From an uncultured Actinomycetes bacterium (GTDB lineage Bacteria; Actinomycetota; Actinomycetes; Nanopelagicales; Nanopelagicaceae), in the NCBI GenBank assembly GCA_903852585.1, contig CAINRG010000033.1, positions 69,633-116,292 on the forward strand: a DNA stretch of 46,660 nt, read 5' to 3'. Shown here in pieces: positions 1-46,660 of this stretch. Below the pieces are notes generated by a model. It was not told the origin of the DNA. It did not search any database and worked only from the letters and a program-made list of their open reading frames with translations. The position numbers were made by a program, and so were the translations under genes. Each line of letters starts with the position of its first letter. The first letter of the stretch is position 1.

Positions 1-87
1 AACTTCTTTGCTTGTAAAGTCTTGCGCAATTGCAGCAATCAACTCGCCCTTTTCAAGGCGTTGCGCTATCTCAAGGGGGAAGTCCAC
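1..87 (-). CDS. hisI: Phosphoribosyl-AMP cyclohydrolase (HisI), N-terminal part, cut by window edge
   Basis: Only the first 29 codons are inside the window; the gene continues past position 1. I place the start at a GTG (85-87), 24 nt after the hisF stop, in the same frame as hisF. The residues LEKGELIAAIAQDFTSKEVL resemble the N-terminus of HisI, where a hydrophobic strand followed by QD and a VLM-type segment opens the fold. HisI hydrolyses phosphoribosyl-AMP, the third step of histidine synthesis, in the cytoplasm. Position after hisF in a hisDCBHAFI order supports the call. No clear Shine-Dalgarno sequence is seen, so translation may be coupled to hisF. The zinc and magnesium ligands of the family lie outside the window and cannot be checked. 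Confidence 0.75.
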   Translation of the reverse strand, partial: MDFPLEIAQRLEKGELIAAIAQDFTSKEV

Positions 88-111
88 GGGGATATTCTGC
101 CGTACCCAGTG

Positions 112-873
112 CTACTGGCGAACCGGATATCTAGCCGCCGCTAATTCATTCTTTACTTCTGCGATAGTAAATGTTCCAAAATGGAAGACAGAGGCGGCCA
201 AGAGCGCATCAGCCCCAGCCCCCAAAGCATCAGAAAAATCAGAAACTTTTCCTGCCCCTCCGCTGGCAATGATGGGAACGCTCACTACATCTCGAGCAGC
301 CTTAATGAGCTCCAGATCAAAGCCCTTCCGGGTTCCATCCGCATCCATCGAGTTCAGAAGTATTTCCCCCACTCCCCTGGCGACTGCACTTTCCATCCAT
401 TCAAGGGCATCCATTCCTGCACTTTGACGTCCGCCATGGGTTGTTACTTCAAAGCCCGAGACGGTATTCGCGCGTCGCGCATCAATAGAGAGAACGAGTA
501 CTTGATTTCCAAAACGATCAGCAATTTCATTGATCAACTGTGGGCGCTTTATAGCCGCAGTATTGATAGAGACCTTATCTGCACCTGCTCGAAGTAATTG
601 GTTAACATCACGTACTTCTCTTATTCCCCCGCCAACTGTGAGTGGAATAAAAACTTCTTCGGCAGTTCGACTGACAACATCCAAAGTTGTGGAACGATCA
701 TCCACACTTGCTGATATATCCAGAAATGTTAATTCATCAGCCCCTTCGCGCCCATAGCGCGCCGCAAGTTCGACTGGGTCACCTGCATCCATTAAATTTT
801 CGAAATTGATGCCTTTAACAACACGACCATTATCAACATCAAGACATGGGATGATTCTCTTTGCAAGCGTCAT
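112..873 (-). CDS. hisF: Imidazole glycerol phosphate synthase, cyclase subunit HisF
   Basis: 253 residues, the usual length for this TIM-barrel protein. HisF takes ammonia from HisH and converts PRFAR to imidazole glycerol phosphate plus AICAR. The two catalytic aspartates are visible: D12 in [15 protein letters not shown] and D131 in [10 protein letters not shown]. The phosphate-binding GGGIR and ASGGAG segments are also present. The ATG start overlaps the hisA stop by 4 bp (ATGA, 870-873), so translation is probably coupled. It is the sixth gene of the his operon. Nothing is odd about it; identification is secure from the full-length match to the family. Confidence 0.97.
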
Positions 874-1592
874 TTCGTTACCGAAAGTGCTTCTTCCAAT
901 GTAAATGCGCCGGCGTACAGAGCCTTTCCTACGATGGCGCCTTCTACGCCAATATCTCTGAGCTCTCGAATTGCAATCAAATCCGCAAGAGTTGAAACGC
1001 CACCACTTGCAACAATTGGCTTAGATGTTGCCGAGCAAACTTCGCGAAGTAATTCAAGATTCGGACCTGCAAGCGTTCCATCTTTGGCAACATCGGTAAC
1101 GATATATCGGGCACATCCATCACGATCGAGTCGCTCAATCGTTTCAAAGAGATCTCCACCCTCACGAGTCCATCCGCGCGCTGCCAATGTATGCCCTCGA
1201 ACGTCAAGGCCAACCGCGATGCGATCTCCAAATTCGCAAATCACCTTCGAAGTCCATTCAGGGTCTTCAAGCGCAGCAGTTCCAAGATTGACACGCTTGC
1301 ACCCTGTAGCAAGTGCTCGACGAAGTGTTTCATCGTCGCGAATGCCGCCTGAGAGCTCAACATCTATCTCGACAGATGAAATCACATCGGCGAGTAATTC
1401 TGCATTGCTACCAATTCCAAATGCTGCATCCAGATCGACAAGATGAATCCATTCTGCCCCTGCAGCGACAAATTCACGAGCTACATCGAGAGGATTTCCA
1501 TACTGACTTTCATGTGAAAGCTCACCTTGCACAAGGCGCACCGCAAGGCCGCCTTTAACGTCAATAGCGGGTAATAGTTCAAGTTTTTTCAT
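870..1592 (-). CDS. priA: Phosphoribosyl isomerase A (PriA/HisA type)
   Basis: 240 residues from the ATG at 1592, chosen because it overlaps the hisH stop as ATGA; a five-residue upstream extension is possible but less likely. The enzyme isomerises ProFAR to PRFAR in histidine synthesis. D11 and D167 match the general acid/base pair, and R19, R139 and W141 match positions that in actinobacterial PriA serve dual HisA/TrpF substrate use. Segments such as [10 protein letters not shown] and [11 protein letters not shown] are close to mycobacterial PriA as I remember it. I infer a bifunctional enzyme that also acts in tryptophan synthesis; this would be firmer if no trpF exists elsewhere in the genome. 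Confidence 0.93.
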
Positions 1593-2179
1593 ATCGAAGC
1601 TGCCCAATTCTTAATAAGTTGCAATCCCGCATCTCCACTCTTCTCTGGGTGAAATTGCGTGATAAAAACATTATCTTTTTCTACAGCGGATACAAATCTT
1701 TCGCCATATGTTGTCCACGTGGAATTGCTATTGCTCGGGGAAATTTTCGCTGCATAGGAATGTACAAAATAAAATGATTGATCTTCAACACCCGCAAAAA
1801 GTGGTGACGAATCTTCAACACTATTCCAGCCAATGTGAGGCAAAACGGGTGCGCTAATTTCAGAAACTTGACCGTCGAAGATTCCTAGCCCTTGATGAAC
1901 TCCTTTTTCTAGTCCTTCAGAGAAAAAGATTTGCATTCCTACGCAAATTCCAAAGACTGGTTTTCCGGTGGCTACTGCTTCTCGAACAAGTTGATCGCCA
2001 CCAATTGAGATTAGCTGTTGCATGCAAGCACCAAACGCTCCAACGCCAGGGATGACATATGCATCAGCGTTCAAAAAAGATTCGCTACTTGACGAGATTG
2101 TGACGCTATGTCCGGTCAATTCAAAAGCTCGTTGAGCTGATCGGAGATTGCCTGAACCATAATCAAGAATGGATATCAA
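1589..2179 (-). CDS. hisH: Imidazole glycerol phosphate synthase, glutaminase subunit HisH
   Basis: 196 residues. HisH is a class I glutamine amidotransferase that supplies ammonia to HisF. The catalytic triad is visible: C79 in FGICVGMQ, with H177 and E179 in QFHPEKSG. The start is TTG at 2177-2179, which overlaps the hisB stop by 4 bp (TTGA), the same arrangement as the ATGA overlaps elsewhere in this operon. No ATG near the N-terminus would keep the conserved [10 protein letters not shown] strand, so TTG is the only good choice. Low initiation at TTG may be compensated by translational coupling with hisB. Confidence 0.96.
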
Positions 2180-2772
2180 AGAGAACCCTTAGTGGATGGA
2201 ATTCCTGCTACGCGGTTATCGACCGTGACAGCATCGCGAAGTGCGCGAGCAACCGCCTTAAATTGAGCCTCAAAAACATGGTGTGCGTTACGTCCTTCGA
2301 GAACTCGAATGTGCAGGGCAATACGAGCTTCTGCGACGATGCTCTCCCAGATGTGGCGACCAAGAGTTGTATCAAATGTTCCAATTAATTCAACTATCTC
2401 TGGTTGACGATGAACGATGTACGGGCGGCCAGATAAATCAACTGCCGCTTGTACCAAAACTTCATCAAGGGGGACCATGGAATCTCCAAAGCGCCTGATG
2501 CCTGCTTTATCTCCGAGTGCTTCGCGAAGAGCTTGCCCAAATGCAAGAGATGTATCTTCAACTGTGTGATGCGAATCCACATCCACATCTCCAACAGTCT
2601 TTACAGTCAGATCAAACCCGGCATGCTTTCCTAGTTGGGAGAGCATGTGATCAAAAAATGGAACGCCGGTATCAATGTCAATAATTCCTGACCCATCAAG
2701 GTTCAATGAGACACTTACTTTCGACTCTTTTGTTTCACGAACAACAAGAGCAGAGCGGGCGGAAGTAGTCAT
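2176..2772 (-). CDS. hisB: Imidazoleglycerol-phosphate dehydratase HisB
   Basis: 198 residues, a single-domain dehydratase as in Actinobacteria and plants, without the phosphatase domain fused to it in E. coli. It dehydrates imidazole glycerol phosphate to imidazole acetol phosphate. The duplicated metal-binding motifs are clear: DSHHTVEDT near residues 66-74 and a HHVFEAQFKA motif in the second half. It sits 29 nt after hisC and ends in a TTGA overlap with hisH. The histidinol-phosphate phosphatase step is not encoded in this stretch of the operon and must be elsewhere. Confidence 0.97.
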   Translation of the reverse strand: MTTSARSALVVRETKESKVSVSLNLDGSGIIDIDTGVPFFDHMLSQLGKHAGFDLTVKTVGDVDVDSHHTVEDTSLAFGQALREALGDKAGIRRFGDSMVPLDEVLVQAAVDLSGRPYIVHRQPEIVELIGTFDTTLGRHIWESIVAEARIALHIRVLEGRNAHHVFEAQFKAVARALRDAVTVDNRVAGIPSTKGSL

Positions 2773-2801
2773 GAAGTCACTTTCTTCTGGAGAGGTCTGT
2801 A

Positions 2802-3899
2802 TTATTGCGCAATTTCCTGCAGCGCTGCTAGGAATTGTTGATTTTCGGCGACAGTGCCGACTGTAACTCGTAAGTAACCTTCGAGCCCAACATCGCGAAT
2901 CAAGATTCCGCGTTTGAGGAACTCATTCCAAATCTCGGCCGATGATTTTGAGAAGCCGGAGAAAAGAATGAAGTTTGCAGAACTATCGAGTGCTTTCCAC
3001 CCTGCATCCTCAATCCCTCTCACAAGAAGATCCCGACCTGAAACTAAATCGTCAATACCTGATTGCATCAAAGTTGAATTGTCGATAGCAACTTCTGCCG
3101 CAGCTTGGGTCAAAGCGCTGAGATGATATGGAAGACGTGTCACTAACGCGGCATCGATGACCCTTGGATCGGCTACCAGATACCCCACACGAACTCCAGC
3201 AAATGCAAATGCCTTACTCATAGTTCGCGACGAAAGAACATGCGGCATTGATCCGATGAGTGTGACAGCACTTTTCTCAAGGGAAAATTCAGCATAAGCC
3301 TCATCAACAACGAGGAGTGCCCCTACTTCTCCCGCTGCTTGCGCAATTTGGGTGATAATGGAAATGGGAGTTGATGTTCCAGAAGGGTTGTTCGGTGTGG
3401 TGAGAAAAACAAGTGAAGGTTTTTCTCTTTGGATTTCCTTTATGGCCTCTACCGCGTTAATCGAGAAATCTTTCTTCCGAGATCCCTCCACCCATCGCGT
3501 ACCCGTCGTTCGAGCAATAAGAGGGTGCACTGAATACGAGGGAGTGAAGCCCAGCGCTGTCCGACCAGTCCCACCGCATGCAAGAAAGATTGTTTGAAGA
3601 ATCTCATTGCTTCCGTTTGCAGCCCAAATATTTTCGACCGAGAAGTTGAGACCACTTTGCGCGGATATGTATCCTGCCAGCTTTGAACGAAGTCGAACGG
3701 CATCGCGGTCGGGGTATCGGTTCAGCCCTGCAACTACATTTTTAATCTGCGCAAGTATCTTCTCTTGAACTTCTTTGGGAAGTGAAAAGGGATTTTCATT
3801 TGTATTAAGTTGAGTTACATCACCAATCTGAGGTGCGCCATATGGGGTTAAAGATTGAAGTTCTTCACGTAAGGGTAACCACGATGGCCAATTACTCAT
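2802..3899 (-). CDS. hisC: Histidinol-phosphate aminotransferase HisC
   Basis: 365 residues, fold type I PLP aminotransferase. It converts imidazole acetol phosphate to histidinol phosphate using glutamate. The PLP lysine is K229 in [17 protein letters not shown], and D199 in VVDEAY is the residue that pairs with the pyridine nitrogen; TNENPF and NNPSG motifs are also seen. The ATG overlaps the hisD stop by 4 bp (ATGA at 3896-3899). Related aminotransferases that act on aromatic amino acids look similar, but the operon position settles the role. Confidence 0.96.
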
Positions 3900-5200
3900 C
3901 TCAATCGTACTTTCATTGCATCACCATGCGCTGGAAGATCTTCGGAATTTGCCAGGGTAATCACATTTTGGGCAATATCTCGAAAAGATTTCTCGTCATA
4001 CTCAATGAAGTTCACGCCACGTAAAAAGCTTTGCACCGATAATCCGCTCGAGTGACATGCGCATCCCCCTGTGGGGAGAACGTGGTTTGACCCGGCCGAA
4101 TAGTCCCCCAACGAAACGGGTGAATATGCCCCAAGAAACACAGCGCCCGCATTTCGAATTTTTGCCGCTACTTCGCTCGAATTTCTTACAATAATTTCTA
4201 GATGTTCAGTTGCATAAGCATTTGCAACATCAATCGCTTGATCAATGGAGTCCACAAGAACAAGCGCGCTTTGAACCCCGCTGAGGGCGGCTCGAATGCG
4301 ATCTTCATGTTTTGTTGTGGAAAGTTGTTTTTCAAGCTCTAGCTCAACGGCAGCGATGAGCTTCTGTGAATCAGTAATGAGAATTGCAGCCGCAATCGTG
4401 TCATGTTCAGCCTGACTCATGAGATCTGCCGCAACATCTTGAGGCCGGGCCGAGCCATCAGCAATGATTGCAATTTCCGTTGGGCCAGCTTCAGAATCAA
4501 TGCCAATAAGACCACGAAGTGCTCGCTTCGCCGCAGCAACATAAATATTTCCTGGCCCTGTGACCATATCGACATTCGCACAAACGCCTTCAACTCCATA
4601 CGCAAACATTGCGATCGCTTGGGCTCCACCCACTGCGTACACCTCGGTTATGCCAAGGAGTGCGCATGTTGCAAGGATTGTTGGGTGCGGAAGGCCACCA
4701 AACTCCTTTTGCGGTGGTGAAGAAACTGCAATGCTTTGGACTTCAGCGATTTGGGCAGGGATGACATTCATCATCACAGAACTTGGATATACCGCTTTGC
4801 CACCTGGAACATAGAGCCCGACGCGATCAACGGGAATCCATCTCTGCGTGACGGTTCCCCCATCAACGACTTTCGTTAATTGTGAATTTCTCTTTTGATC
4901 GGTATGAACTCTTGTGATTCGAAGAATTGCCTCATCCAGCGCTACGCGAACTTGAGGATCAAGTTGGGCAAGAGAGCGATCGAGCACCTCTTGTGGAACT
5001 CTCACAGTTTGCGGTGAAACGCCATCAAATTGAAAACCAAAGTCTTGAAGGGTTTTCTCGTTTCCATTTTTTACCGCCTCTAGAACAGGGGCGATAGCTA
5101 CGAGTGCCGCTTCAATATCCATCACAGCTCGTGGAAGTTGTTGACGATAACCGCGCTTATCTAAATCTTTTCCTCGAAGGTCGAGTTGGCGGATAATCAT
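3896..5200 (-). CDS. hisD: Histidinol dehydrogenase HisD
   Basis: 434 residues, normal for HisD. It oxidises histidinol to histidine in two NAD-dependent steps, using one zinc ion. The [12 protein letters not shown] segment carries the catalytic Glu-His pair, and [11 protein letters not shown] and the C-terminal [11 protein letters not shown] carry typical metal and substrate ligands. It is the first gene of the his operon. The ATG at 5200 has no good Shine-Dalgarno sequence; instead a TAGAAT box ends 6 nt before it, suggesting a leaderless mRNA (see the promoter entry). Confidence 0.97.
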
Positions 5201-5206
5201 GAGCCA

Positions 5207-5212
5207 ATTCTA
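5207..5212 (-). promoter_or_regulatory. Candidate -10 box of the his operon, leaderless start
   Basis: TAGAAT on the minus strand, 6 nt before the hisD ATG, inside the 46-bp gap after dnaE. The spacing would put the transcription start at or next to the ATG. No strong -35 element is seen at 16-18 nt. The lack of a Shine-Dalgarno sequence before hisD agrees with a leaderless transcript. Inference only. Confidence 0.45.
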
Positions 5213-5246
5213 CTTGCCCCAAGAGGTGACAGGTTGCCGATAAAAG

Positions 5247-8200
5247 TTAAAGGGCAGGCAGGCAATCTGGCCCAAGGACCTGTTTTAAATCTGCTGAAAG
5301 ACTGGGAGATGAAGTTACTCGTAAGTCATCATCGAGTTTCATCACCACTCCACCTTTGCCGTCATCCAGACGAAGGTGTACTTCTCGTGCACCTGGATGG
5401 GATCGCAAAATCTCTTTCATGCGGTCCACCAGTGGAGGAGTCACGCGGGAAGATTCAACACTTATAAGCAATGGACCAGTAGGCCCTTGGCTTATATCTG
5501 GCATCGACATCTCTATCGCCGTAAATCGAAGAGCTTCTTCGCGTTTGTCGACGCGCCCGCGAACAACGACAACTCGATCCTCGACAAGGTTAAGGGCGTG
5601 GGTTGTATATGCATTTGCAAAGAACATCACATCCTGCGCGCCTTCCAAATCTTCAACGGTCACAATGGCCCAGGCATTGCCTTGCTTAGAGACTTTTCGT
5701 TGCACCTGCGTGATGAGGCCTCCAATGGAGATGATCTGCTCGTGGGCAATTCCCTCATCAGTTAGTTGACCAATGGGAATATCAACCGCCGCACGCAATA
5801 TATGTTCCACGCCTAATAGTGGATGATCGGAAACATAGAGGCCGAGCATTTCTCGCTCATATGCAAGCAGGGAGGATTTGTCCCACTCCCCTTGTGGAAT
5901 ATTTAATTCAACGCCGGTCATCTGCGTATCGCCAATGGGTGCTGAACCAAAAAGATCGAATTGTCCGATGGCTTCGGCACGCTTTGTTTCATTGACGGCA
6001 TCAATTGCTTCGAGATAGACCATCATCAACCCTTTTCGTGTATGACCAAGGGAATCAAAGGCTCCTGCCTTAATTAAGGATTCAATCGTCTTCTTATTAC
6101 ACACATTCTGTTCTGATTTTGCCAAGAAATCACCGAAGGACTCATAACGACCTTTATCGATGCGAACTTTCACAATGGTTTCAGTGACATTTTCACCGAC
6201 ATTGCGAATTGCACTAAGACCAAATCGAATATCTTTACCAAGTGCCGCATAGTCAGAGAGCGATTCATTGACATCAGGTGCCAACACATTGATGCCCATA
6301 CGGCGACATTCATTGAGATATTGCGCGCTCTTGTCTTTGTCATCGCGCACACTTGTGAGAAGTGCGGCCATATATTCTGTTGCAAAGTTCGCCTTTAGGT
6401 AAGCAGTCCAGTACGAGACAAGTCCATACCCAGCAGTATGTGATCTATTAAAGGCGTAGTCCGAGAATGGGATCAGCGTTTCCCACAACTTCTTTATGGC
6501 TCCATCGGAGAAACCATTTTTCTTCATTCCTTCTTCAAAGTTCACATATTCTTTATCGAGGATATCTTTATTCTTCTTACCCATTGCTTTGCGAAGAAGA
6601 TCTGCGCGACCAAGTGAAAAACCCGCCACTTTTTGGGCGATAGCCATAACCTGCTCCTGATAAACAATCAGGCCATATGTGTCATCGAGAATTTCACCCA
6701 GAGGTTCTGAGAGCTCTGGGTGGATTGGTTCTACAGGCTTTCGTCGATTCTTGCGATCTGCATAATCGGTATGGGCGTTTACTCCCATAGGACCAGGGCG
6801 ATAAAGAGCAAGAACAGCAGAGATATCTTCGAAAGAGTCAGGCGACATTTGCTTGAGCAGTGAGCGCATCGGACCGCCATCCAACTGGAAAACTCCCAAT
6901 GTTTCACCCTTTGAAAGAAGTTCAAAGGTCTTTTTATCGTCCAGCGTAAGCGTCGAAAGATCGACAACAACTCCTTGGTTTGCCTGAATATTTTCCAAAC
7001 AAATATCAATGACCGAGAGATTTCGAAGTCCTAAGAAATCCATCTTAAGTAATCCGATTGCTTCGCAAGCGCCCATGTCGAACTGCGTGATAATGGCACC
7101 ATCGCTTTCACGACGATGAATAGGAATAACATCCAAAAGTGGATCACGGGAAAGGATGACGCCAGCGGCGTGCACGCCCCACTGACGCTTTAACCCTTCT
7201 AAGCCTTTTGCTGTATCAACAATGCGCTTTGCATCAGGATCACTTTCGTAAATGCTTCGGAATTCAGCAGCTTCTCCATACCGGTCATCCTTGGGATCAA
7301 AAACTCCGGACAATGTGATGTCTTTTCCCATAACTGTGGGAGGCAGAGCTTTTGTCACTTTGTCCCCAATTGCGTATGGGTAACCAAGAACCCGGGTTGC
7401 ATCTTTGAGGGCTTGCTTCGATTTAATATTTGAATAAGTAATAATCTGAGCAACTCGATCTTCACCGTAAGTATCTGTTGCATATTGAATCATCTCTGAA
7501 CGTCTACGTTCATCGAAGTCCAAATCAATATCGGGCATAGAGATACGCTCTGGATTGAGAAAACGCTCGAACAAGAGTCCGTGTCTGATGGGATCAAGTG
7601 CGGTAATACCCAGTGCATAGGAAACAAGTGATCCCGCAGCAGATCCTCTACCAGGTCCAACACGAATACCTACATCACGAGCATGAGAACATAAATCTGA
7701 AACGACTAGAAAATATCCTGGGAAACCCATCGTGATCATGACGCTCAGCTCGTAATCCAAACGTGCTTGATATTCTTGCGAAACCTTTCCTTCGCAACGA
7801 ACTTGAAGTCCTTCATTAGCCAACTTTGTAAGCCATGAAACTTCAGTCTCCCCCGAAGGAACGGGGAATTGTGGCATCAAATTTTCGCCCTCACGCATGG
7901 TGATGTTGCAACGTTCAGCAATGAGTAAGGTGTTATCACATGCTTCAGGCATATCGGAAAAGAGTTCGCGCATTTCTGCCGCTGTCTTTACGTAAAATTC
8001 ATCATTTTCAAATTTAAATCTTTTCGGATCTGCGATAGTGGATCCTGACTGTACGCACAAGAGGGCTTCGTGGGCGCTGAAATCCTCTTTTTTCGTGTAA
8101 TGAAGATCATTTGTCGCAAGAAGAGGAAGCCCGAGCTCTTTTCCAAGCTTGAGTAAATCCTTTCGAACTCGTGTCTCAATATCGATTCCGTGATCCATTA

Positions 8201-8822
8201 CTTCAAGAAAGAAGTTTTCTTTTCCGAAGATATCTCGTAGTTCGCTCGCAGATTTAATTGCCTCTTTATATGCACCCATACGAAGGCGAGTTTGGATTTC
8301 TCCACCTGGGCACCCTGTTGTGGCGATAAGGCCCTCGGAATATCGTGAAAGAAGTTCTCGATCCATACGTGGCTTGTAGTAGAAACCTTCGAGAGAGGCA
8401 AGAGATGAGAGTTTGAAGAGATTGCTTAAGCCAGTGTTATTTTCAGCAAGAATTGTCATGTGAGTGTAAGCGCCACCACCGGAGACATCGTCTTCTCCGC
8501 CTTCAGCCCACTTAACACGCTTTTTTTCAAATCTACTTTCAGGAGCAACATAGGCTTCTATACCAATAATGGGTTTAACACCGGCCTTAACAGCCTGCTT
8601 ATTGAATTCAAAAGCTCCGAAAACATTTCCATGATCGGTAATCGCTATTGCAGGCATTTCTTGCCGCGCAACTTCAGCGACTAGCTCTTTGACGCGAGCA
8701 GCTCCGTCCAGCATTGAATACTCTGTATGAACGTGCAGATGCACGAAATTATCGGAGTTTGCAGATGGGCTTGATGACACGGTTGGGAGATTACTACTGG
8801 AACTATTCACCTTCTCGGACAT
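5247..8822 (-). CDS. dnaE: Replicative DNA polymerase III alpha subunit DnaE1
   Basis: About 1191 residues from the ATG at 8822; a TTG 15 nt upstream is in frame but less likely. Domains in order: N-terminal PHP domain (about 25-290), polymerase palm with MPDIDLDFDERRR near 430-441 and the third aspartate in GLLKMDFLG near 595, fingers, helix-hairpin-helix region, and a C-terminal OB fold. The PHP domain looks intact, with HLHVHTEYS, ITDHGNV, IGIEAYV, TTGCPGGE and ATNDLHYT, so it may proofread as shown for mycobacterial DnaE1 (family knowledge). The start overlaps the end of the rluD-type gene by 20 bp. This is the chromosomal replicase; a second, error-prone copy lies at 35804-39103. Confidence 0.97.
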   Translation of the reverse strand: MSEKVNSSSSNLPTVSSSPSANSDNFVHLHVHTEYSMLDGAARVKELVAEVARQEMPAIAITDHGNVFGAFEFNKQAVKAGVKPIIGIEAYVAPESRFEKKRVKWAEGGEDDVSGGGAYTHMTILAENNTGLSNLFKLSSLASLEGFYYKPRMDRELLSRYSEGLIATTGCPGGEIQTRLRMGAYKEAIKSASELRDIFGKENFFLEVMDHGIDIETRVRKDLLKLGKELGLPLLATNDLHYTKKEDFSAHEALLCVQSGSTIADPKRFKFENDEFYVKTAAEMRELFSDMPEACDNTLLIAERCNITMREGENLMPQFPVPSGETEVSWLTKLANEGLQVRCEGKVSQEYQARLDYELSVMITMGFPGYFLVVSDLCSHARDVGIRVGPGRGSAAGSLVSYALGITALDPIRHGLLFERFLNPERISMPDIDLDFDERRRSEMIQYATDTYGEDRVAQIITYSNIKSKQALKDATRVLGYPYAIGDKVTKALPPTVMGKDITLSGVFDPKDDRYGEAAEFRSIYESDPDAKRIVDTAKGLEGLKRQWGVHAAGVILSRDPLLDVIPIHRRESDGAIITQFDMGACEAIGLLKMDFLGLRNLSVIDICLENIQANQGVVVDLSTLTLDDKKTFELLSKGETLGVFQLDGGPMRSLLKQMSPDSFEDISAVLALYRPGPMGVNAHTDYADRKNRRKPVEPIHPELSEPLGEILDDTYGLIVYQEQVMAIAQKVAGFSLGRADLLRKAMGKKNKDILDKEYVNFEEGMKKNGFSDGAIKKLWETLIPFSDYAFNRSHTAGYGLVSYWTAYLKANFATEYMAALLTSVRDDKDKSAQYLNECRRMGINVLAPDVNESLSDYAALGKDIRFGLSAIRNVGENVTETIVKVRIDKGRYESFGDFLAKSEQNVCNKKTIESLIKAGAFDSLGHTRKGLMMVYLEAIDAVNETKRAEAIGQFDLFGSAPIGDTQMTGVELNIPQGEWDKSSLLAYEREMLGLYVSDHPLLGVEHILRAAVDIPIGQLTDEGIAHEQIISIGGLITQVQRKVSKQGNAWAIVTVEDLEGAQDVMFFANAYTTHALNLVEDRVVVVRGRVDKREEALRFTAIEMSMPDISQGPTGPLLISVESSRVTPPLVDRMKEILRSHPGAREVHLRLDDGKGGVVMKLDDDLRVTSSPSLSADLKQVLGPDCLPAL

Positions 8823-9756
8823 GCCCGAGAAGTGCAAGTGTGCGTGTCAGTTCGGCAGGATATTCACTGGTGAAGGCGAGTGGTGAGCCTGTGATCGGAT
8901 GGTTAAATCGTAACTCTTTGGCGTGGAGCCATGGTCGGGCCAACTCCAGGCGGGTAGCGATCGTGTGGTCTGCGCCATAAGTCATATCCCCTACCAGCGG
9001 GTGATGAAGAGCGGCAAAGTGAACGCGAATCTGATGTGTTCGACCAGTCTCCAACTCAATCTCCAACAGTGACACTGCTGGAAAATATTCGAGAGTCTTG
9101 TAATGAGTAACACTTGGCTTTCCGCCGAGCACCACTGCAAATCGATAATCTTCTTTTGGGTGACGATCGATAGGAGCATCGATTGTTCCTTCTGCAGGGT
9201 CCATATGTCCTTGAACGAGGGCGTGATAAACCTTTGTAACCGAGCGATCTCTAAATTGATCTTTAAGATTGCTATAGGAAGTTTCATCTTTTGCTAAAAC
9301 CATCAATCCAGTTGTACCCACGTCAAGGCGATGCACGACTCCTTGGCGTTCGGCAGCTCCGCTTGTAGTAACGGTAAAACCTGCTGCAATCACCGCACCG
9401 ATAACAGTTGGTCCATGCCATCCCGGGCTGGGATGAGCGGCAACGCCTGCTGGCTTGTTGATAACAATAATATTTTCATCATTGTAAACAACATCGAGTC
9501 CATCAATAGGGGTCGGAGTTAATTCCGGGGCCGCTTTTTGGGCGGGCATAAGAACCTCAAGGTGTTCATCTCCAACGACGCGATCTGACTTATTGATCAC
9601 TTTTCCGTGGCGCGTAACATCACCAGACTCAATTAAGTCGACGATGGTGGAACGAGAGATTCCTAAAAGGCGCGCAAGAGCCGCATCAACGCGTTCGTTA
9701 TGAAGGCCATCGGGGATGGTTACTATTTTTGCTTCGCGCTCAGTCACGTTTTTCAT
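8803..9756 (-). CDS. rluD: Ribosomal large subunit pseudouridine synthase, RluD-type
   Basis: 317 residues. An N-terminal S4 RNA-binding domain (about 18-70, ERVDAALARLLGISRSTIVDLI) precedes an RluA-family catalytic domain with the signature GVVHRLDVGTTGLMVLAKD; D145 is the catalytic aspartate. The S4-plus-RluA architecture and length fit the RluD/YlyB group that modifies 23S rRNA. Exact target uridines cannot be read from sequence. It overlaps lspA upstream by 17 bp and dnaE downstream by 20 bp. The lspA-rluD adjacency is common in many bacteria. Confidence 0.92.
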   Translation of the reverse strand: MKNVTEREAKIVTIPDGLHNERVDAALARLLGISRSTIVDLIESGDVTRHGKVINKSDRVVGDEHLEVLMPAQKAAPELTPTPIDGLDVVYNDENIIVINKPAGVAAHPSPGWHGPTVIGAVIAAGFTVTTSGAAERQGVVHRLDVGTTGLMVLAKDETSYSNLKDQFRDRSVTKVYHALVQGHMDPAEGTIDAPIDRHPKEDYRFAVVLGGKPSVTHYKTLEYFPAVSLLEIELETGRTHQIRVHFAALHHPLVGDMTYGADHTIATRLELARPWLHAKELRFNHPITGSPLAFTSEYPAELTRTLALLGHVREGE

Positions 9757-10246
9757 CTACTTTTCTCGGATTCATGGGTGCTGGATGTATGGGTGAAATA
9801 TTCTTGACGGTCAGGATACATGCCAATACAGCTGCTGCGAATATCGATGTATCTGCCAGATTAAATGTTGGCCAGTGTGGAAGTTCAATCCAATCAACTA
9901 CTTCTCCGCGTAGAAAACCTGGTGCTCGAAAAATACGATCGAGAAGGTTTCCAGAAACTCCTCCGAGAACAAGGCCGGCAACAAAAGCCCATCCCGCGGA
10001 TGTAAATCGACGAGCGAAAAAGAGTGTGACTGCAATGATGATCATTGCTAAGAGGGCGAAAAAGTACCCACCGGATGGAGCAAAACTGAATGCAGCCCCC
10101 GAATTAAAGGCGAGGTGAAGCTGAAGAAATGATCCAAGTATTCTTTTTGGAGATTGCGTTAAGAACTGGAGTGCAAGTTTCTTAGTAGAGAAGTCAAGAG
10201 CCAAAGAAATGAAGGTCACCCAGATGAGAACTCTGTGCGCTTTCAT
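9740..10246 (-). CDS. lspA: Lipoprotein signal peptidase II LspA
   Basis: 168 residues with four predicted membrane helices. LspA cleaves signal peptides of diacylglyceryl-prolipoproteins at the cytoplasmic membrane. The aspartate dyad is visible as D118 (GEVVDWIEL) and D132 (FNLADTSI), with the accompanying GNLLDRI motif and the LAFNSGAAFSF motif in the first half. It lies 17 nt after the DksA-like gene and overlaps the rluD-type gene, so the three are probably cotranscribed. Confidence 0.95.
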   Translation of the reverse strand: MKAHRVLIWVTFISLALDFSTKKLALQFLTQSPKRILGSFLQLHLAFNSGAAFSFAPSGGYFFALLAMIIIAVTLFFARRFTSAGWAFVAGLVLGGVSGNLLDRIFRAPGFLRGEVVDWIELPHWPTFNLADTSIFAAAVLACILTVKNISPIHPAPMNPRKVDEKRD

Positions 10247-10263
10247 ATTCGTTGGAGCTTTGA

Positions 10264-11133
10264 TTATCGACGCTCTTCTTTTTGCTTACACGCCATGCAG
10301 AGCGTTGCGCGAGGAAATACTTGAAGGCGATCTTTTCCAATAAAGCTTCCGCACTCTTCACACTTGCCGTAGCTCTTGTTGTCGATGCGTTCGACCGCAC
10401 GCTCAGTTTGCGTCACCATGTCGCGGGCGTTGTAGACCAATGACATTTCATGCTCACGCTCAAAAGTTTTTGTTCCCGCATCTGCCTGGTCGTCACCTGC
10501 TCCGACACCCGCAGCTGCAATGAGATCTTCCATCTCTTTTTCAGCATCGGCGAGTTCTTGGCGAAGGCGCACTAATTCTTTTTGAAGTTGTGACTTCATT
10601 GATTTAAGTTCTGTAGCAGTCCATGCGCCTTCAGTCTCACTGACGACAAGAGGTGCTGGAGCTGCCTTGATGGGCTTCAGCGCCGCGCTCTTTTTGAGGG
10701 CGATTGATGGACGAACAGGTGGAAGCATCGTAAGGCGACGCTCCTCCACAACAACTTCTGCGGCATTAATTTCTTTTGGTGCAACGCTGATTGTTGTCGC
10801 ATTTCCCTTTGTTGTGCTTTGCAGCTTCGCTGGAAGAGGCTTCGCCGGAGCTTTTGGACTCTTCAAAACTTGAGGGGCCTTCTTTGCAAGAGATGGCTTC
10901 ACGATATTTGGGGATCGTGTTGCTACCTTCTTTGCTGCCGGTTTTGCAGAAGCCTTCTTTACCGGGGCCTTTTTAGGTACAGCCTTCTTTGCGGCTGCCT
11001 TTTTCACTGCTTTAACTTGAGCTTTCTTTGCTGATTTCACAGGAGCCTTCTTTGCTGGTGCGGCCTTCTTTGGCGCAGCCTTTTTAGTTGCCGCCTTCTT
11101 TACCGCTTTTATTGCTTTTGCGACCTTGCTCAT
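10264..11133 (-). CDS. DksA/TraR-type zinc-finger protein with histone H1-like N-terminal tail
   Basis: 289 residues in two parts. Residues 1 to about 115 are a low-complexity Lys/Ala/Pro tail (KKAAPKKAAPAKKAPVKSAKK and similar repeats), like bacterial histone H1-like proteins. Residues about 165-289 form a coiled-coil helix (KSMKSQLQKELVRLRQELADAEKEM) followed by a DksA-type C4 zinc finger, C-x2-C-x17-C-x2-C, near the C-terminus. The RNA-polymerase secondary-channel role of DksA is known for the family; in this protein it is an inference, since the basic tail would also bind DNA or RNA. ATG at 11133 has a GGAG Shine-Dalgarno sequence, and a good promoter lies upstream. Placement before lspA is shared with other Actinobacteria. 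Confidence 0.85.
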   Translation of the reverse strand: MSKVAKAIKAVKKAATKKAAPKKAAPAKKAPVKSAKKAQVKAVKKAAAKKAVPKKAPVKKASAKPAAKKVATRSPNIVKPSLAKKAPQVLKSPKAPAKPLPAKLQSTTKGNATTISVAPKEINAAEVVVEERRLTMLPPVRPSIALKKSAALKPIKAAPAPLVVSETEGAWTATELKSMKSQLQKELVRLRQELADAEKEMEDLIAAAGVGAGDDQADAGTKTFEREHEMSLVYNARDMVTQTERAVERIDNKSYGKCEECGSFIGKDRLQVFPRATLCMACKQKEERR

Positions 11134-11167
11134 CGCACGCTCCTTTTATTACCGCTTTTACCTCTTA

Positions 11168-11197
11168 TATATAGGCCGCCCAAATGTAGGTGGGCAA
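11168..11197 (-). promoter_or_regulatory. Promoter of the DksA-like/lspA/rluD unit
   Basis: On the minus strand TTGCCC (11192-11197) is followed by an 18-nt spacer and TATATA (11168-11173). It lies about 35 nt before the ATG of the DksA-like gene, which also has a GGAG ribosome site. The match to a housekeeping sigma-70-type promoter is good by eye. Confidence 0.5.
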
Positions 11198-11244
11198 GCG
11201 GCAAGGCTAGGACTTCTCGCGTCTAAACTCCAACTCAGCCACGC

Positions 11245-11250
11245 TAGAAT
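11245..11250 (+). promoter_or_regulatory. Candidate -10 box of ileS
   Basis: TAGAAT on the plus strand, about 50 nt before the ileS GTG. No convincing -35 box is seen 16-18 nt upstream, so this is a weak call. The GTG itself is preceded by a clear AGAAGGAG ribosome site at 11286-11293. Confidence 0.3.
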
Positions 11251-11300
11251 CTCTACTTACGCTCAATACTCGGCAAGAATCAGAAAGAAGGAGTTCATTC

Positions 11301-14300
11301 GTGACGCAGTTCAAGGCACTCTCTCCTCAGATTGACCTGCCTTCAACCGAACACGCCATTCTCTCATTCTGGGAAACACAGGAAATTTTTCATAAGTCAA
11401 TCGCCGCCGGTGAAGGAAGCGAAAACTGGACCTTCTACGAAGGCCCGCCTACTGCCAATGGTGTACCTGGCACCCACCACATTGAAGCTCGCGTATTTAA
11501 AGATGCATTCCCTCGCTTTCAAACAATGAAGGGCAAGCAAGTAATTCGAAAAGCCGGGTGGGATTGTCACGGTCTACCTGTTGAAATTGCCGTCGAGAAA
11601 GAGTTGGGATTCTCCGGTAAAGGCGATATTGAAAAGTTTGGAATCGCGCAATTCAACGAGAAATGCCGCGCCTCCGTACAACGTCACGTCGATGAGTTCA
11701 CGAAGATGACACGTCGGATGGGCTTCTGGGTTGATTTTGATGAAGCATATTGGACGATGTCTCCTGAATATGTTGAAAGTGTCTGGTGGTCGCTTCAACA
11801 AATATGGAAAAAGGGTTTACTTGTTCAGGATCACCGAGTTGCTCCTTACTGCCCTCGATGCGGAACCGGTCTTTCTGATCACGAACTTGCACAGGGCTAC
11901 GAAACAATCACTGACCCTTCAGTCTACGTAAGGTTCCCAGCGACATCAGGAGTGATTGCTGAACTTGGCGCTTCTTTTCTTGTATGGACTACGACTCCAT
12001 GGACCCTTGTATCCAATACTGCGATTGCAGTTAATCCCGAGGTTGAATATCAAGTCGTAGAAATTACTCACGATGAAAAGAGCGAACGTCTTGTCATTGC
12101 TGCAAACCTTGCCCATATTCTTGGCGAGGATCGCACTGTTGTTGCTTCATTTATCGGTAAGGATCTTGAAAAGATTACTTACACGCGCCCATTTGATTTT
12201 GTAGAAATTCCTGATGCTCATTACATCGTTCTCGCTGATTATGTAACGATTGAAGATGGAACAGGACTTGTCCACCAATCTCCCGCATTTGGAGCCGATG
12301 ACCTTCAAGTCTGTAGACGATATGGCCTTCCTGTCGTCAACCCCGTCGCACCGGATGGAACATTTCTGCCAAACGTCCCTCTCGTCGGAGGCGTCTTTTT
12401 CAAGGAAGCCGATAAGGCTCTCATCAAGGATTTGAAGGCAAAGGGCCTGCTCTTTAAGCAACTTCAATACGAGCACTCCTATCCACATTGCTGGCGTTGC
12501 CACACTGCTCTTCTCTATTACGCACAACCATCCTGGTATATCCGAACAACAGCTATTAAAGATGAACTCATTCGCGAAAATGAGAAAACAGATTGGCATC
12601 CTGAAACAATCAAAACTGGCCGTTATGGTGATTGGCTCAATAACAATATCGACTGGGCGCTCTCTCGTAACCGTTACTGGGGAACTCCTCTTCCAATTTG
12701 GCGCTGCGAAGAAGGTCACCAATATTGCATCGCATCTCTTGCAGAGCTCTCCGAGCTCTCTGGAAAGGATGTAAGAAATACCGATCCGCATCGCCCATTT
12801 GTTGATGACATCACTTTCACGTGCACTGATGCACAATGCTCGCTCACAATGACTCGCGTGCCCGAAGTTATCGACTGTTGGTACGACTCCGGCGCAATGC
12901 CTTTTGCTCAATGGGGATACCCTCATAAAGAAGGTTCTGTTGAGAAGTTTGAAGCGGCCTATCCCGCAGATTTCATCTGCGAGGCCATCGATCAAACTCG
13001 TGGATGGTTTTATACATTAATGACTATTGGGACTCTTGTTTTTGACAAGAGTTCTTATAACACCGTTCTCTGCCTTGGGCATATCCTCGATAAGGATGGG
13101 CGCAAGATGAGTAAGCACCTTGGAAATGTTCTCGAGCCTATCTCTCTCATGGATCAACATGGCGCCGATGCGGTTCGTTGGTACATGCTTGCAGCAGGTT
13201 CACCGTGGAGCGCGCGCCGCGTTGGTCACGATGCGCTTTCCGATGTCGTGCGCAAAACACTTTTGACATACTGGAATACAGTCTCTTTCTTTACCTTGTA
13301 TGCAAAGGCATCAGAATTTACCCTCGAGCAATTTAATTCCGGCCCAACAGCCACAATGGACCGATGGATTCTCTCAGAACTTCATTTGCTCACCGGCAAG
13401 GTAGAGAAAGCATACGAAGAATTTGACTCGCAAGAAGCCGGACGAATCCTTGCTCAATTTATCGATGACTTATCGAATTGGTATGTTCGTCGTTCGCGCC
13501 GTCGCTTCTGGGATGGCGATACATCCGCTCTCTCTACCTTGTATACCTGCCTCAAAACCCTCACCCAACTCATGGCTCCGATGGTTCCCTTCATCACCGA
13601 GCACGTTTGGCAAGAGTTGGTACGAGTCGCTGAACCAGAAGCTGAACTTTCTGTACATCTTGCAAAGTTTCCAACGGTAGAACTTTCTCGGATTGACGAA
13701 GCTCTCTCAACATCAGTTGGACTTTCTCGCCGGCTGGTTGAACTAGGTCGAGCCGCTCGAGCTGAGTCCAAGATAAAAATTCGCCAACCTCTCGCTCGCG
13801 CCCTCGTTTCGGCGCAAGGATGGGAGAAAATGGATCCTGAAATCCGTGCCCATATTTCTGACGAACTCAATGTTGTAGACATGGATTCGCTTTCTTCTGC
13901 TGGTGGAGATCTTGTTGATATCTCCATTAAAGCTAATTTCCGATCCATTGGGACGCGATACGGAGGCGATGTACAAGCAATCGCTGCAGCTATCGGCGCC
14001 TGCGATGCAACCGCACTTGTGCGTGAAATTCGTGCTGCGAATACAGCGACAATCTCTTACAAAAAAGATGGAGCGCCTCTTGATGCGCAAATTTCGATTG
14101 ACGACCTCGTTGTGACAGAAACGCCAAAATCTGGATGGTCTGTAGCAAGCCATTCAGGTGAGAGCGTTGCACTCGACTTGGCACTCACCCCTGCCCTCAT
14201 TCAAGCCGGCCTTGTACGAGAGGTCATTCGCGCAATTCAAGAAGAACGAAAGAATTCAGGCTTTGATATTAGCGACAGAATTTCGGTGACATGGAACGCT

Positions 14301-14441
14301 CCTGCCGATACCGCTGCTGCAATCGAATCGGCCGTTGCGGCGATATCTGAAGAGGTATTGGCGACTGGATTCACTCACGACGCTTCTCTCTCACACGGAG
14401 AAAACGAGATTGGTTTAGCGCTTAAGCTCTCTAGGAGTTGA
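11301..14441 (+). CDS. ileS: Isoleucyl-tRNA synthetase IleS, eukaryote-like type
   Basis: 1046 residues from a GTG start with an AGAAGGAG site 7 nt upstream. The class I signatures are visible: a HIGH-like GTHHIEAR (57-64) and KMSKH (602-606), followed by the anticodon-binding domain. A CPRCGTGLSDHE segment and a second CWRC site in the editing-domain region, together with KMSKHLGN, are typical of the eukaryote-like class found in mycobacteria, which tends to be insensitive to mupirocin (family knowledge). It charges tRNA-Ile and edits Val-tRNA-Ile. It is the only plus-strand gene between the two long minus-strand blocks and ends 9 nt from the yggT stop (convergent). Confidence 0.97.
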   Translation: MTQFKALSPQIDLPSTEHAILSFWETQEIFHKSIAAGEGSENWTFYEGPPTANGVPGTHHIEARVFKDAFPRFQTMKGKQVIRKAGWDCHGLPVEIAVEKELGFSGKGDIEKFGIAQFNEKCRASVQRHVDEFTKMTRRMGFWVDFDEAYWTMSPEYVESVWWSLQQIWKKGLLVQDHRVAPYCPRCGTGLSDHELAQGYETITDPSVYVRFPATSGVIAELGASFLVWTTTPWTLVSNTAIAVNPEVEYQVVEITHDEKSERLVIAANLAHILGEDRTVVASFIGKDLEKITYTRPFDFVEIPDAHYIVLADYVTIEDGTGLVHQSPAFGADDLQVCRRYGLPVVNPVAPDGTFLPNVPLVGGVFFKEADKALIKDLKAKGLLFKQLQYEHSYPHCWRCHTALLYYAQPSWYIRTTAIKDELIRENEKTDWHPETIKTGRYGDWLNNNIDWALSRNRYWGTPLPIWRCEEGHQYCIASLAELSELSGKDVRNTDPHRPFVDDITFTCTDAQCSLTMTRVPEVIDCWYDSGAMPFAQWGYPHKEGSVEKFEAAYPADFICEAIDQTRGWFYTLMTIGTLVFDKSSYNTVLCLGHILDKDGRKMSKHLGNVLEPISLMDQHGADAVRWYMLAAGSPWSARRVGHDALSDVVRKTLLTYWNTVSFFTLYAKASEFTLEQFNSGPTATMDRWILSELHLLTGKVEKAYEEFDSQEAGRILAQFIDDLSNWYVRRSRRRFWDGDTSALSTLYTCLKTLTQLMAPMVPFITEHVWQELVRVAEPEAELSVHLAKFPTVELSRIDEALSTSVGLSRRLVELGRAARAESKIKIRQPLARALVSAQGWEKMDPEIRAHISDELNVVDMDSLSSAGGDLVDISIKANFRSIGTRYGGDVQAIAAAIGACDATALVREIRAANTATISYKKDGAPLDAQISIDDLVVTETPKSGWSVASHSGESVALDLALTPALIQAGLVREVIRAIQEERKNSGFDISDRISVTWNAPADTAAAIESAVAAISEEVLATGFTHDASLSHGENEIGLALKLSRS

Positions 14442-14450
14442 TAATTTTCT

Positions 14451-14735
14451 TTAGGGAATAAGATGAGTTAATTGAGAAAGTATTTGAACCCCAAAAAATA
14501 AAATGATAAATGAGAGATCCACGGCTACTGTTCCGATGCGCAAAGGTGGGATGAATCTGCGTGCGGTTTTGATAAATGGATCCGTTACTCCATAAACAAA
14601 TTCTGCAATGAGAAGTACAACGCCACGAGGACGCCAATCGCGAGCGAACATACGAACATAATCCAAAATCAATCTTCCCAATAAGGTGAAAAGGAAGAGT
14701 TGAAGGATGTTGTTAAGAATCCCGCCGATACTCAT
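14451..14735 (-). CDS. YggT family membrane protein
   Basis: 94 residues with two hydrophobic helices separated by a short loop containing DWRPRG and a VTDPFIKTARRFIPPLRIGTV motif, typical of one YggT repeat. The function is not well defined; in Gram-positive bacteria the gene (ylmG) accompanies sepF and is linked to septum placement. The ATG overlaps the sepF stop by 1 bp (TGATG). Downstream there is no divIVA: only 9 bp separate its stop from the convergent ileS stop. Confidence 0.9.
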   Translation of the reverse strand: MSIGGILNNILQLFLFTLLGRLILDYVRMFARDWRPRGVVLLIAEFVYGVTDPFIKTARRFIPPLRIGTVAVDLSFIILFFGVQILSQLTHLIP

Positions 14736-15241
14736 CAGGACTGATTAAAGAAACTTGCCTCAGTTGCGGCTACTTTTCCTTCAGTGGAGACTCGTACATT
14801 TGGCGGAGTCAAAAGAAAGACCTTTGATGTGACTCGCTCAATGCTTCCAAAATGTCCAAATACCAAACCAGATGCAAAATCAACAAGACGCTTTCGCTCT
14901 GTTTCATCCATATCGCTCAGATTCATCAGAACAGGTTGGCCTTGGCGGAACATTTCGCCGACAGTGCGTGCTTCGTTATAGAAGCGAGGATGAATTGTGA
15001 AAATTTGATCCATAACAGGAAGCTCTTGTTGAACTGGAGCGGGGCGAGACGCAACTGGAGAAGCGGCGGAAACTTTTACTGAAGGCGCTGCCCACGAAGG
15101 AGCGGCAGCTTCTGTTGTTGAAGGAACTGCACGCACTGAGCGAGTGCGAGCTGGTTGCTCAACTTCAACGATGGGTTGTAGGTCATCCTCATCGTCTACG
15201 AGACCGAGGTAATTTGCGACGCGCTTAAATGCATTAGCCAT
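14735..15241 (-). CDS. sepF: Cell division protein SepF
   Basis: 168 residues. SepF links FtsZ to the membrane and is the main FtsZ anchor in Actinobacteria. The N-terminal residues form a short amphipathic helix (MANAFKRVANYLGL), followed by an acidic stretch (DDEDD), a Ser/Ala/Pro-rich linker of about 50 residues, and the conserved SepF core (about 78-152, with QIFTIHPRFYNEA and SDMDETERKRLVDFASGL). No FtsA gene is present in this cluster, which fits SepF acting as the tether. It lies 9 nt after the YggS-type gene. Confidence 0.95.
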   Translation of the reverse strand: MANAFKRVANYLGLVDDEDDLQPIVEVEQPARTRSVRAVPSTTEAAAPSWAAPSVKVSAASPVASRPAPVQQELPVMDQIFTIHPRFYNEARTVGEMFRQGQPVLMNLSDMDETERKRLVDFASGLVFGHFGSIERVTSKVFLLTPPNVRVSTEGKVAATEASFFNQS

Positions 15242-15250
15242 ATCAGAATT

Positions 15251-15916
15251 TTAGGTCAGAGGTGGGCGTGAACCCAGGATTGAGCTACCAACGCGAATAT
15301 GTGTCGCTCCAGCCTTTATCGCCTCCACAAAATCCCCACTCATTCCCATCGATAAGAATGGCAGACCTCGATGAATTGCTTCTTGAGCGAGTACGGAGAA
15401 GACCTCTGAGGCCTTTTTCTCCAATGGAGGAACAACCATCAGTCCAGAGATGTGAAGTGGAGATCGTGCAAGAAAGTCATCGATCTCATCTACAGGAATT
15501 CCTCCGCGATGCTCCAGACTCGGTTCCATAGATACCTGAAGAAAGAAATCCGTGACCGATGAATCCGCACGTTGTGAGAATTTTGCTGCGTGCTCAAGGG
15601 AATCCAGTGAATGTACAACCGAGCTCCAACTGCTGATGGATGAGATCTTGCGGCTTTGAATCTGGCCTTGGAAATGCCACCGTGCATCGTTGGGCAGCGC
15701 CGGCGCCTTGAGCGCTCCCTCGTGGTCTCTATTTTCTCCAAAGTCTCTCACGCCAAGCTCATAGAGAAAAAGGGCATCCTCGACAGGATAGGTCTTTGTC
15801 ACAACAACGAGAGTTAAATCATCTCTATTGCGACCTGCGTCAAAAAGAGCCTGCGAAATCTGGTTTTCAACATGAGATAAATTCTCTCGCAACTCATCTT
15901 TGCGATTTTGAGTCAT
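15251..15916 (-). CDS. YggS/PLPBP-type pyridoxal phosphate homeostasis protein
   Basis: 221 residues, single-domain TIM barrel like the N-terminal part of alanine racemase. K41 in VVVTKTYP is the PLP-binding lysine; other family segments are FGENRDHE, WHFQGQIQ, MSGDFVEAIKAG and HIRVGSSILG. Members bind PLP and affect vitamin B6 and amino acid balance without a firm enzymatic reaction. It sits between the LACC1-type gene and sepF, as in many Gram-positive dcw clusters. The ATG overlaps the upstream stop by 4 bp. Confidence 0.93.
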   Translation of the reverse strand: MTQNRKDELRENLSHVENQISQALFDAGRNRDDLTLVVVTKTYPVEDALFLYELGVRDFGENRDHEGALKAPALPNDARWHFQGQIQSRKISSISSWSSVVHSLDSLEHAAKFSQRADSSVTDFFLQVSMEPSLEHRGGIPVDEIDDFLARSPLHISGLMVVPPLEKKASEVFSVLAQEAIHRGLPFLSMGMSGDFVEAIKAGATHIRVGSSILGSRPPLT

Positions 15917-16560
15917 AGGAAGACCACCCCAACTTGTCGGCCCTGCGTTTCCTGCTTTTGAGTGGAGCGACGATGAGAGAAGTATTCATTGTTTTCACGT
16001 GTGCAAGCGCCCAAAACCTCAGTTCGTATACCCATTTTTGTTAACTGATTCTTTACTTCTGCCGCAAGATCAAGGGCATGAATCTCATCATTGGTGGCGG
16101 CGCTCGGAAAATTCTGAATAATCTCTTGATACATCTGCGGTGAAACTTCATAGCAATCTCGGCAGATAGACGGTCCGATCGTTGCTACTAAATCCTTTCC
16201 GCCAAGTTCACGCATTTGCGCGATGGTTTTTTGAACGATCCCGTTCATCATTCCTTTTCGACCAGCATGAATAACGCCTACAACGCTGGAAGAGGTCACA
16301 ATTATGGGAAGACAATCGCCAACCAGAACTGCAAGTCCAGTACCTTTATCGGATGTTATGAGAGCATCACAATCAAATACCGAATCTTCACCTGCAGCAA
16401 CCATGACGGTATCAGAATGTGTTTGGCGCATGAAGTGAAGCGAGTCAAGCGAGAGCGCACTCTTTAAGTTCTGGCGATTTCTGAAGACCAGAGAATCCAC
16501 ATCCCCTATATCTAAGCCAAGATTTCCCCACGCGCGGGAGGTAAAGAGATAACCAGCCAT
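15913..16560 (-). CDS. YfiH/LACC1-type multicopper-fold purine nucleoside enzyme
   Basis: 215 residues. The family was long called laccase domain or polyphenol oxidase; characterised members act on purine nucleosides (phosphorylase and adenosine deaminase activity). The metal site is visible as H48 in MRQTHSDTV, C83 in VGDCLPI and H98 in HAGRKG, plus the IGPSICRDCYEV segment. It lies 6 nt after ftsZ and overlaps the YggS-type gene by 4 bp, a conserved neighbourhood. Why it travels with division genes is not known. Confidence 0.93.
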   Translation of the reverse strand: MAGYLFTSRAWGNLGLDIGDVDSLVFRNRQNLKSALSLDSLHFMRQTHSDTVMVAAGEDSVFDCDALITSDKGTGLAVLVGDCLPIIVTSSSVVGVIHAGRKGMMNGIVQKTIAQMRELGGKDLVATIGPSICRDCYEVSPQMYQEIIQNFPSAATNDEIHALDLAAEVKNQLTKMGIRTEVLGACTRENNEYFSHRRSTQKQETQGRQVGVVFL

Positions 16561-16566
16561 GAAGAT

Positions 16567-17727
16567 TTACTTCATGAAATCTGGAACGTCTATCTCATCC
16601 TCTGCTACGAGCTCTTCAAAAGTGATACGACGACGAGCACTTGCTGTCGTTGGAATTGAATCGGTATCTTCGTTTATTCCTAAATCAAGAGCAACCGCAA
16701 TTGGGTCATTTGAGGCAATCGGATCAGCTTCTCCAGAGAGAGCAGTTGCATCCAGGACCGGTACGGCTACGCGCTTTGGCGCACCGCCTTCAAACCCTGC
16801 CGCGATAACAGTGATTCGAACTTCATCACCCAGTGCATCGTCGATAACAGTTCCAAAGATGATATTTGCATCAGGATGAGCGACCTTTGCAACCATCTCT
16901 GCTGCCTCTGAAAGTTCAAAGAGACCAAGGTCTGATCCTCCAGCAATGGAGAGAAGGACTCCACGTGCACCATCAATGGAAGCTTCAAGCAGTGGGCTTG
17001 CGATTGCGAGCTCGGCCGCGCGCGTGGCACGTCCTTCGCCGCGAGCAGAACCAATTCCCATAAGTGCAGAACCAGCTCCGGCCATGACACTCTTTACATC
17101 TGCAAAATCCAGATTGATTAAACCAGGAGTTGTAATTAAATCTGTAATACCTTGAACACCTGACAGAAGAACTTGGTCAGCACTTCTAAATGCTTCAACA
17201 GCAGTAATCGAGCGATCAGAGATTGCAAGAAGGCGATCGTTTGGAATAACGATAAGAGTATCTACTTCCGCACGCAGAAGTTCGATTCCTTCTTCTGCCT
17301 GTACGGTGCGGTGCTTTGCTTCGAATGAGAAAGGCTTTGTTACTACACCAACGGTAAGTGCACCAAGGTCTTTAGCAATTTTTGCAACAATGGGTGCGCC
17401 ACCTGTGCCAGTACCGCCGCCTTCGCCCGCGGTAACAAAAACCATATCTGCTCCGCGCAAAACTTCTTCAATCTCTTCACTGTGATCGAGCGCTGCTTGA
17501 CGACCAACTTCCGGTGCGGCACCTGCTCCGAGACCACGAGTAGATTTTCTACCAATATCTAATTTCACATCTGCATCACTCATAATAAGTTGTTGTGCAT
17601 CTGTATTGACTGCGATGAATTCAACACCTTTAAGTCCTGCTTCAATCATGCGATTGACAGCATTGACTCCGCCGCCGCCAATGCCGACGACTTTGATGAC
17701 TGCTAAATAATTTTGCGGTGTTGCCAC
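16567..17727 (-). CDS. ftsZ: Cell division GTPase FtsZ
   Basis: 386 residues from a GTG start preceded by a GAGGAG site. FtsZ polymerises into the Z ring. The GTP-binding tubulin signature [12 protein letters not shown] is at about 101-112, the T7 synergy loop NLDFAD at 205-210, and the C-terminal anchoring peptide [10 protein letters not shown] at 377-386, which is the expected docking site for SepF. The linker between core and peptide is short (about 50-60 residues). A 126-bp gap separates it from ftsQ and holds a candidate own promoter. Confidence 0.98.
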
Positions 17728-17787
17728 GGTTTCTCCTCACCCTAAATCTCTACTTGAGACTTAAAGTTATCCATCTTCTGTTGCGTA

Positions 17788-17816
17788 AAAGTAGGACTGC
17801 ACAGAAGTGCAAGCAA
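17788..17816 (-). promoter_or_regulatory. Candidate internal promoter of ftsZ
   Basis: On the minus strand TTGCTT (17811-17816), a 17-nt spacer and TACTTT (17788-17793) lie about 60 nt before the ftsZ GTG. A small hairpin (TGCAC-AGAA-GTGCA on the plus strand, 17798-17811) sits inside the spacer and touches the -35 box. The other junctions from ftsL-like to ftsQ are gaps of at most a few bp or overlaps, so this 126-bp gap is the natural place for extra ftsZ transcription. Confidence 0.4.
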
Positions 17817-17853
17817 ACACCGACACGATTTATTTACAAATACTTATTTCGCG

Positions 17854-18606
17854 TTATTTAACTATGGGAGAAAGTGGAGAAGAGAGATCAAAAAGTTTTG
17901 CATGCGCATTCTCTGGAAGTGCTAAAAGTGCCCGTAAAACTTTGACTTTAGTGACCATCTCTTCATTACTCCCCCATCGGACGATAACTTTTCCAGAGGC
18001 AAGGCCAGAATGAGAACTTTGAATAAAATCGGTCGATCGAATTGCCAGCGAGGTCATATTTGCCAACAGATCCGTTGATGAATTTGATGAAGAATTTGAT
18101 GAAGAATCAGAGGATAAATTTTGAATAAATCCAGCGGCTGTCTTGATGAGGTCTGGAGAGACACTCGCAAATGTTATGAGTGGATATGAGTTTGAGCCTT
18201 GAGCTGAAAATACACTTCCGGTTTTATCGAAGAAAGATCGAGCTCCATCGACATTTGTGAACTCAGCTATCGGGGTTCGCTCTTGAATCGCAATATGAAT
18301 TCGCCCATGTAACCATTCACGTTTGACCTCTTCTGACGCAACCCAATCCAATTGTGAGATTCGGCGAGAAAGCGAATGTACGTCAACTCTGGCTAGAGGA
18401 ATGCCGATGCGAAAAGCAGTGTGAGGAGTCAGAATCTGAGAGGAAATTTCAGCTTTACGAAGAGTTCCATCGATAACAACAGATTTGGCAGCTAAAAGAG
18501 TTGACCAACCCAAAAGATATGTCAGGAGTGAAAGAAGAAGAATCGAGAGCGCAATCCCGGGTGCATGCTTTATTCGCCCAATTCGATGAAGCCTGAGCTT
18601 AGGCAA
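17854..18606 (-). CDS. ftsQ: Cell division protein FtsQ/DivIB
   Basis: 250 residues: short basic cytoplasmic N-terminus, one membrane helix (about 17-40), POTRA domain beginning at KSVVIDGTLRKAEI and a beta domain. FtsQ bridges early and late divisome proteins outside the membrane. The start is TTG at 18606, overlapping the murC stop by 8 bp, with GGAG 6 nt upstream; no ATG is near. Residues 165-177 are a Ser/Asn run (SSDSSSNSSSNSS) encoded by a 12-bp tandem repeat, probably a flexible insertion in the beta domain. The call rests on topology, POTRA pattern and position before ftsZ. Confidence 0.88.
   Translation of the reverse strand: MPKLRLHRIGRIKHAPGIALSILLLSLLTYLLGWSTLLAAKSVVIDGTLRKAEISSQILTPHTAFRIGIPLARVDVHSLSRRISQLDWVASEEVKREWLHGRIHIAIQERTPIAEFTNVDGARSFFDKTGSVFSAQGSNSYPLITFASVSPDLIKTAAGFIQNLSSDSSSNSSSNSSTDLLANMTSLAIRSTDFIQSSHSGLASGKVIVRWGSNEEMVTKVKVLRALLALPENAHAKLFDLSSPLSPIVK
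18080..18103 (+). repeat. 12-bp tandem repeat inside ftsQ
   Basis: Two perfect copies of GAATTTGATGAA (18080-18091 and 18092-18103) with partial copies on each side. The unit is a multiple of three, so copy changes keep the ftsQ frame and only lengthen the Ser/Asn run. Confidence 0.85.
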
Positions 18607-19978
18607 AACGCTCTCCTAGAGCGGTGAGAAGAGCTGGGCCAACAGAATTAACATCGCCGGCTCCTAATGTAAGAACCACATCTCCGGATTCGACAAGTCC
18701 TGCAACCTCTTGAATCACTTCAATCATTGATGGCTGGTAATGAAATTTAGATTCATCTTGGTTTCGAGCAATCATCAAAGATGAGACTCCTGGGATTGCT
18801 TCCTCGCTCGCGGCATAAACTTCTAGAAGATAAACCTGGTCTGCCAACGTGAGCGCCTCACCAAACTCTCGGGCAAATGTCTGAGTCCTCGAGAATCGAT
18901 GGGGCTGAAAAATGACATACAACTTTCCACCATCTGCATACCGTCTGGCGGTTTCAAGGGTCACTCGAACTTCGGTCGGATGATGGCCATAATCATCAAT
19001 AACTCGAACTTTGTTGATGGTTCCTTTTAGTTCAAATCGTCTCCGTGCACCACTAAATTCTAAGAGTCCTATGAAAATATCGGACAAGGAGATGCCCAGG
19101 CAGTATGCAGAAGCGATGGCGGCGGTCGCATTCAAAATGTTGTGGAATCCCGGAATGCTCAGCTCAACTTCCCCGAGAACTTTTCCCTTATGAGTTAAAC
19201 GAGCGACACTTGACCCACTCTCTAAGTGAATCCGTGAAAGCTGGAAATCATTTGAAGGATTTTCAGAGCCATATGTGACAATCTTGAGATCAGTACGCGA
19301 AACAGAAGCGAGAAGGGTTTGGATATTTTCATCATCCCCGCAAGCAACAAGAAATCCTTCTGGTTGAATTGAATCGATAAACTCTTTAAATGCTTCAGTG
19401 AGTACTTCTAGAGTTGCAAAATGATCCACATGATCGAGTTCGAGATTTGTAATAATCGCGCCTGAAGGTTTGTAGGCCAGGAAGGAGCCATCGGATTCAT
19501 CTGCCTCAGCAACGAAAATATCCCCGCTGCCCAAATGTGCATTTGTTCCAGAGTTATTTATCATGCCACCGATTGCAAAAGATGGATCAAGTCCCGCTCG
19601 TTGGAGGGCAACAGTGAGCATCGATGTCGTTGTTGTCTTGCCATGTGTTCCGGCTACTGCCACTGATCTCTTTCCTGCCATGACAAGAGCAAGTGCGTCA
19701 GCGCGAGCCATGATCTGGGCGCCACGAGATTGAGCCTCCACCAACTCAGGATTCTGCGAAGAGATTGCTGAGGAGACTACGACAACATCGGCGCCTGCCT
19801 GATTTTGGGCAGCATGTCCAATAAATACTCTTGCACCCAGAGTTTCCAATTGCGTTGTCACAGCACTCTCTTTTACATCAGATCCGGAGACCGTGGCTCC
19901 TTGTGCCAGCATGATGCGAGCAATACCGCTCATTCCCGCGCCGCCGATGCCGATGAAGTGGAAGTGCTTGTGTGTCAC
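18599..19978 (-). CDS. murC: UDP-N-acetylmuramate--L-alanine ligase MurC
   Basis: 459 residues. MurC adds L-alanine to UDP-MurNAc. The N-terminal Rossmann segment FHFIGIGGAGMSGIA, the ATP loop AGTHGKTTTTS and later Mur-ligase motifs are present. An open frame extends 45 residues further upstream, but those codons lie inside murG; I choose GTG at 19978 because it overlaps the murG stop as GTGA, the pattern used across this cluster, and places the GIGG motif about 8 residues from the start, as in the family. Confidence 0.96.
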   Translation of the reverse strand: MTHKHFHFIGIGGAGMSGIARIMLAQGATVSGSDVKESAVTTQLETLGARVFIGHAAQNQAGADVVVVSSAISSQNPELVEAQSRGAQIMARADALALVMAGKRSVAVAGTHGKTTTTSMLTVALQRAGLDPSFAIGGMINNSGTNAHLGSGDIFVAEADESDGSFLAYKPSGAIITNLELDHVDHFATLEVLTEAFKEFIDSIQPEGFLVACGDDENIQTLLASVSRTDLKIVTYGSENPSNDFQLSRIHLESGSSVARLTHKGKVLGEVELSIPGFHNILNATAAIASAYCLGISLSDIFIGLLEFSGARRRFELKGTINKVRVIDDYGHHPTEVRVTLETARRYADGGKLYVIFQPHRFSRTQTFAREFGEALTLADQVYLLEVYAASEEAIPGVSSLMIARNQDESKFHYQPSMIEVIQEVAGLVESGDVVLTLGAGDVNSVGPALLTALGERFA

Positions 19979-21078
19979 TTTGCCTCCCCCAGTCGTTCGA
20001 TCACTATTTTTACGATGCGCTGTGTTGCATCCAGCGGAACTGTAGAAGAATGTGGAGTTGTGGCCAACTTTTTTCCAGCCGCGATGAGTCCAAGCAGATG
20101 CTCCCCCAGCCATCTGGATGTGAACTCTCCATTGCTAATCAGGGTTGCTCTCCCAGTGTTCACAAGCGCAAGCGCATTCAATTTTTGTTCGCCATTTCCA
20201 ATGGGAAGAGGAACGAGCAATGAATATGTTCCAATTGCCGAAAGCTCATGACATGTAACTGCGCCGCTTCTGCTAATGACAAGATCGGCAGCTACATATG
20301 CACGCGGGAGGTCATCTATATACGAGAGCGGCGTATAGCCACTTTCTCGGTCTGGCAGAGGATGTGCTCGCCCAACGGCGTGAACGATTTGAATTCCGTT
20401 TTTTGTAATCAATTCTCGAGAGTTCTCAATAACCGAATTGATATGTGCCGAGCCTTGAGAGCCACCAAATACGAGGACTATGGGATTATCAGCTGAAAAC
20501 CCCCATTCGCCTGCTTTTTCTGCGCGGATAGCGCGGCGAGATTCTTCACTTGCACTAGAAAGAGCGATAACTTCTTTGCGAAGTGGGATTCCAACATATG
20601 TCGAGCTTTTCCAGATAGACGAGCTGTCTCGAGTTTCTTCAAATGACACTAGCCCACGCGCACCAAGCTTCATTCCGAGAGTATTTGCCTTTCCGGGAAT
20701 TGAATTCGCCTCATGCACGATGATCGGAATCTTTTTGATGCGGGCGACGATGTAGGCAGATGAAGAAACATATCCTCCGAATCCAATAAGGAGATCTACA
20801 TCAGAGAGAGCCTTGAAAGTACCTGCTATGGATGAGAGAAATTTAAAAGGCCACATCAGCGCAGAAGGCTTTGGCTTCCGTGGAAATGGTGCTTTTGTAA
20901 TTGTCTTTAAATCAAAACCAGCGGCAGGGACCAGGTGGGTTTCTAGCCCCTGGGAAGTTCCAAGAAATTCAATAGAAAGCTCCGGAAAATTTTCTCTGAG
21001 AAAACGAGCAACAGCCAGCGCCGGCTCTACGTGACCCGCCGTTCCGCCTCCGGCCAAAAGGATCTTTTTATTTCCCAT
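19975..21078 (-). CDS. murG: UDP-GlcNAc:lipid I N-acetylglucosaminyltransferase MurG
   Basis: 367 residues, GT28 family, peripheral on the inner face of the membrane. It converts lipid I to lipid II. The N-terminal GGGTAGHVEPALAVA motif, the GGSQGSAHIN loop and the ISRSGAVTCHELSAIG donor-binding motif are visible. The ATG overlaps the ftsW stop by 1 bp (TAATG), and the stop overlaps the murC GTG by 4 bp. Confidence 0.97.
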   Translation of the reverse strand: MGNKKILLAGGGTAGHVEPALAVARFLRENFPELSIEFLGTSQGLETHLVPAAGFDLKTITKAPFPRKPKPSALMWPFKFLSSIAGTFKALSDVDLLIGFGGYVSSSAYIVARIKKIPIIVHEANSIPGKANTLGMKLGARGLVSFEETRDSSSIWKSSTYVGIPLRKEVIALSSASEESRRAIRAEKAGEWGFSADNPIVLVFGGSQGSAHINSVIENSRELITKNGIQIVHAVGRAHPLPDRESGYTPLSYIDDLPRAYVAADLVISRSGAVTCHELSAIGTYSLLVPLPIGNGEQKLNALALVNTGRATLISNGEFTSRWLGEHLLGLIAAGKKLATTPHSSTVPLDATQRIVKIVIERLGEAK

Positions 21079-22280
21079 TATCTCTTTCCAACTTTTGATT
21101 GGCGACTTGATTTTCGACTGGCGATGGATTGAGCGACTTCAGGATCTTGACGAAGTACATTGAGAACAAATGCAATCCCTAGGAAATTGGCAATTAACGA
21201 GGAGCCTCCGTAGGAAATAAAAGGCAAAGTAACGCCAACAACAGGAAAGATGCCGATATCAGATGCGACATTCACAGTTACCTGAAAAAGAAGCCAGGCG
21301 CCGATTCCAGCGCAGGCATATCGTGAAAACTGATCGCGAGTATGGAGAGCGGTACGGAAAATTCCGTAGATAAGAGCTGCAAAAAGTGCCAAGACGAGAA
21401 TTGTTCCAACCAATCCAAGTTCCTCACCGATAACTGAGAAAATAAAATCAGTATTTGCCTCAGAAAGATTTCCCCACTTTTGACGACTTGCTCCAAGCCC
21501 GACACCAAAAAGTCCGCCACTTGCAAGCCCCATCACCGAGTGAGCGGTTTGCCATCCAGCAAATTTGTATACCTGAGGATCAAATGGGTGAAGAACGGCT
21601 TCGAATCTATGGAGTCGATTTGGTTGAGTAACAATGAAGGCGGTTGCAAAAAGTCCGCCGAGGATTGATACCAAAGTAAAGTGACGTATCGGCGTTCCGC
21701 CAACAAAAACCATGGTTGCTGCGATAGCCATGACAATGAGAGCGGTACCGAGATCTTTTCCGAGCATGATGAGAAAAGTAAGAAGAAGAGCTCCGGGAAG
21801 GATGTAGGCGAGAAGGTTCCAGGCAGTGAATTGAGTTTGCGGATTCTTTGCGACACGATCATCGAAGCGTTTTAGTTGTGAAGCGCAAAAGAGAATGAGA
21901 CCTAGCTTTGCGAATTCGGCAGGCTGGAGGGTAAAAGGCCCCAAACCAATCCAAGATTTATTTCCGTTGATTTCACGTCCGATAAATGGAAGTTGAGGAA
22001 GAAGCAAACCAACAAAGCTTAAGGGAATTGAAATTCTCGCCAATTTTTCCCAGATTCCTATTTTTATCTTTGACGCATAATTTGTCAGAATCAATGCGAT
22101 GCAGAGAAAAAGAACTTGCTTGAGAAAGATTGAGTACGTTGTTCCATTCTGCTCAAAAGACTTCACTGAGGATGCAGAGAGGACCATGACAAGGCCAAGC
22201 CCAGAAAGAAGAGAGACTGTAAATAAAATAATGAGGTAAGGGGCCGCCGGTCGTGCAAGAAAATGTGCATAGCGTTTCAT
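21078..22280 (-). CDS. ftsW: SEDS-family peptidoglycan glycosyltransferase FtsW
   Basis: 400 residues with about ten hydrophobic helices. FtsW polymerises lipid II at the septum together with its cognate class B PBP, here FtsI at 27609. The extracytoplasmic loop with INGNKSWIGLGPFTLQPAEFAKL and the C-terminal FPVVGVTLPFISYGGSSLI motif are diagnostic for SEDS proteins. Position between murD and murG favours FtsW over RodA. Overlaps on both sides are 1 bp. Confidence 0.96.
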   Translation of the reverse strand: MKRYAHFLARPAAPYLIILFTVSLLSGLGLVMVLSASSVKSFEQNGTTYSIFLKQVLFLCIALILTNYASKIKIGIWEKLARISIPLSFVGLLLPQLPFIGREINGNKSWIGLGPFTLQPAEFAKLGLILFCASQLKRFDDRVAKNPQTQFTAWNLLAYILPGALLLTFLIMLGKDLGTALIVMAIAATMVFVGGTPIRHFTLVSILGGLFATAFIVTQPNRLHRFEAVLHPFDPQVYKFAGWQTAHSVMGLASGGLFGVGLGASRQKWGNLSEANTDFIFSVIGEELGLVGTILVLALFAALIYGIFRTALHTRDQFSRYACAGIGAWLLFQVTVNVASDIGIFPVVGVTLPFISYGGSSLIANFLGIAFVLNVLRQDPEVAQSIASRKSSRQSKVGKR

Positions 22281-23647
22281 TACACACCCACCATCGTTCT
22301 AACGGTGTCTGCAAAAAGGTTTCCACGATGGGCATAGGAGGTGAATTGGTCCATGGAAGCACATGCAGGTGCTAGCAAAACGGCATCTCCAGGCTCAGCA
22401 ACTTTCTGAGCTTCCTCAATAATCGAGGTCATGAGAATTTGTACATTTTCTGCCGCCCCAATCATGATGCGCGGAATATCCGGTGCGAATTCCATCAACG
22501 CCTTTTCAATAAGCGGAGCATCAGTCCCAATCAAAATTGCCGCGCGCAAACGTGGTGCAGCTCGCTGGACAAGTTTCTCCATAGAGGCACCCTTTGCTAG
22601 GCCGCCGGCAATCCAAACAACCTTTTCATGGGAAAGAATTGACGCGATGGCAGCGTGAGGATTTGTCGCCTTGGAATCATTTACCCAAGAAATATTCTCT
22701 CGTTCAAGAACAATTTCACTGCGATGGTGATCTACGGTAAATGAGCTTAGGCCATCTTTAATGGCTGCATGCGAGATACCCAGCGCTCTCGCCAATCCGG
22801 CTGCCGCCATTGCATTAGAAACATTATGTGGAACAGTCGGTTTGATATCGGCGAGCTCTGCAAAAGTTTCAGCATGAGCAGGATCTTGAATAAACGCCCG
22901 ATCTACGAGGAGATTTTCGACCAAGCCGATTTCTCCGGGGGCTGGCGTCTCTAGTGAATAGAAAATTTTGCGCGTTTTATATGCAGTGGAGCGAGTCGCA
23001 ATTTCAACATCCTCGGAATTAAGAATCGCTATAGGAGCATCGTTCAGTAAGGAGAGCTTTGCATTTGCGTATTCATCAAAGCTGCCATGCCAATCAATGT
23101 GATCTTCTGCGATATTGAGGACGGCAACAGCTTCATAGCGCGCCTCGTGGCTCCAATGGATTTGAAAAGAGGAAAGTTCTAACGCAAGAATGTCATAGGA
23201 CGTAGCGGCGCTGAGCGCCTCAATCACCGTATCTCCAACATTTCCGCAGGCCACTCCGTGAACTTTTGCCGATTCAAAAATAGAGTTCAACATTTGAACT
23301 GTAGTAGTCTTTCCATTTGTGCCAGTTAATCCAACCCATTTTTGATCTGGTGCCACTTCCAATTTCACTCGCCATGCAAAATCAATCTCACTCATCATGA
23401 CGACGTTATCAGCGACTAATTTCGCAACGAAAGAATGGTCTGGTCTCCAGCCTGGCGAGACAATAGCAAGATCAATTCCTTGGGGAATTTCTGTTCTTGT
23501 TTTGATGCCAAAAATCTCTTCAACTTTTTCATCAATGATAATCGGGGTGATATTTCGTGCCTGCAAAAATTTACAGAGCGCTTTTCCTGTCACTCCCCCA
23601 CCAACAATAGCTATTGATTGTGAGCTAAGCTCCTCGAGAAATGACAT
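22280..23647 (-). CDS. murD: UDP-N-acetylmuramoylalanine--D-glutamate ligase MurD
   Basis: 455 residues from the ATG at 23647, which lies one base after the mraY stop (TGA-G-ATG). Longer in-frame starts at 23671 and 23695 would run into mraY; 23671 is a fair alternative because the ribosome site for 23647 is poor. MurD adds D-glutamate. The first strand SIAIVGGGVTGKAL, ATP loop GLTGTNGKTTT and the C-terminal LLAPACASMDQFTSYAHRG motif support the call. Confidence 0.95.
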   Translation of the reverse strand: MSFLEELSSQSIAIVGGGVTGKALCKFLQARNITPIIIDEKVEEIFGIKTRTEIPQGIDLAIVSPGWRPDHSFVAKLVADNVVMMSEIDFAWRVKLEVAPDQKWVGLTGTNGKTTTVQMLNSIFESAKVHGVACGNVGDTVIEALSAATSYDILALELSSFQIHWSHEARYEAVAVLNIAEDHIDWHGSFDEYANAKLSLLNDAPIAILNSEDVEIATRSTAYKTRKIFYSLETPAPGEIGLVENLLVDRAFIQDPAHAETFAELADIKPTVPHNVSNAMAAAGLARALGISHAAIKDGLSSFTVDHHRSEIVLERENISWVNDSKATNPHAAIASILSHEKVVWIAGGLAKGASMEKLVQRAAPRLRAAILIGTDAPLIEKALMEFAPDIPRIMIGAAENVQILMTSIIEEAQKVAEPGDAVLLAPACASMDQFTSYAHRGNLFADTVRTMVGV

Positions 23648-23648
23648 C

Positions 23649-24707
23649 TCAAGATACGACCCATTGCGCATAAAAAAGTCCAAGTCCGGCTGCAACGCTA
23701 AACCCGGCGATGATCCAAAAACGAATTACAATCGTAACTTCAGCCCAACCAAGTAGCTCGAAATGATGGTGAAGTGGCGCCATGCGAAATACGCGTTTTC
23801 CCCCGGAAATTTTGAAATACAGCGTTTGAATGATGACTGACATCGTGATGATTACAAAAAGTCCACCCAACGCAACAAGAAGCAGTTCTGTTCTTAGAGT
23901 GATAGCTAAACCAGATATAGCGCCTCCGAGAGAGAGTGATCCAACATCACCCATAAATATCTTTGCAGGCGAGGTATTCCACCATAAAAATCCCGCACAA
24001 GCGCCGGCATATGCTGCAGCAAGCACTGCAAGATCCAGGGGATCTCGAACGTTATAACAATGGCCTGCGCCGCCAAATGCACAGCTTTGACGAAATTCCC
24101 AAACACCGATCATGATGAAGGCTAAAAATGTCATGATGGAAGTTCCGCTTGCTAGGCCATCAAGGCCGTCGGTCAGATTCACCCCATTGCTTGTACCAAG
24201 AACGAGAAAAATTACCCAAAGGATTACAAGAACTGCGCCGAGCTTCAAGGATGTATCGCGTACTGTCGAAAAATGAAGTGAGATGGGCGTCAAACCAAAA
24301 CTATCGGCAAAATGAATTCCTGCAAATCCAAATCCTGCTGCTACTACTGTTTGACCAAGGAGCTTTTGTTTTGAATTTAGCCCCAGTGATCGCTGCTTAA
24401 CAATTTTCATCCAATCATCGACAAACCCAACTATTCCTAGGCCAATGACAAGTCCAATAACGAGAAGTGCCGAAGTGCTGACGCGAACTCCATCGAGTAT
24501 GTGGCTTGCAAAATAGGCAAGCGTTGAGGCGGAGATGAGAACGACTCCACCAATTGTTGGAGTTCCTCGTTTTGTGTGATGACTCTGTGGGCCATCGTCG
24601 CGAATCATCTGGCCATAACCGCGCTTGGCCAAGAACCGGATAAGTGCAGGAGTAAAGAGAAAACTCAGGAGTGTTGCAACGGCACCTGCGACAAGAATGC
24701 CTTTCAT
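23649..24707 (-). CDS. mraY: Phospho-N-acetylmuramoyl-pentapeptide transferase MraY
   Basis: 352 residues, about ten membrane helices. MraY transfers phospho-MurNAc-pentapeptide to undecaprenyl phosphate to make lipid I. Signature segments are DDGPQSHHTKRGTPTIGG near the N-terminus, the aspartate motif GFVDDWMK, NLTDGLDGLASG and the MAPLHHHFELLGW histidine motif. The ATG overlaps the murF stop by 4 bp. Confidence 0.98.
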   Translation of the reverse strand: MKGILVAGAVATLLSFLFTPALIRFLAKRGYGQMIRDDGPQSHHTKRGTPTIGGVVLISASTLAYFASHILDGVRVSTSALLVIGLVIGLGIVGFVDDWMKIVKQRSLGLNSKQKLLGQTVVAAGFGFAGIHFADSFGLTPISLHFSTVRDTSLKLGAVLVILWVIFLVLGTSNGVNLTDGLDGLASGTSIMTFLAFIMIGVWEFRQSCAFGGAGHCYNVRDPLDLAVLAAAYAGACAGFLWWNTSPAKIFMGDVGSLSLGGAISGLAITLRTELLLVALGGLFVIITMSVIIQTLYFKISGGKRVFRMAPLHHHFELLGWAEVTIVIRFWIIAGFSVAAGLGLFYAQWVVS

Positions 24708-26113
24708 TCGCCCACCCCTTCATTCTCGTGACGTAGATGTGCTGATGCAATAAGTTTCTCTGCTAACTCATCAAGATGCTCTGCGCGAGATGCCTTCACG
24801 AGGACAACGTCACCATCTGAAAAATGCTTACTAATTCCAAGTGCCTCTTCCTGCGTTAAGAAATAATGCGTTGTCATCTCATCACCTGCCGCAAAGTCCA
24901 ACTTCAACCCATCCAGGTAGAGGTCGGTTCCGACGCAGACAAGATGATCGATTCCTAGTTCAGAGGCGAGTCTGCCAACTTCACGGTGCTCCACAGCTTC
25001 TGACTCGCCGAGTTCGTGCATCTTGCCAAGGAATGCCCATGAGACTCCCCCGCGTTCTTGAGCTAAAAGGGCGAGAGTTCGAAGGGCTGCTGACGTGCTC
25101 TGGGGATTGGCGTTGTAGGAATCATTTACTATCAAGACGCCACCCTCATCGTGCAATTCCATCCTCCATTTACTGGAAATGTCAGCCATCGAGAGGGATG
25201 CTGCAATAGATTCAATATCGATACCCAGTTCGGATGCAACAGCTGCTGCAGCAAGGGCATTGGACACTTGATGTGCTCCGAGTAGGCGCAGACTGACCGG
25301 GGCTCGACCAGCAGGTGTCACTAAATCAAAATGAGCACGTCCCTCGCGAGATTCCAGATCAGCAGCTCTCACAATGTCGCCAGATTTTTCACCAAAAGAA
25401 ATTCTTTTTATTGAGCGTCCGCTACCCATTTTCGGAGTAAACGCGTCATAACTTCCCAAAATCGCGATTCCATAATCGGGCAAAGAATCAATAAGTTCAC
25501 CTTTTGTCCGAGCGATAGCCTCCTCTGACCCAAATTCACCAAGGTGGGCGCTTCCAACGACAAGTACGACGCCTATCTGAGGTTGTGCAATTGAGCAAAG
25601 ATAAGAAATATCTCCGGTGTGACGAGCGCCCATTTCTACAATGCAAAATTTTGTTGAGTCCGAACATAAAAGAACTGTAAGTGGAACGCCTATTTCGTTA
25701 TTGAAAGAGCCTGCAGGGGAAATAGTTTCACCATGAGGAGCCAGAATCTGCGTGAGCAAATCCTTAGTCGTTGTTTTTCCTTGAGAGCCTGTCAGACCGA
25801 TAAAGGTCGTTCCTTCCATTTTCTCACGAACAAAACGAGCAAGTCGGGAAAGGGCTTCCAGTGAATCACTGACAAGAATGGAAGGAATGTTGAACTCCTC
25901 TGTACAGAGCGCAAATTCAGAGCCACCTGCAATCGCCTCAACACAAAAATCATTTCCATCTACGCGTTCTCCAGGCAGAGCAACAAAAAAGGTTCCAGGT
26001 TGAGCCTTGCGAGAATCAATGATGGGAAGGGCACTCGTGCTATTTTTTGAATCAAGATTAATTAATCGACCACCGGTTGCCAGAGCGATTTCTTCGAAAG
26101 TTAGCGTAATCAT
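24704..26113 (-). CDS. murF: UDP-MurNAc-tripeptide--D-Ala-D-Ala ligase MurF
   Basis: 469 residues. MurF completes the pentapeptide with D-Ala-D-Ala. The ATP loop FIGLTGSQGKTTTKD near residue 105, NNEIGVPLT, EMGARHTGDI and NDSYNANPQS motifs are as expected. The start overlaps the murE stop by 4 bp. No ddl gene is in this cluster, so the dipeptide is made elsewhere. Confidence 0.97.
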   Translation of the reverse strand: MITLTFEEIALATGGRLINLDSKNSTSALPIIDSRKAQPGTFFVALPGERVDGNDFCVEAIAGGSEFALCTEEFNIPSILVSDSLEALSRLARFVREKMEGTTFIGLTGSQGKTTTKDLLTQILAPHGETISPAGSFNNEIGVPLTVLLCSDSTKFCIVEMGARHTGDISYLCSIAQPQIGVVLVVGSAHLGEFGSEEAIARTKGELIDSLPDYGIAILGSYDAFTPKMGSGRSIKRISFGEKSGDIVRAADLESREGRAHFDLVTPAGRAPVSLRLLGAHQVSNALAAAAVASELGIDIESIAASLSMADISSKWRMELHDEGGVLIVNDSYNANPQSTSAALRTLALLAQERGGVSWAFLGKMHELGESEAVEHREVGRLASELGIDHLVCVGTDLYLDGLKLDFAAGDEMTTHYFLTQEEALGISKHFSDGDVVLVKASRAEHLDELAEKLIASAHLRHENEGVGE

Positions 26114-27603
26114 GCAAGCCTCTCAATTGCTCGCGCCAATTCAAGGCGATCATCAAATGGATGCTTTTCTCCGTTAATCTCTTGTCCAGTCTCATGACCT
26201 TTGCCAAGCACAACAACAACATCCCCTGGCTGCGCTTCTGAAACCGCAATAGCAATTGCGCCGCGACGATCCTCTTCAATGATAACTTTCTCATCCTTTT
26301 CAAGCTCACTTGCGAGCCCAGAAGTCATCTCATTCAATATGCTCATTGGCTCTTCACTTCGAGGATTATCGGAAGTAAAGATTGCGAAATCTGCACCAGC
26401 GGCAAGTGCTTTACCCATCAACGGACGTTTTTTGGCGTCGCGATCTCCACCGCATCCCAGTACTGCAATTACCTTTCCAGATGTAATTTCGCGAACGGCA
26501 GAAAGAACCCGTTCGACTGCATCAGGAGTGTGTGCATAGTCAACAAGAGCTAAAAACTTTTGGCCAAGGTCGACTTTTTCCAATCTTCCTTCAGGCCCGC
26601 GGAGTCGGTTCAGATCCATAGCTATTGCAAGTGGATCGACGCCGCTATCTACTGCTAGAGCTATTGCCATTAACGCATTATCTAAATTATGTGCACCGAC
26701 AAGTGGAAGATGTCCCTCAATCAATATTCCACCAATGCCGCGGATAGAAATCTCGTATCCGTCACCTGAAATTTGATGTGAAACATAATGCCAGTCTGCT
26801 TTTTTTGAATCTCGGGAAACGGTGTGGATGGGTATTCCAGCCATGTCACATAATTTCACTCCGTATGCATCGTCAATATTAACAAAGCCACGCTCGGCAA
26901 ATTCGGTTGTGAAAAGCTTCGCTTTTGTCGCAAAGTAACTTTCCATATTCCCGTGGAAATCTAAGTGGTCTTGAGTAAGATTTGTGAAAGAAACAGTTGA
27001 ATAATGCGAACCCGCAATTCTTTTCTGTGCAATTGCATGACTGCTGACTTCCATAACTAGATTATGAAAGTTTCGCTCCACCATTGTTGCAACTGCCGCC
27101 TGCAGTTCTGGACTTTCAGGAGTGGTGAATTGTGCTGGATACTGCTCTTTCCCAAGCGAAATACCTGTCGTACCGATAAATCCTGCTTCACGATTGTTCA
27201 GTGCCCATATTTGGTGAAGAAGGGATGCTGTTGTTGTCTTTCCATTTGTTCCAGTAATTCCTACAGCATGCAGCGCCCTAAATGGTGATCCGTAAAACCA
27301 CGCAGAAATATCTCCCAAATAGAAGCGAGGATTTTCAATCACCACGACCGGGAGAATTGATTGTGCTATTTTCGCACCTTCGGCATCGGTAAGTACTGCA
27401 ACCGCGCCTTTATCCTTGGCCTGTGAAAGAAATGTTGCGCCATGGTTTTTCATTCCTGGAAGTGCAACAAATAGATCTCCGCTTTCTAATGCATACGTTG
27501 AAGAAGTGACGCCCGTGAAAGAGAATGAATTTTCTATTTCCGAAATGCCCAGAAGTCGCGCAAGCTCCGAGGAGCTTCGAGTACGTGGATTAATGGGTCT
27601 CAT
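26110..27603 (-). CDS. murE: UDP-MurNAc-tripeptide synthetase MurE, meso-diaminopimelate type
   Basis: 497 residues. MurE adds the third residue of the stem peptide. The ATP loop GITGTNGKTTTAS contains K122, and the substrate motif DNPR at 412-415 is the form that selects meso-diaminopimelate rather than lysine. I therefore infer A1-gamma-type, DAP-containing peptidoglycan. The ATG lies 5 nt after the ftsI stop; the stop overlaps murF by 4 bp. Confidence 0.97.
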   Translation of the reverse strand: MRPINPRTRSSSELARLLGISEIENSFSFTGVTSSTYALESGDLFVALPGMKNHGATFLSQAKDKGAVAVLTDAEGAKIAQSILPVVVIENPRFYLGDISAWFYGSPFRALHAVGITGTNGKTTTASLLHQIWALNNREAGFIGTTGISLGKEQYPAQFTTPESPELQAAVATMVERNFHNLVMEVSSHAIAQKRIAGSHYSTVSFTNLTQDHLDFHGNMESYFATKAKLFTTEFAERGFVNIDDAYGVKLCDMAGIPIHTVSRDSKKADWHYVSHQISGDGYEISIRGIGGILIEGHLPLVGAHNLDNALMAIALAVDSGVDPLAIAMDLNRLRGPEGRLEKVDLGQKFLALVDYAHTPDAVERVLSAVREITSGKVIAVLGCGGDRDAKKRPLMGKALAAGADFAIFTSDNPRSEEPMSILNEMTSGLASELEKDEKVIIEEDRRGAIAIAVSEAQPGDVVVVLGKGHETGQEINGEKHPFDDRLELARAIERLA

Positions 27604-27608
27604 GACTT

Positions 27609-29396
27609 TTAGGCTTTCTGCTTCTTCAGCGCTGCTTCATTGAGTGCATAGGTAACTTTATTCGTATTTGTTGGAGGGATGTGCTTGCTTTGGAGAACAA
27701 AGCTCATCACGGTCTTAAATACTGGCGCAGCGATGACGCCTCCAAAGTGCTGTCCGCGTGGATTTTGGATGACTACCGAAACAACATATTGTGGTGAATC
27801 AGCCGGGGCGAATCCGATAAAACTTGAGGTATAGCCTTTATAGCAGTGGCAAATTGCATCAGCTCTCTGAGCTGTTCCTGTTTTTCCTGCCACTCGATAA
27901 CCAGGGATTGCGGCGGCTGGAGCGGTTCCCTGTTCTGAAACCACACTCTCCATCATGAGACGCATTTTCTGCGCGGTATCACTACTGACAACCCGAAGTG
28001 TGGCTTGCGGTTTGGATCGAGTAAAACTTCCTGAACTATCAATCTCTCCTGCAATGACATTGGGCGTGACACGCACGCCGTCGTTTGCAATCGTTGCGTA
28101 CACGCTCGTGGCCTGGAGAGCAGTCAGTGAGTATCCCTGACCAAAGGCGATTGTTTGAGCTGTTGTACCCGACCATGAATCCACACGTGGCAGAAGTCCT
28201 TCTGATTCTCCTGGAAGATGAGATCCTGTCGATTGGCCAATTCCAAACTTTTGAAGGTATTTGTATAAAGTGTCGTTACTCAAAAGAGCGCCGATTTGAA
28301 TTGTTCCGACGTTACTTGATTGAGCAAGTACTCCCGCTGTAGTTAAACGTTCGGTCGCATGCTTTTCTGCATCATGAAATTTTCCCGCACCCGCTTTGAT
28401 GGAATAGGGAACAGTCCACACAGTCTCAGGAGTGGTCTTTCCTTCCTCAATAGCTGATGCAATTGTGACAATCTTTCCCGTAGATCCTGGTTCGTAGACA
28501 TCCTGTACAGCAGGATTTCGAAGGCTTTCATTTGTTATGGATTTACGATTTGCCGGATCGAAATTTGGTGCACTCGCCTGAGCCAGAATTTCACCAGTCT
28601 TTGGATTCATCACAATGACAGTGCCTGAGGCCGCCTGCGCGCTCTTTACTGCTTGGGAAATTGCATTCTGCGCAACCCACTGAACATCGCGATCAATAGT
28701 GAGTTGAATACCTGTTCCCGGTTTTGCCTCAGTAATAAATTGTTGGGATCCTGGAATGATTGTTCCCGCGCCATTTGCATAGTCATAACGCCCATTCTTT
28801 CCAGCAAGTTTTGATTCCATACTTGCCTCAAGACCAGAAGCTCCAACCCCTGCATCATTAATGATTCCAACAAGTGATGCAGCCAAACGCCCAGTTGGAT
28901 AATCGCGCACGTAGGAACGTTCCGAGAAAAAGCCAACGACTCTTTTTGCAACTCCCCCGCGCTCCTTCATTACAGTGGCGTTATACGTTGTGAGCGTGGC
29001 GCTCAAATTTGTCCAGATGGCTGGAGCGGCTTGTTTCAGAATGATTTGGTAACGTTTTGAGCCCGTCAATAAATTTGCAAGTTCAGTCGTTGAAAGACCA
29101 AGTACTGGTGCTGCGATAGAAGCCGTTTTTTGGGGATCTGTGATCATTGTCTGATCCACCACAATGTTTACTGATGCGACGCTTCGAGCCAATTCCAAAC
29201 CATTGATATCGGTTATCGTTCCACGCGGAGCAAGAAGGACTGAAGAATTCCACATCTCATTGCTTGCGCGTTGTGCAAAACCATTTGCTTGGACTGCTTG
29301 GACGTCAATAAGGCGAATTCCGAAGATTGCAAAAATTATTGAAGCTAGGGCAAGTAACGAGTAGATCCTCTTGTGAAAGGAAGCCTTCTCATTCAT
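27609..29396 (-). CDS. ftsI: Septal class B penicillin-binding protein FtsI (PBP3-like)
   Basis: 595 residues: short cytoplasmic tail, one membrane helix (about 11-30), dimerisation or pedestal domain, and a transpeptidase domain. The three active-site motifs are visible: STGK at 305-308 with the nucleophile S305, SSN at 360-362, and KTGT at 505-508. No PASTA domains follow. After KTGT there is a CHC pair (C516, C518) in ADAICHCYKGYTSS, which might form a disulfide or bind metal. It works with FtsW. ATG overlaps the ftsL-like stop by 4 bp. Confidence 0.97.
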   Translation of the reverse strand: MNEKASFHKRIYSLLALASIIFAIFGIRLIDVQAVQANGFAQRASNEMWNSSVLLAPRGTITDINGLELARSVASVNIVVDQTMITDPQKTASIAAPVLGLSTTELANLLTGSKRYQIILKQAAPAIWTNLSATLTTYNATVMKERGGVAKRVVGFFSERSYVRDYPTGRLAASLVGIINDAGVGASGLEASMESKLAGKNGRYDYANGAGTIIPGSQQFITEAKPGTGIQLTIDRDVQWVAQNAISQAVKSAQAASGTVIVMNPKTGEILAQASAPNFDPANRKSITNESLRNPAVQDVYEPGSTGKIVTIASAIEEGKTTPETVWTVPYSIKAGAGKFHDAEKHATERLTTAGVLAQSSNVGTIQIGALLSNDTLYKYLQKFGIGQSTGSHLPGESEGLLPRVDSWSGTTAQTIAFGQGYSLTALQATSVYATIANDGVRVTPNVIAGEIDSSGSFTRSKPQATLRVVSSDTAQKMRLMMESVVSEQGTAPAAAIPGYRVAGKTGTAQRADAICHCYKGYTSSFIGFAPADSPQYVVSVVIQNPRGQHFGGVIAAPVFKTVMSFVLQSKHIPPTNTNKVTYALNEAALKKQKA

Positions 29397-29782
29397 GTTG
29401 ATTTCACCGAGATGTCGATAAATTGTGGATTACTCGCTGGAACCATTCCCATCTTCTTGGCTTCAACAGAGAGGCTCTCAGGAGATGATTTCGTGGCAAC
29501 TTGTCGCAGGATTGCATCACGTTGATCATTTGTCATGTTTACATTGTGCTTCAGACGTTGAAGCACAAATGCATCTTGTGTGAGCAAGGTGTTGATCAGG
29601 AGAAGTGAAAGAAGACCAACGCCAAAAATTCCACTGAGCACAAAAAGGAATGCGCGAGTATGAATCTCCTCGCCTTCCTCTTTTTTAAGTTCTGGAACTA
29701 GCTGAAGAACGGCTTGAGTAGAACGAGAAATAACAATTTCTCGAGAACGTGCAATTGCGGGCGAGAAGAATGATGTAGCCAT
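29393..29782 (-). CDS. FtsL-like small divisome membrane protein
   Basis: 129 residues with one membrane helix (about 44-66, AFLFVLSGIFGVGLLSLLLINTLL), an N-terminal cytoplasmic part of about 43 residues and an extracytoplasmic region that starts with a short heptad-like stretch (LQRLKHNVNMTNDQRDAIL). Size, topology and position between rsmH and ftsI are those of FtsL, which binds FtsB/DivIC and activates FtsWI. Sequence conservation in this family is too weak for direct recognition, so the name rests on context. It overlaps rsmH by 1 bp and ftsI by 4 bp. Confidence 0.8.
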   Translation of the reverse strand: MATSFFSPAIARSREIVISRSTQAVLQLVPELKKEEGEEIHTRAFLFVLSGIFGVGLLSLLLINTLLTQDAFVLQRLKHNVNMTNDQRDAILRQVATKSSPESLSVEAKKMGMVPASNPQFIDISVKST

Positions 29783-30744
29783 TACGCAGCCACCTTTTCA
29801 ATCGCGCGAAGTCGCATGCTCTGGGCGCGTGGATTCTCTGAAATTTCAGATTCTGTGGCCGATTCACTTCCAGTGATGACATAAGAAAACTTCGCCGCCG
29901 AATTGGGCAACTCAACTGGAAGATTTCGTGGCGTCGTCGACGTACAAGCTTTTGTGAAGAAGCTTTTTACAATCTTGTCTTCAAGACTTTGATATGACAT
30001 GACGACGATGCGTCCATGAACAATGAGAGCTTCCATGGCTGCAGGTATCGCACGCTCAAGAACTTCCAACTCTTGATTTACTTCAATGCGAAGTGCCTGA
30101 AATGTTCGTTTTGCAGGATTTCCCCCTGTGCGGCGCGCAGGCGCTGGGATACTCTCCTTGATGAGTTCAGCAAGTGCTTTTGTGCTCTTGAGTGTTCCTT
30201 GAGCGCGAGCAGCAATAATATTGTCGGCAATACGCGGAGCAAATTTCTCGTCTCCGTAAGCTCTCAGGATGCGAATCAAATCACCACGTTCGTATGTATC
30301 AAGGATATTTTGCGCTGTTTTTCCTTGACTTTGGTCCATGCGCATATCAAGAGGCGCATCGTGAGAGTAGGCAAATCCACGATCACCTTCATCAAGTTGC
30401 ATGGAAGAGACACCGAGATCAAAGAGTGCTCCATCGATATGTGAAATCTTTAAGTCGTGAAGAGTTGAAGAAATCTCGTCATACACCGCATGGATAGCAG
30501 TCAATCTTTCTTGATACGGGGCTACATTTTCTTTTGCAAGTGAGAGTGCGGCTTTATCGCGATCAAATCCGATAACGTGAAGTTCTGGAAATTTTTCAAG
30601 GAGCGCTCGAGTGTGTCCACCGAGTCCCAAAGTTGCGTCGATAACAACGGCAGAACCTCGCAAAGAAATAGCGCGCTCGATTGATGGGGAGAGAAGGTCG
30701 ATACAGCGCTGAAGTGCTACTGGTATGTGACGTAGCTCTTGCAT
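29782..30744 (-). CDS. rsmH: 16S rRNA (cytosine-1402-N4)-methyltransferase RsmH
   Basis: 320 residues from the ATG at 30744. The frame is open to a TTG at 30852, but only the ATG at 30744 has a strong purine-rich ribosome site (GGGGAAGGGGAAG just upstream) and gives the family length, about 310-320; an ATG at 30765 is the next best. RsmH (MraW) methylates C1402 in the ribosomal P site. The SAM motif VIDATLGLGGHTRALLE, GFDRDKAAL, and GRIVVMSYQSLEDKIVK are visible. It is the second gene of the cluster, 243 bp after mraZ. Confidence 0.95.
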   Translation of the reverse strand: MQELRHIPVALQRCIDLLSPSIERAISLRGSAVVIDATLGLGGHTRALLEKFPELHVIGFDRDKAALSLAKENVAPYQERLTAIHAVYDEISSTLHDLKISHIDGALFDLGVSSMQLDEGDRGFAYSHDAPLDMRMDQSQGKTAQNILDTYERGDLIRILRAYGDEKFAPRIADNIIAARAQGTLKSTKALAELIKESIPAPARRTGGNPAKRTFQALRIEVNQELEVLERAIPAAMEALIVHGRIVVMSYQSLEDKIVKSFFTKACTSTTPRNLPVELPNSAAKFSYVITGSESATESEISENPRAQSMRLRAIEKVAA

Positions 30745-30791
30745 ATCTTCCCCTTCCCCACTCATCGTTATTGAGACTTCGTTCTTTGTTT

Positions 30792-30815
30792 TACTTTCTT
30801 TACTTTCTTTACTTA
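30792..30815 (+). repeat. 9-bp tandem repeat upstream of rsmH
   Basis: Two perfect copies and one partial copy of TACTTTCTT. On the minus strand it lies in the leader of rsmH, or in its N-terminal coding part if an upstream start is used, where it would encode a KES-KES run. Confidence 0.75.
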
Positions 30816-30890
30816 GGTCACCGCCGACTGACGGAAATCTCATGTGCACCAATTCGGTGGCTGCTGCACTTCGACTTTTAGGGGGAGAAA

Positions 30891-30914
30891 GCGGCGCCGG
30901 GGAAGTGGCGTCGC
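30891..30914 (-). promoter_or_regulatory. Hairpin between mraZ and rsmH
   Basis: GCGGCGCC (30891-30898) pairs with GGCGTCGC (30907-30914) around an 8-nt loop; one pair is G-U on the plus strand and A-C on the minus. It is GC-rich in an otherwise AT-leaning gap but has no run of T after it on the minus strand. It could be an attenuator, an RNA processing site or a partial terminator. The rest of the 243-bp gap (30745-30987) shows no gene. Confidence 0.4.
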
Positions 30915-30987
30915 TATTCGTTGTAGTCGACGATGGCCTAAATAAAGAAACTCAATAAATGGTCTTCTCTAGATGCGATAGGTCAAA

Positions 30988-31419
30988 CTAGAAAAGTCCT
31001 GGCAACACCTCCGTTGAAACATCTGCAAAGCCCTTCTCGCGATCTGCAAGATAGGTATTCCATGAGGATGCGTCCCAAATTTCTAAACGAGTATTTGCGC
31101 CGATAACCACGCAATCTTTTTCCAGCGCTGCATACGTGCGTAGGCCGGCAGGAATTGTGATGCGGCCCTGCTTATCTGGAACTTCATCATGAGCGCCAGC
31201 GAACATCACGCGCATGTAATCGCGTGCTGCTTTCTCGGTGACGGGAGCTTGGCGCAGGCGCTCTGTGATGGATGTGAACTCTTTAGAAGGAAAGATGTAT
31301 AGGCAGCGCTCTTGGCCTTTAGTAACGACTAGACCGTTGGAGAGCTCGTCACGGAAGCGGGCAGGAAGGATGATGCGGCCTTTTTCATCGAGTTTTGGTT
31401 CATGCGTACCAAGAAACAT
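30988..31419 (-). CDS. mraZ: Transcriptional regulator MraZ
   Basis: 143 residues, the same length as mycobacterial MraZ. The ATG at 31419 is chosen over an in-frame GTG at 31428 because a GGGGAGG ribosome site (31428-31434) sits 8 nt before the ATG but overlaps the GTG. Two AbrB-like halves are visible: [26 protein letters not shown] and [21 protein letters not shown], each with the KGRI/QGRI and P motif. MraZ binds repeats upstream of its own gene and represses the dcw cluster. Such repeats are seen at 31515-31578. Confidence 0.97.
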
Positions 31420-31514
31420 CTCTGCCACCTCCCCTTTTCTTACCGTTTTCTGCCCTATTCGGAGCGCTCAACGCTTGCTTTGAAGCTCAAATCCCCCGAT
31501 TTTCGCCTCATGCA

Positions 31515-31578
31515 CCACTTTACTCCATTTTACTCCAAAATCAACCACCTTTAACCACAATTCTCCAAACTCCCCCCA
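31515..31578 (-). promoter_or_regulatory. MraZ operator: phased TGG repeats
   Basis: On the minus strand the triplet TGG occurs at exact 10-bp steps: its complement CCA begins at 31515, 31525, 31535, 31545, 31555 and 31565, and a seventh, one base off phase, at 31576. The following bases are AG, TT or TG. Known MraZ sites in E. coli are three TGGGN repeats with 5-nt spacers, so also a 10-bp step. The array lies about 95 bp before the mraZ ATG and just before the divergent ABC-transporter gene, so it may serve both. Confidence 0.8.
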
Positions 31579-31603
31579 TTTCAGCCCCCTTTCCCTCCCC
31601 GGC

Positions 31604-31609
31604 TACTCT
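31604..31609 (+). promoter_or_regulatory. Candidate -10 box of the ABC operon, leaderless start
   Basis: TACTCT ends 7 nt before the GTG at 31617, and no Shine-Dalgarno sequence precedes that GTG. This fits a leaderless transcript. The -35 zone would fall near 31581-31587, right beside the MraZ repeat array. No good -35 hexamer is seen. Confidence 0.4.
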
Positions 31610-31616
31610 GGCCCCC

Positions 31617-32546
31617 GTGCATAAAGAGAGTTTGATTCAGGCAAAAGGGCTCACAAAGCTCTATGGCGACTTCGCGGCGGTGAAAGGGATCGATTTTTCA
31701 GTCCACAAGGGCGAATCCTTCGGATTTCTGGGCCCCAATGGGGCTGGCAAATCAACAACGATGCGCATCATTGCCGCCACGCTAACGAGAACATCCGGTG
31801 AGATTTCCATTCTCGGAAAAGATCCAGCAGAACGTGGTCCTGAAATTCGCGCACACTTAGGAGTAGTCCCTCAGCAAGATAATTTGGATCAAGCGCTCAC
31901 TGTTACTGACAATCTCTATATCTATGGACGTTACTTTGGTTTATCTCGAAAATTTATTCGCGCAAAAATTGAAGAGCTTTTAGATTTTGCTCAACTTGTC
32001 GAAAAGCGCGATGTGAAAGTGGAAACACTCAGCGGTGGCATGAAACGGCGCCTCACTATCGCTCGTGCACTTATCAGTGAACCAGAAATTCTTATGCTTG
32101 ATGAACCCACTACTGGTTTAGATCCGCAAGCTCGCCACATTTTATGGGACAGACTTTTTCGCCTGAAGGAACAAGGTGTCACTCTTCTTATTACAACGCA
32201 CTACATGGATGAAGCTGAACAACTTTGTGATCGATTGATGGTGATGGATAAAGGCTCCATCATGGCAGAGGATTCACCTTCTGGCCTTATTAAAAAATAC
32301 TCTACGAAGGAAGTTCTCGAAGTTCGGTTTGGCTCCGATAAAAATGCAGAGGTATCTCCTCAGCTCTCTACTTTATGCGAAAGAATGGAAGTGCTTCCCG
32401 ATCGTATTTTGATGTATGCCGACGATGCCGAACTTCTTCTTGAAGAGATTCGCAAAAAGGGATTACATCCTGTGACCTCACTCGTACGCCGAAGTTCTCT
32501 CGAAGATGTATTCCTGCGTCTGACAGGCCGGTCCCTCGTTGAGTAA
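31617..32546 (+). CDS. ABC-2 type exporter, ATP-binding subunit
   Basis: 309 residues from the GTG at 31617. The frame stays open to 31395, but that extension crosses the mraZ promoter region and reads as Pro-rich low-complexity sequence, so I reject it. Walker A GPNGAGKST (39-47), signature LSGGMKRRL, Walker B LMLDEPTTGLD and switch TTHYMDEAEQL are intact; a C-terminal regulatory region of about 80 residues follows. The layout resembles DrrA/NodI exporters. Two permease genes follow at once. Substrate unknown: drugs, glycolipids or polysaccharide are all possible. Confidence 0.93.
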   Translation: MHKESLIQAKGLTKLYGDFAAVKGIDFSVHKGESFGFLGPNGAGKSTTMRIIAATLTRTSGEISILGKDPAERGPEIRAHLGVVPQQDNLDQALTVTDNLYIYGRYFGLSRKFIRAKIEELLDFAQLVEKRDVKVETLSGGMKRRLTIARALISEPEILMLDEPTTGLDPQARHILWDRLFRLKEQGVTLLITTHYMDEAEQLCDRLMVMDKGSIMAEDSPSGLIKKYSTKEVLEVRFGSDKNAEVSPQLSTLCERMEVLPDRILMYADDAELLLEEIRKKGLHPVTSLVRRSSLEDVFLRLTGRSLVE

Positions 32547-32553
32547 TACAGGC

Positions 32554-33378
32554 GTGCGCCAAGGATCATTGGCTGTTGTTGATACAGAGCGCGCGATAAA
32601 GCTTGGAACGTTATTCGTTGTTGAGGCACGGCTACGAACCATGCTTCATTGGATTTTCTCTCTTCTGACAGGGTCTTTACTCAATCCATTCTTTTACCTT
32701 GCCTCTCTTGGCATCGGTGTTGGAACTTTCATAAATAGCCGAGCGGGAAGTGGCGGCGTCGACGGCGTGAAATACATAGTTTTTCTCGCTCCAGCACTTC
32801 TTGCATCCGTTGCAATTCAAGACTTTATGGGCGAGGTGACATTCCCTGTTTTGCAGGGATTTAAATGGGAGAAGTTATTTTTTGCCATGAATGCAACGCC
32901 CTTAAGTGGTCGCCAGATTGCCCTAGGAACATATTTCTCTGCGATGCTTCGTACCGTCGGATCGGTCCTCATTTACTTTGCGGTCCTGGTGGGATTCAAG
33001 GCAGTTCATCCAGCCCAGGCTTGGCCGATGATGCTCACCTCTCTTTTTGCAGCTGCGTGCTTTGCCGCAATTATGCTCGCTGCTGCAGCTGCCACTGAAA
33101 ATGATGATCTCTTTCTGAATCTCATGGGGCGTTTGTTAATCATGCCTCTCTTTCTCTTCTCTGGAACTTTTTATCCACTTACCTCCATGCCCATTCCCCT
33201 ACAGGCCATAGGTTGGATCTCCCCGTTATGGCATGCAACTGAAATAGGTCGTTGGGTGAGCTACGGCCATTCGATCCCTGGCACCATGATTGCAATCCAT
33301 TTCATCTATCTCACTGTGCTTCTTGTGGTGGGACTTTTGTGGGCATTCAATCGATTTGAATACAGGTTGAGCAAATGA
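32554..33378 (+). CDS. ABC-2 type exporter, permease subunit 1
   Basis: 274 residues from the GTG at 32554; a TTG at 32539 (8-bp overlap with the ATPase gene) is an equal alternative, and neither has a ribosome site. Six hydrophobic segments are expected. Family features are the N-terminal amphipathic stretch before helix 1, and LFLFSGTFYPLTSMPIPLQAIGWISPLWHATEI near the C-terminus, typical of DrrB/NodJ-type ABC-2 permeases. It overlaps the second permease by 4 bp (ATGA). Confidence 0.9.
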   Translation: MRQGSLAVVDTERAIKLGTLFVVEARLRTMLHWIFSLLTGSLLNPFFYLASLGIGVGTFINSRAGSGGVDGVKYIVFLAPALLASVAIQDFMGEVTFPVLQGFKWEKLFFAMNATPLSGRQIALGTYFSAMLRTVGSVLIYFAVLVGFKAVHPAQAWPMMLTSLFAAACFAAIMLAAAAATENDDLFLNLMGRLLIMPLFLFSGTFYPLTSMPIPLQAIGWISPLWHATEIGRWVSYGHSIPGTMIAIHFIYLTVLLVVGLLWAFNRFEYRLSK

Positions 33379-34205
33379 TCACATCAGCAGCAGTTGCGAT
33401 TGCTGAGGCGCGAATTGGTCGCCTCGGTGAATCTGTATATTCAGGACGCGCCCGAACAATTCTGGAACGTTCCTACTTAGCATTTAGATCTTCTGCGTGG
33501 ATAGTCGTGCTGACAGGTTTTCTTGAACCCGTTCTCTATCTCTTCTCCTTTGGATACGGGGTTGGCAAATTGATTGGAAAGATGGAAGTTGGCCCTGGTC
33601 ACTTTGTTTCCTACGCTGCATTTATCGCCCCAGCACTTCTTGCTACAAGTGCTATGAATGGCGCAATTTACGACGCAACCTGGAATGTATTTTTTAAAAT
33701 GAAATTTGATCGCGTTTATCAAGGAATGCTTGCAACATCCTTAGGACCACTAGATGTAGCACTGGGCGAAATCAGCTGGGCACTTTTGCGAGGCATGGTT
33801 TATGCCATCGCCTTTATGTCCATTGTTGGCGGACTTGGCCTCATCACTACACCTTGGGCACTTCTTGCAATTCCTGTTGCCGTTTTGATTGCCTTTGGAT
33901 TTGCTTCTGTCGGTATGGCAGTAACAACGTATATGAAATCTTTTGAACAGATGAATATCATCAACATTGTTTTGCTGCCGATGTTTCTCTTCTCTGGTTC
34001 TTTCTATCCACTCACTATCTATCCAGGCTGGCTTCAAGGGTTTATCAAGGCACTACCACTTTGGCATGGAATTACTTTGATGCGATCAGTTTCACTGGGG
34101 CTCATAAGCGCCGCACTTCTTCCACACATCGTATATTTTTTAGCGATGATCGCGATCGGGCTTTTCTTTACAACCCGTAGACTCACAAAACTCTTTATGC
34201 GTTAA
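33375..34205 (+). CDS. ABC-2 type exporter, permease subunit 2
   Basis: 276 residues, same family as the preceding gene and likely its heterodimer partner. It shares the motif LFLFSGSFYPLTIYPGWLQGFIKALPLWHGITLMR. The N-terminal 40 residues are cytoplasmic. A heterodimeric pair plus one ATPase makes a complete exporter. The stop codon at 34203-34205 runs into a 12-bp tandem repeat. Substrate cannot be inferred. Confidence 0.9.
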   Translation: MITSAAVAIAEARIGRLGESVYSGRARTILERSYLAFRSSAWIVVLTGFLEPVLYLFSFGYGVGKLIGKMEVGPGHFVSYAAFIAPALLATSAMNGAIYDATWNVFFKMKFDRVYQGMLATSLGPLDVALGEISWALLRGMVYAIAFMSIVGGLGLITTPWALLAIPVAVLIAFGFASVGMAVTTYMKSFEQMNIINIVLLPMFLFSGSFYPLTIYPGWLQGFIKALPLWHGITLMRSVSLGLISAALLPHIVYFLAMIAIGLFFTTRRLTKLFMR

Positions 34206-34258
34206 TTAGTCAGATAATTAATCAGATAATTAATCAGATAATTAATCAGATAATTAGT
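34202..34258. repeat. AT-rich 12-bp tandem repeat between convergent genes
   Basis: Four units of CAGATAATTAAT or close variant (34211-34222, 34223-34234, 34235-34246, 34247-34258, the last ending AGT), with a partial unit before them. It fills the whole gap between the stop of permease 2 (plus) and the stop of the DUF3040 gene (minus), and includes both stop codons. No GC-rich terminator hairpin is present. The units can fold with each other because TTAATTA-type words are self-complementary. Confidence 0.85.
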
Positions 34259-34616
34259 TATCGAAGTTGCGCTTATCCCAACGCTCTTCAAGTCGATCTC
34301 CCCAAGCTTTCTTACTCTTAGATTTATTACCGGCCGTTGCTGATCTCATCTTTCCAGCGGAAAAATTAGAGATGATAAGAAATGTCCCGACAAGTGAGGT
34401 GATAAATCCAGCGATGCCAATGGCAGGTACCTTCGCGATTAATCCGCCGAGCAAAATTGCCATTCCACCAAAGAGTGCGCTGGCGCCGGCAACAACTCGT
34501 CCGCCTTGGCGGGTGCGAATTTTTCCACTGAGAGTAGATACAAGGCGTGGATCATCCTGCTCGAGAGCAGCTTCCATCTCGGCTAGGAGTTTACGTTCGT
34601 GTTCGGATAGTGGCAC
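34254..34616 (-). CDS. DUF3040 family membrane protein
   Basis: 120 residues: N-terminal MPLSEHERKLLAEMEAALEQDDP, typical of DUF3040, two membrane helices (about 42-60 and 64-86) and a basic C-terminal tail ending in RLEERWDKRNFDN. The family is confined to Actinobacteria and has no known function. It starts 3 nt after dinB and so is probably the last gene of the SOS operon; in other Actinobacteria DUF3040 genes often sit near dinB or the mraZ cluster. Its stop lies in the tandem repeat. Confidence 0.88.
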   Translation of the reverse strand: MPLSEHERKLLAEMEAALEQDDPRLVSTLSGKIRTRQGGRVVAGASALFGGMAILLGGLIAKVPAIGIAGFITSLVGTFLIISNFSAGKMRSATAGNKSKSKKAWGDRLEERWDKRNFDN

Positions 34617-34619
34617 GGG

Positions 34620-35807
34620 TTAAGAATAGGACAGGTCCTCGGGGTCTACCAGCCGAGCAGGGCGAACACTCCCCTTGCCAAAGCGGGCGGTGGCGCGATC
34701 AATAGCCTCGGTGGCCTCCCGCCACCCTTTCTCACGCTCACCCAGGAGCAATTGGTGGGGCGCATCTGATTGATCGATGAGATTTTCTAGGGAAACTCCC
34801 ACCAGACGAAGGCGCGCTCGATCGAGTTTGAGGGCGAGATAGAGCTTCTTCACCACCTCATAACTCTCTTGAACTCCTGCAACGGGAAGATCGACAGTCT
34901 TGGAGCGAGTGATGGTTTTGAAGTCAGCAAAACGAACCTTGATGGAGATAGTTTGCGCTGCCAATCCTCGCGATCGCATTCTGCTTGTTGCCTTCTCAAT
35001 GAGTCGGAGAAATTCACGAAGAATCTCATCTGGATCATCGAGGTCCTCGGCAAATGTTTCTGCCGCGCTAATACTTTTATCCGGTTCATCAGGTGTGACA
35101 TCTCGATAATCCCTACCCCATGCAAGTTCATAAAGAGATGCACCAGCACCCTCGCCAAGTGCGCGAATTAATGTAGACCGCGGAGTGTGTGCAATATCTG
35201 AGACCGTTCGAAGTCCAAGTCTTTGAAGTTCTTCATTTGTCTTCGGCCCGACTCCCCAAATCGCCGCAACGGGAAGTGGATGAAGAAATTCAAGAACTCG
35301 ATCAGGTGCGATTTCAAGTAATCCATTTGGCTTGCAATGTTGGGAGGCTAATTTTGCAATAAATTTTGTTGTGGCGATTCCCACTGAACATGTAATGCCT
35401 TCTGTTTCTGCAACTTGCCCACGAATTTTTTCGCCAATTTCTCTTCCGGTGCCCATGAGCTTTCGAGATCCAGTGACATCAAGAAATGCTTCATCGAGTG
35501 AAATCGGTTCGACAAGTGGTGTATATGAATGGAAGATCTGCATGACTCGTGCCGATATCTCGCTGTAACGCGAATGATCCGGGGTAACAAAGATTGCTTG
35601 TGGCGCCATTCGCTGGGCGCGACTGACTGGCATTGCAGCTCGAATTCCTAATTTGCGTGCAGCGTAATTTGCAGAGAGAACAACACCTCGCGCACCTGCG
35701 CCCACGACAACTTGCTTTCCGCGCAGAGTGGGATCATCGCGCTCGGCAACGGATGCGTAAAAGGCATCCATATCAATATGGAGAATGGTGGAGAGATCAT
35801 CACTCAT
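34620..35807 (-). CDS. dinB: Y-family DNA polymerase IV DinB
   Basis: 395 residues. A translesion polymerase. Catalytic acids are present: D12 and D14 in LHIDMDAFYASV, and D105-E106 in PISLDEAFLDV; the helix-hairpin-helix and little-finger regions follow. So this is an active Pol IV type and not the inactive ImuB that normally partners DnaE2. A QLLL-type clamp-binding motif may lie near 355 (APHQLLLGERE). The ATG overlaps the dnaE2 stop by 4 bp. Confidence 0.94.
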   Translation of the reverse strand: MSDDLSTILHIDMDAFYASVAERDDPTLRGKQVVVGAGARGVVLSANYAARKLGIRAAMPVSRAQRMAPQAIFVTPDHSRYSEISARVMQIFHSYTPLVEPISLDEAFLDVTGSRKLMGTGREIGEKIRGQVAETEGITCSVGIATTKFIAKLASQHCKPNGLLEIAPDRVLEFLHPLPVAAIWGVGPKTNEELQRLGLRTVSDIAHTPRSTLIRALGEGAGASLYELAWGRDYRDVTPDEPDKSISAAETFAEDLDDPDEILREFLRLIEKATSRMRSRGLAAQTISIKVRFADFKTITRSKTVDLPVAGVQESYEVVKKLYLALKLDRARLRLVGVSLENLIDQSDAPHQLLLGEREKGWREATEAIDRATARFGKGSVRPARLVDPEDLSYS

Positions 35808-38800
35808 GCGAGCTCACCTGCCTTCATCTCTGAAAGGCTACGCCACTGGTTGTAGGAATCGCTCAATTCCCACGCAGAGATTGCGCGTAAGGAAATCCCT
35901 CGAGGCCCGGTCTTGCGAACAACGCCACGCACAAGGAAGAGCCACGAATGATAAAGAAGATTTGCATGATCGCCTTGGGCATCTTCGAAGAAAGTAATGT
36001 CGTTGCATCCATATCCATCATCAAGAGTGAGAAACATGACGCGACGGCCAGAACGCACAGGTGGTGTTTGTAGTGCAACCTTCACCCCGGCAACAAGAAC
36101 TTCGGAGCCAGAGCGTTGGTGAATTAAATCCGATGATCGAATAGCCCCGATGCTATTGAGGAATTGGCCATAGAACTGCATCATGTGATGAGAGATATCC
36201 ATCCCAGTCACATCCACTTCATGGCGAATGCGTTCAGAGGGTGTCAGGTCGGGAAGACCGCTGGGCTCTAGAGTGGATGGGAGAAGTTGAAGGGCGAGTT
36301 GGCTACTACCAGATTTGCCAGATTTACCAGATTTGCCAGATTTAACGTGTGAAAATTTTTCGAGGTCGTGAAAATGCATCAAGAGATCACGACGATTAAG
36401 GTTCTGCTCTTTATAAAGGGAATCAAATGCGCCGATGAGAAGAAGCGCTTTTGTTGTGGGAGATGACGCCCCCGATCGATAAACAAAATCGGCAAGATCT
36501 ATATAAGGACGATGAAGAAGAATCGAGTCAATCTCTTTTTCGCTTGTCCCATGTAAGTCACCTAGACCGATGCGAATTGCATATCCCCGGGCATCAGGAA
36601 GAGAAAGTTTTACTCCAGTGCTAGCGGTATTTGGTGCTTTGTATGGAGCGCGCTCACCTTCTGCCACTTTTTCTACTCTGTAATAACGGTCAGAGAGATT
36701 GATATCGATTGGCGCTATATCAATCCCCCATTGACGGGCCTCATCCAAAATAACTCGCCGCGGATACATCCCGGGGTCATGTGTCAGCACCCCAGCAAGA
36801 AATGCCGCAGTGTGATGGCTTTTTAACCACGCTGATTGGTATGTGGGCAGAGCGAAAGCAGCGGCATGTGCTTTACAGAATCCAAAAGAAGCGAAGGCCC
36901 GAAGAATCTCCCAGACAGTGGTGACGAGTGAGAGTTCATATCCTTGCGAGATTGAAGCAGGATAAAACCAATCACATACTTCTTGTTGACTCTCAAATGT
37001 CCCGAGCGCCCGACGTTTCTCATCAGCTTCGGCCAAAGAGATACCCGTCATGACAGAGATAATTCGAATCACTTGTTCGTGAAAAACCACGACTCCCTCA
37101 GTCTCTCGAAGAATCTCATCAAGATCTGGATGGATCACTGGCTTGCTGCGAAAACCGTGGCGAGTATTAATAAATGGGGTAATCATGTCGCTTTTCACAG
37201 GACCTGGGCGAAAGAGTGAGATATCAATAATCAGATCAGTGAATGTTTGGGGGGCAAATTTTCCAACAAGTTCACGTTGGCCCGGACTTTCAATTTGGAA
37301 GAGCCCCAAGGTCCGCGTGGACTTAATCAGGTCAAATGTTGGTGGATCATCGAGTGGGATTGCATCAATATCGACCTTCACTCCCTCGATACGTTCAATC
37401 TCTTGAAGTGAATATGAAATAGCAGATTGCATCCGAACACCCAGAACATCGAGTTTGAGTAGACCAATTGCCTCAACATCATCCTTATCGAATTGGACCA
37501 TTGTGTATCCGCTGGCATTAACTTCAGTCGGAGCAATATCTAGAAGTTTTGCATCCGATAACAAAACAGCGCAGGGATGCATTGAGAGGTGGCGAGGTAA
37601 GCCATCAAGGCGAGCGGCAAGGTGGATAGCAGTCTTCATCAAGGGGGTATTGAGTTTGAGATCTTTTAGTTCAGGGAGATTTTCCAGAGCCTTAGAGATA
37701 TTTCGTGCCCGGATATGAGGAAGGGATTTAGCAATTAGATCAATCTCCATCGGTGAGATTCCAAGAGCTGCACCAACATCACGAATCGCATGGCGCGCTC
37801 GATATGTTTCTACCATCGCAACCGTGGCTGTGCGCTCTGGGCCAAAACGCTCAAAGATTGCATCATAAATTTCTAAGCGACGAGCAGATTCCACATCGAT
37901 ATCGATATCAGGTAATTCATTCCGAAGAGGAGAACAAAAACGTTCCATCAATAATCCTTGGCTCATCGGCTCGACCCCTGAAATACCTAAGAGGTAACAG
38001 ATTAAGGAACCGGCGCCGCTGCCGCGGGCAGCAACGCGAATACCTTTGGATCGAGCAATATCTGCGATGTCGGCAACGGCAAGAAAATAGGACTCATAAC
38101 CGAGGGTGCGAATTGTGGCGAGTTCCTCTTCCAACCTTTGTGATGCCGCAACTGAGAGAGCGCCGCTATAACGATGAAGCCCCGCCTCGCTACGACCTCG
38201 AAGTTGGGCGCCAAGTTCTTCGTGACGCTTTGCCCCAAGCACTTCAGGTTCGGGAAGATGAATAGAGCCAATCCCCACATCCCGCCGCGGTGAAAGATGT
38301 GCACGTTCTGCCCATGCAGATGTGGTGCGTAAGAGCGCTCGTCCATTGGACTCTCCGGCTGCGCGAGAGATTTCATCAGAAAGGGCGGACATATCCGAAC
38401 TGCTTTTAAGAAATGCTTCTGAATTTGTGCGCTCTACATGGCGCTGATGAAGTGGGACAAGAAGGCGAGCAGAATCGAGAACATCTGCGACAGGGCCATC
38501 GGCTCGATCGAGCATGCGAACAGCATTAGTAAGCACTGCAGGAATATCGTGACTACGTGCAAAGGTCAGTAGCTTTGCTGCGTGGCCAGTAGAGAAAGGG
38601 CCGTCTCCTTTTGCGCGATGAGAGACTATCTCGAGAGATTGGTCAGCAAAGAGATCACGGGCCGAGGCAAAGATAGAGAGGGCTTCTTCTGTGCGACGAG
38701 ATGCGATTGCAGATGCAAGATATGAATCGGGTCCATGCATTGCAAGGAGTTGGGAAGAGTAGAGAGAATTTTTCTCAAGAGTCTGAAAGGTTAAAACCTT

Positions 38801-39103
38801 TTCATTGGCGCTGTCGCGATTCACCTCGCTCAGCAATCGATAGAGGGCAGGAAGAGAGCCAGCCTGTGCTAAAAGAGTGATGCGATATTTCTTCTGGATA
38901 AAACTGAGGTTGACGCCGAGGATGGGAGTAATGCCATGAGATTCACACTCTTGAACAAAACGGATTGCACCAGCCATCCCATCTCGATCAGTCAGCGCCA
39001 GGGTCTTCATCTCATAACGACTAGCGCGCTCGACTAAGTCAGCAGCCGATGCGGTGCCATATTTAAAGGAGTAGCCACTTGCTACATGAAGGTGTGTAAA
39101 CAT
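35804..39103 (-). CDS. dnaE2: Error-prone DNA polymerase DnaE2 (ImuC)
   Basis: 1099 residues from the ATG at 39103; the frame is open 21 codons further upstream, overlapping the DUF6504 gene. The palm aspartates are D399 and D401 (LPDIDIDVESARR) and D552 (GLLKLDVLG), so polymerase activity is expected. The N-terminal PHP domain looks degenerate: HLHVASGYS remains but TDHG-type and NDLH-type histidines are replaced (LTDRDG, TNAVRM), so no proofreading is expected. A Gly-Lys-Ser run near residues 920-930 is encoded by a 9-bp repeat. It is the mutagenic polymerase of a LexA-controlled operon. Confidence 0.93.
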   Translation of the reverse strand: MFTHLHVASGYSFKYGTASAADLVERASRYEMKTLALTDRDGMAGAIRFVQECESHGITPILGVNLSFIQKKYRITLLAQAGSLPALYRLLSEVNRDSANEKVLTFQTLEKNSLYSSQLLAMHGPDSYLASAIASRRTEEALSIFASARDLFADQSLEIVSHRAKGDGPFSTGHAAKLLTFARSHDIPAVLTNAVRMLDRADGPVADVLDSARLLVPLHQRHVERTNSEAFLKSSSDMSALSDEISRAAGESNGRALLRTTSAWAERAHLSPRRDVGIGSIHLPEPEVLGAKRHEELGAQLRGRSEAGLHRYSGALSVAASQRLEEELATIRTLGYESYFLAVADIADIARSKGIRVAARGSGAGSLICYLLGISGVEPMSQGLLMERFCSPLRNELPDIDIDVESARRLEIYDAIFERFGPERTATVAMVETYRARHAIRDVGAALGISPMEIDLIAKSLPHIRARNISKALENLPELKDLKLNTPLMKTAIHLAARLDGLPRHLSMHPCAVLLSDAKLLDIAPTEVNASGYTMVQFDKDDVEAIGLLKLDVLGVRMQSAISYSLQEIERIEGVKVDIDAIPLDDPPTFDLIKSTRTLGLFQIESPGQRELVGKFAPQTFTDLIIDISLFRPGPVKSDMITPFINTRHGFRSKPVIHPDLDEILRETEGVVVFHEQVIRIISVMTGISLAEADEKRRALGTFESQQEVCDWFYPASISQGYELSLVTTVWEILRAFASFGFCKAHAAAFALPTYQSAWLKSHHTAAFLAGVLTHDPGMYPRRVILDEARQWGIDIAPIDINLSDRYYRVEKVAEGERAPYKAPNTASTGVKLSLPDARGYAIRIGLGDLHGTSEKEIDSILLHRPYIDLADFVYRSGASSPTTKALLLIGAFDSLYKEQNLNRRDLLMHFHDLEKFSHVKSGKSGKSGKSGSSQLALQLLPSTLEPSGLPDLTPSERIRHEVDVTGMDISHHMMQFYGQFLNSIGAIRSSDLIHQRSGSEVLVAGVKVALQTPPVRSGRRVMFLTLDDGYGCNDITFFEDAQGDHANLLYHSWLFLVRGVVRKTGPRGISLRAISAWELSDSYNQWRSLSEMKAGELA
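36311..36346 (+). repeat. 9-bp tandem repeat inside dnaE2
   Basis: Four units alternating CCAGATTTG and CCAGATTTA. The unit length keeps the dnaE2 frame and encodes a KSG run in a linker between the polymerase core and the C-terminal OB-fold region. Confidence 0.88.
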
Positions 39104-39132
39104 TTTCTTGATACCGGTTTGAGATGCCAGGA

Positions 39133-39462
39133 TTAAGCAGGTCGCGATGTTGGGCGAATAACCCATTTGCCGGTGAGCTCATCAAGTTCTATTTCAAAGG
39201 TAGCGAGCGCACCCACAGGAGCAGCCTCTACTCGCCAGATTGCTCGTCCGGCATCGTTGAAGATTGATTGCTCAAGATGGGCCGAATCGTGAAGATGGCC
39301 ATCGCTAATGCGGTTCCACCATCCACCCGATTCTTGCCATCGCGAGAGGATGTTGTGGATATGGAAGCGAGCGCCACGATAGATGAACTCAATCGGTTCA
39401 CCCTCGGGCGCGAGAACCCGGACTGGGGTCGGATTCGGGACGGAGGCAGGTTCTTCGAACAT
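39133..39462 (-). CDS. DUF6504 family protein, first gene of the SOS operon
   Basis: 109 residues. Features are a Pro-rich start, a PIEFIYRGARFHIHNILSRWQESGGWWNR segment, and IWRVEA with a following beta-rich region. I recognise it as the small DUF6504-type protein that accompanies Y-family or dnaE2 genes in Actinobacteria; its function is unknown. The ATG at 39462 lies inside a perfect LexA box and has no ribosome site, so the mRNA is probably leaderless. dnaE2 begins 29 nt after its stop. A role as accessory factor of the DnaE2-DinB pair is an inference from context. Confidence 0.78.
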   Translation of the reverse strand: MFEEPASVPNPTPVRVLAPEGEPIEFIYRGARFHIHNILSRWQESGGWWNRISDGHLHDSAHLEQSIFNDAGRAIWRVEAAPVGALATFEIELDELTGKWVIRPTSRPA

Positions 39463-39471
39463 ATGTTCGAA
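39454..39471. promoter_or_regulatory. LexA (SOS) box
   Basis: A perfect 18-bp palindrome TTCGAACATATGTTCGAA, containing the actinobacterial LexA consensus TCGAAC-N4-GTTCGA. It covers the start codon of the DUF6504 gene (39460-39462), just downstream of the -10 box. LexA bound here would block transcription of DUF6504-dnaE2-dinB-DUF3040. Confidence 0.93.
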
Positions 39472-39499
39472 AGATAACCGGGGGCGCCGACAATGGCAA
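39471..39499 (-). promoter_or_regulatory. Promoter of the SOS operon
   Basis: On the minus strand TTGCCA (39494-39499), 17-nt spacer and TATCTT (39471-39476), then 8 nt to the ATG of the DUF6504 gene. Spacing predicts transcription starting at the ATG. The LexA box begins at the end of the -10 box. Confidence 0.7.
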
Positions 39500-39527
39500 G
39501 AACAAGCGTGTCGCAGGCGTCAATTAG

Positions 39528-39555
39528 TTGAATGTTCAACCATGTACTTTAAAAT
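39528..39555 (+). promoter_or_regulatory. Candidate promoter of the DoxX-like gene
   Basis: TTGAAT (39528-39533), 16-nt spacer and TAAAAT (39550-39555) on the plus strand, about 56 nt before the DoxX-like ATG. The leader between contains two GAGCTC words (39574-39579 and 39585-39590) that could pair as a small hairpin. Confidence 0.45.
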
Positions 39556-39611
39556 TCTCAGGAAATACCCGTTGAGCTCGCTGGGAGCTCGGAGTTATCG
39601 TCTCGGGAATC

Positions 39612-39878
39612 ATGATTCTCGTTGGCGGTCTCTACATCGCTCTTGGTTTCTACGCTGATCTTGGCGCTCTCCTCATTGCCATCTTCTTGGTTCCAACCCT
39701 CTACTTCTTCCAGAACTTCTGGGTTGAGAAGGATGCAACAGCAAAGCAGACTGCTATGACTGGCTTCTTCAAAGATCTCGCACTTCTCGGTGCAGCGCTC
39801 TTTATCTTCGCAGCCCTTCGCAATGGTGCTGATTTCGGTCCACACCTTGGATCACACCTTCTTGCATTTAAGAAGTAA
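39612..39878 (+). CDS. Short DoxX-like membrane protein, N-terminus missing
   Basis: 88 residues with about three hydrophobic stretches. LGFYADLGALLIAIFLVPTLYFFQNFWVEKD and GFFKDLALLGAALFIFAAL match the second half of DoxX proteins (the NFW motif followed by a FLKNLALLGG-type helix). The usual first helix, about 40-60 residues, is absent. Upstream codons in the same frame (ARWELGVIVSG) also look DoxX-like but carry no start codon before a TGA at 39573. It may be a decayed gene, or a short functional form, since a promoter upstream and a terminator downstream remain. Confidence 0.65.
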   Translation: MILVGGLYIALGFYADLGALLIAIFLVPTLYFFQNFWVEKDATAKQTAMTGFFKDLALLGAALFIFAALRNGADFGPHLGSHLLAFKK

Positions 39879-39914
39879 GTAACGCCCTCGCTCTAGTGAT
39901 GAACTAGATAAGAG

Positions 39915-39948
39915 AAAAGCCCTCGAGTTCGCGCTCGGGGGCTTTTTT
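39915..39948 (+). terminator. Rho-independent terminator after the DoxX-like gene
   Basis: Stem GCCC-T-CGAG / CTCG-G-GGGC around a 6-nt loop (39919-39942), followed by TTTTTT. It closes the DoxX-like unit before the TSUP permease gene. Confidence 0.88.
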
Positions 39949-39985
39949 GACGCCCATCGGCACGATTAGATGAAAGGATGAGGAC

Positions 39986-40729
39986 ATGATTCTTGCCCTC
40001 CTCAGTGGAGCTTTTATCGGCTCAGTTCTCGGCTTTGTAGGCGCAGGTGGGGCAATGCTTTCTGTCCCGATTCTCATCTATATCTTTCACTTTTCTGCAG
40101 CTCAAGCCACAACAGCGGCGCTCGCTATTGTCTTCTTGGCTGCCCTTGCCGGAGTCCTTCCGAAATTTAAATCAGGCGATGTACTCATCCGTGAAGGCGT
40201 ATCAGTCTGGGCGATTGGCTTTCTTGCAAATGTTGGTGGCGCCGCACTCTCCAAACATCTATCAGATAGCTTTATTACAACAGGATTTGCAGCCGTGATG
40301 GTGGTAGCGGGAACATCAATGCTTCGAGCGCCAATAAAAGATCACCCAGAAAAACGTATGAGGCCGGCTGCTCTCATTATTGTCTCCCTCATCATTGGCT
40401 CATTGACGGGTGTCTTTGGAATTGGTGGAGGATTCCTCGCAATTCCCGTACTCGTGCTTTTTTATCACACGCCTCAAAAAAAGGCTGCAGGAACTTCCCT
40501 TCTTATTATCACTCTCAACTGCCTCACCTCATTTATCGCCCATCACAGCGAATGGTCGAACATAACCTGGCACACCCCACTAACGATTGGGGTAGCAGCA
40601 GTCGTAATTTCCGCAGCTGCTTCTCATAACAGCGCGAGATTGAACGCAAAAGTCTTGCGAATCTCCTTTGCCTACCTATTATTTGCAGTTGCCGCATTTA
40701 CACTTATCCGCACATGGCTTAGCGCGTAA
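39986..40729 (+). CDS. TSUP (TauE/SafE) family permease
   Basis: 247 residues, about eight hydrophobic helices in two similar halves. The paired motifs GAFIGSVLGFVGAGGAMLSVPIL and IGSLTGVFGIGGGFLAIPVLVLF are the glycine-rich repeats of TauE/SafE proteins, which move sulfite, sulfoacetate or other small organic anions. The substrate here is not known. ATG has GGATGAGGAC just upstream. It lies 26 bp before the aquaporin gene and the two are likely cotranscribed up to the terminator at 41482. Confidence 0.9.
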   Translation: MILALLSGAFIGSVLGFVGAGGAMLSVPILIYIFHFSAAQATTAALAIVFLAALAGVLPKFKSGDVLIREGVSVWAIGFLANVGGAALSKHLSDSFITTGFAAVMVVAGTSMLRAPIKDHPEKRMRPAALIIVSLIIGSLTGVFGIGGGFLAIPVLVLFYHTPQKKAAGTSLLIITLNCLTSFIAHHSEWSNITWHTPLTIGVAAVVISAAASHNSARLNAKVLRISFAYLLFAVAAFTLIRTWLSA

Positions 40730-40755
40730 ATCACGCTCAACTAATAGGAGATCAA

Positions 40756-41460
40756 ATGAAGGCTAAAAACCTTTTCATGGAATTTATCGGAACAGGTTTG
40801 CTCGTTGCGGCAATCCTTGGTGCTGGATATATGGCATCTGGCACAACTCAGGATGCAGCCGTTGGCTTAATAATGAATGCCTTTGCCGCGTGTGCAATGT
40901 TGGCCATCATCATTCGCCTGGGCGCAAAAGTTAGTGGAGCTCATTACAACCCAGCAGTAACTCTCGCCTTGGTCCTTGCCAAAAAAACTGATGCTGCATC
41001 AGCAATCGGATATGTCATTGCACAAATCGCGGGAGCAATCTGCGGTGCATTCCTTGCAAATGCAATGTATGGAGCGCACGTTTATGCTGTATCAACTGCT
41101 GCTCGGACAAACAATGTTTTAATCATTAGCGAAATCGTGGCGACTGCCGGTCTTGTCTGGGTAGTACTTCGCAACTCAAACAATGCAAATAAAGTTGCAA
41201 TGTATGTTCCGCTATGGATTTTCAGCGCATACTTCTTCACATCATCGACAACATTTGCCAATCCAGCGGCAACAATCGGTCGTATCTTTACCCAATCCCC
41301 TGCCGGTATCGCACCTGCTTCAATCCTTCGCTTCGTCGTCGCCCAATTTATTGGCGCAGCCGTTGGTTGGTTGCTCTACACAGTTCTTAACGAGGTAAAA
41401 GAAGAGGTAAAGGAAGTTGAAGACGAATCCGAAGAGGTTTCAACAGATCCATCCATTTAG
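40756..41460 (+). CDS. MIP family channel (aquaporin-like) with altered selectivity filter
   Basis: 234 residues with six membrane helices and an acidic tail of about 30 residues (EEVKEVEDESEEVSTD). The two NPA motifs are HYNPAVT (N65) and FANPAAT (N169). In most aquaporins the second NPA is followed at once by the filter arginine (NPAR); here that position is A172, with an arginine four residues later (ATIGR). This form occurs in a group of actinobacterial MIP proteins, some linked to arsenic genes (memory, not checked). A wider pore for metalloid or organic solutes is plausible. AGGAG ribosome site upstream. Confidence 0.9.
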   Translation: MKAKNLFMEFIGTGLLVAAILGAGYMASGTTQDAAVGLIMNAFAACAMLAIIIRLGAKVSGAHYNPAVTLALVLAKKTDAASAIGYVIAQIAGAICGAFLANAMYGAHVYAVSTAARTNNVLIISEIVATAGLVWVVLRNSNNANKVAMYVPLWIFSAYFFTSSTTFANPAATIGRIFTQSPAGIAPASILRFVVAQFIGAAVGWLLYTVLNEVKEEVKEVEDESEEVSTDPSI

Positions 41461-41481
41461 CCCTCAAAAGTAGTCAGAGTC

Positions 41482-41511
41482 AGGGGAAATCGAAAGATTT
41501 CCCCTTTTTTT
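41482..41511 (+). terminator. Rho-independent terminator after the aquaporin gene
   Basis: A perfect 10-bp stem AGGGGAAATC / GATTTCCCCT with a GAAA tetraloop (41482-41505), followed by a run of T to 41511. Confidence 0.93.
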
Positions 41512-41593
41512 ATATCAAAAACCTCTTGGAGTAGAATTTCCGAGAGAGAATAGCTAGGTAGCCACATGGCTTACCTGAAGATCGGAGAGTCTG

Positions 41594-41908
41594 ATGGATG
41601 TAAGAATCCTGACGCGTGACCTCACGCCATTTGAGCACCTGGTAGCAGAACACATGTGCGACGGTCTTTCCAATGCCGCAATTGCTCGCGAGACTGCTCA
41701 TACCGAAAAAGTCATTGAAAATACGATTTCGAGAATGGCTCGTGCTTTTAGTATTAAAGCTGATGGAGACACAAACTTTCGCGTCCTTCTTGCGCTTGCC
41801 TACCGGACTCAATTTGGCGACAAATCTTTTGAAAAGCTCGGCGTTCCTTGCAGCCATATGGAGATTGGTCCTGACGGTCGAGCTATTTGTAACCGCCACG
41901 TTGAATAA
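41594..41908 (+). CDS. Small LuxR-type DNA-binding protein with Cys/His tail
   Basis: 104 residues. Residues about 10-72 form a GerE/LuxR helix-turn-helix (LTPFEHLVAEHMCDGLSNAAIARETAHTEKVIENTISRM), without any receiver, PAS or autoinducer domain. The C-terminal tail contains C86-x-H88-x10-C99-x2-H102, which could bind a metal ion, though it is too short to be matched to a known finger. ATG has GGAGAG 4-9 nt upstream. It stands alone after a terminator, so it is probably its own unit. Target unknown; nearby genes and the hairpins at 41947-42029 are candidates. Confidence 0.75.
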   Translation: MDVRILTRDLTPFEHLVAEHMCDGLSNAAIARETAHTEKVIENTISRMARAFSIKADGDTNFRVLLALAYRTQFGDKSFEKLGVPCSHMEIGPDGRAICNRHVE

Positions 41909-41946
41909 GGTTCCTTTCTCAAGCTCACTGTGACTTGGCTCTAAGG

Positions 41947-41979
41947 GCTAGCACCCACACAATCTGTATTGGGGCTAGC
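41947..41979. promoter_or_regulatory. Inverted and direct GCTAGC repeat element
   Basis: GCTAGC-A-CCC (41947-41956) and GGG-GCTAGC (41971-41979) pair as a 9-bp stem with one bulged A and a 14-nt loop. The same words form a direct repeat GGGCTAGCAC 27 bp apart (41945 and 41972). It has no T run, so it is either a weak terminator of the LuxR-type gene or an operator with two sites. Confidence 0.45.
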
Positions 41980-42009
41980 ACTCGCTAAAAAACTCTCATA
42001 TCAATTCGC

Positions 42010-42029
42010 CAGGAGATTAACTACTCCTG
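42010..42029. promoter_or_regulatory. Small inverted repeat upstream of the membrane protein gene
   Basis: CAGGAG (42010-42015) and CTCCTG (42024-42029) around an 8-nt spacer. It lies about 60 bp before the ATG at 42090. Operator or leader hairpin; no further support. Confidence 0.3.
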
Positions 42030-42089
42030 AAGCGAAAGAACTCCAACTTTCACTTCTCTATATTTCGGAGAGAATTGAGATTAATAGCC

Positions 42090-42671
42090 ATGAGTAGAAA
42101 GACCTTTGACAAGATTGCAAGCATTATCGGTTTGCTTTTAGCAGTATTTTTATTTGTAGCAGGTGGCCTCGTTCAATGGGGTTATAACTTTGCTAACCAA
42201 TCAGTATCGGCACAACTTTCTTCACAGAAGATTGATTTCCCTACAGTGACTCACAATTCCAAGGAATCAGCAGATGTCTCACACTTCTTTGCTACACACG
42301 GTGGGCATGTACTGACAACTGGTAAAGAAGCTCAGATGTATGCCGATCACTACCTCGGATTCCATCTTTCAATGATGCCTACATACGCAGATGCCTCAGC
42401 TAAAGATATGGCTGCACAGGCTGCTTTGAAAGCAAATCCAAATGACAAGGCAACTCAACTTGCTGCAACAGCCGCCGCTGCAACCGTTGACACTGTCTTT
42501 AAGGGAACATCCCTTCGCGGAATGCTTCTCAACGCCTATGCCTTCTGGCAATTAGGTCAGATTGCAATGTATTCAGCGATTGCCGCCTTCGCAGGTGGTT
42601 TGCTCTTCCTAATACTTGCTCTCTTGGGATTCGCCCATTTGCGCAAAGTAGCCGCAGACGAGGCGATCTAA
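42090..42671 (+). CDS. Uncharacterised two-helix membrane protein
   Basis: 193 residues from the ATG at 42090; an in-frame TTG at 42075 follows a GGAG closely and is a possible alternative. One helix near the N-terminus (about 9-30, IASIIGLLLAVFLFVAGGLVQWG) and one near the C-terminus (about 155-182) flank an extracytoplasmic region of about 120 residues rich in Ala and Lys, with FFATHGGHVLTTGKEAQMYADHYLGFHL. I recall similar actinobacterial proteins that carry misleading ring-opening dioxygenase names; no such enzyme motif is visible. Own terminator follows. Confidence 0.8.
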   Translation: MSRKTFDKIASIIGLLLAVFLFVAGGLVQWGYNFANQSVSAQLSSQKIDFPTVTHNSKESADVSHFFATHGGHVLTTGKEAQMYADHYLGFHLSMMPTYADASAKDMAAQAALKANPNDKATQLAATAAAATVDTVFKGTSLRGMLLNAYAFWQLGQIAMYSAIAAFAGGLLFLILALLGFAHLRKVAADEAI

Positions 42672-42692
42672 GCCTCATCTCTCCGTGAGGGA

Positions 42693-42724
42693 AAGGCCCC
42701 CGATTTATCGGGGGCCTTTTAATT
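42693..42724 (+). terminator. Rho-independent terminator before the carotenoid operon
   Basis: Stem AAGGCCCCCGA / TCGGGGGCCTT with a 4-nt loop (42693-42718), followed by TTAATTT. It separates the membrane protein gene from the next operon. Confidence 0.92.
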
Positions 42725-42731
42725 TCTCCTG

Positions 42732-42737
42732 TAAATT
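42732..42737 (+). promoter_or_regulatory. Candidate -10 box of the YbaK-to-crtI operon, leaderless start
   Basis: TAAATT lies 6 nt before the ATG at 42744, which has no ribosome site. The -35 zone would fall in the 3' arm of the upstream terminator and shows no consensus. A leaderless start is the simplest reading. Confidence 0.4.
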
Positions 42738-42743
42738 CCTCTT

Positions 42744-43223
42744 ATGTCCCAAGAGAATCCAAACGTACTTCGCGTTCTCGCCACGATGAAAGAACTTGGT
42801 ATCGGTGGTGAAGTAACTCATCTCGAAGATTCTGCTCGAAGCGCGCAAGAAGCTGCCGATGCACTGGGCATCCTTGTTGGGCAAGTTGCCTCTTCAATCG
42901 TATTCAAACTCCCTGATGGCTCACCGCTTCTTGTTATAACAAGTGGCCGTCACCGGGTGGATACCGAGCGCGTTGCAAAAGAACTAGGCGTTGAAAAGCT
43001 TCATCGAGCAGATGCTGATTACGTCAAAGATTCTTCCGGATTTAGCATTGGTGGTGTCTCCCCCATTGGGTGGGTAAATGAAGCAACCATTGTGATCGAC
43101 CGAGCACTCAACGATTACGACGTTGTCTGGGCTGCAGCTGGGCACCCGCACACGGTATTTCCAACAACATATGCAGAACTTTTAAATGCCACGCAAGCGA
43201 AGCCAATGATCGTGGGCGACTGA
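42744..43223 (+). CDS. YbaK/EbsC-type aminoacyl-tRNA deacylase
   Basis: 159 residues, single domain. The family hydrolyses mischarged tRNAs such as Cys-tRNA-Pro or Ala-tRNA-Pro in trans. K55 in SIVFKLPDG is the conserved lysine, and the GGVSPIGW segment and the HPHTVFPTT region match the fold. Which mischarged tRNA it clears cannot be told. Its stop and the hydrolase ATG overlap (TGATG), so it is the first gene of the downstream operon although unrelated in function to carotenoids. Confidence 0.9.
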   Translation: MSQENPNVLRVLATMKELGIGGEVTHLEDSARSAQEAADALGILVGQVASSIVFKLPDGSPLLVITSGRHRVDTERVAKELGVEKLHRADADYVKDSSGFSIGGVSPIGWVNEATIVIDRALNDYDVVWAAAGHPHTVFPTTYAELLNATQAKPMIVGD

Positions 43224-44017
43224 TGTTTAGGCTGTGGAGTAAAAGTTATGGGAGCGGAGATCCGCTCGTGATGATTCACGGCATGGGTTCTGCTTCTACA
43301 GCATGGCGACAGATCACCCCAGAGCTTGCAAAACGGTTTCGAGTGATTCATATTGATCTACCCGGGCATGGCTTTAGCCCACTTGATCCATCTCAAGAAA
43401 TGGATCCACACTCACTCGGTGAGCGAATTCTTGCGGAGCTCAATACTTTGCAGGTAGATAAGTTTCATCTCGTTGGAAATTCACTTGGCGGTTGGGTTGT
43501 TTTAGATATCGCAGCAGAACACCCCGATCGAGTTCTTTCTGTCGTCGGAGTTGCCCCTGCTGGATTATGGCTCTCCCCTGCAAATCGACGACTTCCATTA
43601 GGAGCTTATGCGCGAACTCTTGCAAGGGTTACACATCCTGCAGCACCATTCTTTATGCAATATGAATGGGCTAGAAAACTGGGCTTTGCGGCAGTGAGTC
43701 CAAAGTGGCGTGAACTTGAAGCTCAAACAATTCTTGATGCAGTCAAAGCTATGGGCACATCCCCTGGCTACTACCCGGCATGGGATGCTCTACTCTCACT
43801 ACGATTCGATAAAGATATTTCTTCAAAGATTCCCGTAACAATAATATTCGGCGATACTGATAACACGCTTCCTGCAAAGACAAGCCAAGAAAAATCTTTA
43901 GCCCCCGCGCATGCACAATGGATTCGTCTTGAACAAGCTGGCCATGCTCCGATGTGGGACCATGCAAATGAAATTGTGGAGATCATCGTTGAAACTGCTG
44001 CAAAGACGATGCGATGA
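43223..44017 (+). CDS. Alpha/beta hydrolase
   Basis: 264 residues, canonical alpha/beta hydrolase. The oxyanion motif is MIHGMGS, the nucleophile elbow GNSLGG contains S87, the acid is D211 or D213 (FGDTDNT) and the base H241 (AGHAPMWDH). A cap domain lies between about 120 and 195. No substrate can be named: esterase, lipase and C-C hydrolase members share this pattern. It overlaps the YbaK gene by 1 bp and the CrtA-like gene by 4 bp (ATGA), so a role in carotenoid modification, for example on an ester or glycoside, is worth considering. Confidence 0.9.
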   Translation: MFRLWSKSYGSGDPLVMIHGMGSASTAWRQITPELAKRFRVIHIDLPGHGFSPLDPSQEMDPHSLGERILAELNTLQVDKFHLVGNSLGGWVVLDIAAEHPDRVLSVVGVAPAGLWLSPANRRLPLGAYARTLARVTHPAAPFFMQYEWARKLGFAAVSPKWRELEAQTILDAVKAMGTSPGYYPAWDALLSLRFDKDISSKIPVTIIFGDTDNTLPAKTSQEKSLAPAHAQWIRLEQAGHAPMWDHANEIVEIIVETAAKTMR

Positions 44018-44697
44018 CCGTCATTTATCTGTGGCGTATTCCCCGACACTCGATTTTTCAAGCGCTCTTTCATATGGCGTTCGATCGATTTTTTCTTCTC
44101 CGTCTTGGAGGCGTTACATTTTTTAAATCTCTCGGCACCGGAACAGGTGAACGATTTACACCTTCTGATGCAGATCCCACTCTGTGGGGCTTGCTCGTTG
44201 TCACCGATAATATCCAAGCGCTAGATAGCTCACGAGTTATTCGTTCGTGGAAAAAGATTGCCCTTTCAGAATCCCGCACACTTTTGGAGCCCTTAAGTAG
44301 CCACGGACTATGGGCTGGAAAAAATCCATTTTTTATCAATCAGCCAGCTAACGAAAAAACGCCATCAGGAAATATTGCAGCTATCACCCGTGCGCGAATT
44401 AAGTGGAGTAAGAATTTTCTCTTTTGGCGCGCCGTTCCTCCAGTTACCGACTCTCTCCATTCCCAACCTGGTTTGATTTCTGCAATCGGCATTGGCGAGG
44501 CACCGGTTGGACTGCAGGGGACATTTTCGATCTGGAAAGACTCTGCAGCACTTCGAAATTTTGCCTATAAGGGCGAGGCTCATGCCGCAGTCATCGAGGC
44601 GACAAAAAAGCACGCCTGGTATGCCGAGGAACTTTTCGCTCGCTTTCATGTAGTGGAGATGCGCGGCTCTATTGAGAGCGGGCATACGGCAGAATAA
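44014..44697 (+). CDS. CrtA-like (spheroidene monooxygenase family) protein
   Basis: 227 residues. The C-terminal half, TRARIKWSKNFLFWRAVPPVTDSL through GIGEAPVGLQGTFSIWKD to HAWYAEELFARFHVVEMRGS, has the CrtA pattern: an R-x-FW element, a GxGEAP turn, F-S-x-W, and a final W-x-x-E-x-x-F-A-R-F. CrtA introduces keto groups at C-2 of acyclic carotenoids. Whether this one uses the same substrate is an inference from the neighbouring carotenoid genes. It overlaps the hydrolase gene by 4 bp. Confidence 0.8.
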   Translation: MTVIYLWRIPRHSIFQALFHMAFDRFFLLRLGGVTFFKSLGTGTGERFTPSDADPTLWGLLVVTDNIQALDSSRVIRSWKKIALSESRTLLEPLSSHGLWAGKNPFFINQPANEKTPSGNIAAITRARIKWSKNFLFWRAVPPVTDSLHSQPGLISAIGIGEAPVGLQGTFSIWKDSAALRNFAYKGEAHAAVIEATKKHAWYAEELFARFHVVEMRGSIESGHTAE

Positions 44698-44701
44698 CGC
44701 C

Positions 44702-45514
44702 ATGTCCATCCGCCAATATCGACCACGTGGTCGAAGTCGTCGCGGAATGACTTCCAGGCAAGCGTGGATACTTTATACACTCTTTGCACTCACTGTTGGA
44801 CTCCAAATTCTTTATCCTCTCATTCACGGTGGACTTCTCAGATTCACGACGATTGCAATCGTCTATTGCGCCTCGCTTACCATGTTGGCACACGCCCTCT
44901 TCTCCTATGGTGCCAAGTACCTTTCGCTCTATCTCGTCATCACATTTTCATTTTCATTGTTGATTGAAGAAATTGGCAGTCGGACCGGGTGGCCTTTTGG
45001 CGAATATCACTACTCCACAACATTAGGTTTCCAATTCTTTGGTGTTCCATTGGTCGTTCCATTTGCATGGTTGATGATGGCTCATCCCATTTTGATTCTC
45101 TCTCGCAAGCTTTCTCCTGCATGGACTTTTCTCATTGGTGGCTTTGGGTTGATGACATGGGATCTCTTTGTTGATCCCCAAATGGTTGCTGCTGGTCGGT
45201 GGAGCTGGAAAATTGTTGGCCCTCACGTCCCACTTCAGCCATCTATCCCTCTATCCAATACTGCAGGATGGCTTCTAGGCGGCATGGGTTTAATTGCAAT
45301 CCTTCATAAAGTTCTGCCGAAGGAGCGCCGTAAAGTCGGAGCCTCGGTTATCGCTGTAGAACTTTTTCTAGCTTGGACGCTCTTTTCGGGAATCGTAGGA
45401 AATCTCTTCTTCTTCCACACTCCCGGTGTTGCACTCATCGCGGGAATTCCCTTTCTCGCTCTTCTTCTTCCCTATTACTTTGTTTCACATCTGGGCCGCC
45501 CAGATATTTTGTAG
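44702..45514 (+). CDS. CruF-type carotenoid 1',2'-hydratase family protein
   Basis: 270 residues from the ATG at 44702, 4 nt after the CrtA-like stop; an ATG at 44747 is also possible. About seven hydrophobic helices. The diagnostic segment EEIGSRTGWPFGEYHYS (about 80-96) and the TWDLFVDPQMV motif are those of the CruF/DUF422 carotenoid family. CruF adds water to the psi end of gamma-carotene-type molecules, making the tertiary hydroxyl group. The basic N-terminus (RPRGRSRRG) lies before the first helix. Confidence 0.87.
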   Translation: MSIRQYRPRGRSRRGMTSRQAWILYTLFALTVGLQILYPLIHGGLLRFTTIAIVYCASLTMLAHALFSYGAKYLSLYLVITFSFSLLIEEIGSRTGWPFGEYHYSTTLGFQFFGVPLVVPFAWLMMAHPILILSRKLSPAWTFLIGGFGLMTWDLFVDPQMVAAGRWSWKIVGPHVPLQPSIPLSNTAGWLLGGMGLIAILHKVLPKERRKVGASVIAVELFLAWTLFSGIVGNLFFFHTPGVALIAGIPFLALLLPYYFVSHLGRPDIL

Positions 45515-45516
45515 CC

Positions 45517-46587
45517 ATGTACGTAATCTTCTTTATTTCAAGCCTGGGAACAATTCTCACTCTCGTGAATGCACTGACAATGAGAGTTATAAAGCCAGAT
45601 GGTACAGCGTTAATTTCTGATTCGATTGCTGTTCTTGTTCCTATGCGAAATGAAGAATCTAACGTTGATGGTCTCGTCTCTTCCGTGCAAGAGAGTTCTG
45701 GATTGTCTGACTGGAATTTCACCGTACTCAACGATTCGAGTAGTGATGGAACTGCGCTCAGGTTAAAGTCTCACGGAGTGAGCGTTATTGAAGGATCGGA
45801 CTTACCGGAAGGCTGGCTCGGAAAAAATTGGGCTTGCCACCAATTGGCCAGCACTGCCCAGGCGAAATACCTGGTCTTCATGGATGCTGATGTGCGTATT
45901 CACCCCGCAGCAATTGCGGCTTCCATCGAAAAGATGAACTCCCTGGGTTGGGATTTTATCTCTCCATACCCGCGTCAAATTGCTCTCTCCTTCTTAGAAC
46001 GTTTGATTCAGCCACTTCTTCAGTGGTCATGGCTCTCCTCCGTTCCTCTTCGACTGTCGCAACGACTTCGAATTAATTCCATGACGATCGCAAATGGCCA
46101 ATTCTTTATCGTGAAAAAATCTGCATATGACGCAATCGGTGGTCATGCCTCTATAAAATCCGAAGTCCTAGATGATCTGCGCCTTGCTCGCGGTCTAATA
46201 GCCGGAGGTTTTTCTGGTGGTGTTGCCGAAGGAAGCTCCATCGTTGAATGTCGAATGTACGATTCCCCAAATTTGTTAATTCAAGGCTATACAAAATCAT
46301 TGTGGGCAGCTTTTGGTGGAATTGCTGGAACGATATTTACAATCGCCCTCCTTGCCCTTACACAAATCCTTCCTATCTTCCTTGGTCTAAATGGTTACAT
46401 CATTGGATGGTCTACATATTTTGTCGTTGCAATATCTCACGGAATAGCGGCAATTCGAACAAAGAGCGCTCCTTCGAACTTTCTTCTTCACCCCCTTTCT
46501 GCCTTCATTTTAATTGTGCTTATTTTTGAATCGCTACGCAGAAAACTCTCTGGCTCTCTTGTATGGCGTGAGAGAAAGATCGGATAA
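45517..46587 (+). CDS. Family 2 glycosyltransferase, CruG-like
   Basis: 356 residues from the ATG at 45517, 2 nt after the CruF-like stop; a longer frame reaching 45373 overlaps that gene and is rejected. One N-terminal helix, a GT2 domain with LVPMRNEESNV, NDSSSDGT, LPEGWLGKNWA and the DxD motif MDADVRI (D123, D125), a QxxxRW-like region, and three C-terminal helices. The membrane layout and the order after CruF point to a carotenoid glycosyltransferase of the CruG type. The sugar donor is unknown. Confidence 0.85.
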   Translation: MYVIFFISSLGTILTLVNALTMRVIKPDGTALISDSIAVLVPMRNEESNVDGLVSSVQESSGLSDWNFTVLNDSSSDGTALRLKSHGVSVIEGSDLPEGWLGKNWACHQLASTAQAKYLVFMDADVRIHPAAIAASIEKMNSLGWDFISPYPRQIALSFLERLIQPLLQWSWLSSVPLRLSQRLRINSMTIANGQFFIVKKSAYDAIGGHASIKSEVLDDLRLARGLIAGGFSGGVAEGSSIVECRMYDSPNLLIQGYTKSLWAAFGGIAGTIFTIALLALTQILPIFLGLNGYIIGWSTYFVVAISHGIAAIRTKSAPSNFLLHPLSAFILIVLIFESLRRKLSGSLVWRERKIG

Positions 46588-46660
46588 TGGCAAAAATTGT
46601 TGTGATTGGAGCGGGCATTGGTGGCCTTGCTTCTGCTGCGCGCCTCGCAAAATATGGACA
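46587..46660 (+). CDS. CrtI-type carotenoid desaturase, N-terminal part, cut by window edge
   Basis: Only the first 24 codons are present. The start ATG overlaps the glycosyltransferase stop by 1 bp (TAATG). The sequence KIVVIGAGIGGLASAARLAK is a dinucleotide-binding fold (GxGxxG) at the very N-terminus, as in phytoene desaturases and other FAD-dependent amine-oxidase-like proteins. The operon supports a carotenoid desaturase or related isomerase; other FAD enzymes cannot be ruled out from this fragment. Confidence 0.7.
   Translation, partial: MAKIVVIGAGIGGLASAARLAKYG

Follow-up and report, generated by a model that had tools for sequence, protein, structure and literature searches.

The six TGG triplets that recur at an exact 10-bp step upstream of mraZ in the window, by which we mean the whole 46,660-nt stretch analysed here, very probably form the MraZ operator of the mraZ/dcw promoter. 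Judged from sequence comparison, the array and its register with the promoter are found before mraZ throughout the class, and a genus devoid of MraZ no longer has them, which supports the operator reading put forward in an earlier note on this DNA. Arrays of this kind are already known as MraZ operators, and the novelty claimed in that note, the coupling of cell division to a divergent ABC exporter, does not stand. What emerges instead is a definition of what an MraZ operator looks like in the sequence of Actinomycetes: phased TGG units held in a fixed promoter register and absent where MraZ is absent.

A phased TGG array interlocked with the predicted mraZ promoter

On the minus strand, the six triplets begin with their T at 31567, 31557, 31547, 31537, 31527 and 31517 (array 31515 to 31567); counted from the final base of the predicted -10 hexamer, they occupy offsets -50 to 0. 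A seventh TGG (31576 to 31578, T at 31578) lies 11 bp upstream of the sixth and is both off-phase and not conserved. These positions confirm the initial description of six strictly phased repeats followed by one that is a base out of step. Such a run is not expected by chance, as the longest exact run in 20,000 dinucleotide-preserving shuffles of the local 192 bp was four and was seen once; with any step from 7 to 14 allowed, the longest run was also four (6 of 5,000 shuffles). The array is the sole TGG run of at least four units within the window, and a promoter-embedded version of the pattern, searched with up to three mismatches in the 1.35-Mb genome, whose named relatives are Nanopelagicales and other freshwater actinobacterial metagenome-assembled genomes, gave a single match, at mraZ. 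If at least three direct repeats of TGG or GTG type, 10 bp apart and ahead of mraZ, define an MraZ operator, six of them are present here.

As initially described, the array separates mraZ, read on the minus strand, from a divergent three-gene ABC-2 exporter, read on the plus strand. The mraZ gene (30988 to 31419, minus strand) is followed by rsmH and then ftsL, and its start was set at ATG 31419 and not at GTG 31428 because close relatives have stop codons between the two. The encoded protein gives a full-length match to PF02381 in two stretches corresponding to its two halves (143.8 bits for a cut-off of 23) and a match to TIGR00242 (133.4 for a curated cut-off of 98.35). Its translation displays a DXXXR motif in each half (DEKGR and DKQGR), and it has relatives of solved structure; for the mycoplasma MraZ entries 9qlr, 9qlg and 9sx6 of the PDB, the searches made found no associated paper. 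On the other side of the array, ahead of the exporter start, a G-quadruplex-like motif, GGGGAGGGAAAGGGGGCTGAAATGGGGGG, occupies about 31573 to 31602 (minus strand).

The predicted mraZ/dcw promoter comprises the -35 hexamer TTGATT (31539 to 31544, minus strand), a 16-bp spacer and the -10 hexamer TAAAGT (31517 to 31522, minus strand), the latter being fused to the last TGG unit, with the transcription start itself predicted about 7 nt beyond this hexamer. Array and predicted promoter thus overlap and are interlocked. A scan with consensus -35/-10 elements at strict thresholds returned no sigma-70 site, since the actinobacterial -10 TANNNT and the TTGATT hexamer score under its thresholds.

Conservation in the family and the class

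The upstream alignment through which the earlier note had suggested checking its proposal reveals that the 10-bp phasing is conserved class-wide. It was based on 183 distinct mraZ upstream regions drawn from within the family, both inside and outside the genus, and, for 59 of them, from other families of the class. Anchoring on a -10-like TANNNTGG succeeded for 180 of them (124 from the family and 56 from other families), with anchors chosen to favour phased TGG, so that occupancy of offset 0 is given by construction. An NGG is found at -40, -30, -20, -10 and 0 in 123/124 family sequences, which are related to each other and do not count as independent events. In the other families, the units at -20, -10 and 0 are present in all 56 anchored sequences and NGG extends from -20 to +10 in 49 of them, while -40 and -30 are mostly absent. 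For family and class alike, the reference value at off-phase positions is about 13%. The step itself is specific: runs of at least three TGG at 10 bp occur in 65% of the sequences, versus 0 to 4% for steps of 7, 8, 9, 11, 12 or 13 bp.

The promoter pattern TTGA-N16-TANNNT keeps a fixed register with the array. The -35 hexamers of the family, mostly TTGAAA, begin at -27, 16 bp ahead of the -10 TAAAGT, and the TTG is found at this offset in 97/124 family and 42/56 class sequences; the class consensus is TTGACG or TTGACC. As the units at -20, -10 and 0 are shared by all, the common part of the array sits on the spacer between -35 and -10, and the difference in occupancy between family and class indicates that the array grows by whole helical turns, upstream in the family and downstream in the other families. 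The conserved core amounts to five units in the family (31515 to 31557 on the minus strand of the window, offsets -40 to 0) and to three to five in the class, the middle unit tolerating AGG or GGG. Of the 24 sequences of the genus in which the exporter adjoins mraZ, the window's own is the one with the sixth unit, at -50, and the array stops at five units in its four nearest relatives; on these alignments the sixth unit is private to the window genome. The description of the operator as extended is consequently right in a weak sense only: there are indeed six units here, but the core has five, four have been published for Burkholderia and the sixth is private. Across 101 family genomes, exact five-TGG arrays take the mraZ promoter form once simple 10-bp repeats are set aside, and such a restriction to mraZ fits a regulator that has a single site.

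A genus without MraZ as natural control

In one large-genome genus of the class (L278-L287), none of the ten genomes covered encodes an MraZ scoring above the Pfam cut-off, but rsmH has been kept. Upstream of this gene, a promoter TTGACC-N16-TAAAGT is still readable in 9/10 genomes. Among these nine, the TGG is lost at -20 in 9/9 and at 0 in 8/9, and no phased TGG run above two was found within the 1 kb searched. The retention of the promoter together with the loss of the TGG units separates the constraint exerted on the promoter from that exerted on the operator, and the array thus disappears with MraZ, in a comparison that concerns a single lineage and possibly a single evolutionary event.

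The divergent exporter

The earlier note had proposed that the extended array is shared, so that MraZ would also control the exporter and couple export with division. The operon concerned (31617 to 34205, plus strand) encodes an ATPase (31617 to 32546) and two permeases (32539 to 33378 and 33375 to 34205). It adjoins mraZ in 24 of the 29 sampled genomes of the genus and in one genome of another genus (G051), and its predicted start is about 50 bp from the nearest phased unit and about 39 bp from the off-phase TGG, distances at which contact with the polymerase is feasible. Despite this proximity, we consider a shared operator quite unlikely. The five-unit core is present in the genus with the exporter adjacent (24/24) as well as without it (5/5), and in 93/94 sequences elsewhere in the family, whereas the exporter-side unit, at -50, exists in the window alone among the 24 exporter-bearing sequences. 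Moreover, 19 exporter orthologues located away from mraZ (ATPase 72-83% identical) display no phased array in their available upstream sequence, which is short or missing for two of them (L196 and L198). Finally, an operator serving both transcription units should be retained with the exporter at a constrained spacing, but array and exporter are anywhere from about 60 to 270 bp apart (62 bp in the window). The array is thus independent of the exporter.

The exporter is better regarded as a neighbour with its own predicted promoter, a -10 hexamer TACTCT (31604 to 31609, plus strand) located 7 nt before the GTG at 31617 of a leaderless start. The four nearest relatives likewise present a TANNNT 6-7 nt ahead of the exporter GTG. 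Since the array is close to this promoter in the window genome, MraZ may have an incidental effect on it there. Discarding the shared operator removes an attractive but unsupported link between division and export.

DNA shape and slippage as improbable readings

Another explanation would do without MraZ and attribute the phasing of the TGG triplets to DNA bending, to the composition of the promoter or to a G-quadruplex. The region is G-rich, a G-quadruplex-like motif lies just upstream of the array, and a G-quadruplex has been published for the mraZ promoter region of Staphylococcus aureus (PMC11796246). Yet, the MraZ-free genus has kept the promoter and lost the phased TGG, the G-quadruplex-like motif precedes the array in 30/180 sequences when the array is found in all, and TGG triplets separated by seven variable bases are not a canonical G-quadruplex; we hold this explanation to be very improbable. 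Slippage of a simple 10-bp tandem repeat, of which the array would be a remnant, is hardly credible and already contradicted, because, even if true 10-bp TGG tandem repeats are encountered in the family, among them the eight TGGCAAAACC units close to mraZ in genome G007, the units here differ outside TGG (TGGagaattg, TGGttaaagg, TGGttgattt, TGGagtaaaa, TGGagtaaag), which excludes a plain tandem repeat, the -35 and -10 elements occupy fixed places and the register is held class-wide.

The G007 run (G007:C23:63293-63365, locus L023) sits in the interval from mraZ to the exporter and looks like a longer array. It was rejected as such, being a separate simple repeat unrelated to the promoter.

A model for MraZ action and its relation to known sites

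Returning to the MraZ operator, we propose that one MraZ oligomer, by homology an octamer-type ring able to open, would touch one TGG unit after another along a single face of the helix, occupying major-groove faces that follow each other at one-turn intervals from the -35 through the spacer to the -10. As the units interlock with these three elements, RNA polymerase would have no access once MraZ is bound, and mraZ and the downstream division and cell-wall genes would thereby be held down in a negative autoregulation. We infer all three components of this model, namely binding of the array by MraZ, repression as its effect, and the transcription start. Repression of its own operon is the most likely outcome given the position of the array and the repression known in other bacteria, and five or six contacts would be compatible with an octamer-type ring, the ring being assumed by homology and the octamer taken from published work (PMC7761207). 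Both the number of MraZ subunits engaged and the autorepression model can now be put to a direct test, also in relatives that are in culture and have complete genomes.

In Escherichia coli, the MraZ boxes that Eraso reportedly described in 2014, in a study cited by others, consist of about three TGGGN repeats. The TGG core, the 10-bp step and the autoregulation of mraZ are common to both systems. The E. coli repeats differ in being located downstream of the -10 (PMC7761207). In Burkholderia cenocepacia, electrophoretic mobility shift assays established that MraZ, an octamer, binds four repeats of 7 nt with a 3-nt spacer in the dcw promoter; as in E. coli they lie downstream of the -10, and they cover the start site (PMC7761207). 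The likeness with the present array lies in the short repeats, their 10-nt step and their location in the dcw promoter, but the four repeats of B. cenocepacia are downstream of the -10 whereas the five to six found here extend upstream past the -35. In mollicutes, MraZ binds direct repeats AAAGTG[T/G] according to Fisunov 2016, as cited in PMC8475190, and Mycoplasma genitalium offers a situation with a single MraZ site (PMC8475190). Direct repeats before mraZ and a single genomic site are shared with the window genome, whose last unit, AGTAAAGTGG, contains AAAGTGG; mollicutes are nevertheless a very distant lineage, and in the window bacterium the dcw cluster is complete and comprises cell-wall genes.

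A hairpin at the predicted mRNA 5' end

We tentatively suggest that the dcw operon of this order might be under two controls at its first bases. One would be the MraZ array embedded in the promoter, which would reach further upstream in this actinobacterial order and further downstream in others, in steps of a full turn of the helix. The other would be a covarying hairpin with a GGGG tetraloop, undescribed so far, with which the mRNA would begin. In the window, this hairpin (31481 to 31510, minus strand; predicted 5' end of the mraZ mRNA) was recognised by RNA folding of the window sequence and by covariation on 40 homologues. A run of five or six G within a stem of up to 11 bp is found in 53/124 family sequences, 40 of them distinct, these homologues having been selected by their G run and not by pairing. 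The sequence of the stem varies between genera but mostly remains complementary, with compensatory changes in 10 of 11 pairs. The covariation score reaches 0.694, compared with 0.215 (sd 0.023) for shuffles and at most 0.213 when the alignment is slid, and the mean folding z-score is about -2.7. An Rfam search of the hairpin region returned no match, and the hairpin is possibly an undescribed leader element, a first guess for its function being a 5'-terminal stem that protects the mRNA. Its GGGG loop is invariant across the homologues (loci such as L014-L037, L039-L060, L136, L161, L217, L218 and L231).
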